Position numbers and translations under genes: made by a program
Assembly: GCF_003614435.1 (NCBI RefSeq)
Contig: NZ_CP025546.1
Coordinates: 186,001 to 250,000 of the forward strand
From: Mycobacterium paragordonae
GTDB lineage: Bacteria > Actinomycetota > Actinomycetes > Mycobacteriales > Mycobacteriaceae
DNA length: 64,000 nucleotides
Direction: 5' to 3'
The notes under the pieces: generated by a model
Databases searched by the model: none
Told to the model about the DNA's origin: nothing
What the model saw: the letters and a program-made list of their open reading frames with translations, nothing else
In this document: piece after piece, positions 1-64,000 of the stretch
How positions within the stretch are numbered: position 1 is the first letter of the stretch
Layout of the letters: each line of letters starts with the position of its first letter

Positions 1-800
1 AGCTGCCCTACTTCCTGCGCGACCAGAACCGTTTTCTACCAACCGAAATCGCGCGGGGCGGGTGGGGGCCTTCGTTGAGCGGCCACGTGGTCGGCGGCCT
101 GCTCGGTTGGGCGGCCGAACAGCTGGTGGACGACCCGCAATTTCAACCGGCGCGTCTGACCATCGACCTGCCCCGCCCGACCGCCCTGGAACCGGTCGAG
201 GTGCACACCCGGGTGCGGCAGGACCGCCGGCGCCTGCGTCTGGTGGAGGCCGAACTCGTCCAGAACGGCAACCCGGTCGCGCAGGCCAGTGTGCTGTTTC
301 TGCGGCGCGGCCCGCAGCCCGACGGACACGTATGGTCTCAACCCATCCCCATGCCGCCACTCCCGGCCGAGCAGGGCGCCGTCGAGTCGCTGTTCATCCG
401 GACTTACGGCTGGGGCGCGGATATCCAGAACCCCGATCCCGAGTGGGCGGAAACACCGGGCCAGAAGTACACGTGGCTGCAGGAGACGCGCCCGCTGGTC
501 GATGCCGAACCGATGACCGCCTTCACCCGCGCGGCGATGGCCGGCGACATCACGGCGTCGATCGCCAACTGGGGAGCCCGCGGGCTGCAGTTCATCAACG
601 TCGACTACACGCTCACGCTCAGCAGGCTGCCGGAAGGGCCCCACCTCGGCTTGGCCTCGCTGACCCACTACAGCGACGACGGAGTGGCCACCGGCTCGGC
701 GGCGCTGGTCGACCCCGACGGTCCGATCGGCAACTGTGTATCGGTTGCCATCGCCCAGACCGGGTTCCTGGCCCCGCCGAAAACTATTGCGGCGCAATAA
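1..800 (+). CDS. Acyl-CoA thioesterase-like hotdog protein (5' truncated by window edge)
   Basis: The reading frame is open from base 3 and already coding at the window edge (LPYFLRDQNRFLP...), so the N-terminus lies outside. About 265 codons remain before TAA at 798. The layout resembles TesB-like double-hotdog acyl-CoA thioesterases: an N-terminal half with SLSGHVVGGLLGWAAEQL followed by strands typical of a substrate-binding hotdog, and a C-terminal half containing NVDYTLTLSRLPEG and a final GxxSV-type strand. Such proteins hydrolyse acyl-CoA to free acid and CoA in the cytoplasm. The next gene converges on it 9 bases downstream. The family call rests on overall pattern; the substrate is unknown. 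Confidence 0.65.
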   Translation, partial: LPYFLRDQNRFLPTEIARGGWGPSLSGHVVGGLLGWAAEQLVDDPQFQPARLTIDLPRPTALEPVEVHTRVRQDRRRLRLVEAELVQNGNPVAQASVLFLRRGPQPDGHVWSQPIPMPPLPAEQGAVESLFIRTYGWGADIQNPDPEWAETPGQKYTWLQETRPLVDAEPMTAFTRAAMAGDITASIANWGARGLQFINVDYTLTLSRLPEGPHLGLASLTHYSDDGVATGSAALVDPDGPIGNCVSVAIAQTGFLAPPKTIAAQ

Positions 801-809
801 GTGTCAAGA

Positions 810-2057
810 TCAGGCTGGCAAGCTCTGCTGCCGGTGCGCGTCTCCCCGCAGCCGCACGGCCCGGCCGATCGCGGCGGCCGCCGCCAATCCGGCCAGTGAC
901 ACGAAAATCATCGTCGATTCCCGGCCTGGCCCGAGCATGGTCAGCAACAACGGCAGCGCGAAACCAAGGTAGGTGACCGAGTAGAACACCCCGGTGAGCG
1001 TGCCCCGGATGCGTTGCGGCGCAGCGGCTTCCAAATCGATCAAACCCTCGCGCAGGCAGAGGCCGGATGCACAGCCGAGCAGCACCACCACCGCCAGACC
1101 CAAACCGAGCGGGATGTCGGTGGGAGTCGCCGCGATGACGACGTAGCCGACTGTCGCCAGCAGCGCGCCGACGGTGCCGGTCTGCGGGCCCCAGTTACGC
1201 GCCCGGGCGACGACTTGGCTGACGCCGCTGGCACCGTTGGTGATCAGGGCCGCGGTCCCGGCGGCCAACGGAGCGGCGAGCCCGGTGTGGACCCGGGTAG
1301 GGATCGTGACGAAAGCCAGTGTGGCCGAGATGAACACCCAGGGCGCCAACGGCATCGCCCAGCTCAACGCCCGCCGCGTGCTGCCTCCGGCAGCCTCGGT
1401 CTGCTCCGGCGCCGGAGCCGTCGAAGGGGTCCCGCGAAGGCCTACCCCTGCTCCGATCATCGCGACCGCGATCAGGGCGGCGGCGATCCCGAACGACGCC
1501 GGAATGCCGGCTTGCCCGAATGACGCGATCAATCCCGAAGCGAAAGGCCCCAGAGCGAAACCGGCGATCAGCACCGTGCCGGCCAGCGCCGCGCCCGCGG
1601 GTCCCTTGAGGTCCGATGCCCATGCCGTGCAGGAGCTGACGGCAAGGCCCACCCCGAACCCGACGATCAGACGTCCGGCCAACAATGCCTCCGACTGCTG
1701 CGACAGGAACATGATGAAAGTTCCGGCCAGCGCCGTGCCTGAGCCCGTCAGTGCCACCGACGGACGTCCGAACGCGTCCGATGCCCGTCCGCCCAACAGC
1801 AGGCCCGGCAGCAGTCCCAGCGCATAGATTCCGAACATGGTGTCGAGGGCGGCCACCGTGAGGTGCTGGCGGTCACTGATGGCCGGTATGAGCGCGGCGA
1901 AGTGATTGGCCGCCCACCCCATCGCGAGCAGGACGGCCAGTACGCCGGCGAACAGCACGCCCGACCGGCCCGGTACGACACGCCCGGGTTTATCGGTGGT
2001 CGGCGCGGGTTGCTGATATGCCAGGGCGGTGGCCCCGTTCGGCCTCATCACGGACAT
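810..2057 (-). CDS. MFS transporter, probable drug/metabolite exporter
   Basis: A 415-residue integral membrane protein with the alternating hydrophobic pattern of a 12-helix major facilitator. The first helix is GVLFAGVLAVLLAMGWAANH, and the loop between helices 2 and 3 carries GLLLGGRASDAFGRP, the usual MFS motif A position (GxxxDxxGR-like). The central loop (roughly residues 205-225) is Ala/Pro/Glu rich and cytoplasmic. The ATG is preceded by a strong purine-rich ribosome site (GAGGAGGGG directly before it). It is divergent from the enoyl-CoA hydratase gene across about 110 bases. The substrate cannot be told from sequence. Confidence 0.8.
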   Translation of the reverse strand: MSVMRPNGATALAYQQPAPTTDKPGRVVPGRSGVLFAGVLAVLLAMGWAANHFAALIPAISDRQHLTVAALDTMFGIYALGLLPGLLLGGRASDAFGRPSVALTGSGTALAGTFIMFLSQQSEALLAGRLIVGFGVGLAVSSCTAWASDLKGPAGAALAGTVLIAGFALGPFASGLIASFGQAGIPASFGIAAALIAVAMIGAGVGLRGTPSTAPAPEQTEAAGGSTRRALSWAMPLAPWVFISATLAFVTIPTRVHTGLAAPLAAGTAALITNGASGVSQVVARARNWGPQTGTVGALLATVGYVVIAATPTDIPLGLGLAVVVLLGCASGLCLREGLIDLEAAAPQRIRGTLTGVFYSVTYLGFALPLLLTMLGPGRESTMIFVSLAGLAAAAAIGRAVRLRGDAHRQQSLPA

Positions 2058-2166
2058 CCCCTCCTCATCTGTCCACCGGTCCTACGACGGCGCCGGCCGC
2101 CGAGATATTCCTGATCGAGACTCATGTCACTTCTCGCAGCGACGGTTTCGTGCTAAACACCAGTAC

Positions 2167-2976
2167 GTGGCAGAACCGGCAGTCCTCCTCGAGCGGGACC
2201 AGCACATCCTCACCATCACCCTCAACCGCCCCGAGAAACGCAACGCCTTCAATCCAGAAGTCCTGTGCCGGCTCGCCGACGCCTGGGATCTTCTGGACGA
2301 CGACCCGGACCTCCGGGTCGCGATCCTGACTGGAGCGGCCGGCAACTTCTCCGCCGGAGCAGATCTGGACCGGTTGGTGGGCGCCCTGATCGCCGGCGAT
2401 CCTCCGCAGAATGAGTATGAGGAGCGGGTCAGGTCCGATTTCTCGTTGATTTACAAGGGTTTTCTGAAGGACCACTACGTGAAGAAGCCGATCATCGCCG
2501 CGGTGGAGGGCTACTGCTACGCGGGCGGGATGGAGATCCTGCAGGCCTTCGATATCAGGGTGGCCGCCGACAACGCTCAGTTGGCGATCAGCGAAGTGCA
2601 GCGCGGGCTGTTTCCGATGAGCGCATCAACGATTCGCTTGCCGCGCCAGATCCCCTACACCGTCGCGATGGAAATGCTGATCGCGGGCACCCCGATTTCC
2701 GGGCAACGCGCCTACGAGGTCGGCCTGGTCGGACACGTCACCGCCGCCGGGGGTGCGCTGGACCGGGCTCGGGAGATAGCGCGGCAAGTGGCGGCGAACG
2801 GTCCGCTGGCCGTGCGGAACATCAAGGCATCGGTGATCGAAAACCTGGAAAAGACCGAGGCCGAGGCTTTTCCGCGAGAACTCGAACTCGGCATGGCAGT
2901 GATGGCATCGGCGGACGCGAAGGAGGGGCCGCGCGCGTTCCTGGAGAAGCGGCCCCCGAAATTCACCGGTACGTAA
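2167..2976 (+). CDS. Enoyl-CoA hydratase/isomerase (crotonase) family
   Basis: A 269-residue crotonase-fold enzyme, expected to add water to a 2-enoyl-CoA during fatty-acid or side-chain degradation in the cytosol. Oxyanion-hole segments are present: FSAGADL near residues 61-67 and YAGGMEI near 118-124. Glu123 and Glu143 (in ISEVQRGLFP) fall at the two acid/base positions of rat mitochondrial hydratase, so hydratase activity is plausible. The GTG at 2167 places the first beta strand (HILTITLNRPEKRNAF) at the normal distance from the N-terminus. Upstream in-frame sequence overlaps the divergent MFS gene and is not family-like. Its 3' end overlaps the converging DUF998 gene by 14 bases. Confidence 0.85.
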   Translation: MAEPAVLLERDQHILTITLNRPEKRNAFNPEVLCRLADAWDLLDDDPDLRVAILTGAAGNFSAGADLDRLVGALIAGDPPQNEYEERVRSDFSLIYKGFLKDHYVKKPIIAAVEGYCYAGGMEILQAFDIRVAADNAQLAISEVQRGLFPMSASTIRLPRQIPYTVAMEMLIAGTPISGQRAYEVGLVGHVTAAGGALDRAREIARQVAANGPLAVRNIKASVIENLEKTEAEAFPRELELGMAVMASADAKEGPRAFLEKRPPKFTGT

Positions 2977-3553
2977 GCGGGGCACCGCCCCGTCGCCCCA
3001 GCAGCACGGCCGCAGTCACTAACTGCCACAAAAAGATCGAATACGCACTGCCGCGTTCCCACACACCGACGGGCAGTGCTCGGCAATTGGCGACCAGCAG
3101 CGCCAGACACAGAAAACCCAGGGCTGCAATCCCTGTCGAGACACCGCGATACCACCGCAGTTGCGGCACGAGCAGGGCCGCCCCGGCCAGGATGGCAGCA
3201 TTGCCGCCCACCAGTGCGAGGGCCGCGCCGGTGAGGTGTACCAGCCCGCTGGGCACCGTGCCGACCAGAATATTGCCGACGGCATTCGCGGAAACCAGAG
3301 CCACGAACAGGCGGCACCGTCGCCCAGGAGGCACACCGACCATGAACAGCGCTCCCAGCAGAAACATGCTGCCCTGCAGGCAAAATGCCGTGTGCATCAA
3401 AGGCGCTCGCGGGCCGGTCTTTCCGAGGTCACTGATGTAGTTGTACGCATAGCTGTAGGCCGGCAGATAGGCCGCGGCGGCGAGGGCCTCCAGGATCAGG
3501 TAGCCGACGACTCCCACCACCCAGCAGGCCACCCCGCCGATGCGAGAGGTCAC
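2963..3553 (-). CDS. DUF998-family integral membrane protein
   Basis: A 196-residue protein with about six hydrophobic segments. It carries the hallmark first-loop motif of DUF998 proteins, NYISDLGKTG, after YLPAYSYAY. Function of the family is not established. The GTG start at 3553 is chosen because it overlaps the stop of the preceding gene as GTGA (3550-3553), a classic translational coupling arrangement in this genome. The gene therefore appears to be expressed with the upstream Cys-rich repeat protein. The C-terminus overlaps the converging enoyl-CoA hydratase gene by 14 bases. Confidence 0.75.
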   Translation of the reverse strand: MTSRIGGVACWVVGVVGYLILEALAAAAYLPAYSYAYNYISDLGKTGPRAPLMHTAFCLQGSMFLLGALFMVGVPPGRRCRLFVALVSANAVGNILVGTVPSGLVHLTGAALALVGGNAAILAGAALLVPQLRWYRGVSTGIAALGFLCLALLVANCRALPVGVWERGSAYSIFLWQLVTAAVLLGRRGGAPLTYR

Positions 3554-3981
3554 TCGCTGGGCTGCACATGAATGTTTCTGGCGCCTACGACATTTCGTAA
3601 ACCTGAACAATTCACGCAACCGATGCACCCGACGCAGTCGGTACAGCGCACGCACGCGATGCACGCGACACACCGGGTGCAGGCGACACATCCCAGACAG
3701 GCCACGCATTCGCGGACGGCAACGCAAATCACCGTAAGCAGGCAGGCGATCACACCGACACTCCCGGCGGTGGCCGCCGATCCTGCGACCGCGACGCTGC
3801 CGGCGGTGGAGACCGACCCCGCTACCGCGACGCTGCCCGCGGTCGTCACCGAACCGGCGACCGCCACGCTGGCGGCGACCGCCGCCGAACCGGCGACCGC
3901 CACGCTGTCGATGGCCGCGACGGAACCCGCGACGGATTGGTTGTCAGATTCCACGGTCACCGGTGATTGCAAGGCAAGCAT
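3550..3981 (-). CDS. Hexad-repeat, Cys-rich protein of unknown function
   Basis: I do not recognise a family for this 143-residue protein. Residues about 15-75 are imperfect six-residue repeats of the form V-A-G-S-V-A / T-A-G-S-V-A. The same six-residue register then continues into a block with 14 cysteines: the first three are spaced by six, the rest by three (VACLGCVACTRCVACIAC and onward). The tail is SGLRNVVGARNIHVQ. A strict period of six suggests a beta-helix or solenoid, with serine and then cysteine ladders on its faces; that is inference. No signal peptide or membrane helix is obvious. It is coupled by a GTGA overlap to the DUF998 membrane protein. The opposite-strand frame is also open here, but lacks such coupling. 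Confidence 0.55.
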   Translation of the reverse strand: MLALQSPVTVESDNQSVAGSVAAIDSVAVAGSAAVAASVAVAGSVTTAGSVAVAGSVSTAGSVAVAGSAATAGSVGVIACLLTVICVAVRECVACLGCVACTRCVACIACVRCTDCVGCIGCVNCSGLRNVVGARNIHVQPSE

Positions 3982-4033
3982 GGGCTCATCATGTCAGCCG
4001 CGGGCGAGCGCGGCACGCACCCTCGCCGAGCGT

Positions 4034-7000
4034 TCAGCGTGGGTGACTTTGTGCTTCTTTGATCAGCTGCATCCGTGAGGCGAGACCCAGCTTGGTGTAG
4101 ACGTGGGTCAGGTGGGTCTGCACCGTTCGCGGTGAAACGAACAGCCGGGCCGCGATGTCTTTGTTGCCGATGCCCTCACACACCAGGCGAACAACCTCAC
4201 TTTCAGCGGGGGTGAGTGATGCCCAGCCGCTGGTCGGCCGGCCACGCTCACCGCGGCCACGCTGCGCGTAGCCGATAGCCTCATCGGCGGAAAGGGTGGC
4301 TCCCTCCGTCCATGCGGAATCAAAGGCGTTATCACCCATTACATCGCGCACTGCCGCGACCGAGGCCGTGTACGCCGGGTCGTAAATCTTGAACCGCGCT
4401 CCGCCGATCCGCGTCCAGAACGTTTTGGCCGCACCGAAGAGTCGGGCCGCCGCTCGGTGCCGCCCGGCATGGGCGCCAACCATGGCCAGTATTTCGAATA
4501 TCTGCGGAACGAGCAGGTAGGCCTGATCGCGCGCGCATATCACGAGTGCGTCATGTGCGTCGGATTCGGACTGTTCGAACTCCGCTTGCTCGATCGCCAC
4601 TTGTGCCCGGGTGACCAGCGCCACCGGCAGATGCCAGCCGGTCGCATGGGCAACAGCATCATCGGCCCAGTGCCTTGCTGCGAGCAAATCCCCACGAGCC
4701 TGCGCGGCCTGCGCGTGGTACGAGCGCCACACCGCCGCCGTCGTCGCTTGAATGCTGAGGTAGCGCCACGCCAGCTCGCTCAGCTCCTGCGCCGTGTCCA
4801 CGTCGCCGGCCGCCAACGCCGCGACGCCCGCCGCGGAATACGCAACCCCGGTCAACATTTCGCTCACCTTGGCGGTGTCGCGAATGGTGACGGCCGCAGC
4901 TTGTGCGTCCGGTAGCTCGCCCTGGTAGGCGAGCGAGTAGGCAAGGCCTTGGAGACCGTTCAGGCTCGCTACCACATCGTGACCCGGCCCTGCCTCGGCT
5001 ACCACTTCCCCGAAGACTGAGACGGCGCTGACCAAATCGCCCTCGTACCACAGTGACCAGGCAATGGCTGCCCGGCACCAACGCGAATTCGATTGGTGTC
5101 CCAGTGATTCAGCCAGATCGCGACCTTCGTCACCCGCCGCTCGCGCGGTGGTGGCATCACCCGCGATGAGTGCCCCGACTGCCTGCCAGGCGAGCAGCTG
5201 GCTCAACGTCCAATGATCACCGATCGCCCGGGCAAGGTCGATACCCTCCGAGAAGTACGGCTGGCTGTCATGCGGGCCGTCGCCGAAGCCGGTGATCACC
5301 GCGCAGGCGGCCAGTGTTCGCGCCAGCACGGCCGGGTCGTCGACTTCGCGAGCGATCCCAAGGGCTTTCCGCGCCGCATCCATCGTGTCAGAGGCGCCTG
5401 TCTGCGTGGCGAGCAAGGCGTAGTCGGCCAGTGCCCGCGCGTACACCGCCGCGCCCAACTCGATATCGGTCCTTTCGCGTTCGGCGAACGCGGCTTCGAA
5501 CCACCCAAGGCCCTCACGGAGGCGCCCACCCGCCCACCACAACGGCTGCAGTGACGACGCCTGCACCAACGCCAGTTCGATGTCGCCGTTCTCCAGGCTC
5601 CAGCCGAACGCGCCGCGCAGGTTGTCCATGTCGGCTTCGGCCCGCTCGATGCTGCGGGAATAGTCGTTGCCTGCCGGCGCGTCTACGGCAACCGCTATCG
5701 ACAGGTAATGATCGCGGTGCCGGGACCGCACGGTGGCTGCTTCTCCGATTCGCCGAGTTTCTCCATTGCGTACTGACGCACCGTTTCAAGCATGCGGTAT
5801 CGCGTTGGGCCCCGGGTGCTTTCCACTGCGACGAGGGATTTGTCCACCAACAGACTGAGATGGTCCAGGACCTGGTAACCCTCGATCGCGCCCGCGCCGG
5901 CAATTGCCCGAGCGGCCTCGAGGTCGAATCCACCAAGAAACACACCGAGGCGGCGGAACAGGACACGCTCGGTCTCGGTAAGCAGTGCATGCGACCAGTC
6001 GACTGAGGCGCGCAACGTCTGCTGGCGGCGGACCGCTGTGCGGGAACCACCGCTCAGCAGGCGAAATCGGTCGTGCAGACTCTCGACGATGTCCGTCGGC
6101 GACAAAGCCCGCACCCGTGCGGCGGCCAACTCGATCGCCAATGGTATTCCGTCCAGCCGCCGGCAGATCTCGATCACGGCATCGAGGTTGTCGTCCGTGA
6201 CCGCGAAGTCCGCCTGAATCAGGCGGGCGCGGTCACCGAACAGTTGAACTGCATCGTCGGTCAGCGGCAGCGAGGGCACCCGCACAGTGGCTTCCCCGAT
6301 CACGCCCAGCGGTTCCCGGCTGGTCGCCAGCACCGTGAGCCCCGGTGCTGCACCGAGTAAGCCCACCACCAGTTCAGCGCAGGCGTCGAGCAGGTGCTCG
6401 CAGTTGTCCAGCACCATCAGAATCTCGCGGTCACGAACGAATCGCAGCAGCGTTTCCATCGGGGACTGCCCGGGCTGGTCGGGCAGACCCAAAGTCGTTG
6501 TCACGCTCATTGGCACCACCTGGGCAATGGTGATCGGCGCCAAATCGATGTACCAAGCTCCGTCGTGGAACTTTCCTGCCAGCTCGGCGGCGATTCGCAC
6601 CGCCAGGCGCGTCTTGCCGACTCCGCCCGCGCCGGTCAGCGTGATGAGCGGGTTGCCTTCCAGTGCGACGCGGACATCCGCCATCTCCGCACGGCGTCCG
6701 ACGAAGCTGGTGAGGTGGCTCGGAAGATTATGTGCCACAACAGAAATAACTGTCCGCAGTGGTGGAAAACTATTGCGAAGGTCTGGGTGGCACAGCTGGA
6801 TCGCCCGTTCGGGGCGAGGCAGGTCACGCAGGGCGTGCGTCCCGAGATCGGTCAGCCAGCTACCCGGCGGGAGCTGATCGATTACCAGCGGCTCGGTCGC
6901 GCCGGACAATAATGTCTGGCCGCCGTGTGCGAGATCACGCAACCGCGCGGTGCGGTTGATGGTCGGGCCGATGTAGTTGCCCTCATCGCGCAGCCGGACT

Positions 7001-7353
7001 TCGCCGGTGTGCACGCCGATGCGCAGCAGGATCGGGGCCAGCGGCGCCCGCTGCAACGTGAGCGCGCAAGCCACGGCATCGGTCGCGCGGGCGAATGCGA
7101 TCACGAAGCTGTCGCCCTCACCCTGCTCGACCGGCCTTACCCCGTCGTGGGCAGCGACCGCCTCCGACACCGCTTTGTCGAGGCGCGCCACGGCGACTCT
7201 CATCTCCTGCGGTTGGGACTCCCACAGCCGGGTCGAGCCTTCGATATCGGCCAAGAGCAACGTGACCGTCCCGGTCGGCAGCTCGCTCACATCGACGTCG
7301 CCCCAGTCCACTGGCGGAGTATCCGCACGTGATTCGCTCATGCTAATCAGCAT
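4034..7353 (-). pseudogene. Adenylate-cyclase/ATPase/LuxR regulator split by a one-base frameshift
   Basis: Two abutting frames reconstitute one mycobacterial-type regulator of about 1,100 residues. The first (7353 to 5695) has a class III cyclase domain (TLLLADIEGSTRLWE, EQGEGDSF, NYIGPTINRTARL), then an NB-ARC/AAA-type ATPase with Walker A TGAGGVGKTR and LDNCEHLLD. It runs to METVRQYAMEKLGESE and then reads nonsense to a stop. The second (open from before 5731 to 4034) continues AATVRSRHRDHYL, helical repeats, and a LuxR DNA-binding domain (LTPAESEVVRLVCEG, VSPRTVQTHLTHVYTKLG). Restoring one G to TCGGAGA (plus-strand 5745-5746) yields LGESGEAATVRSRH, the expected join. The catalytic Lys of true cyclases is replaced by Gln/Glu. 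The start may be 7353 or 7341. Real lesion or sequencing error cannot be separated here. Confidence 0.8.
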
Positions 7354-7449
7354 CCGGCGTCCAGTGGCACCGAACATCAGCACAAACGCGTAGAGCCGGC
7401 CCCGAGAGTCATCGTCTTGCCTACGACCCGTCCCGCACATTTACGCCTT

Positions 7450-7457
7450 CGTGCAGA
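7450..7457. repeat. Target-site duplication, left copy
   Basis: CGTGCAGA immediately left of the IS, identical to the copy at 8886-8893. It fixes the element's outer boundary and implies the insertion is young enough for the duplication to remain perfect. Confidence 0.9.
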
Positions 7458-8885
7458 GGTTGCGTCCAGCAGGGTGGTGTACGAGCCGGGCCTGATCGGG
7501 ATGTCCGGCGTGTCGTAGCCGAATGAATGAAGGTCATCGCGTGATTCTTCGAGAGACCGTCCAAAGTCACTCGAGCAAAGGAATCGACGCGATGACCACT
7601 GCCCACGATATCGACCTGCCGGCCGTGTTGGCCGAACGACTCACTACCTGCCACCCCGACGTGCTGCGCGAGTTGTTGGCCACCTTCATCCATGCCCTGA
7701 TGGGGGCTGAAGCCGATGCGGTGTGCGGTGCCGACTATGGCCAGCGCAGCAGCGAGCGTGTCAATCAGCGCAACGGCTATCGGCACCGCCAGTTCGATAC
7801 CCGCGCCGGCACATTGGAGCTGGCGATTCCCAAGCTGCGCCAAGGCTCGTACTTCCCGGACTGGCTGCTCGAACGGCGCAAACGTGCTGAGCGGGCCCTG
7901 ACCACGGTGGTGGCCACCTGCTACTTGTTGGGCGTCTCGACGCGGCGGATGGACAAACTCGTTGAAACTCTGGGCATCACCAGCTTGTCTAAGTCCCAAG
8001 TCAGCGTGATGGCCAAAGAACTTGACGCCGCGGTCGAGGCGTTTCGTACCCGGCCGTTGGATGCCGGCCCCTACACGTTCATGGCTGCTGATGCCCTGGT
8101 CCTCAAGGTGCGCGAGGGCGGGCGGGTGGTCAACGTGCATGCCCTGATCGCCGTCGCAGTGAACGCCGATGGGTATCGGGAGATCCTGGGCATCGACGTC
8201 ACCACCGCCGAGGACGGCGCCGGGTGGTTGACATTCCTGCGGTCGCTGACCGCTCGCGGCCTATCCGGTGTCCGACTGGTCACCTCCGATGCCCACGCCG
8301 GGCTCGTCAATGCCATCGGCGCCACGCTGCCCGGTGCGGCATGGCAACGCTGCAGAACGCACTACACGACGAATCTGATGGCTGTCACACCGAAGGCGTC
8401 GTGGCCGTGGGTCAAGACCCTGCTGCATTCGGTATTCGATCAACCAGATGCCGAATCCGTTGCTGCACAATATGACCGCATCATCGACGCGTTGGAGGAC
8501 AAGCTACCTAAAACGGCTGAACACTTAGAGGCAGCCCGAGCCGAACTACTAGCGTTCACCGCGTTCCCCAAACAGATCTGGCGCCAGATCTGGTCGAACA
8601 ACCCCCAGGAGCGGCTCAACAAGGAGATCCGCCGGCGCACCGACGTCGTCGGCATCTTCCCTGACCGCAACGCCCTGATCCGCCTCGTCGGAGCCGTGCT
8701 GGCCGAACAACACGACGAATGGGCCGAATCCCGGCGCTACCTCGGCCTTGACGTCCTGAGCAAATCACGCACCGTCAACGACACCCCGACCGAACAGGAG
8801 GACACCCCCGCGGCACTGACCGCCTGAAACCATCAAGACGAAGAATCACACGACGACGTCGTACACCACGTCCCTGGACTTGACC
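7458..8885 (+). mobile_element. IS256-family insertion sequence, IS1081-like
   Basis: A complete 1,428-bp element. The 25-base ends (7458-7482 and 8861-8885) are imperfect inverted repeats: the left begins GGTTGCGTCCAG and ends GTGGTGTAC, the right, read from the other strand, begins GGTCAAGTCCAG and ends GTGGTGTAC, with 18 of 25 matching. Both sides are flanked by the exact 8-base duplication CGTGCAGA, the length typical of IS256 insertions. It contains one transposase gene. It sits in the divergent promoter region between the cyclase/LuxR gene and the nitroreductase-like gene. Confidence 0.92.
7592..8827 (+). CDS. IS256-family (IS1081-like) transposase
   Basis: A 411-residue DDE transposase that moves the surrounding element. 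The catalytic triad reads D167 (FMAADALVLK), D233 (VTSDAHAGL) and E340 (NNPQERLNKE). The C-x-x-H pair (C254, H257) typical of the IS256 group lies between the second Asp and the Glu. Long stretches such as KLRQGSYFPDWLLERRKRAE and AFPKQIWRQIWSNNPQERLN look like the M. bovis IS1081 transposase as I remember it. The ATG at 7592 matches the IS1081 N-terminus in length. No frameshift or stop is seen, so it may be active. Confidence 0.93.
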   Translation: MTTAHDIDLPAVLAERLTTCHPDVLRELLATFIHALMGAEADAVCGADYGQRSSERVNQRNGYRHRQFDTRAGTLELAIPKLRQGSYFPDWLLERRKRAERALTTVVATCYLLGVSTRRMDKLVETLGITSLSKSQVSVMAKELDAAVEAFRTRPLDAGPYTFMAADALVLKVREGGRVVNVHALIAVAVNADGYREILGIDVTTAEDGAGWLTFLRSLTARGLSGVRLVTSDAHAGLVNAIGATLPGAAWQRCRTHYTTNLMAVTPKASWPWVKTLLHSVFDQPDAESVAAQYDRIIDALEDKLPKTAEHLEAARAELLAFTAFPKQIWRQIWSNNPQERLNKEIRRRTDVVGIFPDRNALIRLVGAVLAEQHDEWAESRRYLGLDVLSKSRTVNDTPTEQEDTPAALTA

Positions 8886-8893
8886 CGTGCAGA
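8886..8893. repeat. Target-site duplication, right copy
   Basis: CGTGCAGA immediately right of the IS, identical to 7450-7457. Confidence 0.9.
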
Positions 8894-8955
8894 TGGTCTT
8901 TCCCGCGGCAGATCGCAGAGTCGAACTATCACCCGTGTGAGATCAGGAGACCCGC

Positions 8956-9537
8956 ATGTCGCTCTACTACGTCGACCCGCACCGGATGCACAGCCGTCGC
9001 TACCGTGTGCTCGAAGAATTCGGACGTTCGCGTTCAGGACAGTTCCTGGCGCGCCACATCGTGTTTCGCGTTGACCCGTGGCTCTAACGGCTCAGTGGCG
9101 GGCGCTATCCGCGGGTCCTCGGCGGATGCGTTACCGCGCCGTTGATCAGCACGGGTGCGAAGTCCGGTCGGCCGCGAGTGTGCCAGCTCGCCTACCTACA
9201 CGATGGAACCGATGTGGTCCTGATCGCATCGAACTACGCGAAACCACACCACCCCGGTTGGTACTTCAACTTGAAGGCACACCCCGAATGCCAGCTGGGC
9301 GGCCAGGCATTCATGGCCGCCGAGGTCAGCGATGGCGACGAGTACGCGCGCCTGTACGCGCTGGCAGAGCAGGTCTATGCCGGCTACCGGGACTACCGGG
9401 CGAGAACCGCACAAGTCGGCCGACAAATCCCGATCTTCCGGCTACGGCCCTCGGATCCCGGCAGCGCCAACAACACCGTGTCGCATCCCGCAGTGACATT
9501 CCCACTCGTAGAATGCGTTTCGACCGGCAACCGGTGA
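8956..9537 (+). pseudogene. Deazaflavin (F420)-dependent nitroreductase family, broken by in-frame TAA
   Basis: One continuous frame resembles Ddn-type F420H2-dependent nitroreductases (split-barrel, about 150-190 residues). It starts at ATG 8956, six bases after AGGAGA, and reads MSLYYVDPHRMHSRRYRVLE to VDPWL. It is then cut by TAA at 9085-9087 and resumes in the same frame with RLSGGRYPRVLGG and the family signature LISTGAKSGRPR, ASNYAKPHHPGWYFNLKAHP. The part before the stop is only 43 residues. The part after it retains the F420-binding strands but no proper start apart from a TTG. Most likely a nonsense-mutated gene. The IS lies 70 bases upstream, in its promoter region. Confidence 0.8.
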
Positions 9538-9545
9538 GGAGTCAC

Positions 9546-10280
9546 GTGGATCTGGAGCGCATCACTCACCCGTTGCGGCTGGCGCGGGGATCACACAACG
9601 AGGGTTCGGCCAAAGGCTGTGCCATGAACGTTATTTCGTACATCAACGGCGACGAACAGATCACCGACTTCCCAGCGACCTCGGCGCGTCCGTTGGCCGC
9701 GTTCGTCCAACTGTGCAACGACCAACTCGCGGGGCCCGACGGCTATTTGTCTCCGGAAGACGCCATGCTCGCCCTCGACCTGGGCTGGCTGACGGTCGGT
9801 ACCGCCGAGGTCGACGAGACCGTCATCCGGCCGTGGGTGTCCAAGTTGCTGATCAGCCCGCCCTGGGGTGTGGTGCGATACGCCGATAGCGCTGCGGCCG
9901 AGGCGATCTCGGTGATTGCCGAGCTGCATCGTACGCTCGCCCCCGGCGAGATGCCCGACATCGCCAGCTGGGACCGGGCCGCCCGGGTGGCCCGGGAGAT
10001 CAGCGCCACGATGGCTCCGGGCGCTGAGCGGTACGCCGTCCGGGCCGCGTATCAATCGACGGCTCTCTCCGACGCCGAGGCGTGGGACACGCTGGATGCC
10101 GTGACCGGTAACGCCCTGCGCGCCCACCGGTTGGCGAATCTGGAAAACGGCCCCGGCCGAATCGTCGAGATGACGCGCCACGCGATCCGGTCCTGGCGGC
10201 GTCTGGCCGGCCTCTCGGTAGTCGGCAGTGTCCCCGCATCGGTGACCAAGGCGGTGCAGCGCAAAGGAGCGGCCGCGTAG
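9546..10280 (+). CDS. Conserved actinobacterial protein of unknown function
   Basis: A 244-residue soluble protein. The N-terminus contains a block that I recognise from many mycobacterial and actinophage proteins: HPLRLARGSH, then KGCAMNVISYINGD and ITDFPATSARPLA, followed by an acidic/helical remainder (YLSPEDAMLALDLGWLTVGT). No catalytic motif can be named. GTG 9546 is preferred to ATG 9624 because it is preceded by GAGGAG at a good distance and because the conserved block begins upstream of the ATG. It lies nine bases after the nitroreductase remnant. Confidence 0.7.
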   Translation: MDLERITHPLRLARGSHNEGSAKGCAMNVISYINGDEQITDFPATSARPLAAFVQLCNDQLAGPDGYLSPEDAMLALDLGWLTVGTAEVDETVIRPWVSKLLISPPWGVVRYADSAAAEAISVIAELHRTLAPGEMPDIASWDRAARVAREISATMAPGAERYAVRAAYQSTALSDAEAWDTLDAVTGNALRAHRLANLENGPGRIVEMTRHAIRSWRRLAGLSVVGSVPASVTKAVQRKGAAA

Positions 10281-10323
10281 CAGGCCTACGTTGATCGCTC
10301 ATCGCTGCAACCTGTCGACCCAT

Positions 10324-10339
10324 ATACCGTAGGGGGTAT
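10324..10339. promoter_or_regulatory. CsoR/FrmR-type palindrome upstream of DsbA-like gene
   Basis: ATACCGTAGGGGGTAT: ATACC and GGTAT arms separated by six bases including a G run. This matches the general form of sites bound by CsoR/CstR/RcnR repressors (copper, persulfide or nickel sensors). It ends 32 bases before the ATG of the DsbA-like gene. No such repressor gene is in this window, so the assignment is inference. Confidence 0.45.
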
Positions 10340-10371
10340 GGTATACATTGGGAGTGAAGGGAGTTGACGAG

Positions 10372-10974
10372 ATGACTGACGACCCCACCAGCCCGGCTGT
10401 GACCATCTGGCTCGACCCGGTGTGCCCGTTCTCCTGGAACACCGCCCGCTGGCTGAGGGCCGTTGCGGACAAGACGGGCGTGGTCGTTGAGTGGCGGCTG
10501 ATGAGCCTGGCGGTGCTGAACGAGGGCAAGGAGATGCCGCCCAAGCAGCAGGCGCGGATGCTGGACTCCGAGCGAGTCGGTCGGCTGATGGCCGCCGTCC
10601 GCGACCAACACGGCAACGAGGGCTTTGCGACAGCGTATTTCGCATTCGCCGAGCGCTACCTCGATAGGTCCGAACCGGTCGACGACAGTCTCATCGGTCA
10701 GGTGCTGGACACCGTGAAATCCTGGGACGTGACCAGCGATGTGCTGTCCGACTCCTCGTGGGACCAACTCGTATGGCGCAGTCATCAGGCTGCGCAGGAC
10801 GCGCTCGGCGAAACCGGCGGCAGTCCCATCGTGCGCATCAATGGTCACACCTTCTTCGGGCCGGTACTGACTGCACCACCCGAACCGGAGGCGGTTGAGA
10901 CATTGTTTGATGCGGTGGCAGCATTGGCCGCAGTCCCGCAGTTCGCTCAACTGCAACGACCACGCGGCAGGTAA
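10372..10974 (+). CDS. DsbA-family oxidoreductase, mycothiol-dependent nitroreductase-like
   Basis: A 200-residue thioredoxin-fold protein of the DsbA/Rv2466c type. The active site reads TIWLDPVCPFSWNTARWL: a C-P-F-S motif near residues 18-21, so it has one active-site cysteine where Rv2466c has C-P-W-C. The helical insert follows, and the cis-proline loop is GGSPIVRINGHTFFGPVL. This group uses mycothiol to reduce substrates in the cytosol. The start follows AAGGGAG (10357-10363). A CsoR-like palindrome precedes it, suggesting control by a metal or thiol sensor. A small zinc-ribbon-like gene follows within 20 bases. Confidence 0.75.
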   Translation: MTDDPTSPAVTIWLDPVCPFSWNTARWLRAVADKTGVVVEWRLMSLAVLNEGKEMPPKQQARMLDSERVGRLMAAVRDQHGNEGFATAYFAFAERYLDRSEPVDDSLIGQVLDTVKSWDVTSDVLSDSSWDQLVWRSHQAAQDALGETGGSPIVRINGHTFFGPVLTAPPEPEAVETLFDAVAALAAVPQFAQLQRPRGR

Positions 10975-10990
10975 GTCTCAGGGGGTTCGG

Positions 10991-11158
10991 ATGTGTCATG
11001 CGGTGCGGTGCCGCGTCTGCGGGAAGATCACCTGGTCAGGATGCGGTGCGCATGTGAAAGAAGTTCAGCGCTCCGTGCCCGCTGACCAATGGTGCGGGGG
11101 GCACGAGCCCTCCGACTCCGCCCGGCCGCGTCCAGGCCTATTCGGAAAGAGATGGTGA
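10991..11158 (+). CDS. Small Cys-rich (zinc-ribbon-like) conserved protein
   Basis: A 55-residue protein beginning MCHAVRCRVCGKITWSGCG, with cysteines at 2, 7, 10 and 18, and then WCGGH near residue 35. The arrangement is that of a small metal-binding knuckle; I remember near-identical short proteins across mycobacteria and other actinobacteria, without known function. It sits 16 bases after the DsbA-like gene, suggesting co-transcription and possibly shared thiol or metal regulation. Confidence 0.65.
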   Translation: MCHAVRCRVCGKITWSGCGAHVKEVQRSVPADQWCGGHEPSDSARPRPGLFGKRW

Positions 11159-11180
11159 TCGCGCCCGGAGCAGGTGCGTA

Positions 11181-11849
11181 TTGCTGAGCGTTTCCGGAAC
11201 CGTGCTGACCAAATTGGCAGCGACGGCGTCGGTCGTTGCGCTATCACCGATACCGGTGGTTTTGGTCCTGGTATTGCTCGTCCACAGTGAACGACCCCGT
11301 TCGGCGAGCATCGCGTATCTTTTCGGCCGACTTCTCGCGCTGACCGCCGTGACGTTTGTGTTCCTGCTCCTCCCAGAATTTTTCGAACCCCTGCTCGGCC
11401 CCGCGCCACCATGGGTCGACTGGTCAGTGCTGGCATTCGGTGTTGTGCTGATCGGGCTGGGGTGGTGGATTTGGCTGCGGCGCCACGAAGTCGGCCAGCG
11501 ACCGCGCTGGCAGAGCCAGGTCGGTCGGCTCACCCCGTCGGTGTCTGCCGCGATCGGCATATTGCCTACCATGGCCAACCCCAAAGTGCTCGCGGTTAGC
11601 GCGGCCGCGGGGGTGCAGATCGGCACCCTAGACCTGAGTGCCATCGGAACAGCGGCTGCCGTCGGCTACTACGCCGTCCTGGCGAGCTCCAGCATCGCGG
11701 CGCCCATAGCGGCATATCTCGTGGTCGGAGGACGAATGGACCCGCAGCTTGACCGGATCAGAAAATGGCTGCACCATCGCCAGCGCGCCGTGACGGCATT
11801 GGCGCTGATGTCCTTCGGCGTCGCCGCGCTGGTGTACGAGTTCGCCTGA
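11181..11849 (+). CDS. GAP/Sap-family (LysE superfamily) membrane protein
   Basis: A 222-residue protein with six predicted membrane helices (for example VLVLVLLVHSERP and LLALTAVTFVFLLLPEFF). It contains a central conserved NPKVLAV motif after ILPTMA, typical of the GAP (glycopeptidolipid/sulfolipid addressing) group of LysE-like transporters. Members help move lipids or small molecules across the mycobacterial inner membrane. TTG 11181 gives a good first helix. It is in the same direction as, and 22 bases after, the small Cys-rich gene. The transported substrate is unknown. Confidence 0.7.
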   Translation: MLSVSGTVLTKLAATASVVALSPIPVVLVLVLLVHSERPRSASIAYLFGRLLALTAVTFVFLLLPEFFEPLLGPAPPWVDWSVLAFGVVLIGLGWWIWLRRHEVGQRPRWQSQVGRLTPSVSAAIGILPTMANPKVLAVSAAAGVQIGTLDLSAIGTAAAVGYYAVLASSSIAAPIAAYLVVGGRMDPQLDRIRKWLHHRQRAVTALALMSFGVAALVYEFA

Positions 11850-11853
11850 CCGG

Positions 11854-13065
11854 CTAGCGGATTGCCAACCCGGTCAGCGCCCGCGAGATCACCAGGCGCT
11901 GAATCTCACTGGTGCCCTCGAAGATGGTGAAGATCTTCGCGTCGCGGTGCATGCGCTCGACGGGGTAGTCGCGGGTGTAGCCGTTGCCGCCGAGAATCTG
12001 AATGGCCTCATCGGTGACGTAGACCGCGGTCTCGCTCGCCACCAGCTTGGCCATCGAGCCTTCCGCCGCTTCGAAATTCTGGTTGTTGCGGGCCATCCAG
12101 CCGGCCCGCCACACCAGCAGGCGAGCCGCATCGATACGACTCTTCATGTCGGCCAACTTGAATGCGACGGCCTGGAATTCGCCGATCTTGCGGCCGAATT
12201 GCTCACGCTGGCTGGCATATTCGAGTGCGTACTCGTAGGCCGCGCGGGCCACCCCGACGGCCATCGCGCCGACGGTGGGCCGGGTGCGCTCGAAAGTCTT
12301 CATGGCCGCCTGCCCGCCCGCCGACGAGCCGGATTTCACCCGGGCGATGCGCGCCTCGAACTTCTCCCGGCCGCCGAGAATCGCGTCCTCCGGTAGCCGG
12401 ACATTGTCGAGCACCACCTCGGCGGTGTGTGATGCGCGGATCCCGTGCTTCTTGAATTTCTGGCCCTGCGCCAGGCCTTTGGTGTCCGGGCCGATGACGA
12501 AGCTGGCCTGGCCCCGGGTGCCGAGTTCGGGGTAGACCGACGCCACCACGATGTGCACGTTGGCGATGCCGCCGTTGGTGGCCCAGGTCTTGGTGCCGTT
12601 GAGCACCCACTCACCGGCCGCCTCGTCGTAGCGGGCACGAGTGCGGATGCCTCCGACGTCGGAGCCCGCGTCGGGCTCGGATGAGCAGAACGCGGCCAGC
12701 TTGGGCTCGTTGGCCGTGCCGAACATCTCCGGCAGCCACTGACCGAGCTGTTCGGGAGTTCCGTTGCCCGCCAGCGCCGCTGCCGCCAACCCGGTGCCCA
12801 TGATCGACAGCGCGATGCCCGCGTCGCCCCAGAACATTTCCTCAAATGTGGTGAGCATGCCCAGCCCGGATTCCTCGGCGGCCTGCTGCGCCATGAAATC
12901 AGGGGAGTAGAGGCCTACCTTGGCGGCCTCCTGGATCACCGGCCACGGCGTCTCCTCCCGCTCGTCCCACTCGGCCGCGGCCGGGCGAATGACATCGGCG
13001 GCGAATTTGTGCACCCAATCGCGCACCTCGATCACGTCGTCGCTGAGTTGCATAGAAAAGGTCAT
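11854..13065 (-). CDS. Acyl-CoA dehydrogenase
   Basis: A 403-residue FAD enzyme oxidising acyl-CoA to 2-enoyl-CoA. Typical motifs are seen in order: the substrate/FAD-binding [30 protein letters not shown], the C-terminal [20 protein letters not shown], and [15 protein letters not shown] carrying the catalytic-base Glu position. ATG 13065 follows AGGAGA and overlaps the upstream TetR gene stop as ATGA, so the two genes are translationally coupled and transcribed from the operator beside the TetR start. Confidence 0.9.
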
Positions 13066-13694
13066 GGCTTGTCTCCTGGATTTCGGGGTGTGCGGTAATG
13101 GGTGAGGACGCTGACGGTCTGGTTGACCCACGCCTCGAAATAGCGTTCTTCGTCGATGTTCCCGGGCAACCGCCCGGTGAGCGCCTGCAGCGTCGCGGCG
13201 TAGGACAGGGCGCCGATCGCGGTGGCCGCCATGGCATCCGGGTCGGGAATCTGGGTGCGGCCGGAACGATTGGACGCGGCCAGTTCGTCGGCGAACCGTT
13301 GGTAGGCGTTGTCGGTGATGACCTGCCAGGTCTTCTCGTCGAGATCGCCGAGCTCGTCGGGTTCGCGCAGCATGACCTTCAGCAGGTCCTCGCTTTGTTT
13401 GAAGTTGCCCCAGATCAGCTGACCCGCTGTGCGCACCGCGTCCTCGACGCTGGTCGGCTCTTCCGCGTCGTACTGCTCCCGCGCGGCGACGATGAGGTCG
13501 ATCCGGTGCGTCACCGCCGCCTCGAGCAGCTCGCGCTTGGACCCGAAGTGTTTGTACAGCGCTCCGGAACCTGGGGCCAGCCCGGCGGCCCGCTGGATGT
13601 CGGCCACCGACGTCGCCGCGTAACCCTTGGCGGCGAACAGCTTCAGCGCTTCCGCGAGCAGCCGATCGCGTCCGCGACTGGTTTCCGGGGCCAT
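13062..13694 (-). CDS. TetR-family regulator of the acyl-CoA dehydrogenase operon
   Basis: A 210-residue repressor. The N-terminal helix-turn-helix reads [50 protein letters not shown]; the C-terminal domain is helical and ligand-binding. It is the first gene of a two-gene operon (ATGA overlap with the dehydrogenase). ATG 13694 is chosen because a near-perfect palindrome lies immediately upstream, which would be coding if the GTG at 13730 were used. The operator position implies autoregulation together with the dehydrogenase, probably relieved by an acyl-CoA ligand. Confidence 0.85.
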
Positions 13695-13716
13695 GGTGAG
13701 AGAGTACTCACTCACC
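13695..13716. promoter_or_regulatory. Palindromic TetR operator
   Basis: A 22-base palindrome, GGTGAG-A-GAGTACTC-A-CTCACC, perfect except for one mirrored pair. It abuts the start codon of the TetR gene, so it would overlap the 5' end of the transcript. Placement and symmetry fit an autoregulatory operator. Confidence 0.65.
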
Positions 13717-13743
13717 GAGGTAGGCGACAAATCGCCAGGTGCG

Positions 13744-14688
13744 TCAGGTGACGGCGAGGTCGTCGGGAAGTTCCTCGCCGAGGACGGCCTGTGCCAGCAA
13801 CTCGCCGAGGAGTGGCCCGAACTTCATCAGGTTGGCGCCGACGAAGGCCAGGACGCGACCACGCCGGGCGAGGATCCAGCCGTCGCCGCCGTCGTCAAGC
13901 CACGCCGCGCGCGCCGTTACGCAATCCACCCGGCCGACCGGCGTCAACGACGGGAACAGCTGCCGCACGACCGCGGGGTCGGGGTCGTCCTGGCCGAAGG
14001 CCCAGCGGCCCGTGCTGCCGATCGGCAGCCCGTACCCTTCCGGCGCGGACAGGCACGCCGCGCCCGTGGCGGATCCGCCCTCGTAGGTGAAGCGGGTGTG
14101 GGGAAAGAACTCGATACCGAGTGGGCCGAAGAGGTCCTGTGTCTGCACTCCCGCGCAGATCAGCACGCGCTCGGCGTGCAGCACCGTTCCGTCGGCCAGC
14201 GTGGCCGAGCCGTCGTCGGCTACGGCCAGGACCTCGTCGCGCCGTATTTCGACTCGCTCAGCCAAGGCATTCCGTGCGCGCCGGATGCGCAGGCTGCCGC
14301 CGAGCGGATCGAAAATACCTGTCTCCCAGGGGGTCTGCAGGAAGGGGATGCGCGCGGTGATCTGGCGCGGGGCGAGCGGGGTGAACGCGGCCTCCGCTTC
14401 CGCCATGGCTGACGCGACGGTGTCGACGGCACCGGCGGCGATGAATCCTTCCGAACCGAGCAGGCTCGACGCGAATTCGGATTCCCAACGCAGCCAACCG
14501 GATCGGGCGCGCTGAGCAAGGCGGCACAACTGTGGCCGGCGGTGCGCGATGCGAAAGATCCGCGCCAGTCCCGTGGACTGTTCGGCGAACGGCTCACCGC
14601 GCTCGACGACGACGGACGGCACACCGCGGCGCGCCAGTTCGTAGGCGGTCGCGAGTCCGCAGATGCCGGCGCCGACGATGAGGATCAC
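13744..14688 (-). CDS. FAD-dependent oxidoreductase (DAO family)
   Basis: A 314-residue flavoprotein with an N-terminal Rossmann dinucleotide fold (ILIVGAGICGLATAYELARRG, residues 2-22), the substrate-domain motif STGLARIF, and the C-terminal FAD segment RRGRVLAFVGANLMKFGPLLGELLA. The pattern resembles glycine/sarcosine-oxidase-like amine oxidoreductases, but it is short for that group (usually 370-390 residues), so the substrate domain is reduced. GTG 14688 lies two bases after the stop of the Eis-like gene, so both form an operon. Confidence 0.75.
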   Translation of the reverse strand: MILIVGAGICGLATAYELARRGVPSVVVERGEPFAEQSTGLARIFRIAHRRPQLCRLAQRARSGWLRWESEFASSLLGSEGFIAAGAVDTVASAMAEAEAAFTPLAPRQITARIPFLQTPWETGIFDPLGGSLRIRRARNALAERVEIRRDEVLAVADDGSATLADGTVLHAERVLICAGVQTQDLFGPLGIEFFPHTRFTYEGGSATGAACLSAPEGYGLPIGSTGRWAFGQDDPDPAVVRQLFPSLTPVGRVDCVTARAAWLDDGGDGWILARRGRVLAFVGANLMKFGPLLGELLAQAVLGEELPDDLAVT

Positions 14689-14690
14689 GG

Positions 14691-15905
14691 TCAGAAATAG
14701 AAGCCGGCGTACGGGGCGTTGGGTACCGCGAACAGCCGGTCCGCGGCGGCGAGCACGGCGGGATCCTCAGCCCGGGCCAGGCCCGCGACGGCGAGGCCCT
14801 GCCAGGTCCCGCCGCCGAGCAGCACGGCGCCTAGTCCTTCGATGCCGACGTGTAGTTGAGCGGGCCTGTCCGTCGGCGCCGCCCCGTCGCCGGATATCGC
14901 GAAAGTTGTCGAATTGTCCTGCAGCAGTGGATCAATGACGGAAACGGTGACAGCGTCTGCCCCTGCGTAGCTGCGTGCCGCAAGCGCGCGGTGGACGTCG
15001 ATGACGCGCAGCCAGGTCTCGTCGTGCACGGCGGTGACTTTCGCTGCTCGCGGGTCCAGAAGCAGCAGAGGCAGTGGATCGCCAACGGGCAGCATCCAAA
15101 AGGTCACCCGGTCAATGAGATCGAGCCCGAACAGGAAACGGAGCAGACCCAGATATGCCTCGGTGGTGGGCGCGAAGAGGTCTTCGACGACGATGGTGCG
15201 CTGGTCGCTGATGAACCACTTCTCGGTGTCGATCGGACGGTATCGCGCGAATCCGGATTCCGATCCGGGCATCCCGTGCACCGCGACGTATTCCGGGCCG
15301 GGCGATGATTCGCTGCGCAGCCGGCGGGCCTGCCACCACACCGGGGGGCGGTCGATGGTTCCCGGCCGCGCCGGTCGGTGCTCGGAGTAGATGCGGGGCA
15401 GAACATCCCACGCGTCGGCGCCATCGAGCAGCCGCACCGGGCCACCGGTCGCGACTTCCGGGCGCAGCGCGGCACGGGCGGTCTGTACTTCGACGGTTTG
15501 GGTCGAACTCGCCACGCCGTAGCCGTAGCGACCGTAGATGGTCGCTTCTGACGCGCGCAGCGTGGCGACCACCTCACCGCGGGCGGCGAAGTCACGCAGT
15601 TGATGGTGGACCAGGTCGGTGGCCAGGCCGCGGCGGGTGAACGACGGAAGCACCCCGATGTGGGTGACCGCGGCGTGGCTGACGATCGCCCCACCGGGCA
15701 GGGTCAGCCGACTGGTCACCGCGTCCGCGGTGCCGACCAGTTGATCCTCGACGAATGCGCCTATGGTGCGGCCGGGTTCCAGCAGCGTGGTGACCTGCCC
15801 GGGTGCCAGGTTCAGCGGCGGAAACCCCACCATGGCGGTGCGAAAGACGTTCGCCGCAGCCAGGAATTCGTCTTCCGATTCGAGCACCCGGATGTCGGAG
15901 GTCAT
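14691..15905 (-). CDS. GNAT acetyltransferase, Eis-like
   Basis: A 404-residue protein matching the Eis architecture: N-terminal GNAT domain, a second GNAT-like domain and a C-terminal sterol-carrier-like domain. The acetyl-CoA loop reads VLPSFTRRGLATDLV. ATIYGRYGYG supplies the tyrosine corresponding to catalytic Tyr126 of M. tuberculosis Eis. The protein ends ...YAGFYF: a C-terminal phenylalanine, as in Eis, where the Phe402 carboxylate takes part in catalysis. Eis proteins acetylate amines on aminoglycosides or host/cell peptides. The true substrate here is unknown. It is the first gene of a pair with the flavoprotein. Confidence 0.82.
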   Translation of the reverse strand: MTSDIRVLESEDEFLAAANVFRTAMVGFPPLNLAPGQVTTLLEPGRTIGAFVEDQLVGTADAVTSRLTLPGGAIVSHAAVTHIGVLPSFTRRGLATDLVHHQLRDFAARGEVVATLRASEATIYGRYGYGVASSTQTVEVQTARAALRPEVATGGPVRLLDGADAWDVLPRIYSEHRPARPGTIDRPPVWWQARRLRSESSPGPEYVAVHGMPGSESGFARYRPIDTEKWFISDQRTIVVEDLFAPTTEAYLGLLRFLFGLDLIDRVTFWMLPVGDPLPLLLLDPRAAKVTAVHDETWLRVIDVHRALAARSYAGADAVTVSVIDPLLQDNSTTFAISGDGAAPTDRPAQLHVGIEGLGAVLLGGGTWQGLAVAGLARAEDPAVLAAADRLFAVPNAPYAGFYF

Positions 15906-15928
15906 CCCGCTATCATGCCGCCTCGGCG

Positions 15929-17419
15929 TCAAGTTGAGTCTGCGGTGGCGGCGCCGCCCACTTGCAATTCTCCGCCCGCAGCGCGGAGTGAACCCGTCCA
16001 GCGGGCCAGCACGGCCTGCCACGCGGTCCGGTCGGCCGCGGACCCCGCCCAGGCGATGTAGCCGTCGGGCCGCACGAGTACCGCCGGGCCACTGTCGGCC
16101 CGCTGAGCCTGGGCCAACTCGCCAGTGTCGATGAGCGCGGCTGAACGCTCGCGGATCAACACGAAACCGGGCGAACCCAGGAGCTCGGTCACGCTGCCCC
16201 GCGTTAGTAGGATCTGCGTCGCGCGGGTGCCCACCAGCGGGCTCTCGCCGTGGCGGTGGCGATACCGCAGCGTGGTCCCCGCGAAGCTGCCGGCCACCGC
16301 GTCGCGCAGCCGTGGGACACGAAGCAGCCTCGGCGCCAGGAAGTTTCGCAGCGCGCGCGCCGGGCGCGGATGCAGCGTCACGCCGCGGGCCAGCAGGCCG
16401 GACTGAAACAGCACCCGCTTCGCAATGGGATGGCGCTCGTCGTGATAGGTGTCCAGCACGGCGTCGTCGGCGCCGCCCAGCACGGCGTCGATCTTCCAGG
16501 CCAGGTTCACCGCGTCCTGAATGCCGGTGTTCATCCCCTGCCCGCCCATCGGTGAGTGCACGTGGGCGGCATCACCGGCGAGGAACACCCGACCGTGCCG
16601 GTAGCGTCCGACTTGCCTTTCATCACAATGGAACCGGGACTTCCACGCCACTTCGAGCACCCCGAGATCGACATTCATCGCGTGAGCCAGAATGCTGACG
16701 ATCTCGTCGTCGGTCACCGACTCGGTGTCAGGCACCTGGTGGTTACGATCCCACACCATGGCGCGGTACCACGAGCCCTCGGCATCGCGGCGACTGTAAG
16801 GAGCCAGGAACGCGAACGTGTTTCGCGTGCTGCCCACCCTCAATCCCTCATCCGCGGGTGCACGCGAGAGCTTGACGTCGGCCAGCACGATGGACGACAA
16901 AATCGTCTTGCCGGGGAAGTCGGCACCCACCAGCGTGCGGACGGTGCTGTGCGCGCCGTCGGCGCCGACCACATACCGTGCCCGCCAACGCTCGTTGCCG
17001 TCGGTGGTCACGGTCACCCCGTCGGCATCCTGATCGAGCCCGGTGACCTCGACGCCGCGCCGGATGTCGGCGCCCTGTGACACCGCGTAACTGCGCACGG
17101 CCGCATCGACTTTGGTCTGTGGTGTGACCATCACGAACCGGTACGGCGACTCGAGGTGGGTGAGGTCGATTCGCGCGCCGCCGAAAATGGTGACGCCCGG
17201 CGCCCGGTACGCGTCGGCGAGCAGGCCTCCGGCCAGTCCCCGGGCGTCCAGGATCTCGAGCGTGCGGGCCATGGTGGCGAACGCCCGGCTGGCCGGGTTG
17301 ACCGACGGCCAGCGTTCCAGCACAGTCACCGAGCGCCCGGCCCGGGCCAGGTCGCCCGCGGCGGTCAGTCCGGTCGGACCGGCGCCGACGACTACGACGT
17401 CAACCTCATGCGTGGTCAT
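15929..17419 (-). CDS. FAD-dependent aromatic monooxygenase (PheA/TfdB type)
   Basis: A 496-residue flavoprotein hydroxylase. Motifs: VVVVGAGPTGLTAAGDLARAG (FAD ADP-binding, residues 7-27), YVVGADGAHSTVR (DG motif) and RVFLAGDAAHVHSPMGGQGMNTGIQDAVNLAWKI (GD motif), followed by the thioredoxin-like C-terminal domain. Such enzymes hydroxylate phenols or polyketides with NAD(P)H and O2. The ATG overlaps the stop of the small upstream gene as ATGA. A divergent TetR gene with palindromes between suggests repression lifted by the substrate. Confidence 0.85.
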   Translation of the reverse strand: MTTHEVDVVVVGAGPTGLTAAGDLARAGRSVTVLERWPSVNPASRAFATMARTLEILDARGLAGGLLADAYRAPGVTIFGGARIDLTHLESPYRFVMVTPQTKVDAAVRSYAVSQGADIRRGVEVTGLDQDADGVTVTTDGNERWRARYVVGADGAHSTVRTLVGADFPGKTILSSIVLADVKLSRAPADEGLRVGSTRNTFAFLAPYSRRDAEGSWYRAMVWDRNHQVPDTESVTDDEIVSILAHAMNVDLGVLEVAWKSRFHCDERQVGRYRHGRVFLAGDAAHVHSPMGGQGMNTGIQDAVNLAWKIDAVLGGADDAVLDTYHDERHPIAKRVLFQSGLLARGVTLHPRPARALRNFLAPRLLRVPRLRDAVAGSFAGTTLRYRHRHGESPLVGTRATQILLTRGSVTELLGSPGFVLIRERSAALIDTGELAQAQRADSGPAVLVRPDGYIAWAGSAADRTAWQAVLARWTGSLRAAGGELQVGGAATADST

Positions 17420-17817
17420 CGCGCCAGTGCCTCCGGGTACCAGCGACGGATGTCCTCGGGGGTGGACTGCGCGCCGCGGTTGAAGACGAAGCGGCAGTCC
17501 GGTTGGGTGACGTGTGCCGCGTTGATGATCGACTCGAACAGCAGGGTGTTGCTCGCGACCAGGCGGACGCCGGCGCCGATGAGCACGGCGTCGTAGTGGT
17601 TGGCTTCCAGCCAGCGCCGGGCCTTGTCGGCTCCCGCCTCGCCGAAGTCGATCAGGCAGTTGTCGACGTGGTAACCGGCCGCCCGGAGGGCGGCGACGTT
17701 GTCGTCGTTGGCCGCCCGCAGTCTCTCTTTGGTCAGTCCCGGGAACTGCGCGAAGTCCGGCGAGGAGTAGTCGATCACCTCGGGGTCGAGTCCGATCTGG
17801 ATGGCTGTGACGGCCAT
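17416..17817 (-). CDS. Conserved protein paired with FAD monooxygenase
   Basis: A 133-residue soluble protein of unknown function: AIQIGLDPEVIDYSSPDFAQ, then a Rossmann-like strand/helix/strand (AALRAAGYHVDNCLIDFG, HYDAVLIGAGVRL) and a Cys/Arg-containing end. ATG 17817 is preferred because GGGAGG (plus-strand 17826-17831) lies eight bases upstream; an ATG at 17823 is only two bases from it. It overlaps the monooxygenase start by ATGA, so the products are made together. A substrate-handling or regulatory role is possible but unsupported. Confidence 0.65.
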   Translation of the reverse strand: MAVTAIQIGLDPEVIDYSSPDFAQFPGLTKERLRAANDDNVAALRAAGYHVDNCLIDFGEAGADKARRWLEANHYDAVLIGAGVRLVASNTLLFESIINAAHVTQPDCRFVFNRGAQSTPEDIRRWYPEALAR

Positions 17818-17838
17818 GGCCATGACCTCCCATCATGG

Positions 17839-17856
17839 GTTCAACAACTGTTGAAC
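17839..17856. promoter_or_regulatory. Palindromic operator between divergent TetR and monooxygenase genes
   Basis: GTTCAACA-AC-TGTTGAAC: eight-base perfect arms around two bases, 21 bases upstream of the small-protein ATG and in the TetR promoter region. Confidence 0.65.
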
Positions 17857-17883
17857 TCAACGCTAGACCGACCCGGCGGCTCG

Positions 17884-17902
17884 TGTCAACAGTCGTTGAA
17901 TA
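17884..17902. promoter_or_regulatory. Second, weaker copy of the TetR operator
   Basis: TGTCAACAGTCGTTGAATA repeats the TCAACA...TTGAA half-sites of the site at 17839-17856 and lies just before the TetR start codon at 17913. Confidence 0.45.
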
Positions 17903-17912
17903 CAATGCGCTG

Positions 17913-18470
17913 ATGCCTCCGAAGGTGCGTGACGGCGAAGCCACTCGAGCGGCGATCCTGGGGATTGCGCGCTCTCAGTTCGGCGACCACGGGTTTGAGC
18001 GCACGACCATTCGGTCGGTCGCCTCGGCGGCCGGTGTGGACCCGGCGCTCGTCATGCACTACTTCGGCAGCAAAGCTGAATTATTCGCTGCCGCTTCGCG
18101 ATTCGACGTGACGTTTCCGGATCTCTCCGGCGTCGCGCCGGAGCGGATCGCCGAGATACTGCTGCCGCTGTTCGTCTCGGTCTGGGGCCCAGACGGCCCG
18201 TTTCTGCCGCTGCTGCGGGCCGCCGCGACCAACAAGGCGGCTTCGGCGGCCCTGCTGGAGGTGTTCGTCGACCGCGTGGCCCCGGCCCTGGCCACCGCCG
18301 TCCCGGACCGCCCCGCCGAGCGGGCCGCGCTGGTGGGCGCTCAGGTCCTGGGCCTGGCGACGGCCCGCTACATCCTGTGCATCCCGGCGCTGGCCGACAT
18401 GGACGACGCGGAGCTCATCGAGTGGCTGAGGCCGGTGCTCGCGCACTACCTGACCGGCTCCGTCCGGTGA
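17913..18470 (+). CDS. TetR-family regulator
   Basis: A 185-residue regulator. The helix-turn-helix region reads RAAILGIARSQFGDHGFERT, IRSVASAAGVDPALVMHYFGSKAELFAAA. It is followed by a TetR C-terminal domain (LLPLFVSVWGPDGPFLPLLRAAA...). It is divergent from the monooxygenase pair, with two related palindromes between, so it probably represses both itself and that pair. ATG 17913 is used; it lies 11 bases after the second palindrome. Its last 25 bases overlap the end of the converging LysR gene. Confidence 0.85.
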   Translation: MPPKVRDGEATRAAILGIARSQFGDHGFERTTIRSVASAAGVDPALVMHYFGSKAELFAAASRFDVTFPDLSGVAPERIAEILLPLFVSVWGPDGPFLPLLRAAATNKAASAALLEVFVDRVAPALATAVPDRPAERAALVGAQVLGLATARYILCIPALADMDDAELIEWLRPVLAHYLTGSVR

Positions 18471-19354
18471 CTGATGTGTTCGTGCACGCACTGGATGAAT
18501 GCCCGGGTAGCGGCGGATTGCAGCTGGGTCTGCGGGGCCACCAGGTGAACTTCGCGCCGCAGGTCCGCATTCTGCACCGGTAACAAGACCAGCGTCGGAT
18601 TGGTCTGAGCACGGCTGTGCGCGACCGATTCGGGGAGCAACGCCACGCCCAGGTTCTGGCAGACGAAGTGGATCACCTCATCCACGCGCGTGACCTCGAA
18701 TGCCACCCGGCGCTTGACCGCGGCGAACCCGCGGTCAGTCTCGCGCCGCAGCCCGTAACCGGGCGGGAAATCGATGAACGGAAGCTCGGCCAGTTCGTCC
18801 AACGTGACCGCGGGCTCTTTGGCCAGCGGGTGTGTGACCGGCAGGACCGCGACGAGCGATTCGGAGAACAGGTGCTCGCAGGCCAGGTCGGTCGATCGTG
18901 CGGCGTTGGACCCGACGATCGCGACGTCGAGTTTGCGTTCCCGGGTGGCTTGGACCAGCAGGTCACTGCCGCCGCTGCGCAGGGTCACGGTGACGTCGGG
19001 ATACCGGGCATGGAAGGTCGCCATCAGCGCGGCGACGTCCAGACTCTCCGACGGGATCTCCATCATCCCGACCGTGAGCCGCCCGGTCACCGCGCCGCGC
19101 AGCGCCTGGGCGTCGATAGCCAGCTGGTCCACCCCGGCGATCACCTGGCGCATCAGGGGCGTCAGCGCCTCGCCGGCCGGCGTCAGCGAGACCGACCGGG
19201 TGGTGCGATTGAAAATCGGCACGCCCAGCTCGTCCTCGAGTTTGCGCACTTGTTGACTCAGCGCGGACTGCACCACGAACAGCCCCTCCGCCGCGCGAGT
19301 GAAGCTCCGGGTCTCCGCCACGGCAAGGACGTAGCGCAGCTGCTGCAGGTTCAT
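18446..19354 (-). CDS. LysR-family transcriptional regulator
   Basis: A 302-residue LysR regulator: N-terminal winged helix (LQQLRYVLAVAETRSFTRAAE, VVQSALSQQVRKLEDELGV, FNRTTRSVSLTPAGEAL) and a periplasmic-binding-like effector domain from about residue 90. It is divergent from the PHP/ABC-transporter operon and is its likely activator. ATG 19354 is chosen; a GTG at 19366 would give four more residues. A perfect 13-base inverted repeat lies across the start region, as expected for autoregulation. Confidence 0.85.
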   Translation of the reverse strand: MNLQQLRYVLAVAETRSFTRAAEGLFVVQSALSQQVRKLEDELGVPIFNRTTRSVSLTPAGEALTPLMRQVIAGVDQLAIDAQALRGAVTGRLTVGMMEIPSESLDVAALMATFHARYPDVTVTLRSGGSDLLVQATRERKLDVAIVGSNAARSTDLACEHLFSESLVAVLPVTHPLAKEPAVTLDELAELPFIDFPPGYGLRRETDRGFAAVKRRVAFEVTRVDEVIHFVCQNLGVALLPESVAHSRAQTNPTLVLLPVQNADLRREVHLVAPQTQLQSAATRAFIQCVHEHISHRTEPVR

Positions 19355-19385
19355 CTGATCAATCACTCTCCATGATTGATCAGAT
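19353..19385. promoter_or_regulatory. Perfect 13-bp inverted repeat, probable LysR binding site
   Basis: ATCTGATCAATCA (19353-19365), seven-base spacer, TGATTGATCAGAT (19373-19385). The arms are exact reverse complements. It lies between the LysR gene and the divergent operon, touching the LysR start. The same sequence could form a strong hairpin in the LysR mRNA leader. Confidence 0.65.
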
Positions 19386-19419
19386 CATATCTATGCGCTG
19401 GACGGCTAAGTGCTGGTCA

Positions 19420-19433
19420 CCGACAATTGTCGG
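19420..19433. promoter_or_regulatory. Perfect 14-bp palindrome before the PHP-hydrolase start
   Basis: CCGACAATTGTCGG, fully self-complementary, ending one base before ATG 19435. Either this is an operator on a leaderless promoter or the true start is one of the in-frame codons further upstream (ATG near 19393). Confidence 0.4.
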
Positions 19434-19434
19434 C

Positions 19435-21747
19435 ATGTCTGTCGTCGTGCGCCCCACCGGTGAGTTGCGGGCCAACGACTGCTCATCGGTCGAGGTCCGA
19501 GACCGGATCAACGCGGAGTTCGCGACGTTGCCTTTTCTCGGCACCCTGACCTGCGGGACCGAACAGGTCGTCGCCGGGTCGGTCGAGGAACTCGTCTTCA
19601 CCTACACCGTCGGGCAAGCGGGCATCGCTGACAGCGGTTGGCTGAAGCTGTGCTTCCGCTACTACTCCGACTGGGACCTGCAGACTTCCGACCCCCGCGG
19701 CCGCGATTACGCGACCGCGTCCGTGGTCAGCCGGTCGCTGCTGGGTGGCGCATCCCAAGAAGGAACGGTCCGACTGCTCGTCACCCGCTATGACGTCAAA
19801 GGTGGTGAGCGGCCGTTCCAGAAGTCACTGCTGGTGCACGCGGTGGACGGCTTCCTGCGACCCGGCGATGTCATCGAGATCAGGTTCGGCGACCGGCGTT
19901 TCGGTGGGCCCGGCACCCGCGTGCAGACCTTCGTCGAAGACGATTTCGAGATGCACCTGTTCGTCGATCCCCTCGGCACCTCGCGGATGGCCCATGCCGG
20001 GGTCGTCACGATGGCAGTCGTCCCTGGGCCGCCCGCGAATCTGGTGGTGCACGGACCGCGAGTGGTAGCCCCCGGCACGGCGGGGATCCGGTTGCGCGCC
20101 CACCTGCAGGACCGCTGGGGCAACGTCTGCCGCGATGTTCCCGCCACGATCAGCGCCCACGCCGACGGCGAAAACCTCACCAGTGCAACGACTCCGACGA
20201 GCGGCTGGGCGCACGCCGCGTTGCGCGTGCCGACCCGCGCGGGCGCGATCGAGGTGAACGCGCAAGCCGGCGGCGTCACCGTCGGACCCGCCACCGCTCG
20301 GATAGACGTGGTGGCGGATCTGCCCGCGCGACACGGCTATTTCGCCGATCTGCACGTCCATTCCAATGACACCGTCGGAACACAGAGCACGGACTGGAAC
20401 CTGCGCTACGGGCGCGACATCGGCGGCCTGGACATTCTCGGCTACACCGCCAACGACTTTCAGATCACTGACGGCGCCTGGGCCGATGTGGTGGCCGCCT
20501 GTCGCGCCGCCGCCCGGGACGGCGAGTTCGTGTGCTTCCCCGGCGTGGAGTGGTGCGGAACCGCCGGCGTGGGCGGCGATCACAATGTGGTGTTCCTCGG
20601 CGAGGACACCACCATCGCGCGCTCCCTGGAGTGGCGACAGGGCATGACCGCCACCGCGCCGGCACCGCAGACCTGGCCGATCACCGAACTGTACGCGGCG
20701 TACGAGAAGGAGCCTGACTCTTACCTTCTCATCCCCCACGTCGGAGGCCGGCGCGCCATCCTCGACTGGCACCACCCCGAACTCGAGCGGCTCATCGAGG
20801 TGCACTCGACCTGGGGCAGCAGCCCATGGTTTCTCGAAGACGCACTGGCCCGTGGTCTCAAGGTCGGTGCCAGTGCCGCCAGCGACGAACACCGGGGCCG
20901 TCCGGGCGGCGGTGCGCCCGGCGCCAACATCTTCGGTGGGTTCGGTGGTCTGACCGGAGTGCTCGCCGACGATCTGACCGCCGAACATGTCGGGCGGGCA
21001 CTGCGGGCCCGGCGCACCTGGGCAACCACCGGCAGCAGGTCGGTCGCCTTGCTGCGCAGCGGTGATGACTGGATGGGCGACGAAATCCTCACCGCTGCTG
21101 CAGAATTGCAGCTGCAATACGGGTTGTACGGCACCACCGGCTGGGAAGAGCTGGTTCTTCACGACGCGCGGGGACCATTGTGGCGGCGCGATCTGAACAT
21201 GGAATTCGGTCTTTCGGAGTCGCTGGTGCGGATTCGCTGGGGCGGGGCCCGGCACCGGGACCGCTACCGCTGGGCGAGCTGGGCCGGCCAGCTGCATGTC
21301 ACCGGCGCTAGTATTGAATCGGTAACACCCTGGGCGGCAAGTCATCCCGAGCAGACCATCGAGACCGACGGACAGACCATCAGCTGGCGCACCACGACCT
21401 ACGGCTCCGACATCGGGTTCCTGATGCGGCTCGGGGAGCTGTCGCAGGCCCGGTTCGACCTCGAGACAACGGTCCACGAGGACGACCATCGTGCCACCAT
21501 GACCGTGACCGGCCAGGAACTGATTGCGCAGTCCTTTCATGAACAACCTTGCGGGGGACTGAATCTGCGCGTCCGCGCCGAACGTATCGCCGAACCCTCG
21601 GCGCTGCCCGGCACCCTGCAAGGCAGCGTGTCAGTGGAGTTACCCGCCCAACACAGCGCCGTCTATCTGCGGGCGACGCAGTCCGACGGACACCAGGTCT
21701 GGACCAGCCCGCTGTTCTTCGCCCGTCCACAGGCGCGGCCACGATGA
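19435..21747 (+). CDS. PHP/DUF3604-like metal-dependent hydrolase
   Basis: A 770-residue protein. The first 300 residues are beta-rich and contain an invasin/Ig-like stretch (VVHGPRVVAPGTAGIRLRAH, RWGNVCRDVPATI). The middle is a PHP-type metal-binding domain: YFADLHVHSND near 304-314, FPGVEWCG near 368, GDHNVVFLGED near 381, IPHVGG near 435 and SDEHRG near 483. These supply the histidines and acids of a tri-metal site. A C-terminal beta domain follows. Similar DUF3604 proteins have no settled substrate; PHP enzymes usually hydrolyse phosphoesters. No clear signal peptide is present. It heads the operon with the ABC importer and a second metallophosphoesterase. The start is uncertain because of the palindrome. 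Confidence 0.65.
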   Translation: MSVVVRPTGELRANDCSSVEVRDRINAEFATLPFLGTLTCGTEQVVAGSVEELVFTYTVGQAGIADSGWLKLCFRYYSDWDLQTSDPRGRDYATASVVSRSLLGGASQEGTVRLLVTRYDVKGGERPFQKSLLVHAVDGFLRPGDVIEIRFGDRRFGGPGTRVQTFVEDDFEMHLFVDPLGTSRMAHAGVVTMAVVPGPPANLVVHGPRVVAPGTAGIRLRAHLQDRWGNVCRDVPATISAHADGENLTSATTPTSGWAHAALRVPTRAGAIEVNAQAGGVTVGPATARIDVVADLPARHGYFADLHVHSNDTVGTQSTDWNLRYGRDIGGLDILGYTANDFQITDGAWADVVAACRAAARDGEFVCFPGVEWCGTAGVGGDHNVVFLGEDTTIARSLEWRQGMTATAPAPQTWPITELYAAYEKEPDSYLLIPHVGGRRAILDWHHPELERLIEVHSTWGSSPWFLEDALARGLKVGASAASDEHRGRPGGGAPGANIFGGFGGLTGVLADDLTAEHVGRALRARRTWATTGSRSVALLRSGDDWMGDEILTAAAELQLQYGLYGTTGWEELVLHDARGPLWRRDLNMEFGLSESLVRIRWGGARHRDRYRWASWAGQLHVTGASIESVTPWAASHPEQTIETDGQTISWRTTTYGSDIGFLMRLGELSQARFDLETTVHEDDHRATMTVTGQELIAQSFHEQPCGGLNLRVRAERIAEPSALPGTLQGSVSVELPAQHSAVYLRATQSDGHQVWTSPLFFARPQARPR

Positions 21748-21886
21748 CAGGCCACGCCGCCCTGACCCGGCGACGCCACGTGGATTTCGGTCGCGTCACC
21801 CGTGCGGCATGTCGCCGCGCGCACGACGGCTGACGTATCGCGCCGTCCCCAGCGGCCCCTGTCTTTGACCCTTTTCGGGAGAACCC

Positions 21887-22909
21887 ATGTCCATCCCCAG
21901 GTTCGCCTACGCGGCAACCATTTCCGTCCTCGCCCTGACCGCAGCGCTGGTCGGATGCGCCGGCCACAACCCGGCGTCGAAGTCCTCCGGTGTCACGTTG
22001 CGGCTGGGCTATCTGACCCGCATCACCCACGCGTCCGCCCTGGTCGGCATCGACAACGGCGCGTTCGCCCGGAATCTCGGACCTCTGGTCAAGTTCGAGC
22101 CGCAGCCCTTCAGCCAGGGCACCGCCGAGACCACCGCGTTGTTGTCTGGTCAGCTCGATGCGGCGTTCGTCGGCCCCAACCCGGCCTTCAACGCCTGGCA
22201 GCGGTCGAATGGCACTGCCATCAAGATCATTTCGGGCTCAGCGACCGGCGGCACCTCGATGGTCGTCAAACCCGGCATCAACTCCGCGGAGGATCTCCGC
22301 GGCAAGACGGTCGCCGACCCGGCACTCGGCGGCGCCCAGGACGTCAGCGTCCGGGACTGGCTGCTGAAGAACGGGTTGAAGACCAACGCGCAGGGCGGTG
22401 GCGACGTCTCCATTAAGCCGACCACGCCCGAATCGGCTATCGTGCAACAGTTCACCAGCAATCAGATCGTCGGCGCCATCGTCTCGGCCCCCTACGATGT
22501 GCAGCTGGTGAATGCCGGCGGCACCAGGCTGTGGTCGGACCCGAACACCATCACCATCCTGGTGGTCCGGCAGGAATTTCTGGCCGCCCACCCGGACGTG
22601 GTTGCCGGGCTGGTGCGGGGCCAGATCCAGGCCAACGAGACCATCCACACCGATCCCGATGCGGCGGCGCGTTCAGCCAACGCCACATTGACCAAGGCGT
22701 TAGGCGCCGGGCTCGCACCCGACGTGCTCACCGCCTCGTTCCAGGAGACCATATTCACCAATGATCCCGGTGTGCAGTCACTGAACGACCAAGTGCGCAA
22801 GGCGGTTTCGGTAGGCCTGCTCCAACCGCTGAACCTGGACGGCATCTTCGACCTCAGCCTGCTCAACCATGAACTCGCGGCCGTGGGGCAGCCGCCGGTG
22901 GCGGCGTGA
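21887..22909 (+). CDS. NitT/TauT-type ABC transporter substrate-binding lipoprotein
   Basis: A 340-residue exported lipoprotein. The signal sequence has a hydrophobic core and a lipobox ending LVGCAG, with Cys24 as the lipid-modified residue. The mature part follows the SsuA/TauA pattern: VTLRLGYLTRITHASALVGI, ALLSGQLDAAFVGPNPAF, GGTSMVVKPGINSAEDLRGKTVADP, and FTSNQIVGAIVSAPYD. It captures a small anion-like solute (sulfonate, nitrate or similar) outside the membrane. GGGAGA precedes the ATG. A 139-base gap separates it from the PHP gene; I see no terminator in the gap. Confidence 0.85.
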   Translation: MSIPRFAYAATISVLALTAALVGCAGHNPASKSSGVTLRLGYLTRITHASALVGIDNGAFARNLGPLVKFEPQPFSQGTAETTALLSGQLDAAFVGPNPAFNAWQRSNGTAIKIISGSATGGTSMVVKPGINSAEDLRGKTVADPALGGAQDVSVRDWLLKNGLKTNAQGGGDVSIKPTTPESAIVQQFTSNQIVGAIVSAPYDVQLVNAGGTRLWSDPNTITILVVRQEFLAAHPDVVAGLVRGQIQANETIHTDPDAAARSANATLTKALGAGLAPDVLTASFQETIFTNDPGVQSLNDQVRKAVSVGLLQPLNLDGIFDLSLLNHELAAVGQPPVAA

Positions 22910-23700
22910 CGACCGCCGCCTGGCAGGGGGTTGTGTTGCCGGACCTGCCTGAGGCTGCACCGGCGATCCGGCTGGACGGGGTGGCGAAGCGTTACGGCAA
23001 GGGCCGGGCGCGCACCGACGCACTGGGGCCACTGTCGTTGGCGGTCGGCGAGAACGAGTTCGTCTGTGTCGTCGGTGTTTCCGGCTGCGGCAAGAGCACG
23101 TTGCTGTCGCTGGTCGCGGGACTCGACCGGCCGACCTCAGGTCTGGTGGAGACCGGCGAGCATCGGATCGCCATGATGTTCCAGGAGCCCGCTCTGTTTC
23201 CCTGGCTGACCGCCGCCGGCAATGTGGAACTGGCGCTTCGGGCCTGCGCCATTCCCCGCCGCGACCGGCGTGCGAAAGCCCGTGAACTGCTGGACACCGT
23301 CGGACTCTCCGACTTCGCCGACCGCCGGCCGCACCAACTCTCCGGCGGCATGCAACAGCGAGTGGCGCTCGCTCGCGCCCTCGCCCAGGACGCGGACGTG
23401 CTCCTGATGGACGAGCCGTTCGCCGCCCTGGACGCGTTGACGCGCGACCGACTGCAGGGCGAACTGGAACGAATTGTCGCATCCCGCAACCTGACCGTGG
23501 TCTTCGTCACCCACAACGTGCGGGAGGCGGTGCGTCTGGCGGACCGCGTGGTGCTGTTGAGCGCCCGGCCGGCCCGCGCGGTCGAGGAGTTCACGGTGGC
23601 GTTGCCCCGCCCGCGCGACATCAACACCGCGGAGGTCGCGGAACTGGCCGCCCACATCACCGAGCAACTCAATCGGAGCGCGCGTGTCGACGAAAGCTGA
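22906..23700 (+). CDS. ABC transporter ATP-binding protein (NitT/TauT type)
   Basis: A 264-residue ATPase: Walker A GVSGCGKST (residues 57-65), Q-loop MMFQEPALFPW, signature LSGGMQQRVALARAL, Walker B LLMDEPFAALD and the H-loop VFVTHNVREAV. The GTG start overlaps the binding-protein stop as GTGA. It powers import with the adjacent permease. The family resembles SsuB/TauB. Confidence 0.92.
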   Translation: MTTAAWQGVVLPDLPEAAPAIRLDGVAKRYGKGRARTDALGPLSLAVGENEFVCVVGVSGCGKSTLLSLVAGLDRPTSGLVETGEHRIAMMFQEPALFPWLTAAGNVELALRACAIPRRDRRAKARELLDTVGLSDFADRRPHQLSGGMQQRVALARALAQDADVLLMDEPFAALDALTRDRLQGELERIVASRNLTVVFVTHNVREAVRLADRVVLLSARPARAVEEFTVALPRPRDINTAEVAELAAHITEQLNRSARVDES

Positions 23701-24505
23701 TCAGACGAGCGTCCGCGCAACACACCGCATCGCCGGTTCGCTGTGGCCGAAGTTCTTCGGCGTCACAACGATTTTGGCGATCTGGCAACTGGTCGCGCTG
23801 AGCGGGTGGAAGCCGTCGTACGTGCTGCCCGGCCCCGCGGCCGTCGCCGAGAACCTGTACCACCAGATGCAGGGGCCGCTGCTGTGGGACGCCATCGGGA
23901 CCACGATGGGTCGAGCGGTGACGGGCTTCGCCCTGGCCGCTGTGATAGGGACGGTGGCCGGCGCGCTGATAGCGCGTAATCCGCTGCTGCGCGCTGCTTT
24001 CGGTCCGCTCATCACCGGCCTGCAGACCATGCCGGCGATCGCATGGTTTCCGTTTGCGATCATCTTCTTCGGTCTCGACACCTCGGCGATCCTGTTCGTC
24101 ATCGTCATCGGTGCCGTCCCGGCCGTGGCGCTCGGGGTGATCTCCGGCGTCGACCACATCTCGCCGCTGCTGCTGCGTGCCGCAACGACATTGCAGCTTC
24201 GATCCGTCGCGTTGTACCGGCACGTGATCCTGCCCGCCGCGCTGCCGATGTTCGTCGCCGGCCTCAAGCAGGGGTGGGCCTTCGCGTGGCGCAGCCTGAT
24301 GGCCGGTGAACTCGTGGTGCTGGTCGCCAACACGTCCTCCATCGGGGTGCTGCTGGAGAACGCGCAGAACCTCAGCGACATGCCTTCGGCAATCGCCGTG
24401 ATGATCGTCATCCTGGTAATCGGCATCTTCGTCGACGCCCTGTTCAGTGCTCTGGACCGGCAGGTCAGACGGCGGTGGGGTCTGCTGGACGAACGCGATG
24501 CGTGA
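23684..24505 (+). CDS. ABC transporter permease (NitT/TauT type)
   Basis: A 273-residue permease with about six helices and the binding-protein-dependent EAA-type loop (LRAATTLQLRSVALYRHVILPAALPMFVAGL), which docks the ATPase. The N-terminus LWPKFFGVTTILAIWQLVAL and SYVLPGPAAVAENL are typical of SsuC/TauC. The GTG start lies 17 bases inside the ATPase gene. One permease gene is seen, so a homodimer is expected. Confidence 0.9.
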   Translation: MSTKADQTSVRATHRIAGSLWPKFFGVTTILAIWQLVALSGWKPSYVLPGPAAVAENLYHQMQGPLLWDAIGTTMGRAVTGFALAAVIGTVAGALIARNPLLRAAFGPLITGLQTMPAIAWFPFAIIFFGLDTSAILFVIVIGAVPAVALGVISGVDHISPLLLRAATTLQLRSVALYRHVILPAALPMFVAGLKQGWAFAWRSLMAGELVVLVANTSSIGVLLENAQNLSDMPSAIAVMIVILVIGIFVDALFSALDRQVRRRWGLLDERDA

Positions 24506-25583
24506 CGGCCGGCCCTTGCGGCTGTGGGCCTTCGGCGATGCGCACGTGGGTACCGACAGGCAATACGGTCGAGAAAGCCTGGCGGAAGCCATCGTTCACA
24601 CCGAGTGCGGAGGACGCGACGGCGGGCCCGCGTTCGACTGGGACCTCGCGATCGACGTCGGGGACATGTCGGGGGCTCATCACAGCCTGCCCGACGACGC
24701 CGAAGGCCAGGAAGTGCGAAGGCAATTCGGCGCGCTGCGCCGGCACCGGCGCGAGGACGTGTACAGCGTCTGCGGCAACCACGACCGTAGCGGCCTCGAC
24801 GAGCAGGAGGCCTGGTGGTGGCGCAAGTGGATCGATCCGCTCGGCGAGCACACCGAGAGCTCCGGGGTGGACCCGCGGCGCCGGCGCTTCCCGGTCACCG
24901 GAAGCTGGGAACGTTACTCGTTCCAGGTGGGCAACCTGCTGTTCTTGATGATGAGCGACCGCAACGAACCGACCCAGCGGGTGGGCCGCGGCACCCTGGG
25001 CGGAAACCCCGGCGGCGTGGTCAGCGGCGAGACTTTCCGGTGGTGGAAAGAGATGGTCGCGGCGCACCCCGACCTCAACATCGTCACAGTGCATCACTAC
25101 GTCCTGAAGGACACCACCGTCGCCTCCGGGGAATGGGAAGGTGTCCGTCAGGGTGCTGACGGGCAGTGGCACGAGCACTATCACCGCCCCTTCGCGCAGG
25201 GCACGCCGCAGGGCGCATCCTTCCTCTACTGGGTGGACAGCCAACCCGATTCGGCGCAGTTCGAGACGTTCCTGGCCGAACGGCCCGGCCGGGTGGCGAT
25301 GTGGCTCGCCGGACACACCCACACCCATCCCGATGACCGGCACGGCGACAAGACTCACATCGAAAACCGTTGGGGAACCTGGTTTCTCAACGTCGCGTCA
25401 CTGAGCCGGCATCACATGCCGCTGACCACCCTACCGGTCAGCAGGCTGCTGACCTTCACGCCGGGCAGCAATGATGTCCGCGTGCGGTGCTACCTGCACA
25501 CCGACCAGCACGCCGCTCAGGGCTGGTATGCACCCGCCGAACGGACGATCACCCTGCCGCAACCTTTCCAGTGGCCGGCCTGA
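24498..25583 (+). CDS. Calcineurin-like metallophosphoesterase
   Basis: A 361-residue protein with all five metal-site blocks of the calcineurin-like fold: FGDAHVG (D14, H16), DVGDMSG (D56), CGNHDRSG (N94, H95), VTVHHY and GHTHTH. The family cleaves phosphomono- or diesters using two metal ions. No signal peptide is visible, so it is probably cytosolic. The ATG overlaps the permease stop by eight bases, so it belongs to the importer operon and may process the imported compound. Its 3' end overlaps the converging flavin monooxygenase gene by 35 bases. Confidence 0.85.
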   Translation: MRDGRPLRLWAFGDAHVGTDRQYGRESLAEAIVHTECGGRDGGPAFDWDLAIDVGDMSGAHHSLPDDAEGQEVRRQFGALRRHRREDVYSVCGNHDRSGLDEQEAWWWRKWIDPLGEHTESSGVDPRRRRFPVTGSWERYSFQVGNLLFLMMSDRNEPTQRVGRGTLGGNPGGVVSGETFRWWKEMVAAHPDLNIVTVHHYVLKDTTVASGEWEGVRQGADGQWHEHYHRPFAQGTPQGASFLYWVDSQPDSAQFETFLAERPGRVAMWLAGHTHTHPDDRHGDKTHIENRWGTWFLNVASLSRHHMPLTTLPVSRLLTFTPGSNDVRVRCYLHTDQHAAQGWYAPAERTITLPQPFQWPA

Positions 25584-27030
25584 TTTCGAAGTGCGCCGGT
25601 TCCGGTGCGGCCAGCATGGACGTCAAGGTCGCGCGGTCCCACGGCCACAGGTCGATCGCGTTGCCGTCGGTGAGGTACCAGGAGTTGCAGCCGGTGTTCC
25701 AGACCGTCGGTGTCATCGCCTCTGCCACAGCGGCATTGAACTCGTCGGTGGCCTCTTCGGTCACCTCGATCGATGAGACCGCACCGTCGCGCAGCATCTC
25801 CAGAAAACGCGCGATGTAGTGCGCAGTCCGCTCCGCCGAGTACTGCAGTGAGATCGATCCCGTGGGGGAATTCGGGCCGAGCACGGTGAACAGGTTGGGA
25901 AAGCCGGGAATCGCGGTCATCCGATAGGCTCTCGGTCCGGCGGCCCAGGCTTTGTCGATGGTCAGGCCGTCACGCCCGGTGACTTTCATCGGCCGCATGT
26001 AGTTGTGCGCCTGGAAGCCGGTGGCCAGCACGATGACGTCGGCGGGCCGGTGCCTGCCGTCCGCGGTCTGGATCCCGGCCGGGGTCACCGCGGTGATCCG
26101 TTCGGTCACCAGCTCCGCGTTCCCGGCTTGGATTGCGCGGTAGTAGCTTCCGGAGACCACCTGACGTTTACACAGGGGCTGATAATCGGGGGTCAGCTTG
26201 TGCCGCAGCACTTCGTCGCGCACCTGCAGCCGAAGGCAGAGCCGGGCGTAACCCTGGACAGCGCGCCGCCGCCACGACGGACGGGTGGTGACATCGGCGA
26301 GAATTCCCGACGCCCACAGCAGCGTTCGATACATCCGATTGTGGCCGCCGGGGAAACGCCTCAGGGCCGTGCCGAGAAATGCGCTCTGGCGCAGCGACAT
26401 CGGCGCCCAGAGGATCCATTGGGGCGACCGGACGTAGTGGGCGATCGATGCGGCGCCCGGCTGCAGCGCGGAGAGGACCTGCACGCCCGTCGAACCCGTC
26501 CCGATCACCGCGATGTCTTTGCCGGCGGTGTCGACGGCGTCGTCCCAGCGCGCGGTGTGCAGTACCGGGCCGGGAAATTCGTCGAGCCCGGGAATGTCCG
26601 GGACTGCCGGATGATGCAGCACCCCGGTGGCGCAGATGACCACGTCGGCGTCCAGCTCCGCACCGCCCGCTGTCACCAGCGTCCAGCTCGCGGTCTCCTC
26701 GTTCCATTGCGCGGCAACCACTTCGGTGTTCAACCGGATCCGGTCACCGAGACCGAGTGAGTCCACCACGCCGCGGTGATACCGCTGGATGTCGCTTCCC
26801 TCGGCCCAGATGTGTGACCAGTCGGCCTTCGGTGCCCAGCCGAACTGGTAGAGCTGCGAGGGGACGTCGCAGCGCAGCCCCGGATAGCGGTTCCAGTGCC
26901 ACACCCCGCCGACGTCGGACGCTTTTTCCAGCACCGTGACATCGGAGAATCCGCGCTGGGTGAAGACGTGCAGTGCGGTGATCCCGGCGAGTCCCGCGCC
27001 GATGATCACGACGCGCGGTTCCCGGCTCAT
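25549..27030 (-). CDS. Flavin-containing (Baeyer-Villiger type) monooxygenase
   Basis: A 493-residue FAD/NADPH enzyme. The first Rossmann motif is VVIIGAGLAGITALHVFTQRG (about residues 7-27), the second IAVIGTGSTGVQVLSAL. Between them the exact Baeyer-Villiger fingerprint F-x-G-x-x-x-H-x-x-x-W is present (FPGPVLHTARW). Such enzymes insert oxygen next to a ketone, giving esters or lactones. The ATG overlaps the stop of the patatin gene as ATGA; an esterase/lipase partner fits ester hydrolysis after oxygenation. Confidence 0.88.
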   Translation of the reverse strand: MSREPRVVIIGAGLAGITALHVFTQRGFSDVTVLEKASDVGGVWHWNRYPGLRCDVPSQLYQFGWAPKADWSHIWAEGSDIQRYHRGVVDSLGLGDRIRLNTEVVAAQWNEETASWTLVTAGGAELDADVVICATGVLHHPAVPDIPGLDEFPGPVLHTARWDDAVDTAGKDIAVIGTGSTGVQVLSALQPGAASIAHYVRSPQWILWAPMSLRQSAFLGTALRRFPGGHNRMYRTLLWASGILADVTTRPSWRRRAVQGYARLCLRLQVRDEVLRHKLTPDYQPLCKRQVVSGSYYRAIQAGNAELVTERITAVTPAGIQTADGRHRPADVIVLATGFQAHNYMRPMKVTGRDGLTIDKAWAAGPRAYRMTAIPGFPNLFTVLGPNSPTGSISLQYSAERTAHYIARFLEMLRDGAVSSIEVTEEATDEFNAAVAEAMTPTVWNTGCNSWYLTDGNAIDLWPWDRATLTSMLAAPEPAHFEIRPATGKVAAG

Positions 27031-27971
27031 ACGTGAATCTCGCTGTCTGCCAGCGCTTGACGCACGGTGGCGGGTGCGGTGGTCATCGCTGCCTCGAATG
27101 CCGTCCGGCGGCGGCCGCGATTCATGAAGTTCGCGCCGAGGCCGGCGAGGTCGGCGACCGTCGGCACGATCGGGACCACGCGCTGACCCCGTGCCCGCGC
27201 GGTGGCGATCTCGGCCCACAAGCCGGCCGACATCGGTCGCCGCAACAGCCGGTCCTCGAGCACGCCGCCGATGCCCGGGACGCGCACACCGGGTACCGAG
27301 GCCATCGGCGCGATGACGTAGATGACGTCGGCGTCCCCGGGTGCGACGAGATCCACCGACGCAGTCGAGGCTGCGCCGCCGTCGACGTAGGTGCGTCCGT
27401 CGATGGTCACCGGCGGCATCCAGCCCGGGATTGCCCAGGATGCCCGAAGTGCCTCTCCCGCAGTGGCTTTCGGCGATCCGGGTGCGCCGAAAGCGACACG
27501 TAAACCACCCTGTACGTCGTAGGCCACCATCCGGGTGCCGGGATGTGCGGGCCAGCCGCCGGGCGACGCGAATCCGTCGGCCAACCGCTGCAGCCAGCCG
27601 GCGTCACCGCGGCCGGTCGGCGCAATGCCGGTCAGCGCGGCCAGGCCGGACTGCGACCGCAGCAACGCCGGATTGAGCAGCCGGGGACGCGGGAGCGGGG
27701 GCAGCCCGGGCGGCGTGTCGTCGAGGTGGCGACGCAGCCTTTCATCGGACGCCTGCCCGCGGTGCATGGCGACCAAGTCGGCGACCGCGGCGCCGCCGCC
27801 GAGCATCGTGACGATCTCGGCACCCGCCGATGTCCCCTGCAGGACGTCAGCCTCAGCGGGCTCACGTCCGGTCTGCTCGGCCAGTGCATGCAGGGCGGCG
27901 ATGATCCAGGCGCCCCCGATCGTGCCGCCACAGCCGATGACCAGAGCCGTTTTCGGGGCCTTCTTGGTCAC
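27027..27971 (-). CDS. Patatin-like phospholipase/esterase
   Basis: A 314-residue patatin-domain hydrolase. The oxyanion loop CGGTIGGAW (residues 14-22), the nucleophile elbow GTSAG and the DGG motif (TYVDGGAAS) form the Ser-Asp dyad of patatins. It would cleave acyl esters of phospholipids or other lipids. GTG 27971 follows GAGGAGA. It is coupled to the downstream Baeyer-Villiger monooxygenase by an ATGA overlap and follows the PadR gene by 25 bases, so the three may be one operon. Confidence 0.85.
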   Translation of the reverse strand: MTKKAPKTALVIGCGGTIGGAWIIAALHALAEQTGREPAEADVLQGTSAGAEIVTMLGGGAAVADLVAMHRGQASDERLRRHLDDTPPGLPPLPRPRLLNPALLRSQSGLAALTGIAPTGRGDAGWLQRLADGFASPGGWPAHPGTRMVAYDVQGGLRVAFGAPGSPKATAGEALRASWAIPGWMPPVTIDGRTYVDGGAASTASVDLVAPGDADVIYVIAPMASVPGVRVPGIGGVLEDRLLRRPMSAGLWAEIATARARGQRVVPIVPTVADLAGLGANFMNRGRRRTAFEAAMTTAPATVRQALADSEIHV

Positions 27972-27996
27972 GCGTCTCCTCGTATGCCGGCCTGAT

Positions 27997-28560
27997 CTAG
28001 GCCCGGGCCGGCAACCTGCGTTCGATGATCGTCAGCGCACGCTCGGCCCAACGGACGTTTTCCTGCTCGAAAGATATGCCACGCAGCAGGGTCAGGTAAG
28101 GACCGACCCGTTCGGCCTCGGTCACGAACTCCTCCTCGGTGCGGCCGGCGAGCAGGCGGGTGCGCAGGCGCTCGTAGCGTTCGAGTTTGGCCTTGGCCCA
28201 TTGCAGGCGCTCGGCGATCGAGTCGCGGACGGCTCGGGTGTCGCCGGCATCGGCGGCGGCGACCTTGATCATCAGGTCGTCGCGCATCATCGACGGTTTG
28301 GGAGCCTTGGCGGTGAGCTGCGTGACCGCCTCACGCCCGGCGTCGGTCAGCGAGAACATGCGCTTGTTGGGGCGACGTTCCTGGTGAACGACGCGCGCCT
28401 GGATCAGACCCTGCTCGGCCAGCCGGTCGAGTTCGCGGTAGAGCTGTTGCGGCGTGGCCATCCAGAAATTGGCGACCGAGGCATCGAACTCCTTGGCCAG
28501 GTCGTATCCCGAGTACTCGCGCTCGAGGAGCGCGGTCAGCACGGCGTCACGCAGCGACAT
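27997..28560 (-). CDS. PadR-family transcriptional regulator
   Basis: A 187-residue PadR regulator (subfamily with a long C-terminal coiled helix): winged helix SLRDAVLTALLEREYSGYDLA, QQLYRELDRLAEQGLI, NKRMFSLTDAGREAV, then charged helices (ERLQWAKAKLERYERLRTRL) for dimerisation. ATG 28560 is used. It is divergent from the SnoaL-like/LLM operon, with two copies of a TCAA-N4-TTGA-like site between, suggesting it controls both directions. Confidence 0.85.
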   Translation of the reverse strand: MSLRDAVLTALLEREYSGYDLAKEFDASVANFWMATPQQLYRELDRLAEQGLIQARVVHQERRPNKRMFSLTDAGREAVTQLTAKAPKPSMMRDDLMIKVAAADAGDTRAVRDSIAERLQWAKAKLERYERLRTRLLAGRTEEEFVTEAERVGPYLTLLRGISFEQENVRWAERALTIIERRLPARA

Positions 28561-28584
28561 CCGCCGATAGTACAACGATGCACC

Positions 28585-28603
28585 TATTCAACAAAGTGAT
28601 TAT
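28585..28603. promoter_or_regulatory. PadR site, copy 1
   Basis: TATTCAACAAAGTGATTAT; 16 of 19 bases match the copy at 28650. It lies 25 bases upstream of the PadR start codon. The AT-rich dyad stands out against the GC-rich surroundings. Confidence 0.5.
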
Positions 28604-28649
28604 TTGCCTATGGACATACGGACGGTCAGGATCTAGCGTCGATCTCATC

Positions 28650-28668
28650 TACTCAACAAATTGACTAT
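28650..28668. promoter_or_regulatory. PadR site, copy 2
   Basis: TACTCAACAAATTGACTAT, containing the better dyad TCAA-CAAA-TTGA. It lies 14 bases upstream of the SnoaL-like ATG, where binding would block transcription or initiation. Confidence 0.5.
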
Positions 28669-28682
28669 CTTGCGAGGTTTTG

Positions 28683-29105
28683 ATGCACCCCTTCCGTAAA
28701 GCCGTCGAGGCGCACGATGTCGAAGCCGTCGAGGCGATGCTGGCCGACGACGTGGTGTTCACCAGTCCCATCGTGTTCAAGCCGTACGCCGGCAAGCCGA
28801 TGACCAGGGCGCTGCTGCGCGGGGTGTTGCGGGTATTCGAGGACTTCCGCTACGTCCGGGAGATTCACGACGAGAACGGCCGCGACCACGCGTTCGTGTT
28901 CGAGGCGACGGCGGCCGGCAAACAGGTCACCGGCTCCGACTTCCTGCACTTCAACGAGGACGGCCTGATCGACGACTTCATGGTGATGGTGCGGCCGTTG
29001 TCCGCCGCCAAGGCCCTGCAGGAGGCGATGGGCGCGCAGTTCGACCGGATCACCGAAGAGGCGCTCGAGTTCGCGTCCGAACTGAGTCACGCGCAGGGCA
29101 GCTGA
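28683..29105 (+). CDS. SnoaL-like (NTF2-fold) protein
   Basis: A 140-residue protein of the NTF2/SnoaL fold: N-terminal helix HPFRKAVEAHDVEAVEAMLADDVVFTSPI, a central sheet (HAFVFEATAAGKQVTGSDFLHFNEDGLIDDFMVMVRPLSA) and a C-terminal helix. The DGLI-D-F strand is common in polyketide-cyclase-like and limonene-epoxide-hydrolase-like members, but no catalytic residues can be assigned. It is followed at two bases by an F420-type oxidoreductase gene, so they form one operon. Confidence 0.75.
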   Translation: MHPFRKAVEAHDVEAVEAMLADDVVFTSPIVFKPYAGKPMTRALLRGVLRVFEDFRYVREIHDENGRDHAFVFEATAAGKQVTGSDFLHFNEDGLIDDFMVMVRPLSAAKALQEAMGAQFDRITEEALEFASELSHAQGS

Positions 29106-29107
29106 CT

Positions 29108-30148
29108 ATGCGGATCGGATTGGCGATCAACTATGCCGGTGGATTCAAGGAAGTGGCCGCCGAAGTGGCCGACTTGGAGCGGGCCGGATTGGACATTGTC
29201 TTTGTGCCCGAGGCGTATTCGTTCGACGCGGTGAGTGCACTCGGTTACCTTGCGGCCAGTACCGACCGGGTCGAACTGGCCTCGGGGATCCTCCAGCTCT
29301 ACACCCGAACGCCCACTCTCACCGCGATGACCGCGGCGGGACTCGACTACGTTTCCGACGGCCGCTTCACGCTCGGGCTGGGCGCGTCGGGGCCACAGGT
29401 GATCGAGGGTTTCCACGGTGTGCCCTACGACGCTCCGATCGGGCGCACCCGCGAGGTCATCGAGATCTGCCGGCAGGTGTGGCGCCGGGAGACGCTGAAA
29501 TACCAGGGCAAGTACTACACGGTGCCGCTGCCGCCTGAGCAGGGGACCGGTCTTGGCAAGCCTCTCAAGCTCATCAATCACCCTGTGCGGGAAAGGATCC
29601 CGATCCTGATTGCCGCGTTGGGACCTAAGAACGTCGAACTGGCTGCGGAACTGGCCGAGGGCTGGCAACCGATCTTCTACCTACCGGAGAAGGCGCAGGA
29701 TGTGTGGGGCGATGCCCTGGCGGCCGGCAAGGCCAAGCGTGATCCTGCCCTGGGCCAGCTCGAGGTGTACGCCGGCCCGACGCTGGCGATCGGCGAAAAC
29801 GTCGAGCCGCTAAGGGAATTCGTCAAACCGCATCTGGCGCTCTACATCGGCGGCATGGGGGCCAAGGGCAAGAACTTCTATCACACCCTGGCCACCCGGT
29901 ACGGGTACGGACCGCAGGCCGACCGCATCCAGGAGTTGTACCTGTCCGGCGACAAGGAAGGCGCCGCCAAGGCGGTACCCGACGAACTGGTGCGCGATGT
30001 CAACCTGATCGGCACCAGGGAGTTCGTTAGGGAACGCGTGGCCGCGTTCCGCGAAGCGGGGGTGACGACGCTGAACGTGGTACCCATTGCAGGGACAGCC
30101 GCCGAGCGGGTCAAGCTGATCGAGGAACTTCGCGGGCTGGTCGACTGA
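29108..30148 (+). CDS. LLM-class F420-dependent oxidoreductase
   Basis: A 346-residue luciferase-like TIM barrel: MRIGLAINYAGGFKEVAAEVADLERAGLDIVFVPE at the start, the non-prolyl cis region VELASGILQLYTRTP, GRFTLGLGASGPQVIEGFHG and PILIAALGPKNVELAAELAEGW. The pattern is that of mycobacterial F420-dependent enzymes rather than FMN luciferases. It follows the SnoaL-like gene by two bases and is probably repressed by PadR through the upstream repeats. The substrate is unknown. Confidence 0.85.
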   Translation: MRIGLAINYAGGFKEVAAEVADLERAGLDIVFVPEAYSFDAVSALGYLAASTDRVELASGILQLYTRTPTLTAMTAAGLDYVSDGRFTLGLGASGPQVIEGFHGVPYDAPIGRTREVIEICRQVWRRETLKYQGKYYTVPLPPEQGTGLGKPLKLINHPVRERIPILIAALGPKNVELAAELAEGWQPIFYLPEKAQDVWGDALAAGKAKRDPALGQLEVYAGPTLAIGENVEPLREFVKPHLALYIGGMGAKGKNFYHTLATRYGYGPQADRIQELYLSGDKEGAAKAVPDELVRDVNLIGTREFVRERVAAFREAGVTTLNVVPIAGTAAERVKLIEELRGLVD

Positions 30149-30155
30149 GCCCGGC

Positions 30156-30830
30156 CTAGGACGCGGGACGGCGGCGGGATGAACCTGGAGTGGCCGCGAC
30201 TCCGGTCATCGACGTCATCGCCTCGGCGAACCGCGGATAGATGATGGCAGGCCCGATCCACCGGGCCAGGAAGCGTCGCAGGTCGGCGCCCCGGCGTGGG
30301 GGTTGCCCCCGGTCGACGAGGAACGAATGCAATATCCGCAGACAGAATTCGGAGAGCTCGCCCAGCGCGGCGTCGTCGAAACCGTTGGCGTCCCAGTCGA
30401 CGTCGTAGCGGTGTAGCATCGCGCGGCTGAACGCCACCGCCGTTTCGGACGAGATCGACGGAACCGCGCCGCCCTGTTGACGTTTGGTGAGGATGAGCCG
30501 GATCCGGTCGTCCGCGGCCAGGTTCTCGATCGCAAAAGCCAGGCCCTCGACCATCGCCCCGACCGGATCGGTTTGACCGCGCACGTGGTCGGCCAGCTGC
30601 TCCAGGAACCCGTCGCCGGATCGCATGGCGGTCGCCAGCAAGAGCGCCTCTTTGCCCGGGAAATAGCGGTAAACGGTCTGGCGCGTCACACCCAGCGCGC
30701 GCGCCACGTCGGCGATGCGCATCGCCGACCCGCGCTCGGCGACGATCGCGTCGGCCGCGTCCAGGATGCGGGCGATCGCCTCCTCGTCGGAAGCGGGTGT
30801 GTTGCCTGCCCAACCGTGACTACGCGCCAC
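30156..30830 (-). CDS. TetR-family regulator
   Basis: A 224-residue regulator with helix-turn-helix IARILDAADAIVAERGSAMR, IADVARALGVTRQTVYRYFPGKEALLLA and a helical effector domain ending in a basic tail (GSSRRRPAS). GTG 30830 is used. It lies 65 bases downstream of, and on the same strand as, the metal-dependent hydrolase gene. The target is not evident; no palindrome is clear directly upstream. Confidence 0.8.
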   Translation of the reverse strand: MARSHGWAGNTPASDEEAIARILDAADAIVAERGSAMRIADVARALGVTRQTVYRYFPGKEALLLATAMRSGDGFLEQLADHVRGQTDPVGAMVEGLAFAIENLAADDRIRLILTKRQQGGAVPSISSETAVAFSRAMLHRYDVDWDANGFDDAALGELSEFCLRILHSFLVDRGQPPRRGADLRRFLARWIGPAIIYPRFAEAMTSMTGVAATPGSSRRRPAS

Positions 30831-30895
30831 TACCGGCTCGTCCGTGCCGCTGACATGCCGCGATCATATCGGGGGCAACGCGCGGTCCGTCCGCG

Positions 30896-31822
30896 TCACG
30901 GCTGCGTGGCGCCGATCGAGTACCAGTGTGCGGCGCTCTTCGGTTCTTCTGCGTACCGGTGGAACCAGCGTCCGGCGAACGTGGGAATCCTCTCGCGGGC
31001 GGGGTCGTGGCCAGGACCCTGCGAACGGACCAATCCGGTCAGCATCGCTGCCAGCTCGCGCTTCGGGACACCGGCATAGGTGGCCTGGCCGGGGTCGGTC
31101 AGCTCGCGGGCTGCGCGCAGCGAGGCATAGAAGGCCTTGGGAGACAAGCCATCAGGTATCAGCCGGCCGTATGACCCACCGTCCGCCGCCGGCACGTGCT
31201 CCCGGAACCCGCGTGTGATGATCTGCAGGATTTCGTCGATGTGCCGCGCCACACCGGCGACGGTCTTGAGGCGGTAGGGGTAGCTGTCGTGGACCGCGTC
31301 GTACACCTTCAGCGCCGAACTGCGGTGCTCGATCTCCTCTACGAAGTGCCAAAGGAACAGTGACGCAACGCGTTCGTCACCGGGTGCGAACAGCTTGTCT
31401 TCGTGGTCGAGAAACACCTTGAAGTACGGAGTGAAGGTCGCCTCGACGGCCGCCACATACCCGAGCCGCCAGGCCAGCGGCTTGGTTGCGGTCAGCCGGT
31501 CGAAGGACGCCACCACTTCGTCCATCGTCTCCTGCAGTCCGGGCCAGCGGCGAACCAGCGCGCGATAGTGGCTGAGATGCGCGGCCGAATGCTGGGCCTC
31601 CTGGCGCAGATAGGCATTGGCCTCCTCGGCGATCTCCGGATCCCGGATCAACGGAATGGCCTCGCGCGTCGCCTCGACGATGAACTTCTCGAAACCCGGT
31701 GCAAAGAAAGTGATTACGTTGCATTGCATGGCAAAAGCCGGGCGCTCGGGTTGCCAGTTGAAGGGTATGTCGGAGCCCGCGAAGTCGAAGCGGACTCGCC
31801 GCACCTGAATATCTGTCGTCAC
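30896..31822 (-). CDS. Ferritin-like metal-dependent hydrolase (PF10118 type)
   Basis: A 308-residue helical protein of the family annotated as predicted metal-dependent hydrolases. It has a duplicated di-iron-like pattern: FIVEATREAIPL, AYLRQEAQHSAAHLSHY (E-x-x-H) and LFLWHFVEEIEHRSSALKVYD (E-x-x-H). In this group the metal centre is thought to lie in a four-helix bundle; the reaction is not known. GTG 31822 is used. The gene is divergent from a Baeyer-Villiger-type monooxygenase with a perfect 13-base palindrome between. Confidence 0.75.
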   Translation of the reverse strand: MTTDIQVRRVRFDFAGSDIPFNWQPERPAFAMQCNVITFFAPGFEKFIVEATREAIPLIRDPEIAEEANAYLRQEAQHSAAHLSHYRALVRRWPGLQETMDEVVASFDRLTATKPLAWRLGYVAAVEATFTPYFKVFLDHEDKLFAPGDERVASLFLWHFVEEIEHRSSALKVYDAVHDSYPYRLKTVAGVARHIDEILQIITRGFREHVPAADGGSYGRLIPDGLSPKAFYASLRAARELTDPGQATYAGVPKRELAAMLTGLVRSQGPGHDPARERIPTFAGRWFHRYAEEPKSAAHWYSIGATQP

Positions 31823-31848
31823 GCGCCCGCCATTTCGTTTGGCCCCCT

Positions 31849-31861
31849 CAGTGACTCACTG
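31849..31861. promoter_or_regulatory. Palindrome in divergent promoter
   Basis: CAGTGA-C-TCACTG, exact six-base arms, between the PF10118-type gene and the monooxygenase gene. A regulator site is likely; the downstream TetR at 30156 is one candidate. Confidence 0.4.
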
Positions 31862-31908
31862 CCAACGGTAGCGGCCCCGTCCAATCCTGGCAATACGTTC
31901 CAGAGTAA

Positions 31909-33906
31909 ATGTATGGTGGTGCGATGGGTTATCCGACCGGGGGTGCCGTCGCCGGGGCCGCCGGGGCCACTGCAGCGGACGGCAATGCGTTGCTCGGCCT
32001 GCCGTTCGCCGATTCCGATGACGTCATCCGCGACGCCGTGGCCCAGGCCAGTGTTCCCGCACTGCTGATGTCCATGGTCCACATGACCGGCGACCTCAGC
32101 CTGCTCGACGAGTTGCCGCGGCCGTTCGCCCTCATCGCGATGGACCTGCAGGGTGCGATGAGCGAGCCAGACAAGAATGCGGTGCGCGAGCGCGCCTTCG
32201 AGGTGATCCGCCACTACCGCGACCGCGGCTGCCCCCCGCCGTATGTTCCGGGTCCCGAGCAGATGCGGGTGATGCTCGACGTGATCTCGGCCGGCACCGT
32301 GACCGAGGAGTACGTCGACTACGTGGCCGCCGACCTGCGGTTCACCGATGCCGACCAGAACGGGCCCACGCTCAGGTCATCGCCGCGGCAGCGCGCTGAC
32401 TTCCCGGTCGTCGTCATCGGGTGCGGCGAGGCAGGACTGTTGGCCGGGATCAAGCTCAAAGCGGCCGGCATCCCCTTCACCATCATCGAGAAGCAGGCAG
32501 GAGTTGGCGGAACCTGGTTGGTCAACCGCTACCCGGGCTGCCGGGTGGACATCGCCAACCAGTACTACGCCTACTCATTCGAACCGACGGACCACTGGAC
32601 CCACTACTACTCCGAGCAGCCGGAGATCCTGCAATACCTCAACGACGTGGCGGCCCGGCACGACATCGGTCCGCACGTGCGATTCAACACCGCGGTGACC
32701 GGTGCGACGTGGGACGACGAGTCGGCCACCTGGCAGGTGATCGTTCGGGGTGCCGACAGGCGGGCCGAGACGCTCACCGCCCGGGCACTGATCTGCGCGG
32801 TAGGCCAGTTCAGCAACGCGGTGATCCCAGACATCAAGGGCGCCGGCATGTTTCGCGGACCGTCCTGTCACACGGCGGACTGGTGCGACGATGTCGATCT
32901 GACCGACAAGCGGGTGGCGGTGATCGGTGCCGGCGCCAGCGGATTCCAGCTCGTGCCGGCCATCGCCGACACCACCCGACAGGTCGACGTCTATCAGCGC
33001 ACGCCGCAGTGGATGGCGCCCAACCCGATGTACCACGACGCCGTACCGGACGGCGCGAGATGGGCGATCCGCCATCTGCCCTACTACGGCCGATGGCTGC
33101 GGTTCGTCTCCTGGTGGCCGCTCGCGGACGCACTTGACGAACAGGTGCGGATCGATCCGGGCTGGGACAACGGCGGGCTCTCCTGCAACGAGTCCAACCA
33201 CGCCATCCGGGAGATGTTCATCGCCTGGATGCGGGTCTTCTGTCAGGACGAGGAGTTACTGGCCAAGGTCACTCCGAAGTATCCGCCGATGGGTAAACGA
33301 ACGTTGCAGGACAACGGAACCTGGCTGAAGACGCTGCAACGCGATGACGTCGAACTCGTCACCGACGGGATCGCCGAGATCACCGAAGACGGGGTGACCA
33401 CCGTCGACGGGGTGCACCGTCCGGCGGACGTGCTGGTGTGGGCGACCGGTTTCGATGTCAACCACCAGCTGGGACCCATCGACGTCCGCGGCCTCGACGG
33501 AGTCGATCTCAACACCGCCTGGGGCGACTCGGCCTACGCCTATCTGGGCGTCACGGTGCCTGGCTTCCCGAATTTCTTCTGCATGTACGGGCCAGGCACC
33601 AACGGCGTCAACGGAGCCAGCATCATCTACAACTCGGAGTGCCAAATGCGCTGCATCATGGGATGTATCGACATGGTGCTGGCGGGCGGCTATGGCTCGG
33701 TGATGCCACGCGCCGAGGTGTGTGACGACTACAACCGCCGCAACCAGGAACGCCTGAAAACCATGGTGTACAGCCACCCGGCGGTCAGCAGCAGCTACTA
33801 CAAGAACGCGGCCGGGGGATTGCCGACGCTGTACGGATTCCGCATCTTCGATTATTGGCGGTGGACCAGCCGCCCGAACCCGCAGGATTACGAATTGCGC
33901 CCGTGA
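31909..33906 (+). CDS. Baeyer-Villiger monooxygenase with N-terminal extension
   Basis: A 665-residue enzyme. About 160 residues of a helical N-terminal domain (DSDDVIRDAVAQASVPALLMS) precede the catalytic part. The catalytic part has FAD Rossmann VVVIGCGEAGLLAGIKLKAAG, GVGGTWLVNRYPGCRVDIAN, the fingerprint MFRGPSCHTADW (F-x-G-x-x-x-H-x-x-x-W) and NADPH Rossmann VAVIGAGASGFQLVPAIAD. This layout matches the large mycobacterial ketone monooxygenases acting on steroids or cyclic ketones. ATG 31909 or ATG 31924 could be the start; neither has a clear ribosome site. Confidence 0.87.
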   Translation: MYGGAMGYPTGGAVAGAAGATAADGNALLGLPFADSDDVIRDAVAQASVPALLMSMVHMTGDLSLLDELPRPFALIAMDLQGAMSEPDKNAVRERAFEVIRHYRDRGCPPPYVPGPEQMRVMLDVISAGTVTEEYVDYVAADLRFTDADQNGPTLRSSPRQRADFPVVVIGCGEAGLLAGIKLKAAGIPFTIIEKQAGVGGTWLVNRYPGCRVDIANQYYAYSFEPTDHWTHYYSEQPEILQYLNDVAARHDIGPHVRFNTAVTGATWDDESATWQVIVRGADRRAETLTARALICAVGQFSNAVIPDIKGAGMFRGPSCHTADWCDDVDLTDKRVAVIGAGASGFQLVPAIADTTRQVDVYQRTPQWMAPNPMYHDAVPDGARWAIRHLPYYGRWLRFVSWWPLADALDEQVRIDPGWDNGGLSCNESNHAIREMFIAWMRVFCQDEELLAKVTPKYPPMGKRTLQDNGTWLKTLQRDDVELVTDGIAEITEDGVTTVDGVHRPADVLVWATGFDVNHQLGPIDVRGLDGVDLNTAWGDSAYAYLGVTVPGFPNFFCMYGPGTNGVNGASIIYNSECQMRCIMGCIDMVLAGGYGSVMPRAEVCDDYNRRNQERLKTMVYSHPAVSSSYYKNAAGGLPTLYGFRIFDYWRWTSRPNPQDYELRP

Positions 33907-33912
33907 TGGGAG

Positions 33913-34812
33913 TCAGGCGACCGCAAGGAACTCGAGAATGGCCGCGCACACTGCGGCCGGCTGGTCGATTTGGAGGAAGTGTCCGGCACCGGCGATTGTT
34001 CGTACCCGGCTCCCTGGTGGCAGCGATTCGATGACGCCGGCAAGGTACTCGACCTGAACGGCGCCGTCCTGCTGACCGTGGAGCACCAGCAACGGTGCGC
34101 GGGGAAGCAGGAACCGAAACCGGTGCAGTTCCGCGTATTGCAATGCGGCACTGGTGAATCGGACCAGGGACCGGTAGTAGGACACCGCCGCTCTGCGGTG
34201 GGTGAGGGTGGGCAGCGCGGCCATCGTCGCTGCCACCCCGTCGCGGACGTCGGCGCCTCGCGGTGACCAGTCCTGCCACAGCCTGGGGATAACTCGGGGC
34301 AGCACCCGCTCCGGCAGGAACGGCAGTTGAAAGAACAGCACGTACCAGCTCCTGCGAAGTTGCCTCGCCGTCATCCGAAAACCTTGCGCAAGTCCGCGTT
34401 TCGCATTGCCAAACGCGCGAATCGGTGGGATGCCCATCGAGATGTGAGCACTGAACGGAGAGCCACCGTATGCGGCGAGGCCGTTGGTGGCGAATGCGCC
34501 CCAGTCGTGTCCGATCAGTACGGCGTCGTCCGGACCACCGAGGTGCGCGTGCAGGTCGATGAGGTCGCTCATCAGCGCACCCAGGTGGTAGTCGCCGTCC
34601 GGTGCGGGTCCTGTCGGAGCGTAACCCCGGGTGAAGGGCGCAACGACGCGAAATCCGCTGTCGGCCAGCATGGGTGCGAGGATCCGCCAGCTGTGGGCAC
34701 TGTCTGGAAAGCCATGAACACATAGGGCCAGCCGCCCCTGCTCCGGTCCCCATGTCAGTGCCGTCATCCGCAGTCGCGGCAGGTCGAGTTCGATCACACC
34801 CGGGGCAGCCAT
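33913..34812 (-). CDS. Alpha/beta hydrolase, epoxide-hydrolase-like
   Basis: A 299-residue hydrolase. The oxyanion motif is HGFPDSAHSW, the nucleophile elbow GHDWGAFATN (Asp nucleophile, as in epoxide hydrolases and haloalkane dehalogenases), the acid LHGQQDGAVQVE and the base GAGHFLQIDQP. The Asp nucleophile plus HGFPD favours epoxide hydrolysis. ATG 34812 gives the normal first strand (VIELDLPRLRMTAL). It is divergent from the Rieske oxygenase gene, fitting a shared route in which an oxygenase product is hydrolysed. Confidence 0.8.
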   Translation of the reverse strand: MAAPGVIELDLPRLRMTALTWGPEQGRLALCVHGFPDSAHSWRILAPMLADSGFRVVAPFTRGYAPTGPAPDGDYHLGALMSDLIDLHAHLGGPDDAVLIGHDWGAFATNGLAAYGGSPFSAHISMGIPPIRAFGNAKRGLAQGFRMTARQLRRSWYVLFFQLPFLPERVLPRVIPRLWQDWSPRGADVRDGVAATMAALPTLTHRRAAVSYYRSLVRFTSAALQYAELHRFRFLLPRAPLLVLHGQQDGAVQVEYLAGVIESLPPGSRVRTIAGAGHFLQIDQPAAVCAAILEFLAVA

Positions 34813-34881
34813 TTCTTGACCATACAATAATTCGTACGTGTACTGTGATGGTGGCGACCAAGAGGGGGACCGGGGCGCAAA

Positions 34882-34904
34882 GTCCAGCACCACTGGTGCC
34901 GGAC
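34882..34904 (+). promoter_or_regulatory. Hairpin in the Rieske oxygenase leader
   Basis: GTCC-A-GCAC, five-base loop CACTG, GTGC-C-GGAC: two four-pair stems with one A.C mismatch, 39 bases before the ATG. It may be a leader structure or operator; no known riboswitch is recognised. Confidence 0.3.
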
Positions 34905-34943
34905 TCCGCGCCCGTCGGACCCGAGTTGATCTAGGAGTCCGTC

Positions 34944-36089
34944 ATGCCACGACCGGAAGCGCTGGATCTCACGCGGCGGGTGCTCAAGCACTTGGAGGAC
35001 GACTCGCTCGACACCGTCGAGGACGTATGTCGCGAACCGCGTGAAGCGTTCACCGATCCCGAATGGTTCGACCGTGAACTCGCCACGTTGCGCCGGGTGC
35101 CCCATGTCATCGGCTGGGCCGGTGAAGTCGCGGCGCCGGGGAGTTTCACGACGAAAGACGTTATGGGCGTGCCGGTCTTGGTGGTCCGTGGCAAAGACGA
35201 CCTGGTGCGCGCCTTCGTCAACGGGTGCGCCCACCGCGGCGCGCAAGTCGCCGCTGACTGCGGGACCACAAAGATGTTCACCTGCCCCTATCACAACTGG
35301 TCATACGGGCTGGACGGCCGACTGGTAGGAGCACCCGCGCGCAGGATGTTCGCCGGCGCTCTCGACGGACGGGGACTGACGCCGCTGCCGATCAGCGACG
35401 AGGCGGGACTCCTTGTCGTAGGCCTCAACCCGGACGTGGATGTCACACGCGCGCTCGGTGAGATTGCGGAGCCGCTGAGCCACTACGATTTTGATGTCCG
35501 GCAGCACGCCGAGACCAGGCGCTTCGTGATCGCCGCAAACTGGAAACTCGCCGTCGGTGTGAACTTCGAGGGCTATCACTTCCCGTACGTCCACCCCGAC
35601 ACCCTGGACCCAATCGCGACCAACAATTCGGTGTGCGACGTCTATGGGCGCCACAATCGGTGGGCATTTCCGTTCCGCGGCATCGCCAACTTCCGGGACT
35701 CACCCGAATCGGACTGGCCCGAGCAGTTTTTCGGCACCGTCGTCTATGGCCTGTTCCCGAGTTGCGTGCTGATAGAGGCGCCGGCCTCCTACCAGATGCT
35801 GCGGGTGTACCCCGGTCGCGCGCCGGGTGAATGCGTCATCCACATGACGTATGGCGCGCCATCGCCCATCACCACCGACCAGGAACGCGAGTGGTACCGG
35901 ATGTCCATGGACGCGGTGTGTAACGTGCTGTGCAATCAGGACTTTCCGATGGCAGAGGCGTGTCAGCGTGGCCTCGAAGGTGGAGTGCCTGAGGTGCTTT
36001 TCGGGCGCAATGAGCCGATGCTGCACCATCTCGTCGCGGTTTGGCGGCAGGCCGTGCACGAGACGGTGGCCGCTGTCAGGGCCGGTTGA
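34944..36089 (+). CDS. Rieske non-heme iron oxygenase, alpha subunit
   Basis: A 381-residue ring-hydroxylating-type oxygenase. Rieske cluster ligands are C95/H97 (GCAHRGA) and C114/H117 (CPYHNWSYG). The mononuclear iron site is recognised in NFEGYHFPYVHPDT (the E/H-x-4-H pattern), with an acid further on. These enzymes use electrons from a reductase to oxygenate aromatic or aliphatic substrates. No reductase, ferredoxin or beta subunit is adjacent. ATG 34944 follows AGGAG. The last 14 bases overlap the converging TetR gene. Confidence 0.88.
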   Translation: MPRPEALDLTRRVLKHLEDDSLDTVEDVCREPREAFTDPEWFDRELATLRRVPHVIGWAGEVAAPGSFTTKDVMGVPVLVVRGKDDLVRAFVNGCAHRGAQVAADCGTTKMFTCPYHNWSYGLDGRLVGAPARRMFAGALDGRGLTPLPISDEAGLLVVGLNPDVDVTRALGEIAEPLSHYDFDVRQHAETRRFVIAANWKLAVGVNFEGYHFPYVHPDTLDPIATNNSVCDVYGRHNRWAFPFRGIANFRDSPESDWPEQFFGTVVYGLFPSCVLIEAPASYQMLRVYPGRAPGECVIHMTYGAPSPITTDQEREWYRMSMDAVCNVLCNQDFPMAEACQRGLEGGVPEVLFGRNEPMLHHLVAVWRQAVHETVAAVRAG

Positions 36090-36624
36090 GGTAAGACGCT
36101 CCGAGATAGCGCTCCACGATGGCGCGTTCGGCCGCAGACTCACCGAGCGGCCAGCACCACAACGCCAGGAAGACGCGGATCAGCCATTGAGCAGCCAACG
36201 GGTCGTCTTCGCCAAGCATCTCAGCTGCAAAGCCGGCGACGACAGGTGACTTGGTCAGCCATTCGCTACCGGGCACCAAGTTCGTCGACTGCATGGCGTG
36301 AACCAGGGGATCGGCACGCATGCATTGCAAGGCGACGATGGTGGCGGTGACGACCCGCTCCGGGCCGGCGAGGTCTTTGATGGTCAGACGCACCGTCTCG
36401 AGGATGCGGTTCGCGTGGATGCGGACGACGGCGTCCCGGATGGCCGCTTTACCGCCCGCGCGCCGATAGATCGTCGCGGGCGAACAGTGCACGCGCTCAG
36501 CCAGGGACTCAATGGTGAAGGCCTCGTAGCCGACATGGGAGATCAGGTCGGCGGCGGCCGCGTAAATGCGATCGGCGGCCTCGTCGTGGCGATCCCGGCC
36601 CAACAACCAATCGTGACGGGGCAT
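36076..36624 (-). CDS. TetR-family regulator
   Basis: A 182-residue regulator: ADRIYAAAADLISHVGYEAF, IESLAERVHCSPATIYRRAGGKAAIRDAVV, then a helical domain. ATG 36624 is preceded by AGGAGG at six bases. It lies between the Rieske oxygenase (converging) and the P450 (divergent, 195 bases away), so it may control one or both. Confidence 0.83.
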   Translation of the reverse strand: MPRHDWLLGRDRHDEAADRIYAAAADLISHVGYEAFTIESLAERVHCSPATIYRRAGGKAAIRDAVVRIHANRILETVRLTIKDLAGPERVVTATIVALQCMRADPLVHAMQSTNLVPGSEWLTKSPVVAGFAAEMLGEDDPLAAQWLIRVFLALWCWPLGESAAERAIVERYLGASYLNRP

Positions 36625-36819
36625 ATGAGCCTCCTCTGCGGCCATGGCAAATCGCAGTCACTTTTTCGCAGTGTGAGACACAATTGCCCGATTTTCTCAT
36701 CATAAACGGCTCGTCATGCCTCGCAAGCGAATTGATCGTCACCGGGTGGGCCACCGGACGCTCATCAACTTCTCCGCTGCCTATTGACCCCCTGGTGAGG
36801 CCGCATTCAGCCTGACATT

Positions 36820-38034
36820 GTGACTCCCGTAGCCGATCCAATCGACTTCTTCGGCGCCGAAACGTTGCAGAACCCCTACCCGATGTACGACCGGATGCGG
36901 GCGCAATCCCCGGTGCACCGCATCGGCGATTCCGAGTTCTATGCCGTATTCGGCTGGGATGCGCTGATCGACGCCGTCAACCGGGTCGAGGATTTCTCGT
37001 CCAATCTGAGCGCGACCATGGTTTATCACGAGGACGGAACGGTCACCCCGTTCCCGATGATCGAGGCGGGCAGCCCGAATCACGCACTGGCCACCGCGGA
37101 CGATCCGGCGCATGCCGCGCACCGAAAAATATTGCTGCCGCACCTTTCCGCCAAGCGGGTTCGGATCATCGAGCAGTTCGCCACGCAAACCGCGGTTCAC
37201 CTCTGGGACGAGGCGCTGCTCGAGGGGCGGATCGAGTGGATGAGCGCGGTGGCGAACCGGCTGCCGATGATGGTTGTCACCCAACTGCTCGGTCTGCCGG
37301 ATCGCGACGTAGCGAAGTTGATTCGGCTCGGCTTCGCTACCACGACGCTGCTCGACGGCGTCGTGTCGCAGGCTCAACTCGAAGCGGCCGGCGCCGCGGC
37401 CTTCGAACTTGCCGGGTACGTTCTCGAACATTTCGAAAAGGCCGACACGGCGGCGGAATCCGGCCTGATTCAGGATATGGCGGCCCGCTGCGCCTCCGGA
37501 GAGGTGGATCAAACCGTCGCGATGGGCATCATGCTCACGTTGTTCAGCGCCGCGGGTGAATCGACCGCCTCGCTGCTGGGCAGCGCGGCGTGGATTCTCG
37601 TTGACCGGCCCGAGATTCAGCGGCGGCTGCGCGAGCGTCCCGAATTGTTGACCGCGTTAATCGAGGAAGTGCTGCGCTACGAGCCGCCGTTTCGCGGTCA
37701 CTACCGACACGTGTGGCGCGACACGACGCTGGACGGCGTTGCGCTACCGCCGAATTCCCACTTGTTGTTGCTATGGGGCGCGGCCAATCGGGATCCCCGA
37801 CACTTCGATGCGCCGAACGATTTTCGCCTGGACCGCAGCGGCGCCCGTGGCCACGTCACGTTCGGGAAAGGCGCGCACTTCTGCATAGGTGCCGCGCTGG
37901 CGCGACTGGAAGCTCAGATCGTCCTCCGAATGTTGCTGGAACGCACCTCCTGGATCGACGCGGCCGACGTAGGGGAATGGTTGCCGAGCATCCTGGTGCG
38001 GCGTCTCGACCGCCTCGAATTGGCCGTGCGGTAA
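36820..38034 (+). CDS. Cytochrome P450
   Basis: A 404-residue soluble bacterial P450. The I-helix oxygen-activation motif is AAGEST, the K-helix E-x-x-R is EEVLRYEPP, and the heme-ligand loop is FGKGAHFCIGAALARLE. It needs ferredoxin and reductase from elsewhere. GTG 36820 starts TPVADPIDFFGAETLQNPYPMYD, typical of short bacterial P450s. The 195-base gap from the divergent TetR gene contains an AT-rich stretch but no strong palindrome. The substrate is unknown; the neighbouring oxygenases suggest terpenoid, steroid or aromatic catabolism. Confidence 0.88.
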   Translation: MTPVADPIDFFGAETLQNPYPMYDRMRAQSPVHRIGDSEFYAVFGWDALIDAVNRVEDFSSNLSATMVYHEDGTVTPFPMIEAGSPNHALATADDPAHAAHRKILLPHLSAKRVRIIEQFATQTAVHLWDEALLEGRIEWMSAVANRLPMMVVTQLLGLPDRDVAKLIRLGFATTTLLDGVVSQAQLEAAGAAAFELAGYVLEHFEKADTAAESGLIQDMAARCASGEVDQTVAMGIMLTLFSAAGESTASLLGSAAWILVDRPEIQRRLRERPELLTALIEEVLRYEPPFRGHYRHVWRDTTLDGVALPPNSHLLLLWGAANRDPRHFDAPNDFRLDRSGARGHVTFGKGAHFCIGAALARLEAQIVLRMLLERTSWIDAADVGEWLPSILVRRLDRLELAVR

Positions 38035-38110
38035 CTCCGCCCAGGAGCCGATATGCGCACACTTGCGCTGAGCCGCGCCCGAGTGTCGCGTCCGCACTAG
38101 TGTTGTGGTC

Positions 38111-41100
38111 ATGGGACTCACCCGACTCTTCCTGGAATGGCCCGTCGTCCGGCAGTTGCGGTCCGGGGACGGGCTCGGCCGCGGTCCGGCGGTCACCTCC
38201 CAGCACACCCGCGCCATCACCCCGCGCACCACCACCGCCGACCGGGTGGTGCAGAGCATCTGCCCGTACTGCGCGGTCGGTTGCGGGCAGAAGGTCTACG
38301 TCAAGGACGAGAAGGTCGTGCAGATCGAGGGTGACCCCGATTCGCCGATCTCCCGCGGACGGTTGTGCCCCAAGGGGTCGGCCAGCGAGCAACTCGTCAA
38401 CAACCCGGGCCGGCAGATGAAGGTGCTCTACCGCGCGCCCGGCGCCACCGAATGGGAACCGCTGGAGCTCGATCGAGCCATCGACATGGTCGCCGACCGG
38501 TTCGTCGAAGCCCGCCGGCACGCCTGGCAGGACATCGACAAGCACGGTCATCCACTGCGGCGCACCATGAAGATCGCTGCACTCGGTGGCGCCACGCTGG
38601 ACAACGAAGAGAACTACATCATCAAGAAGCTCTTCACCGCCGCGGGCGCCATCCAGATCGAGAACCAAGCCCGTATTTGACACTCCGCCACGGTTCCCGG
38701 TCTGGGAACCTCCTTCGGGCGCGGCGGCGCCACCCAATCACTGCAAGACATGGCCAATGCGGACTGCATCGTCATCCAGGGTTCGAACATGGCCGAGTGC
38801 CACCCCGTCGGATTCCAATGGGTGGAAGAGGCTAAAGCGCGGGGCGCCAAGCTTATTCACGTCGATCCGCGCTTCACCCGTACCTCGGCCGTGTCCAACA
38901 AACACATCCCGATCCGGGCCGGCTCCGACGTGGTGCTGCTCGGCGCACTGATCAATTACGTCATCGCCCAGGATCTCTGGTTCAGGGAGTACGTGCTGGC
39001 CTACACCAACGCGGCCACCCTGATCAACGAGAATTACCGGGACAGCGAGGATTTGGGCGGTTTGTTCTCCGGCTTCGACCCGGAAACCGGACAGTACGAC
39101 GTCACCACCTGGGCGTACGCGGGCCAGGAGGACGCGCCGGACCCCGAACACGGGGCCAGCGCCTCGGCCCGCGCCGCCGGCGACGTGCACGGCAGTGGCG
39201 GCCCGCCGTTGCCGCATGCCCGTGTCCAGCGTGACGAGACCCTGCAGCACCCTCGCTCGGTGTTTCAGATCGTCAAGCGGCACTACGCCCGCTACACCCC
39301 GGAGATGGTGCGCGACGTCTGCGGTATCAGCATCGAGGACTTCGACTACCTGGCCCGTGCCGTGACCGAGAACTCCGGTCGCGAGCGCACCACCTGCTTC
39401 GCCTACGCCGTGGGCTGGACCCAGCACACGCTCGGAGCCCAATTCATCCGCACCGCAACGATTCTGCAGCTGCTGCTGGGCAACGTGGGACGTCCCGGCG
39501 GCGGGATCATGGCGCTGCGGGGGCACGCCACCATCCAGGGTTCCACCGACATCCCGACGCTGTTCAACCTGCTGCCCGGCTACCTGTCGATGCCCAAGGC
39601 CGGCGTACACGACACGTACCAGGAGTACATCAAAGCGGTCGGCCCGAAGAATCAGAAAGGGTTCTGGGCGGACGCCGACGCCTACCTGATCAGCCTGCTC
39701 AAGGCCTGGTGGGGCGACGCCGCCCGGGAGGACAACGACTGGGCCTTCGACTACCTGCCGCGACTGTCCGGCCCACACGGCACCTACCAGACGGTGATGT
39801 CGATGCTCGAAGACGAAGTCGACGGCTACTTCCTGCTCGGCCAGAACCCGGCCGTCGGCTCGGCGCACGGCCGGATGCAGCGAATGGGCATGTCACACCT
39901 GAAGTGGCTGGTCGTGCGTGACCTCAACATGATCGAGTCGGCCACCTTCTGGAAGGACGGGCCCGAGATCGCCTCCGGCGAACTCAAAACCGAAGAGATC
40001 GACACCGAGGTGTTCTTCTTCCCCGCCGCCACACACGTCGAGAAGGCCGGCTCGTTCACCCAGACCCAACGCCTCGTGCAGTGGCGGCATCAAGCCGTCC
40101 AACCGCCCGGAGACTGCCAGAGCGAACTGCAGTTCTTCATCGAACTGGGCAAGCGCATCCGGCAGCGCCTGGCCGGGTCGACCGACGAGCGCGACCGCCC
40201 GCTGCTGGATCTGACCTGGGACTACCCCACCGACGAACATGGCGAACCGGACGCCACCGCGGTACTGGCCGAGATCAGCGGGCGGTACCTCACCGGGCCG
40301 AAGGCAGGTCAGTTGGTGCCGGGTTACACCGAACTCGGTGCCGACGGATCGACATCCTGCGGCTGCTGGATCTACTCGGGCGTCTACGCCGAGGGCGTCA
40401 ACCAGGCCGCTCGCCGGGCACCGCTCGGCGGCCCGAGCCCGAGCCAGTCGGAATGGGGCTGGGCCTGGCCCGCCGACCGCCGCATCCTGTACAACCGCGC
40501 CTCGGCCGACCCGGACGGCAAACCGTGGAGCGAGCGCAAGCGCTACATCTGGTGGGACCCCCAGCAGCAACGCTGGGTCGGGGATGACGTGCCCGACTTC
40601 CCCGTCGACCGCGCACCTGACACCCGGCCGGATCCCGACGTGGGCGGACCGGACGGGCTCGCGGGCGACGACCCGTTCATCATGCAGGCCGACGGGAAGG
40701 CCTGGCTGTTCGCGCCCAAGGGCCTTGTCGACGGCCCGCTGCCCACCCACTACGAGCCGCAGGAATCGCCGGTGGCCAACGCGCTGTACCCGCAGCAGCA
40801 GAACCCGTCGCGAATCATGTTCCCGCGCAAGGACAATCTGTGGGCACCGAGTGCGGGTGAGCCCGGCGGTGACGTCTACCCCTACGTGTTCACCACCTAT
40901 CGGCTCACCGAACACCACACCGCGGGCGGGATGAGCCGCTGGCTGCCATACCTGGCCGAGCTGCAACCGGAGATGTTCTGCGAGGTCTCACCGGAGCTGG
41001 CCGCCGAACGTGGCCTGGAGCCCTACGGCTGGGCGACGATCGTCTCCCCGCGGGCGGCGATCGAGGCCAAGGTGCTCGTCACCGAGCGGATGCGGCCGCT

Positions 41101-41398
41101 GGTGATCGGGGGGCACACCATCCACCAGATCGGGCTGCCGTATCACTGGGGCGTGGGCTCTGACGCTGTGGTCAGTGGCGACGCGGCCAACGACCTGCTG
41201 GGGGTAGCTTTGGACCCGAACGTGCAGATCCAGGAGTCCAAGGCCGGCTCGTGCGACATCCGTCCGGGCCGGCGGCCGCAGGGTGAGGCGCTGCTGCGGC
41301 TCATCGAGGAATATCAGTCGCGTGCGGGGGTAACCGTCGAGACGGACAATATCCGGGTGACGACATCCGAACCACCAAACCCGCGACGGGAGGGCTGA
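38111..41398 (+). CDS. fdhA: Selenocysteine formate dehydrogenase, catalytic alpha subunit
   Basis: Read through the in-frame TGA at 38678-38680 as selenocysteine, the gene encodes 1,095 residues with Sec190. It has an N-terminal [4Fe-4S] site (C51, C54, C58, C86), the Mo/W-bis-MGD domains, IENQARI-Sec-HSATVPGLGTSFGRGGATQSL, and the C-terminal dinucleotide-binding domain. This matches the FdnG-type alpha subunit, where Sec ligates the metal and formate is oxidised to CO2. A SECIS hairpin follows the TGA. No twin-arginine signal is present (MGLTRLFLEWPVVRQL). ATG 38111 is chosen by homology; a GTG at 38105 is possible. It overlaps the beta-subunit start by one base. Without recoding, two apparent genes would be annotated. 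Confidence 0.93.
38678..38710 (+). promoter_or_regulatory. Selenocysteine UGA codon with bacterial SECIS element
   Basis: TGA at 38678-38680, then 11 bases, then a perfect seven-pair stem GGTTCCC (38692-38698), loop GGTCT (38699-38703), GGGAACC (38704-38710). Loop sequence and the 11-base distance equal those of the E. coli fdhF SECIS as I recall it. The loop GU bases are those contacted by SelB. The element is also coding (SATVPGLGT). Confidence 0.9.
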
Positions 41399-42369
41399 TG
41401 GCGCAGCTGGTCGAATCGACCGGTCCGGCCGAGGACGCGGGGTGGCCGGATTCCAAGCCGCGCAAAGGATTCTTCACCGACACCTCGATCTGCATCGGTT
41501 GTAAGGCCTGCGAGGTGGCCTGCAAGGAGTGGAACCGCAATCCGCGCGACGGTGACCTGGAAATTCTCGGGTCGTCCTACGACAACACCGGGCAGCTGGG
41601 AGCCAGCACCTGGCGGCACGTGGCGTTCATCGAGCAGGACCGCGACCGCATCGAGGAAGCCCGCGAATCCGGCCGCGCGCTGGTGAGTCTGGGCATGCCG
41701 TCCGTGGGCGGTGCCCCCGACTCCGTGGACATCACGCCGCCGGACACCCCGGAGTTCCGCTGGCTGATGGCCTCGGATGTCTGCAAGCACTGCACCCATG
41801 CCGGTTGCCTCGACGTCTGCCCGACGGGCGCGTTGTTCCGCACCGAGTTCGGCACCGTCGTGGTGCAGGACGACGTCTGCAACGGCTGTGGCACCTGCGT
41901 GGCCGGGTGCCCGTTCGGCGTCGTCGAACGGCGCAGCGACGGAACCTACGCCACTCCGGCCAAACGGTCCGAGCGCCCGGAACACGAGTTCGTCACCGGG
42001 GTGGCCCAGAAGTGCACGCTCTGCTACGACCGGCTGCTCGAGGACCAGACTCCGGCCTGCGCACAGACCTGCCCGACGACGTCGATCAAGTTCGGCGACC
42101 ACGACGACCTCGTCGCCCAGGCCCGCGCCCGGGTCGCGCAACTGCACGCCACGGGACTCACCGAGGCCCGCCTGTACGGGGTCAACGAGCATGACGGCGT
42201 CGGCGGCACCGGATCGGTCTTCCTGCTCCTCGACGAGCCCGAGGTGTACGGGCTGCCCCCTGACCCGAGGGTGCCGACCGCGGACCTGATGCAGATGTTC
42301 AAGCGGGCCGGGGTGGCCGCCGCGGGAATGTTCGCCGCTGGGGCACTGGCTTTTTGGCGGTCCCGATGA
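41398..42369 (+). CDS. fdhB: Formate dehydrogenase iron-sulfur beta subunit
   Basis: A 323-residue ferredoxin-type electron-transfer subunit with four cysteine groups for [4Fe-4S] clusters: CIGCKACEVACKEW, CKHCTHAGCLDVCP, CNGCGTCVAGCPFG, and CTLCYDR with CAQTCP. A hydrophobic segment near the C-terminus (GVAAAGMFAAGALAFW) probably anchors it in the membrane, as in FdnH. It passes electrons from the catalytic subunit to the membrane subunit. The start overlaps the alpha-subunit stop (TGATG) and the stop overlaps the next start (ATGA). Confidence 0.92.
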   Translation: MAQLVESTGPAEDAGWPDSKPRKGFFTDTSICIGCKACEVACKEWNRNPRDGDLEILGSSYDNTGQLGASTWRHVAFIEQDRDRIEEARESGRALVSLGMPSVGGAPDSVDITPPDTPEFRWLMASDVCKHCTHAGCLDVCPTGALFRTEFGTVVVQDDVCNGCGTCVAGCPFGVVERRSDGTYATPAKRSERPEHEFVTGVAQKCTLCYDRLLEDQTPACAQTCPTTSIKFGDHDDLVAQARARVAQLHATGLTEARLYGVNEHDGVGGTGSVFLLLDEPEVYGLPPDPRVPTADLMQMFKRAGVAAAGMFAAGALAFWRSR

Positions 42370-43436
42370 GCACCTCGGAGTACGACAGCCTGCGCCCACC
42401 CGCTGGCTCGGGTGGCAAGCGTCGGCGGGGGGACGGCAAGCGGCGCCGGCGCGACGAGTCGTTGATGGTGCCGGACGCGGAATTCTCCTCGTATTACGGA
42501 CGTCCGGTGGTCAAGCCGGCACCGTGGGGTCACGAGGTCGGCGCGTATCTGTTTCTCGGTGGGGTGGCCGGCGGGTCCGGTCTGCTGGCCGCCGGCGCTC
42601 AGCTCACCGGGCGAAAGGTGTTGCGCCGCAACACCCGGCTCGCCGCTTTGGGGGCGGTCATGCTGGGCGCGGTCGCACTGGTCAAGGATCTGGGCCGGCC
42701 CGAGCGCTTCGTCAACATGCTGCGCACCTTCAAGCTGACGTCGCCGATGAGCGTGGGCTCGTGGATACTCAGCTTCTTCAGCGCGGGTATCGGCGTCGCC
42801 GCGGCGGCCGAGGTCGACCGGATGACGGGTGAGCGGTTGCCGCTCGGCCCGCTGCGCCCGGTGCTGCGCGCCGTCGAGGGACCGGCCGGTCTGGAGGCCG
42901 CGCTCTTCGCGCCGCCGCTGGCGGTCTACACCGCGGTGTTGTTGTGCGACACGGCAACCCCGACGTGGAACGCCGCCTATAAGGACCTGCCATTTGTCTT
43001 CGTCAGCTCGGCGAGCCTGGCCGCGTCAGGGCTGGCGATGATCACCACACCGGTCGCCGAAGCCGGTCCTGCCCGCAAGCTGGCAGTCATGGGCGCGGTC
43101 AGTGATCTGATCTCCGCCAGGGTCACCGAATACCGGATGGACCCGGTGACCCGAGAACCGTTACACCACGGGACCCCCGGCAAGTTGCTGCAGTGGAGCG
43201 AAATTCTTGCTGCCGCGGGAGGTTTGGGCGCACTGCTGGGCGGGGGTCGCCGCGACGTCGCGGCCCTGTCGGGCGCGGCCCTGTTGATGGCGTCGGCGAT
43301 GCTGCGGTTCGGCTTCTTCGAAGCGGGCAAGGAATCGGCGCGCGATCCCCGCTACACGATCGAGCCACAGCGACGCAGGCTGGCCGCGCGCCGGGCGGCC
43401 GGGATCACCGACGACTCGATCACCACTGCTGGTTAA
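42366..43436 (+). CDS. NrfD/PsrC-type membrane subunit of formate dehydrogenase
   Basis: A 356-residue polytopic protein. It has a basic N-terminal stretch (GKRRRGDGKRRRRDE) and then about eight helices with the NrfD pattern (GAYLFLGGVAGGSGLLAAGAQL, VKDLGRPERFVNMLRTFKLTSPMSVGSW). NrfD proteins bind quinone without heme, so electrons from formate probably enter the menaquinone pool here. E. coli FDH-N instead has a cytochrome b gamma subunit. Coupled to the beta-subunit gene by ATGA. The gene ends in a dyad shared with the converging selD stop. Confidence 0.87.
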   Translation: MSTSEYDSLRPPAGSGGKRRRGDGKRRRRDESLMVPDAEFSSYYGRPVVKPAPWGHEVGAYLFLGGVAGGSGLLAAGAQLTGRKVLRRNTRLAALGAVMLGAVALVKDLGRPERFVNMLRTFKLTSPMSVGSWILSFFSAGIGVAAAAEVDRMTGERLPLGPLRPVLRAVEGPAGLEAALFAPPLAVYTAVLLCDTATPTWNAAYKDLPFVFVSSASLAASGLAMITTPVAEAGPARKLAVMGAVSDLISARVTEYRMDPVTREPLHHGTPGKLLQWSEILAAAGGLGALLGGGRRDVAALSGAALLMASAMLRFGFFEAGKESARDPRYTIEPQRRRLAARRAAGITDDSITTAG

Positions 43437-43446
43437 GCGGCTTAAC
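43432..43446. terminator. Small dyad containing both convergent stop codons
   Basis: GTTAAGC-G-GCTTAAC, exact seven-base arms. The TAA stops of the membrane subunit gene and of selD lie in its two arms. It may act as a weak bidirectional terminator; it has no U-run. Confidence 0.3.
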
Positions 43447-44413
43447 GAATTTCAATGCCGCTGCCCGCCGCAGTGTGCCCGATGACCGGGTAGCCGGGTA
43501 GCTCGCCGACCACCAGCAGCCCGCCGGAGGTCTGCGCGTCGGCCAGCAACAAAAGGTCGTCTTCGGTTACCCCGCTTGCGAATTCGAGGTGGGGTCGCAC
43601 CCAGTCCAGATTGCGGTGGGTGCCGCCGGAGACGAACCCATCGTTCAGGGCCGCGCGGGCTGCCTCGATCACCGGTACCGCGGCGCGGTGGATGACCGCG
43701 CGGACGCCGGAAGCGCGGCACATCTTGTGCAGATGTCCCAGCAGGCCGAAACCGGTGACGTCGGTGGCCGCTTCGGCGCCGGCCCGCAGTGCCGCCTCCG
43801 ATGCGTCGCGGTTGAGCCGGGTCATGATGTCGACGGCTTCCTGGTAGACCTCACCGGTCTGCTTGTGCCGGTTGTTGAGCAGGCCCACGCCCAGCGGTTT
43901 GGTGAGGGTGAGCGGCAGCCCCGGCTTGGCGGCGTCATTGCGGAGCAACCGCGCGGGGTCGGCCACGCCGGTGACCGCCATCCCGTATTTCGGTTCCGGA
44001 TCGTCGATGGAGTGGCCGCCGATCACCGGGCACTCGGCCTGCGCCGCTACCGCCAGCCCGCCCCGCAACACTTCGGTCATCAGCTCCAGCGGCAACACGT
44101 CGCGCGGCCAGCCGACGAGATTGATGGCGACCACCGGGCGCCCGCCCATCGCGTAGATGTCCGACAGTGCGTTGGCGGCGGCGATGCGTCCCCAGTCGTA
44201 GGCGTCGTCGACGACCGGGGTGAAGAAGTCCGCGGTGGACAGCACCGCCAGATCGCCGACCCGGACAGCGGCGGCGTCATCGCCGTCATCGAGGCCCACC
44301 AGGACGTCGGGGCCCGTTTGGCCGGTGAGCCCGCGTACCGCCTCTTCCAGCTCGCCAGGTGGGATCTTGCAGGCACAGCCGCCGCCATGCGCGTAGCCGG
44401 TCAGCCGCGTCAT
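43442..44413 (-). CDS. selD: Selenide, water dikinase (selenophosphate synthase)
   Basis: A 323-residue enzyme making selenophosphate from selenide and ATP, the selenium donor for SelA. The catalytic start reads YAHGGGCACKIP (C13, C15, K16). The ATP/Mg loop is GLDDGDDAAAVR, followed by LSTADFFTPVVDDAYDWGRIAAANALSDIYAMGG, GGHSIDDPEPKYG and DVTGFGLLGHL. The active-site residue is cysteine, not Sec. It converges on the formate dehydrogenase operon and is divergent from tRNA-Sec/selA/selB. Confidence 0.95.
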   Translation of the reverse strand: MTRLTGYAHGGGCACKIPPGELEEAVRGLTGQTGPDVLVGLDDGDDAAAVRVGDLAVLSTADFFTPVVDDAYDWGRIAAANALSDIYAMGGRPVVAINLVGWPRDVLPLELMTEVLRGGLAVAAQAECPVIGGHSIDDPEPKYGMAVTGVADPARLLRNDAAKPGLPLTLTKPLGVGLLNNRHKQTGEVYQEAVDIMTRLNRDASEAALRAGAEAATDVTGFGLLGHLHKMCRASGVRAVIHRAAVPVIEAARAALNDGFVSGGTHRNLDWVRPHLEFASGVTEDDLLLLADAQTSGGLLVVGELPGYPVIGHTAAGSGIEIR

Positions 44414-44433
44414 GGTTCGAGCCTACGGAGCGC

Positions 44434-44459
44434 GCCGAGTGTGCGGCCAGCCGCACGCT
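44434..44459. repeat. Palindromic repeat unit, copy 1
   Basis: A 26-base unit GCCGAGTGTGCGGCC...GCCGCACGCT containing a GTGCGGC/GCCGCAC hairpin. It differs at one base from the copy at 44464-44489 and lies between selD and tRNA-Sec. Similar GTGTGCGGC palindromes recur between genes in mycobacteria, as I remember. Confidence 0.75.
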
Positions 44460-44463
44460 GGTA

Positions 44464-44489
44464 GCCGAGTGTGCGGCCTGCCGCACGCT
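44464..44489. repeat. Palindromic repeat unit, copy 2
   Basis: Same unit, 30 bases after the first, with T in place of A in the loop. As a pair they could form hairpins on either strand and end selD-antisense or upstream transcripts before the tRNA. Confidence 0.75.
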
Positions 44490-44530
44490 CGTGGACCGGC
44501 GGCAAGCGTGGCACGGGTACGTTTACCCAT

Positions 44531-44623
44531 GGAGGCGTTTGGGTTCCTGGTGGTCCCCCCGGTCTTCAAAACCGGTGAGATCGAGCATCTCGGTCTGGCG
44601 GGTTCGATTCCCGTCCGCCTCCG
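44531..44623 (+). tRNA. selC: tRNA-Sec (anticodon UCA)
   Basis: A 93-base tRNA. The acceptor GGAGGCG(T) pairs with (C)CGCCTCC, with the eighth pair mismatched T/C. The anticodon stem is CCGGT/ACCGG and the loop CTTCAAA, with TCA at 44566-44568 reading UGA. The long variable arm has a GAGAT/ATCTC stem, and the T arm is GCGGG-TTCGATT-CCCGT. The discriminator is G and CCA is not encoded. Long variable arm plus UCA identifies tRNA-Sec rather than a suppressor. It lies 39 bases upstream of selA. Confidence 0.95.
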
Positions 44624-44662
44624 CACCTGCCCATAAAAGCGGATGCCACCAAGAGAGGTCAC

Positions 44663-45970
44663 GTGACGCAGGTCGACCCGCGACGGCTGATTCCCCGCAC
44701 GGATCAGTTGCTGGCCCGCCCGGCTGTGCTGCTCCAGCGAAAAAGGCTGGGCGACAAGGCTGTTCGCGCAACGATTCGTGAGACCCAGCAACGGGCCCGG
44801 CACGGTGACCTGGCGCCGGACCGGGTGCCGGAAGCGCTCGAGACGGCCTTGGCCGCCCAGGCCGCCACCTCGTTGCACCCGGTGCTGAACGCCACCGGCG
44901 TCGTCGTGCACACCAATCTCGGCCGCGCTCCGCTGGCCGCGGCCGCGGTCGAAGCGCTGATCGCGGCCAGCGGCTACGTCGACGTCGAACTCGACCTCAC
45001 CACCGGCACCCGCTCCAAGCGCGGCGTCGCGGTCCGGCAAGCGCTGCTCGACGCGTGCCCGGCGGCCGGGGACGCCCTCGTCGTCAACAACGGCGCCGCC
45101 GCGCTGGTACTGGCGACCACCGCCCTGGCGGCCGGCAGCGAAGTCATCATCAGCCGCGGCGAGCTGATCGAGATCGGCGCCGGTTTTCGGCTGCCCGACC
45201 TGATCGCGTCGACGGGCGCTCGACTGCGCGAAGTCGGCACCACGAACCGCACCCATCTGAAGGACTACGAGGCGGCGCTCGGCCCGGATACCGGCTGCGT
45301 GCTCAAGGTGCACCAGAGCAACTTCCGGGTGGAAGGCTTCACCGCAGCCGCAACCCTCACTGAACTCGCGCCCCTGACCACGGGCAGCAACATCCCGCTG
45401 ATCGCCGACCTGGGCAGTGGCCTGCTCCAGCCGGACCCGGCGCTGCCCGACGAACCCGGCGCCGCCACCGCGCTGGGCGAGGGCGCCGACCTCGTCATCG
45501 CGAGTGGCGACAAACTGCTCGGGGGACCGCAGGCCGGCATCATCCTGGGCCGCGCCGAACTGATCACCACACTGGCGCGGCATCCACTGGCCCGGGCGGT
45601 CCGTGCCGACAAGCTGACCCTGGCCGCGCTCGAGGCGACGGTCTGCTCGGGCAGCTCACCGGTGACCGTGGCGCTGCATGCAGACCGCGACCGGTTGCGT
45701 ATCCGGGCAGAACGCCTGGCCGAGTCGGTCGGCGCTACGGTCGTCGCCCACGACGGCCGCGTCGGCGGCGGAGGTGCGCCCGGCGTGCCGCTCCCCGGGT
45801 GGGCGGTCCGCCTGCCGGAGTCGGTGGCCGCCACGCTGCGGGCCGGCCGGCCCGCGGTGCTGCCCCGCGTGCACGACGGCGCCTGCCTGCTGGATCTGCG
45901 CTGCATTCCCGAGGACGACGACGACCGCCTGCTGGACGCGGTGCGCGCGGCCCTGGATGGACAGTCCTGA
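44663..45970 (+). CDS. selA: L-seryl-tRNA(Sec) selenium transferase
   Basis: A 435-residue PLP enzyme converting seryl-tRNA-Sec to selenocysteinyl-tRNA-Sec with selenophosphate. Motifs: HPVLNATGVVVHTNLGRAPL, VVNNGAAALVLATTALAAG, SRGELIEIGAGFRLPDLI, EVGTTNRTHLKDYEAAL, and the PLP lysine in SGDKLLGGPQAG. The length is slightly below E. coli SelA (463). GTG 44663 follows AGAGAGG. It overlaps or abuts selB, so the two are co-translated. Confidence 0.95.
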   Translation: MTQVDPRRLIPRTDQLLARPAVLLQRKRLGDKAVRATIRETQQRARHGDLAPDRVPEALETALAAQAATSLHPVLNATGVVVHTNLGRAPLAAAAVEALIAASGYVDVELDLTTGTRSKRGVAVRQALLDACPAAGDALVVNNGAAALVLATTALAAGSEVIISRGELIEIGAGFRLPDLIASTGARLREVGTTNRTHLKDYEAALGPDTGCVLKVHQSNFRVEGFTAAATLTELAPLTTGSNIPLIADLGSGLLQPDPALPDEPGAATALGEGADLVIASGDKLLGGPQAGIILGRAELITTLARHPLARAVRADKLTLAALEATVCSGSSPVTVALHADRDRLRIRAERLAESVGATVVAHDGRVGGGGAPGVPLPGWAVRLPESVAATLRAGRPAVLPRVHDGACLLDLRCIPEDDDDRLLDAVRAALDGQS

Positions 45971-47757
45971 GCACTCATGTCGTGGCCACCGCAGGCCACG
46001 TCGACCACGGCAAGAGCACGCTCATCCACGCGCTCACCGGCATGGAGCCCGACCGCTGGGAGGAGGAGCGGCGTCGCGGTCTGACCATCGACCTCGGCTT
46101 CGCCTGGACCACCCTGACGTCCGGCCGCAAGGTCGCCTTCGTCGATGTGCCGGGCCACCAACGCTTTCTGGGCAACACGCTGGCCGGCCTCGGGCCCGCA
46201 CCGGTGGTGTGCTTCGTGGTGGCCGCCGACGAGGGCTGGCAGGCACAGTCCGACGACCATCGCGACGCCGTTGCGGCACTGGGCATTCAACACGGCCTCA
46301 TCGTGATCACCCGCGCCGACCGGGCCCCGGAGCGCGGCGCCGAGGTGCTCACCCAGGCCCGCGCCGAGTTGGCCGCAACCGGCCTGCGCGGCGCACCGGG
46401 CGTCATCGTGTCGGCCGTCGAGGGCAGCGGGCTCGCTGAATTCCGGGCTGCCCTGGACCGCGTGCTGGCGCAGGTGCCGGCGCCCGAAGCGGATGCCCGG
46501 GTGCGGCTGTGGGTCGACCGTTCCTTCACCATCACCGGCGCCGGCACGGTGGTGACCGGCACGTTGCCCGCCGGGACGCTGGCCGTCGGCGATCGGCTGG
46601 AGCTGCTCGGTGCGTCGCGCACCCGGCCGGCGACCGTTCGCGGACTGCAGAGCTGCGGTCAGCCGTACCCCTCGCTCGGACCGGTCTCGCGGGTGGCGCT
46701 GAACCTGCGCGGCGTCCCACGCGAAGACATAAGACGCGGCGACGCCCTGCTCACCCCGGACGCGTGGCCGGACACCCGGCTCCTGGACGTGCGTCGCACC
46801 TCCGGTGACCCGTGGAGTGCAGCCCCGACGCATCTCGTCGCTCATGTCGGCACGGCGGCCGTGCCGGTGCGGTTGCGACCCTTCGATGACGACCACGGCC
46901 GGCTCACTCTCGACCGGAGGCTGCCGTTGGTGTTCGGCGACCGGCTGGTGCTGCGCGACCCGGGAAGCGTGCGGATCCTCGGCGGCGCCGAGGTGCTCGA
47001 TGCCGAACCTCCCGCGCTGCGCCGGCGCGGCGACAGCGGCCGCCGCGCAGCGGTATTGGCGCTGTCGGAGCCCGGCGGTGACGTCGAGGCCGAGGTCGCG
47101 CGCCGGGGAGCTGTGCGGGAAACTCACCTGCGCCGGCTCGGGTTGCTGCCGCACACCGTGCCCGCACAGGTCCTCGTCGTCGACGGCTGGTGGGTGCACG
47201 GCCCGACGCACGAGACCTGGCAGCGGCGGCTGCGGGCCGCGGTCGACGACTTGGCCGCACGAGATCCATTGGCTGACGGTCTGTCTCGGGGTGCGGCCCG
47301 CGATCTGCTGGCGCTGCCCGACGAAGCGCTGCTCGACGACGTCGCTCGTGCAGCCGGGCTCGAGCAGCAGGGCGGCGTGATCCGGCTACCTGGTGCGCGG
47401 CACCGGCTCGGCCCGGCCGAAGCGGCGATACGCGAGTTGGAGACCAAGTTGGGGGCGGAGCCGTTCGGAGCGCCGGAAGCCTACGAACTGCAGGCGCTGA
47501 AACTGGGCACCCGCGAACTGGCCGCCGCCGAGCGCGCCGGGCGGGTGTTGCGGTTGCGCGACGGCGTGGTGTTGTTGCCGAACGCGCCCGCGCTGGCCAT
47601 GCGCACCCTGGCCACGCTTGAGCAGCCCTTCACCACAAGCCAAGCGCGCCAAGCGCTTAACACCACGCGGCGGGTTGCAATTCCACTACTCGAATACCTC
47701 GATACCCGCGGCTGGACCCGTCGACTCGATGCGGGTCACCGCGAAGTCGCGCGCTGA
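45967..47757 (+). CDS. selB: Selenocysteine-specific elongation factor
   Basis: About 596 residues. N-terminal GTPase: ATAGHVDHGKST (G1), LTIDLGF (G2), DVPGH (G3) and TRAD (G4), then EF-Tu-like domains and four winged helices that bind the SECIS (C-terminal FTTSQARQALNTTRRVAIPLLEYLD). It delivers Sec-tRNA to UGA codons marked by SECIS. The start is unclear: CTG 45967 overlaps the selA stop (CTGA) and gives STHVVATAGHVDH, whereas GTG 45982 would trim the first strand. No ATG fits. Confidence 0.93.
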   Translation: MSTHVVATAGHVDHGKSTLIHALTGMEPDRWEEERRRGLTIDLGFAWTTLTSGRKVAFVDVPGHQRFLGNTLAGLGPAPVVCFVVAADEGWQAQSDDHRDAVAALGIQHGLIVITRADRAPERGAEVLTQARAELAATGLRGAPGVIVSAVEGSGLAEFRAALDRVLAQVPAPEADARVRLWVDRSFTITGAGTVVTGTLPAGTLAVGDRLELLGASRTRPATVRGLQSCGQPYPSLGPVSRVALNLRGVPREDIRRGDALLTPDAWPDTRLLDVRRTSGDPWSAAPTHLVAHVGTAAVPVRLRPFDDDHGRLTLDRRLPLVFGDRLVLRDPGSVRILGGAEVLDAEPPALRRRGDSGRRAAVLALSEPGGDVEAEVARRGAVRETHLRRLGLLPHTVPAQVLVVDGWWVHGPTHETWQRRLRAAVDDLAARDPLADGLSRGAARDLLALPDEALLDDVARAAGLEQQGGVIRLPGARHRLGPAEAAIRELETKLGAEPFGAPEAYELQALKLGTRELAAAERAGRVLRLRDGVVLLPNAPALAMRTLATLEQPFTTSQARQALNTTRRVAIPLLEYLDTRGWTRRLDAGHREVAR

Positions 47758-47785
47758 TCCGCCTGCCCCGGGCTATTCTGCACGC

Positions 47786-49045
47786 ATGGCGCTCGAAGCG
47801 CAGTCAGCGGCGGCGGTGCCGGTCACGAGTCGACGCCGCCGCCTCCCACCACGCAATGTGACGTATCCCAAAAGCGTTACCCGCCAAAAGCGGGTGCTGG
47901 TCAGGTCCACCCGGATCGGCGCCGTCGTCAGCGCCTTCTACACCTTGCTCGCCCTCTTCGTCGGGCATGACGGCATGCCCATCGTCGTGCTCAGCGCCGT
48001 CAGCACCGTCGTCTACTTGGCGATCCCGTTGCTGTACCGCTACGGGGTTCTGCTCGCCCCAATGGTTTTCATCGTCGCGGCGTACGTGTTGATCACCGTC
48101 CTGTGTCTGCGCATCGGTACCGGAACCGGGATCCAGTTCTATTACCTGGTGGGTGCAACGATCGCCCTGCTGGTCCTCGGCATCGACCACATCGTGCTGG
48201 CGTCGTTGATGGCCGGGGTGGGTGCGGTTCTGACGGTGGTGCTGCAGCTGACGGTGCCCGAAAAGACGGGCGTGCAACCAGATTGGGCCTACACCTTCGG
48301 CTACGTCGTCTCGGTGGCCACCTCCTGGATCATGGTGATGGCGATCGTATGGTCGGCGCTGCGCGAAATCACCCGCGCCGAGCGGGTGATCGAAGCCGAA
48401 TACCACCGGTCCGAGTCATTGCTCGCCAACATACTTCCCACGAAAATCGCTGAGCGGTTGAAGGATCCGTCCCGGCCCGTCATCGCCGACAAGTACGAAG
48501 ACGCCTCCGTGCTGTTCGCCGACATCGCGGGTTTCACGAGTCGGGCGAGCGACACCGCACCCACCGACCTGGTCCGGTTCCTTGATCAGCTCTACACCCA
48601 ACTGGATGCCCTGGTCGACCGCCACGGCTTGGAGAAGATCAAGACCAGTGGTGATTCGTACATGGTCGTCAGCGGGGTGCCGGATCCGCGTCCGGACCAC
48701 CTGGAGGCGCTGGCTCAGCTCGCGTTGGACATGGCACAGGCGGTCGCCGGTCTGAAAGATCCACGGGGCCGGGCGGTTCCGCTGCGGATCGGTGTGGCAG
48801 TCGGTCCCGTGGTCGCCGGAGTCGTCGGTGCGCGCAAATTCTTCTACGACGTGTGGGGCGATGCCGTCAATGTCGCGGCGCGGATGGAGACCACCGACGT
48901 CGAGGGCCGTATTCAGGTGCCCCAGGACGTGTACGACCGGCTCAAGGACCGATTCGTGTTCGAGGAGCGCGGTGACATCGACGTCAAAGGCAAGGGCGTG
49001 ATGCACACCTGGTATCTCGTCGGCCGAGCTCCGCGGCGGGGTTAA
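47786..49045 (+). CDS. Membrane-anchored class III adenylate cyclase
   Basis: A 419-residue protein like M. tuberculosis Rv1625c: an N-terminal six-helix membrane domain (about residues 45-200), a HAMP-like linker helix (RAERVIEAEYHRSESLLANILP) and one cyclase domain. The catalytic set is complete: metal Asp in VLFADIAGFTS, substrate Lys in EKIKTSGDSYMVV with the second metal Asp, and D/N/R in WGDAVNVAARMET. A homodimer would make cAMP from ATP on the cytoplasmic side. A plausible -10 (TATTCT) lies just before the ATG. Distinct from the soluble cyclase/LuxR type elsewhere in the window. Confidence 0.9.
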   Translation: MALEAQSAAAVPVTSRRRRLPPRNVTYPKSVTRQKRVLVRSTRIGAVVSAFYTLLALFVGHDGMPIVVLSAVSTVVYLAIPLLYRYGVLLAPMVFIVAAYVLITVLCLRIGTGTGIQFYYLVGATIALLVLGIDHIVLASLMAGVGAVLTVVLQLTVPEKTGVQPDWAYTFGYVVSVATSWIMVMAIVWSALREITRAERVIEAEYHRSESLLANILPTKIAERLKDPSRPVIADKYEDASVLFADIAGFTSRASDTAPTDLVRFLDQLYTQLDALVDRHGLEKIKTSGDSYMVVSGVPDPRPDHLEALAQLALDMAQAVAGLKDPRGRAVPLRIGVAVGPVVAGVVGARKFFYDVWGDAVNVAARMETTDVEGRIQVPQDVYDRLKDRFVFEERGDIDVKGKGVMHTWYLVGRAPRRG

Positions 49046-50067
49046 ATCCCGGCCGCGTCCGCGATTTCGCGTGCCATCTGCACCCGTGCATCGATCCAGG
49101 CGACGACGGGAGTTCCGGCTGAGGCCTTGTTCTGTGGTTCGTCCATCGCCCGCCGCATCACGCCTTCGGCGATGATGGCCAGCTTCCACAGTCCCAGTGC
49201 ATGCCAGTACTGCAGCGCGGCGGCGTCGCGACCCGTCTCGTCCAGGTACAGCCGGGTCATTTCCGCCCGGTCCGGAAAGCCTTCCAATGTCGACGGCGCG
49301 TAGTCACCGCTGAGCGCCTCACCCGGCTCGGCCCAGTAGGTGAGCAGACTGCCCATGTCGGCCAGCGGATCGCCCAGCGTGGACAGTTCCCAGTCCAGCG
49401 TTGCCACTATCTCGCCGGTCTCCGGTGACGTGATCAGGTTGCGCAGGTGAAAATCACCGTGCACCAGGCTGACTTCGCGCTGCTCGGGCACGGCGGCAGC
49501 CAACCGGCGGGTGAGGTCGTCCAGCTCGGGCAATTCACGGGTCTTCGAGAGCTCCCACTGTCCCGCCCAGCGTTTGAGCTGACGATGCGCGTACGGCTTG
49601 TGGCTGGCCAGGTCCGCCAGGCCCACCTCATCGAGGTCGACCGCGTGAATCTTGGCCAGGGTGCGCGGCAGGTCGACGGCGATCTGATGGCGTTGCCGCG
49701 GTGTCAGCGCTTCGGCGACCCCCATGGTGTCGACCACCAGGCCGTCGACGAACTCCATCAACACCAGCGGCACCTCGCAGAACTCAGAATCCGTTGTCGT
49801 GGAGAGGATTTGAGGTACCGGCACCGGGGTTTCCGCCAAGGCGGCGATGATGCGGGCTTCCCGCAGCACGTCGTGCGCCGAGGCCAGTAGATGACCCAGT
49901 GGCGGGCGGCGCAACACCCAGGCGCGACCCGCCGCGTCGCTGACCCGGTACGTCAGATTCGACTGACCGAGCCCGATCCGCTGGAACTGCAACGGTGACT
50001 CGAACTCGACGCCGAGTTCGGTGAGCCAGCGCGCCACCGCGTCCGGGTCCAGGCCGGTCACCGTCAC
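49042..50067 (-). CDS. Phosphotransferase (APH-like) family protein linked to acyl-CoA dehydrogenase
   Basis: A 341-residue kinase-fold protein: [22 protein letters not shown], the catalytic loop [12 protein letters not shown], and [18 protein letters not shown] supplying the metal Asp. This type is found fused to or paired with ACAD10/11-like dehydrogenases, where it is thought to phosphorylate hydroxyacyl substrates. GTG 50067 overlaps the dehydrogenase stop as GTGA. It converges on the adenylate cyclase, overlapping by four bases. Confidence 0.85.
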
Positions 50068-51284
50068 TTCGGAGTGGCTTCCCGGTACTTGCGCAGTTCC
50101 TGACTGGCGATGGCCCGCTTGTGTACTTCGTCGGGGCCGTCGGCCAGTCGCAGCGTGCGCAGATGCGCCCACGCCATGGCCAGCGGGAAGTCGTCGGTGA
50201 CGCCGCCGCCGCCGTGCACCTGGATGGCCCGGTCGACGATCTTGAGCGCGATGTTCGGTGCCGCCACCTTGATGGCCGCGATCTCCGTGCGGGCCGCCTT
50301 ATTGCCCACCGTGTCCATCAGGTATGCGGCCTTCATGGTGAGGAGCCGGATCATCTCGATGTCGATGCGGGACTCGGCGATCCAGTCACGGATGTTGGCG
50401 TTGGCACTGATGGGTTTGCCGAAGGTGACCCGCGACTCCGCTCGCCGGCACAACAACTCCAGCGCCCGCTCGGCCATCCCGATGGCGCGCATGCAGTGGT
50501 GGATGCGGCCCGGGCCCAACCGGGCCTGGCTGATTGCGAAGCCCTCTCCCTCGCCCTTGAGCACGTCCTTCGACGGCACCCGCACGTCCTCGAAGTCGAT
50601 CTCCGCGTGGCCCTCGCGGTCCTGGTAGCCGAAGACCGACAGATTGCGCCGGACCGTGATGCCCGCAGCGTCGATCGGCACCACCATCATCGACTGCTGC
50701 CGGTGCGGCGCCGCGTCCGGATCGGTCTTGCCCATCACGATCAGCACCTTGCAATTACGGTGCATTCCGTTGGAGGCAAACCATTTTCGTCCGTTCAGGA
50801 CATAGTCGTCACCGTCGCGGACCATCGACATCTCCACGTTGGTGGCATCCGAGCTGGCGACCGCCGGCTCGGTCATCGCGAACGCCGAGCGGATCTTGCC
50901 GTCCAGCAGGGGCTTGAGGTAACGCTCCTTGTGCTCGTCGGTGCCGAACAGGGTCAGCACCTCCATGTTGCCGGTGTCCGGGGCGCTGCAGTTGCACGCT
51001 TCCGAGGCGAGGTGGCTGTGGCCCATGATCTCGGCCAGTGGTGCGTACTCGAGATTGGTCAATCCCGGCCCCCACTCGGGATGCGGGTGAAACAGGTTCC
51101 ACAGGCCACGCTTTCGCGCCTCGGTCTTGAGATCTTCGAGGATCGGCGGGTGGAAGTGCGGGTCGCCCGCTTCCCGCATCTGTTCGTCATAGACGTCCTC
51201 GGACGGGTAGACGTGCGAATCCATGAATTCGAGCAGGTCCGACTGGTACTGCTGGGCGCGCTCGGAGATATCAAACAGGGCCAT
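50064..51284 (-). CDS. Acyl-CoA dehydrogenase (ACAD10/11-like)
   Basis: A 406-residue FAD enzyme: [79 protein letters not shown], and [36 protein letters not shown]. The lack of the usual Glu in the C-terminal GT-S-E loop and the ending DGPDEVHKR are typical of this subgroup. It is translationally coupled to the APH-like kinase, so together they may process 4-hydroxyacyl-type substrates. Divergent from the NDMA-dependent alcohol dehydrogenase. Confidence 0.9.
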
Positions 51285-51363
51285 ACCAGTGGTCTACACC
51301 ACCGACTCCGCCAACCCGTTCGCGGCATCGCCAACCACGCAGTTCGCGCGTTAACGTCGACTG

Positions 51364-52470
51364 ATGAAGACAACAGCCGCGGTCCTCATCGAAGCGGGCC
51401 GGCCATTCGAACTGATGGAACTCGACCTGGACGGCCCGAAAGAGGGCGAAGTCCTGATCAACTACACCGCGGCCGGGCTGTGTCACTCCGACCTGCACCT
51501 CACCGACGGCGACCTGCCGCCGCGCTTCCCGATCGTCGGCGGCCACGAGGGCGCCGGCATCATCGAGGACGTCGGCCCCGGCGTGACGAAGGTGAAACCC
51601 GGTGACCACGTCGTCTGCAGCTTCATCCCCAGCTGCGGCCACTGCCGGTACTGCTCGACCGGCAGGCAGAGTCTGTGCGATATGGGTGCCACCATCCTCG
51701 AAGGTTGTATGCCGGACGGGTCGTTCCGTTTCCACAGCGGCGGAACGGATTTCGGTGCGATGTGTCTGCTCGGCACCTTCGCCAAGAAGGCGACGATCTC
51801 GCAGCATTCGGTGGTCAAGATCGACGACTGGCTGCCGCTGGAGACCGCGGTGCTGGTCGGCTGCGGCGTGCCGACGGGGTGGGGCAGCGCCGCGTACGCC
51901 GGCAATGTCCGGCCCGGCGACATCACCGTGGTCTACGGCATCGGCGGCATCGGTATCAACGCGGTCCAGGGGGCCCTGCACGCCGGAGCCAAGTACATCG
52001 TGGTGGTCGACCCGATAGCGTTCAAACGGGACACGGCGGTCAAATTCGGTGCGACACACGCCTTCGAAACCGCGGCAGCTGCCGCCGAGAAGATCAACGA
52101 ACTGTCCTGGGGCCAGGGCGCTGACCAGGCCATCGTCACCGTCGGCACCGTCGACGAAGACGTCATCTCGGCTGCGTTCGATGTGATCGGCAAGGGCGGC
52201 ACCGTCGTCGTGGTCGGCCTCGCCGACCCCGCGAAGGCGACCGTCCACGTCTCGGGAGGCATGCTTGTCCTGACCGAGAAGACGATCCGCGGCTCACTGT
52301 TCGGCTCGGCCAACCCGCAGTACGACATCGTCCGCCTGCTGCGCCTCTACGATGCCGGGCAGCTCAAGCTCGACGAACTCGTCACCACCAGGTACCGCCT
52401 CGAGGACGTCAACCAGGGTTATCAGGACCTACGGGAGGGCCGGAACATCCGCGGGGTCATCGTCCACTGA
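51364..52470 (+). CDS. NDMA-dependent zinc alcohol dehydrogenase
   Basis: A 368-residue medium-chain dehydrogenase. Catalytic zinc ligands are in GLCHSDLH and GGHEGAG; the structural zinc loop is [15 protein letters not shown]. The nucleotide fold is [20 protein letters not shown]. The pattern matches the actinobacterial nicotinoprotein (tightly bound NAD, NDMA-coupled) group, linked to mycofactocin in mycobacteria. The substrate may be an alcohol from nearby degradation. Its last 42 bases overlap the converging aldolase gene. Confidence 0.87.
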
Positions 52471-53475
52471 GGCCGCGGCGGTGAGGTCCAGCGCGATGTC
52501 CACCAGCATGTCTTCCTGCCCGCCGATCATGCCGCGCCGGCCCGCCTCCTCCAACAGGGTCCGGGCGTCGATGCCGTAGCGGGCGGAAGCATTCTCGGCG
52601 TGCCGCAGGAAGCTGGAATAGACACCCGCGTACCCGAGTGTCAACGTCTCGCGATCGACTCGGACCGGCCGGTCCTGCAGGGGGCGGACCAGATCGTCGG
52701 CGGCGTCCTGCAGTGCGTGCAGGTCGCACCCGTGCGGCCAGCCCAGTTTGTCGGCGGCGGCGACGAACACTTCCAGCGGCGCGTTGCCCGCGCCGGCACC
52801 CATCCCAGTCAACGACGCATCGACCCGCGTTGCCCCGTGCTCCACGGCAGCGATCGAGTTGGCCACCCCGAGTGACAGGTTGTGGTGCGCATGTATACCG
52901 ATTTCGGTTGTGGCCATGAGAGTTTGGCGCACCGCGTGCACCCGCTCGGCGACGTCGCGCATGGTCATCGCGCCGCCGGAATCGACCACGTACACACAGG
53001 TGGCGCCGTAGCTCTCCATCAACCTGGCTTGTTCGGCCAGCGCGGCCGGCGTGGTCAGGTGGCTCATCATCAGGAAGCCGGCGGTGTCCATGCCGAGTTC
53101 GCGCGCGGCGGCGATGTGACGGGCGGAGATGTCGGCCTCGGTGCAGTGGGTGGCGACGCGGACCACCGTCGCCCCGGCCCGGTGCGCGTCTTTCAGGTTG
53201 CGCACGCTGCCGATGCCGGGCAGCACCAGGGTCGCGACCCGCGCGCGCCGCACGGCGGTCGCGACGGCCTCGATCCATTCCAGGTCGGTGTGGGCGCCGA
53301 AGCCGTAGACGCAACTGGAACCGGCCAACCCGTCGCCGTGCGCGACTTCGATGGAGTCGACGCCCGCGGCGTCGAGTGCGGTGGCGATCGCCACCGCCTG
53401 CCGCAGCGTGTACTGATGTCGCACGGCATGCATCCCGTCACGCAGGGTCACGTCGCTGATGAAGAGGTGAGTCAT
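52429..53475 (-). CDS. mhpE: 4-hydroxy-2-oxovalerate aldolase
   Basis: A 348-residue DRE-TIM metallolyase: [16 protein letters not shown] (metal Asp and Arg), [13 protein letters not shown], and the metal-binding [14 protein letters not shown]. It splits 4-hydroxy-2-oxoacids into pyruvate and an aldehyde, the last steps of meta-cleavage. The aldehyde is channelled to the acylating dehydrogenase whose stop overlaps this start as ATGA. The symbol follows the E. coli pathway (HsaF in steroid catabolism). Confidence 0.92.
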
Positions 53476-54416
53476 GATGTGGCTCCGGCCGTTTGGCGGG
53501 CGATGTGCTCGGCGGTGGCCAACGCGGCCGACGTCATGATGTCGAGATTGCCGGCGTAGGTGGGCAGATAGTCTCCGGCGCCAGCGACTTCCAGCATCAC
53601 GGTGACTCGGATGCCGATGAACTTGCCGGTTTCGGGGATATATAACGGGTTTTCGGGACTGAAGGTCTCGAACTGCACGCCCTGGGTGAGCCGGTAGCCG
53701 GGCACGTAGGCGTTGACCCGTGCCACCATGTCGGCGATCGACGACCGGATCGCGCCGTGATCGGCATCCCCGTCGACCAGACAGTAGACGGTGTTGCGCA
53801 TCAGCACCGGCGGGTCGGCCGGATTGAGGATCATCACCGTCTTGCTACGTTGCGCCCCTCCGACGGATACCAGTGCCGCCGAGGTGGTTTCGATGAATTC
53901 GTCGATGCTGGCGCGGGTCCCGGGGCCTGCGGACTTCGACGAGATGGCAGACACGACTTCGGCGTAGGAGACCACGCCGTGTGCGGCAACCGAGGCCACG
54001 ATCGGCACCGTCGACTGGCCGCCGCACGTCACCATGTTCAGGTTCCCGAGGTCGAGGTGCTCGTCGAGGTTGACCACCGGGACGCAGTAAGGGCCGACGG
54101 CGGCCGGGGTGAGGTCGAGCATGCGCACCCCCGTGGGTTGTAGCGCGGCCCAGTTGGCCCGGTGGGCCGCTGCCGAGGTGGCATCGAATGCCAGCCGGAT
54201 ATCACCGAACTGCGGCATCGACAGCAGGCCGTCCACCCCGCCGGCGGTGGTGGGGACACCTAAGCTGCGGGCGCGGGCCAATCCGTCGGAGTCGGGGTCG
54301 ACGCCGACCACGGCGGCCACTCGAAGCGGGCCGTCGCTACGCAGGATCTTGATCATCAGGTCGGTGCCAATGTTCCCCGACCCGATGATCGCCACCGGCC
54401 AGTCATGTTGTGTCAC
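53472..54416 (-). CDS. mhpF: Acetaldehyde dehydrogenase (acylating)
   Basis: A 314-residue NAD/CoA enzyme: Rossmann start [20 protein letters not shown], catalytic cysteine in [16 protein letters not shown], and RNTVYCLVD toward the end. It converts the aldehyde from the aldolase into acetyl-CoA (or propionyl-CoA) in a channelled complex. It lies 12 bases after the hydratase gene and is coupled to the aldolase by an ATGA overlap. Confidence 0.92.
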
Positions 54417-54428
54417 AGTTATTTTCCT

Positions 54429-55196
54429 CTACGTGAAGGTGAGCGACAGGGTGCCGAGGGTGTCGATGGTCGCGGTGGCGACGTCGCCGCGTGTCACGAA
54501 AGCCGCGGTGGTGAACGATCCGGACATCACGAATTGGCCTGCCGCGAGCTCGGTGTCGAACTCGGCCAGCGCGTTGGCCAGCCAGGCGACGGCTGCAGCG
54601 GGGTCGCCCATCACCGCATCGCCGGTGCCACGGCCGATCTCGGTGCCGTTGAGCACCAGCGACGCGACGACCTGTGGCAGGCAGAGGTCGCCGGTACAGG
54701 GGAACCACTCGCCGATGGCCACCGCGCCCGAGCTCGCGTTGTCCGCGACGGTGTCGACGAGGGTGAGTTGCCAGTCCGCGATGCGGCTGTCGACGATCTC
54801 GAGCGCCGCGGCGACGGAATGCGTTGCGGCATAGACGTCCGCGACGGTCACGCCGGGGCCGCGCAGCGGATCGCGCAGCATGAAGGCGATCTCGGGCTCC
54901 ACTCGCGGACTGCAGAACCGCGAGGTGTCGACACTTCCGCCGGTGATCACCATGTCGTCGAGGATGAAACCGAAATCCGGTTGGTCGACGCCGAGCAGCG
55001 TCTGCATGGGCTCAGAGGTCAGGCCGATCTTGCGGCCAACCAGCGCCGCACCGGCGTCCAGGCTGCGCCGCAGATTGAGTTGCTGGATCGCGTAGGCGTC
55101 CGCGACGCCCAGTCCGGGCGCGGATTCGGTCGGGGGACGGATCGGCGCGCGATCACGGGCGGCGATCCAGAGGGCGTCGGCGGTATCGGTGAGCAC
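54429..55196 (-). CDS. mhpD: 2-keto-4-pentenoate hydratase
   Basis: A 255-residue hydratase adding water to 2-hydroxypenta-2,4-dienoate. Motifs: GRKIGLTSEPMQTLLGV, DFGFILDDMVI and SPRVEPEIAFML (metal-binding glutamates), with VAAALEIVDSRIADW giving the third. GTG 55196 is used. It is the first gene of the lower-pathway operon, reading away from the shared operator toward mhpF and mhpE. Confidence 0.9.
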   Translation of the reverse strand: MLTDTADALWIAARDRAPIRPPTESAPGLGVADAYAIQQLNLRRSLDAGAALVGRKIGLTSEPMQTLLGVDQPDFGFILDDMVITGGSVDTSRFCSPRVEPEIAFMLRDPLRGPGVTVADVYAATHSVAAALEIVDSRIADWQLTLVDTVADNASSGAVAIGEWFPCTGDLCLPQVVASLVLNGTEIGRGTGDAVMGDPAAAVAWLANALAEFDTELAAGQFVMSGSFTTAAFVTRGDVATATIDTLGTLSLTFT

Positions 55197-55218
55197 TCGT
55201 ACTCCTGAGGTATTGACT

Positions 55219-55257
55219 CCGTAGTGATCATTACATTACCGTAGGGATCACTACGGT
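55219..55257. promoter_or_regulatory. Operator region shared by divergent meta-cleavage operons
   Basis: ACCGTAGGGATCACTACGGT (55238-55257) is a near-perfect 20-base palindrome. The half-site CCGTAGTGATC recurs at 55219-55229, facing GATCACTACGG at 55246-55256. Two overlapping dyads in a 101-base divergent promoter suggest cooperative control of both operons by one regulator. None is encoded nearby. Confidence 0.65.
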
Positions 55258-55297
55258 ACAAGTGTCGACGTCGACACACAGAGAATGAGAGTCAGAG

Positions 55298-56863
55298 ATG
55301 AGCGATTCGGGATCACCGGCCTCTTCAACACCGGCCTACGACGTGGCGATTGTCGGGTACGGGCCGGTCGGCGCCACGGCCGCCAACCTGCTGGGCAGGC
55401 AAGGCCTGAAAGTCGTTGTCATCGAACGTGATCCCGATATCTACAGTCGGGCGCGAGCGATCTCGACCGACGAGGAAGTGATGCGGGTCTGGCAGTCGGT
55501 GGGGCTGGCCGACCGCCTGCAGCACGACATGCTGCCCGATCGTCCGGTGGCCTTCGTAGACGCGGCGGGCGCTCCCTTTTACGAGACCACCATCACGGGG
55601 CACGGTTACGGCCATCCGCCTCAGCAGTTCATCTATCAGCCGGCGGTCGATCAGGTGCTGCGCGAAGGGGTGGCCCGATTCGGCAACGTCGAGTTGCTGC
55701 TCGAGCACGAATGCCTGCGGGTGGTGAACAAGGGCGACCACGTCGAGTTGATGCTGGCCGATCTCCGTTCGGACCTCTTCAAACGGATCCGCGCCTCCTA
55801 CGTGATCGCAGCTGACGGCGGCTCCTCACCGACGCGCGGGCAATTGGGCGTCGGCTACTCGGGCAAGACCTACACCGAGCGGTGGGTCGTCATCGACACC
55901 AAGGTCGTCAAGGAGTGGGATGCTCACGACCGCTTGAGGTTTCACTGCAACCCCGCTCGTCCCACCGTCGACTGCCCGACACCGCTGGGGCACCACCGGT
56001 GGGAGTACCCGGCCCGCCCCGGCGACACCGACGAATACCTGGTCAGCGACGAGGCCGTCTGGAAGGTGCTCAACGAACAGGGCATCACCGACGAGCACGT
56101 CGAGGTTCTGCGTGCCGTCATCTATCGCCACCACGTCCGCACCGCCGACCGGTGGCGGGTGGGCCGCGTGTTCCTGGCCGGTGACGCCGCGCATGCCATG
56201 CCGCCGTGGATAGGGCAGGGCATGGCCGCCGGAGTGCGTGACGTCGCCAATCTGTGCTGGAAGATGGCCGCGGTGCTGCGGGGCACAGCGCCCGAGGCGC
56301 TGCTGGATTCGTATGAGACAGAACGCAAGCCGCATGTCATCGAGGTCACCAGACGGGCGGTGCTGATGGGCCGCGTCATCACCGAGCACAACGAGGTGCT
56401 CGCGGCCGTCCGCAACCACGTGCTGCGCGTGATCACCAAGGTGCCGGCGATCACACGGCAGGGCCAGAAGCTCTACTGGGTCCCTGACGCCTACTACCCC
56501 GACGGATTCTTCGCCGCCACCGGACACAAAGCGGAGGGCCGCCAGATCATCCAGCCGCGCGTCAGCGACGACACCGGCACCAAGGTGCGCCTCGACGACG
56601 TGCTGCAGGGCCGCTGGACGCTCCTGCACCTCGGTGCGCTACCGGCCGGCGCGCAGGCGTGGACAGCGCGTGGTGTCACGATTCTTCCGGTTCGCGACAC
56701 CACGTTGACGGCCTGGCTCACCAAGCACAAGGCCACTGCCGTGATCATTCGTCCGGACGGATTCATCTACGCGGCAGCAGATTCCGCTGCGACGCTGCCA
56801 CCTCCGCCGTTAGGTCTGGACTGCGCCGCCCCGGCAGCGATCACGAACGCGGTCCCCGCATGA
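55298..56863 (+). CDS. FAD-dependent aromatic hydroxylase (MhpA/HppA-like)
   Basis: A 521-residue flavoprotein monooxygenase: VAIVGYGPVGATAANLLGRQG (FAD fold), YVIAADGGSSPTRGQLG (DG motif), and RVFLAGDAAHAMPPWIGQGMAAGVRDVANLCWKM (GD motif). The PPWIGQGM variant is that of 3-(3-hydroxyphenyl)propionate hydroxylases. It makes a catechol from a phenolic acid, the substrate of the adjacent dioxygenase. First gene of the upper operon, coupled by ATGA to the hydrolase. The precise substrate is inferred. Confidence 0.87.
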   Translation: MSDSGSPASSTPAYDVAIVGYGPVGATAANLLGRQGLKVVVIERDPDIYSRARAISTDEEVMRVWQSVGLADRLQHDMLPDRPVAFVDAAGAPFYETTITGHGYGHPPQQFIYQPAVDQVLREGVARFGNVELLLEHECLRVVNKGDHVELMLADLRSDLFKRIRASYVIAADGGSSPTRGQLGVGYSGKTYTERWVVIDTKVVKEWDAHDRLRFHCNPARPTVDCPTPLGHHRWEYPARPGDTDEYLVSDEAVWKVLNEQGITDEHVEVLRAVIYRHHVRTADRWRVGRVFLAGDAAHAMPPWIGQGMAAGVRDVANLCWKMAAVLRGTAPEALLDSYETERKPHVIEVTRRAVLMGRVITEHNEVLAAVRNHVLRVITKVPAITRQGQKLYWVPDAYYPDGFFAATGHKAEGRQIIQPRVSDDTGTKVRLDDVLQGRWTLLHLGALPAGAQAWTARGVTILPVRDTTLTAWLTKHKATAVIIRPDGFIYAAADSAATLPPPPLGLDCAAPAAITNAVPA

Positions 56864-57726
56864 CCAGCACCGAACTGGCCGAACAGACCGTCGTCGTCGA
56901 TGGCCAACCGATCTTCTATGCCGAAATCGGAACTGGGATGCCGGTGGTGCTGCTGCACGGCGGCGGGCCCGGCGCCTCGGGTGTGACGAACTACGCCCGC
57001 AACATCGACGCCCTGGCGCGGCGGTTCCGGGTGATCGTTCCGGACATGCCGGGTTACGGTCGCTCCACCAAAACGCTGGACCAGTCCGACCCGTTCGGCT
57101 CCCTCGCGGATTCGATCCGGGGACTGCTTGACCAACTCGGTGTTGAGGCAGCGCATCTGGTGGGCAACTCTTATGGTGGTGCCGCCGCGTTGCGGCTCGC
57201 CCTGGACACCCCCGACCGGGTCGCCAAGCTGGTCCTGATGGGACCCGGCGGAATCGGCACCACCCGCGCACTCCCCACGGCCGGGCTCAAGAGCCTGCTG
57301 TCCTACTACGGCGGGGATGGCCCGAGCCGGGAGAAGCTGGCGAACTTCATCCGCACATATCTTGTCTACGAGAGCGATTCAGTGCCGGACGCGCTGATTG
57401 ACCTGCGCTACGAGGCGTCGATCGACCCCGAGGTGGTGGCCAGTCCTCCGCTGCGCCGGCCGTCGGGACTGCGCACGCTGTGGCGCATGGACCTGACGCG
57501 AGATGCACGGTTGAGACATCTGCAGACACCGACATTGGTTCTGTGGGGACGTGACGACAAGGTCAACCGGCCCGCCGGTGGACCGATGCTGCTCAACATG
57601 ATGCCCAACGCGGAACTGGTGATGACGTCCCACACCGGCCACTGGCTGCAATGGGAGCGTGCGGAGTTGTTCAACGATTTGGTTCACGAGTTCCTGCAAT
57701 CGGATTCGAGGTTGGCTCATGCGTGA
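56860..57726 (+). CDS. Meta-cleavage product (C-C) hydrolase, MhpC/BphD/HsaD type
   Basis: A 288-residue alpha/beta hydrolase: HGGGPGASGVTNYARNI (oxyanion), VGNSYGGAAALRLA (Ser nucleophile), LWGRDDKVNR (Asp) and SHTGHWLQWER (His). The HGGGPGASG loop is specific to hydrolases of ring-cleavage products, which release 2-hydroxypentadienoate and an acid. It overlaps the hydroxylase gene by ATGA and the dioxygenase start by eight bases. Confidence 0.92.
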   Translation: MTSTELAEQTVVVDGQPIFYAEIGTGMPVVLLHGGGPGASGVTNYARNIDALARRFRVIVPDMPGYGRSTKTLDQSDPFGSLADSIRGLLDQLGVEAAHLVGNSYGGAAALRLALDTPDRVAKLVLMGPGGIGTTRALPTAGLKSLLSYYGGDGPSREKLANFIRTYLVYESDSVPDALIDLRYEASIDPEVVASPPLRRPSGLRTLWRMDLTRDARLRHLQTPTLVLWGRDDKVNRPAGGPMLLNMMPNAELVMTSHTGHWLQWERAELFNDLVHEFLQSDSRLAHA

Positions 57727-58696
57727 CGTATTCGGCCGGGTGCATCTCGGTTATCTCGTCATCGAGACGAACAAGTTCTGCCAGTGGCGCCGCTTCGGGC
57801 ACGAGGCCCTCGGCATGCACCTCGACGATGCGCTACCCGACGTTCAGCGGTTCCGTCTCGACGACCACGAATGCCGCTTCCTGCTGCAGCGCGGACCCGC
57901 CGAGGACGTCACGGCGCTGGGCTGGGAAGTCGACGACCACGGTGCCTTCGACGACATCGTCGCCCGCGTCACCGGCCGCGGTGTCCCCATAGTCGACGGC
58001 ACTGCCGAGGAGGCCGCGTTGCGCGGCGTCGAACGCCTGGTGCGGTTCCCCGGCCCGAACGGCCTGAATCAGGAGATCTTCACCCGTGCCCGGACCAGCA
58101 CTGTGCCGCTCGCCATCCGTGGTGGATTCGTCACCGGCGCTTCGGGATTGGGTCACGTCGCCCTCACCAGCAAGAAGCCCGAGCAGGTGCGCGGCTACTA
58201 CCAGACCGTGTTCGACGCCCGGCTGACCGATTTCATCGACGAGACCATCAACGGGCTGAAGTTCAAGATCCGCTTCCTGCGGGTCAATGAGCGCCATCAT
58301 TCGGTGGCGATCGCGGCCGTGAACCGGTTGCCGCTCAACCCGATTCGCACCCGGGTGCAGCACTGCAACATCCAGGTGGCCGCTCTTGACGACATGACGA
58401 CGGCCTATCAGCGGGTCAGAGAACTCGGCTTCGAGATGGCTCTCGGTGTCGGCCAGCACACCAACGACCGTGAACTGTCCTTCTATGCCGTGACGCCGTC
58501 CGGCTTCGAATGGGAGGTCGGCTGGAACCCGGTCGTCGTCGACGAAACCACTTGGGAACCAACCACATACCAGGGCATCAGCATCTGGGGACACACCCCG
58601 GAAGGTCAGAGCATCATCGACAAACTCAACCAGTTCAAGCTCGGAGCACAGTCGTTGTGGCACCGCGAAGACAACGTGCCAGCCCTCGCGGGCTAG
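57719..58696 (+). CDS. Type I extradiol catechol dioxygenase
   Basis: A 325-residue two-domain VOC-fold enzyme. Iron ligands lie in the second domain: GLGHVALTS (His), RVQHCNIQV (His) and EWEVGW (Glu). It cleaves a catechol next to the hydroxyls. Because this is type I, unlike the LigB-type MhpB of E. coli, the gene set resembles the hpp operon of Rhodococcus (monooxygenase, hydrolase, dioxygenase). It ends the upper operon with a hairpin across its stop. Confidence 0.9.
   Translation: MRDVFGRVHLGYLVIETNKFCQWRRFGHEALGMHLDDALPDVQRFRLDDHECRFLLQRGPAEDVTALGWEVDDHGAFDDIVARVTGRGVPIVDGTAEEAALRGVERLVRFPGPNGLNQEIFTRARTSTVPLAIRGGFVTGASGLGHVALTSKKPEQVRGYYQTVFDARLTDFIDETINGLKFKIRFLRVNERHHSVAIAAVNRLPLNPIRTRVQHCNIQVAALDDMTTAYQRVRELGFEMALGVGQHTNDRELSFYAVTPSGFEWEVGWNPVVVDETTWEPTTYQGISIWGHTPEGQSIIDKLNQFKLGAQSLWHREDNVPALAG
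58681..58694 (+). terminator. Hairpin at the end of the upper meta-cleavage operon
   Basis: AGCCC-TCGC-GGGCT, five-pair stem overlapping the dioxygenase stop codon. No U-run, as is common for mycobacterial terminators. Confidence 0.35.
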
Positions 58697-58720
58697 CGGC
58701 CGGGAGACCGTCTAGCTAGG

Positions 58721-58740
58721 CGGGTCGCGACCATCTAGCT
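58721..58740. repeat. 20-bp direct repeat, copy 1
   Basis: CGGGTCGCGACCATCTAGCT, identical to 58776-58795. GGTCGCGACC inside it is a palindrome. It lies in the 99-base space between the convergent dioxygenase and isocitrate dehydrogenase genes, and a partial CTAGCTAG-containing relative is at about 58711. Confidence 0.8.
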
Positions 58741-58775
58741 AGTCGTGATCGCAAGAGCGGCGTAGCCGGTCGCTG

Positions 58776-58795
58776 CGGGTCGCGACCATCTAGCT
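58776..58795. repeat. 20-bp direct repeat, copy 2
   Basis: Exact copy of 58721-58740, ending directly at the isocitrate dehydrogenase stop codon. The inner palindrome may help end transcription from both sides. Confidence 0.8.
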
Positions 58796-61033
58796 CTAGT
58801 CCCGCGCGGCCGCCAGCGCGTCGTTGAACGTCGTGCTGGGCCGCATCACCGCCGCGGTCTTGTCCGGGTCCGGGTAGTAGTAGCCGCCGATGTCGGCCTC
58901 TTCACCCTGTACCGCGTTCAGTTCCTTGACGATGGTGTCTTCGTTCTTGGCCAGGGCTTCGGCGAGCGCGGCGAAGTGCTTCTTCAACTCTTCGTCGTCG
59001 TCCTGCGCGGCGAGTTCCTGGGCCCAGTACATGGCGAGGTAGAACTGGCTGCCCCGGTTGTCGAGCTCGCCGGTCTTGCGGGACGGGCTCTTGTCGTTCT
59101 CCAGCAGTTTGCCGATCGCGGCGTCGAGCGTCTTGCCCAGAATCTTGGCGCGCTCGTTGCCGGTTTTGATGCCGATGTCCTCGAAACACGCACCCAGCGC
59201 CAGGAATTCGCCGAGGGAGTCCCAGCGCAGGTGGTTCTCCTCCACCAGCTGGTGCACATGCTTGGGCGCCGAACCACCCGCCCCGGTTTCGTACATCCCG
59301 CCGCCGGCCATCAGCGGCACGATCGAGAGCATCTTGGCGCTGGTGCCCAACTCAAGGATCGGGAACAGGTCGGTCAGGTAGTCGCGCAGGATGTTGCCGG
59401 TGGCGGCGATGGTGTCCAGCCCGCGGACCAGGCGCTCGAGCGTGTACCGCATGGAACGCACCTGGGACATGATCTGGATGTCGAGTCCCTCGGTGTCGTG
59501 CTCCTTCAGGTACGTCTTGACCTTCGTGATCAGTTCGTTCTCGTGGGGCCGGTAGGGGTCGAGCCAGAACAGCACTGGCATTCCGGAGTTGCGCGCCCGG
59601 TTGACGGCCAGCTTGACCCAGTCGCGGATAGGCTCGTCCCGCACGATCGGCATGCGCCAGATGTCGCCTTCCTCGACGTTCTGGCTCAGGAGCACCTCGC
59701 CCGTCTCGATGTCCACGATGTTGGCGACCCCTTCTTCGGGGATCTCGAACGTCTTGTCGTGGGAGCCGTATTCCTCGGCCTGCTGCGCCATCAGCCCGAC
59801 GTTGGGGACGGTGCCCATGGTCGTCGGGTCGAATTGTCCGTTGGTCTTACAGAAGTTGATGATCTCCTGGTAGATGCGGGAGAACGTGGACTCCGGGTTG
59901 ACCGCCTTGGTGTCCTTCGGCCGCCCGTCGGCGCCCCACATCTTGCCGCCGGCCCGGATCATCGCCGGCATGGACGCGTCGACGATCACGTCGCTGGGGG
60001 AGTGGAAGTTCGAGATGCCCTTGGCCGAGTCGACCATCGCCAACTCGGGGCGGTGCTCGTGGCAGGCGTGCAGGTCGCGGATGATCTCGTCGTGCTGCGA
60101 GGCGGGCAGTGACTCGATCTTGTTGTAGAGGTCGACCAGACCGTTGTTGACGTTCACGCCCAACTCGTCGAAGAGCTCCTGATGCTTCTCGAACGCGTCC
60201 TTGTAGAAGATGCGCACCGCGTGGCCGAACACGATGGGGTGGCTGACCTTCATCATTGTCGCCTTGACGTGCAGCGAGAACATCACGCCGGTCTTGTGTG
60301 CGTCCTCCATCTGCTCTTCGTAGAAGTCACACAGCGCCTGCTTGCTCATGAACATGCTGTCGATGACATCACCTTCGAGCAGCTCGACCTTCGGCTTGAG
60401 TTCGAGGGTCTCGCCGCTCTTGGTCTCCAGCACCATCTTCACGTTGCGCGGCCGGTCCAGCGTCATCGACTTCTCGCTGTGATAGAAGTCGCCGTGCTTC
60501 ATGGTCGCGACGTGGGTGCGCGACGCCATCGACCATTCGCTCATGCTGTGCGGGTGCTTGCGCGCGTACTCCTTGACCGCCTTGGGCGCGCGACGGTCGG
60601 AGTTCCCTTCGCGCAGTACCGGATTCACCGCGCTACCCAGGCAGTTGCCGTAGCGCTTCCGGAGCTCCTTCTCCTCGTCGGTCTTCGGATTTTCCGGGAA
60701 GTCCGGAATCTTGTAGCCCTTGCCCTGCAGTTCCTTGATGGCAGATACGAGTTGCGGCACCGAGGCGCTGATGTTGGGCAGCTTGATGATGTTGGTGTCC
60801 GGGTCCTGGGTCAGCTTGCCCAGTTCGCCCAGGTTGTCTGGGACGCGCTGGTCCTCGTCGAGTTCGTCGGGGAACTGGGCCAGAATGCGGGCCGCCACCG
60901 AGATGTCACTGGTCTTGACGGTGATGCCGGCGGGTTCGGCGAACGCTCGGACGACCGGCAGAAATGCGTAGGTCGCCAGCAGTGGCGCCTCGTCGGTCAG
61001 CGTGTAGATGATGGTCGGCTGCTCGGCGCTCAT
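58796..61033 (-). CDS. icd2: Monomeric NADP-dependent isocitrate dehydrogenase
   Basis: A 745-residue enzyme of the monomeric class (usual length about 740): [20 protein letters not shown] at the N-terminus, [17 protein letters not shown] (substrate-binding [12 protein letters not shown]), [28 protein letters not shown] and [24 protein letters not shown] (NADP specificity and domain contacts). It oxidises isocitrate to 2-oxoglutarate with NADPH formation in the TCA cycle. ATG 61033 follows GGGAGAA. A housekeeping gene next to the catabolic cluster. Confidence 0.96.
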
Positions 61034-61104
61034 GCGTGTTCTCCCGGCGTCAGTTGAGGTGTTGACGGGCCTAGCGTTGTCGCGGCTCCTAGTATCGCGG
61101 CGCG

Positions 61105-61127
61105 CCCTGCCGGGCACACCCGCAGGG
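61105..61127. terminator. Hairpin between P450 end and icd2 start
   Basis: CCCTGC, 11-base loop, GCAGGG. It lies 11 bases upstream of icd2-side sequence and beyond the P450-proximal end of the gap, in the icd2 promoter region. A role as a terminator or regulatory structure is uncertain. Confidence 0.25.
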
Positions 61128-61138
61128 TCGGTTTTGCC

Positions 61139-62368
61139 TCAGCGCGGCGGCTCAAACCTCACGGGCACGGTGACGGGTCCACCGAGCGCGTTCACCGGCC
61201 TCCAGGGAGCCGGCCCGGTGCGGCGGGCGTTGGGCATGCGCTGCGTCATCACCGTCAGCGCTTCGGCCAGCTCCAACCGGGCGAGATTGGCGCCCAGGCA
61301 ATAGTGCATGCCGCCCCCGAACGTCTGGATCGGCGGGCAGCCCACGCGGGTGATGTCGAGACGGCTGGGGTCGGCATAGACGGCGGGGTCCCGGTTGGCC
61401 GCGCCGGTGTTGACGACGACGATCGTGCCGGCCGGGATCGTGACGCCGGCGAGTTCGACGTCCTCGAGGGCGACGCGCAAGGTGATGAACGTGATCGGCG
61501 AATGACGGATGAGCTCGTGGACCGCCTGGGCGGCCAGCTCGGGCCGCCGGCCCAGCAGTGCCCACTGGTCGGGGTGATCACACAGCACGTGCGCCGCCGC
61601 ACCCAGCTGCACCCGGGTGGTGTCGGTGCCGGCCATCAGCAGCGCGGCCACCAGCATGCGCAGTTCGTCGGCGGACAGGCGGTCGCCGTCATCCTCGGCG
61701 CGGATCAGCTCGGAGATCAGGTCGTCGGTCAGCGCGTCGCGGCGGCAGGCGATCATGTCGTCGAGGTAGGCGTCCAGATCAGCCCAGGCGGCCAAAATGC
61801 CCGGCGTCTGCGCCGCGGCGTTCCATCCGAAGGCTTCCAGGATCTGCTCGGTCCAGTCCGAGAACAATTGCCAGTCCTCGGCGGGTGCGCCGAGCAGGGC
61901 ACAGATGACGGGGATCGGGAATTGGCGGGCGATGTCGGTGACGACGTCGCAGTGGCCGTCGGGACTGACGGCGTCGACCAACCCGGTGATGACGTCGACA
62001 ATTGTGGTGCGCAGGCGCGCGGCGCCTTTGGGTGTGAAGGCCTTGCTGACCAGCCGGCGTAGTCGGCGGTGCGCGTCCCCATCCAGGCTCATGATGTTGG
62101 CAACGAGCCGGTCCCACAACGGGCCGGAAGTGATGCCCTGGGCGGCTAGGAATATGCCCTGCGGCACCCGGAACCGGGGGTCGCGAAGCGCGGTGTGCAC
62201 CAGATCGTAGGTCAGCAGCTCGGGCCCGTATGGCCCGATGGCGATCGGGGACTGGGCGCGGGCCGCGGCGATGATCGCGTGGGCCTCGTCGGGGTGTTGG
62301 GCGTGGCCGTAGTCGATCGACGGTAGCCCAGCTTCGAAGACGCTGGGCCAATCGACGGTGGTGGTCAT
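61139..62368 (-). CDS. Cytochrome P450
   Basis: A 409-residue P450: I-helix LLMAGTDTTRVQLG, E-x-x-R as HELIRHSP, and heme loop FGGGMHYCLGANLARLE. ATG 62368 follows GGAGG. No ferredoxin gene is nearby. It is divergent from the second cyclase/LuxR gene across 226 bases containing a 7-bp inverted repeat, so the regulator may control it. Substrate unknown; sequence differs clearly from the P450 at 36820. Confidence 0.9.
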   Translation of the reverse strand: MTTTVDWPSVFEAGLPSIDYGHAQHPDEAHAIIAAARAQSPIAIGPYGPELLTYDLVHTALRDPRFRVPQGIFLAAQGITSGPLWDRLVANIMSLDGDAHRRLRRLVSKAFTPKGAARLRTTIVDVITGLVDAVSPDGHCDVVTDIARQFPIPVICALLGAPAEDWQLFSDWTEQILEAFGWNAAAQTPGILAAWADLDAYLDDMIACRRDALTDDLISELIRAEDDGDRLSADELRMLVAALLMAGTDTTRVQLGAAAHVLCDHPDQWALLGRRPELAAQAVHELIRHSPITFITLRVALEDVELAGVTIPAGTIVVVNTGAANRDPAVYADPSRLDITRVGCPPIQTFGGGMHYCLGANLARLELAEALTVMTQRMPNARRTGPAPWRPVNALGGPVTVPVRFEPPR

Positions 62369-62402
62369 GGCGGTCCTCCCTGTTCGGATGGTTTCGAGCA
62401 TG

Positions 62403-62424
62403 TGGTTCGGCGGGCGTCGAACCA
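62403..62424. promoter_or_regulatory. Inverted repeat in the P450/cyclase divergent promoter
   Basis: TGGTTCG, eight-base spacer, CGAACCA: exact seven-base arms, 35 bases upstream of the P450 ATG. Possible LuxR-type or other operator. The rest of the 226-base gap shows nothing else I can name. Confidence 0.4.
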
Positions 62425-62594
62425 TCGGTGAACAACGCGGACATTCCCCGTGGGAGACGTAGCCGAACTGGGCGATTTCGCGTCCGGTTGGATGCGCGCA
62501 CGCACCGAGCTGTCGGCAATGTGCGGTGCTGGGGAGCCCGACCTACGGGTATTCAACGATGTTTGCGGCCCCGTCCCGGTCGATGCTGGCTAGC

Positions 62595-64000
62595 ATGACC
62601 GGAACTGATCCACGCGTGGAGTTGAACTGGAGCGACGTGCTGCCCACGGGAACGGTGACACTGCTGCTGGCCGATGTCGAAGGCTCGACACGGCTGTGGG
62701 AGAGCCAGCCCGAGGAGATGACCGCGGCCTTCGCCCGCCTGGATCGCACGCTGGCCGACCTCGTTGTCGCCCACGGCGGGGCACGCCCCGTCGAACAGGG
62801 CGAGGGGGACAGCTTCGTGCTGGCGTTCACCCGAGCCAGCGACGCGGTGGGGTGCGCGCTGGCGTTGCAGCGAATCCCGTTGGCACCCATCCGCTTGCGA
62901 ATCGGGGTCCACACCGGTGAGGTGCAGCTGCGCGACGAAGGTAATTACATCGGGCCGACCATCAACAAGACGGCGCGGTTGCGCGACCTCGCGCACGGCG
63001 GCCAGACCGTGCTGTCCGGCGCGACCGAGAGCATGGCCGAAGACTTCCTCCCGGCCGACGCCTGGCTGAACGACCTCGGCAGCTACGAACTGCGCGGCGT
63101 CGCCCGTCCGGAGCGGGTCGTGCAGTTGTGTCACCCCGACCTGTGTAACGAGTTCCCACCCTTGCGCACCGCCAAAAGCCCTGCCGCCGAACATCTTCCG
63201 GTGCAGCTCACCAGTTTCGTGGGCCGGGTCACCGAGATCGGCGAGGTACGGCACCTGCTGACCGGCGACCGGTTGGTGACGTTGACCGGCGCGGGGGGTG
63301 CTGGCAAGACCCGGCTGGCGGTGCAAGTGGCCGGCGGCCTGGCTGCCGAATTCGGTGACGGCGTCTGGTACGTGGACCTGGCGCCGATCACCGGGCCGGA
63401 GCTGGTGCCGGTGGTCGTGGGGCGTGCGTTGGGGATGTCGGATCAGCAGGGCCGCCCGCAGGTCGAGGCGATCGCGCGTTTCGTCGCCGATCGGCGGATG
63501 CTGGTGGTGCTCGACAACTGCGAGCATCTACTGGACGCGTGCGCCGAGCTGGTCGTCGGGCTGCTGAGCGGATGCCCGGGTTTGACACTGCTGGCGACCA
63601 GTCGGGAACCCATCGGTCTTCCCGGCGAGGTCACCTGGAAAATCCCGTCGATGTCCTTGACCGGTGAGGCGATCGAGCTGTTCGCCGACCGCGCCCGCCG
63701 CGTGCGGCCGGAGTTCACCATGACAGACGAAAACGCCGGCGCCGTATACGAAATCTGCCGCCGGCTGGACGGCATGCCGTTGGCCATCGAGTTGGCAGCG
63801 GCACGTGTTCGGGCACTGTCGCTGGACGAGATCGTCGGCAGCCTGCATGACCGATTCCGGCTGTTGACCGGGGGTTCGCGCATTTCGGTGCGACGCCAGC
63901 AGACGTTGCGCGCGTCGGTGGATTGGTCACATGCGTTGCTCACCGAATCTGAGCGAGTGTTGTTCCGGCGGCTTGCGGTCTTCCTGGGCGGGTTCGACCT
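62595..64000 (+). CDS. Adenylate-cyclase/ATPase/LuxR-type regulator (3' truncated by window edge)
   Basis: Open to the window edge (468 codons seen of an expected 1,000-1,100). Cyclase domain: TLLLADVEGSTRLWESQPEEM, EQGEGDSFVLAF, NYIGPTINKTARLRDLAHGG. Then the ATPase: LTSFVGRVTEIGEV, Walker A TGAGGAGKTR, LVVLDNCEHLLDACAELV, SREPIGLPGE and LRASVDWSHALLTESERVLFRRL. The LuxR domain should lie outside. As in the paralogue at 4-7.4 kb, the substrate lysine of true cyclases is changed, so cyclase activity may be weak or altered. ATG 62595 or ATG 62583 may be the start. Confidence 0.88.
   Translation, partial: MTGTDPRVELNWSDVLPTGTVTLLLADVEGSTRLWESQPEEMTAAFARLDRTLADLVVAHGGARPVEQGEGDSFVLAFTRASDAVGCALALQRIPLAPIRLRIGVHTGEVQLRDEGNYIGPTINKTARLRDLAHGGQTVLSGATESMAEDFLPADAWLNDLGSYELRGVARPERVVQLCHPDLCNEFPPLRTAKSPAAEHLPVQLTSFVGRVTEIGEVRHLLTGDRLVTLTGAGGAGKTRLAVQVAGGLAAEFGDGVWYVDLAPITGPELVPVVVGRALGMSDQQGRPQVEAIARFVADRRMLVVLDNCEHLLDACAELVVGLLSGCPGLTLLATSREPIGLPGEVTWKIPSMSLTGEAIELFADRARRVRPEFTMTDENAGAVYEICRRLDGMPLAIELAAARVRALSLDEIVGSLHDRFRLLTGGSRISVRRQQTLRASVDWSHALLTESERVLFRRLAVFLGGFD

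Follow-up and report, generated by a model that had tools for sequence, protein, structure and literature searches.

The locus examined here raises the question whether a TGA triplet inside a gene of Mycobacterium paragordonae ends translation or is read as selenocysteine (Sec). A first-pass annotation of the window, i.e., the whole stretch of 64,000 nucleotides that was analyzed, had proposed that this triplet belongs to a Sec formate dehydrogenase gene equipped with a bacterial SECIS element. The present analysis supports this proposal, with qualifications concerning the pairing of the corresponding Escherichia coli element and the prior description of such an enzyme in M. marinum.

Continuity of fdhA across the in-frame TGA

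The gene, here called fdhA for the putative alpha subunit of a Sec formate dehydrogenase, occupies positions 38111..41398 of the forward strand, with the ATG assumed to be the start (a GTG lies at 38105). Its frame contains no stop codons other than the TGA at 38678..38680, which is codon 190, and the terminal TGA; it stays open for 905 codons 3′ of the former, and with Sec at TGA 190 the product comprises 1095 residues. The frame had been described as FdhA-like on both sides of the TGA, which agrees with the domain searches: the 189 residues 5′ of it match Molybdop_Fe4S4 (PF04879, 74.4 bits) and the 905 residues 3′ of it match Molybdopterin (PF00384, 73 bits) and Molydop_binding (PF01568, 48.1 bits), all above cut-off. 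The read-through protein matches NF041513 (formate_DH_Act) with 1931.2 bits (cut-off 1400) over model positions 3-1067 of 1067, as well as TIGR01553 (FDH-N alpha) with 931.5 bits (cut-off 814.2), and it contains the motif CPYCAVGC at residue 51 and a Cys within RLCPKG. Translated with U at position 190, it aligns without a break to a solved formate dehydrogenase (PDB 1h0h_A, 699.9 bits), and codon 190, in the context QARI-U-HSATVPGLGTSFGRGG, falls on residue X of ARI-X-HSATV. This residue is presumably Sec and a ligand of the metal, and the placement of the TGA at the catalytic position (ARI-Sec-HSATV) holds. Further PDB matches include entries named by their depositors as selenocysteine-containing formate dehydrogenase. 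Since no RR-x-[FGAVML] motif was found within the first 60 residues, our guess would be that the active site is cytoplasmic.

In mechanical ORF listings the gene falls apart, with one ORF ending at 38680 and the next resuming at ATG 38750; the resulting gap of 69 bases corresponds to the false gap of about 70 bases that standard annotation had been expected to produce. Read literally, this split would describe two separate genes, one for an N-terminal Fe-S protein and one for a formate dehydrogenase fragment starting at ATG 38750, and the 120 relatives listed out of 7995 database matches are indeed of second-half length (856-918 aa, 76-82% query coverage), with no PF04879 (Fe4S4) domain precomputed for them. 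However, codons 191-213 are conserved as protein within the unbroken alignment to the solved enzyme, and NF041513 alone spans both halves; we therefore attach next to no probability to two separate genes. With fdhA taken as one gene, the 120 relatives, out of the 7995 matches, look truncated, as if cut off at the TGA. Their length matches the segment 3′ of the TGA and no Fe4S4 domain is precomputed for them, so that their annotation would conceal the Sec residue together with a part of the enzyme. A passage in one report states that selenoprotein genes are often mis-annotated as truncated (PMC13188914), and fdhA would be a clean example of a selenoprotein gene split in this way.

Genes downstream of fdhA

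The genes that follow fdhA can be read directly in their order. A putative iron-sulfur beta subunit is encoded by fdhB (41398..42369, forward strand; Fer4_11, 71.2 bits), whose product scores 158.4 bits against TIGR01582, below the cut-off of 334.7. It is followed by fdhC (42366..43436, forward strand) for a putative NrfD-type membrane subunit (PF03916, 61.6 bits), for which a crude scan shows four hydrophobic stretches; its start was placed at ATG 42366, the ORF being listed from TTG 42354. The selenophosphate synthetase gene selD (43442..44413, reverse strand; TIGR00476, 386 bits, cut-off 125) is free of in-frame stops and has Cys in its GGGCACK motif. Next come selC for a tRNA-Sec with anticodon TCA (44531..44622, forward strand; to 44624 according to ARAGORN; RF01852, 74.8 bits, cut-off 47), selA for selenocysteine synthase (44663..45970, forward strand; TIGR00474, 424 bits, cut-off 267.9) and selB for the Sec-specific elongation factor (45982..47757, forward strand; TIGR00475, 268.8 bits, cut-off 242.25; SelB-wing_3, 56.3 bits), with the start of selB placed according to its conserved N-terminus (ORF listed from 45799). 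All members of the Sec-decoding set, SelA, SelB, SelD, and tRNA-Sec, are therefore above cut-off and located at most 7 kb downstream of fdhA. A gene for FdhD lies elsewhere in the genome (G000:C1:2276621; 174.2 bits, cut-off 140.9).

Two further observations concern the same region. Between selD and selC, two near-identical 23-nt palindromes are present at 44437-44489 (GAGTGTGCGGC-NN-GCCGCACGCT); they were rejected as a sel-specific site, as copies with 1-2 mismatches are dispersed across the genome. The gene directly 3′ of selB, at 47618-49045, encodes a cyclase of the adenylate or guanylate type that carries a MASE7 domain (193.6 and 206.1 bits).

From what is known of these protein families we infer how Sec would be inserted, which part the metal would play, the direction of the reaction and the path of the electrons. 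SelD would make selenophosphate, SelA would turn Ser-tRNA-Sec into Sec-tRNA-Sec, and SelB would bind both Sec-tRNA-Sec and the mRNA hairpin just past the UGA, so that Sec is delivered at the ribosome. Sec 190 is expected to be the metal ligand of FdhA, which would oxidize formate to CO2 as respiratory electron donor; FdhB would pass the electrons via its Fe-S clusters to the NrfD-type FdhC, from where they would enter the quinone pool.

The predicted SECIS hairpin

Eleven nucleotides after the TGA, the forward strand contains a predicted bacterial SECIS hairpin (38692..38710) with the stem GGTTCCC/GGGAACC and the 5-nt loop GGTCT (38699-38703). The perfect 7-bp stem, the loop and the distance are exactly as the first-pass annotation had given them. 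The legend of Fig. 2 in PMC13188914 lists as constraints on bacterial SECIS elements a loop of 3-9 nt with G at positions 1-2, an upper stem of 4-16 bp, 16-37 nt from the UGA to the loop and a minimum free energy (MFE) of at most -7.5 kcal/mol. The hairpin lies within all of these limits, having a 5-nt loop that starts with GG (GGUCU), a 7-bp stem, 18 nt between UGA and loop and a predicted MFE of -15.6 kcal/mol in both 46-nt and 40-nt folds.

Folding of the single sequence was dropped as proof of a SECIS element, with z-scores of -1.07 and -1.33 lying below significance, and comparison across genomes was therefore used. Chance expectations were obtained from base shuffles of both strands of the window. 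The exact geometry (Watson-Crick 7-bp stem, 11 nt after a TGA, 5-nt loop beginning with GG) occurs once in the window at 0.2 expected, and with G-U pairs allowed there are 2 occurrences at 1.25 expected. When the spacing may range from 9 to 30 nt with Watson-Crick pairs only, 8 are found at 1.8 expected, so that such hairpins are commoner in the window than the shuffles suggest. Taken alone, the hairpin is thus weak to modest evidence for Sec, and the comparison across genomes is decisive.

A likeness to the element of E. coli fdhF had also been claimed. In NC_000913.3, the TGA is followed by 11 nt, GGTTGCA, GGTCT, and GCACC, hence the spacing and the loop letters GGTCT are the same as in M. 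paragordonae and this part of the claim stands. The predicted pairing differs, since the E. coli sequence folds into 3 bp, an unpaired U, 3 bp and a 4-nt loop, in contrast to the unbroken 7 bp and 5-nt loop predicted here. The E. coli FdhF chain itself is shorter, with 715 residues in 1aa6_A.

SECIS elements of the E. coli type require a bulged U. The predicted stem in M. paragordonae has no such bulge, and in all 135 TGA copies of the genus described below the U at this place pairs with A or G. A literature search for the bulged U in SECIS elements turned up no account.

Conservation of the TGA and its hairpin

For the comparison within the genus, 297 genomes drawn from a larger group were used, with scores taken for the two best candidates in each. 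Of these genomes, 140 contain a relative at 1e-100 or better, and codon 190 was read in 142 copies from these 140 genomes: 135 genomes have a TGA copy, seven have a Cys copy (5 TGC, 2 TGT) and two of these (G138, G197) have both. As an outcome that would speak against its proposal, the first-pass annotation had named homologs with a different residue and no continuity across the TGA; what was found is TGA in 135 of the 142 copies and an alignment that runs unbroken across codon 190. Every one of the 135 TGA copies has the loop GGTCT, the 11-nt spacing and standard pairs at 7 of 7 positions. Among the best 80 of at least 592 relatives on named genome contigs, a set that probably overlaps with the genus genomes, TGA is present in 80/80, the loop is GGTCT in 53, AGTTT in 18, and AGTCT in 9, and 7 pairs are formed in 79 and 6 pairs in one.

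Selection on the hairpin was assessed by summing the synonymous entropy of codons 195-199 and setting the sum against that of randomly drawn codons which encode the same residues elsewhere in the same genes, relatedness being unmodelled. An entropy as low was reached in 0 of 200,000 draws for lineage A (76 copies), for lineage B (59 copies; both lineages are introduced below) and for all 135 copies together. All 135 copies share identical codons at 195-198, and codon 199 is GGA or GGG, each of which allows pairing. The seven Cys copies do not show this constraint, since 137,066 of 200,000 draws gave an entropy as low as theirs. The functional constraint that had been suspected from the likeness to E. 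coli is thereby corroborated.

Covariation was examined in a set of 69 distinct hairpins, which come from this genus as well as from other actinobacteria and include six from TAG genes. Paired cells make up 96.9%, and 25 cells are changed on both sides compared to a shuffled mean of 7.6 (0/500 shuffles as high); neither the covariation score nor the degree of pairing was matched in any of 500 shuffles. Sliding the helix by 1-3 columns lowers the pairing to 27-71%. The number of pairs with change on both sides, two, does not stand out, since 279 of 500 shuffles also reach it. No variation at all is seen in three pairs, the outermost pair is broken in 12/69 rows and the third pair in 3/69, and the signal comes mostly from column 15 × 27 (UA 36, CG 16, UG 13, GC 3, GU 1).

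These data bear on the view that the TGA stems from faulty sequencing or marks a pseudogene in decay. As a rule, a stop within a conserved enzyme gene does indicate decay, and one genus copy (L148 in G253) carries an additional in-frame TAG at query position 974; with hairpin and tRNA-Sec still there, it is perhaps itself a decaying copy. Yet the TGA is kept at the same codon in 135 of 142 genus copies, the other seven having Cys, and at all 80 named loci, the hairpin is under selection and the frame remains open beyond the TGA, which makes an error or a pseudogene extremely improbable in our estimation.

Distribution of tRNA-Sec

A tRNA-Sec above the Rfam cut-off is present in 133 of the 297 genus genomes, and all 133 are among the 135 with a TGA-containing fdhA; none of the five genomes with a Cys copy only has one over the cut-off. 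This count is limited to over-cut-off matches, as any match at 0.001 is obtained in 278 genomes; in a search of 14 control genomes, 13 matched and 5 were above the cut-off. The two of the 135 genomes that have no tRNA-Sec over the cut-off, G086 (300 contigs, 99% complete) and G293 (630 contigs, 74% complete), are put down to assembly gaps. SelB was discarded as a co-occurrence test: its count does not discriminate, as TIGR00475 is matched at 1e-40 in 281 of 297 genomes but above the cut-off in only 61. Many of the 1e-40 matches (frames of ~400-430 aa) are taken for EF-Tu.

In 128 of the 133 genomes, fdhA and tRNA-Sec are located on one contig, and in 124 within 20 kb; in the other five they are on different contigs. 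In contig coordinates, the four remaining distances amount to roughly 21 kb, 24 kb, 636 kb (G073), and 4.6 Mb (G275), the last two being unlike most genomes of the genus.

It could be argued that the UGA is instead read at a low level by a near-cognate tRNA (Trp or Cys), giving an enzyme without selenium, and the natural Cys copies in 7 of 297 genomes lend this idea some substance. Such readthrough needs neither a hairpin nor a tRNA-Sec, so that the synonymous constraint, which is absent from the Cys copies, and the confinement of over-cut-off tRNA-Sec to genomes with the TGA gene count against it; we judge it to be very improbable. Because continuity across the TGA, its catalytic position, the conserved and covarying hairpin and the complete adjacent set of Sec genes all agree, we are nearly certain from the sequence comparisons that fdhA encodes the catalytic subunit of a molybdopterin formate dehydrogenase and that TGA 190 would be decoded as Sec by the adjoining machinery. 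Formate is accordingly a predicted selenium-dependent electron source in 135 of the 297 genus genomes, and the conserved bulge-less hairpin represents a defined test case for RNA recognition by actinobacterial SelB.

Lineages in the genus and extent of selenocysteine use

A tree of 79 FdhA proteins (13 of the 76 lineage A copies, 12 of the 59 of lineage B, all seven Cys copies and 47 from elsewhere) was computed by a quick method under LG+G4, with codons 187-202 omitted and the root not inferred. The genus copies occupy three separate places, each being one side of a branch relative to the other two with a support of 100; judged by this tree, the genus holds two lineages of predicted Sec formate dehydrogenases and one Cys lineage. 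The M. paragordonae copy belongs to lineage A, to which lineage B is ~64% identical. Neighbors of lineage A are records named Pseudarthrobacter, Arthrobacter, Sinomonas, Kocuria, Nakamurella, and others, and a copy named Skermania nests inside it. TAG copies are found at two places in the tree. The Cys copies group with two from other genera that likewise have Cys, and TGA and TAG copies surround them in the tree; hence a change from Sec to Cys is likely in this lineage. It consists of L037-L043 (in G004, G093, G197, G053, G152, G138, and G145), with G197 and G138 retaining the Sec enzyme as well.

Lineages A and B were not found together in any of the 297 genomes, with two best candidates scored for each. 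The arrangement of tRNA-Sec separates them cleanly in the 124 genomes where it lies within 20 kb: for lineage B it is upstream on the same strand in 54/54, as in L053 of G207 with tRNA-Sec and selB 5′ of fdhA, and for lineage A (70 genomes) it is either downstream on the same strand, as in the window (38), or upstream on the opposite strand (32). Both lineages share the same bulge-less SECIS core. Since A and B were not found together, tRNA-Sec over the cut-off is found only with either of them and their arrangements are distinct, Mycobacterium might keep Sec for a single protein, encoded on one of two separate cassettes, a tentative reading that we consider somewhat less probable than its opposite. 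If true, each genome would acquire, retain or lose its entire code expansion along with a single cassette, and actinobacterial SelB would recognize an RNA that has no bulged U of the E. coli kind.

Further candidates for Sec were checked and rejected. At least nine order-level copies contain 2 or 3 TGA; seven of these were read and none supports a second Sec in the enzyme (G427 and contig C32 of G419 hold the copies outside these seven). In five of the seven (L077, L252, L253, L254, and L255) the extra TGA is located at the gene end (query 1075-1089), and in L076 and L251 there is none before the alignments end at 1085 and 1077. A protein of the UGSC family (L282, G000:C1:295152-295586), encoded ~68 kb from fdhA, is the Cys form (TGC GGC TCC TGC) and not a second selenoprotein. 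The next match of a SECIS model in the genome (24.5 bits, E 0.008) has no TGA 11 nt 5′ of the stem; as this model was built from formate dehydrogenase alone, with most lower matches outside inspection, the search is a weak one.

Comparison with known systems

With a whole-length match to NF041513, the family of actinobacterial formate dehydrogenase alpha subunits, and no difference in the one family score compared, fdhA is, as far as its sequence tells, an ordinary and well-supported member of this family. The closest described counterpart is found in the same genus: a passage in PMC3434033 mentions a Sec formate dehydrogenase of M. marinum (MMAR_5194/MMAR_5195) together with selA (MMAR_5190) and lists enzyme and selA as lost in the ancestor of M. 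ulcerans. Genus, enzyme and linked sel gene are the same as here, as judged from this published description. Other reports, in the parts consulted, list M. avium paratuberculosis with a candidate for the alpha subunit in a survey table from 2005 (PMC1242214), place SelB in M. avium and, at that time, not in other mycobacteria (PMC1780047), and note UGA as Sec codon in four mycobacterial strains (PMC4524478). For bacteria in general, FdhA is given for 67 of 75 Sec-using species in an excerpt of PMC1794560, often in the same operon as Sec-trait genes and with changes from Sec to Cys.

In Actinomycetospora chiangmaiensis DSM 45062, the FDH1 system comprises Sec FdhA, FdhB, FdhC, SelA, and SelB in one cluster, and formic acid accumulates without selenite but hardly with it, according to the sections of PMC7176365 that describe this strain. 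As given there, a permease lies inside the cluster and SelD outside of it, whereas selD is located between fdhC and selC in M. paragordonae; the same sections describe three Sec formate dehydrogenase systems for A. chiangmaiensis, in contrast to the one found in M. paragordonae. A UAG-encoded Sec formate dehydrogenase has been described for Geodermatophilaceae in a portion of PMC5330540. It represents the same FdhA family and codon position, the Sec codon being TAG there and TGA here. In line with this, all eight TAG copies that were read in the order-level family f16, from seven genomes (L256, L258, L259, L260, L261, L262, L263, and L270), carry TAG as their Sec codon and retain the hairpin; we infer that f16 corresponds to Geodermatophilaceae.

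The enzyme type is thus already known from mycobacteria and other actinobacteria, and the feature is unsurprising in this genus. New with respect to these systems are details, namely the predicted hairpin without a bulge, the two Sec lineages next to one Cys lineage, and the 120 listed relatives that look truncated.
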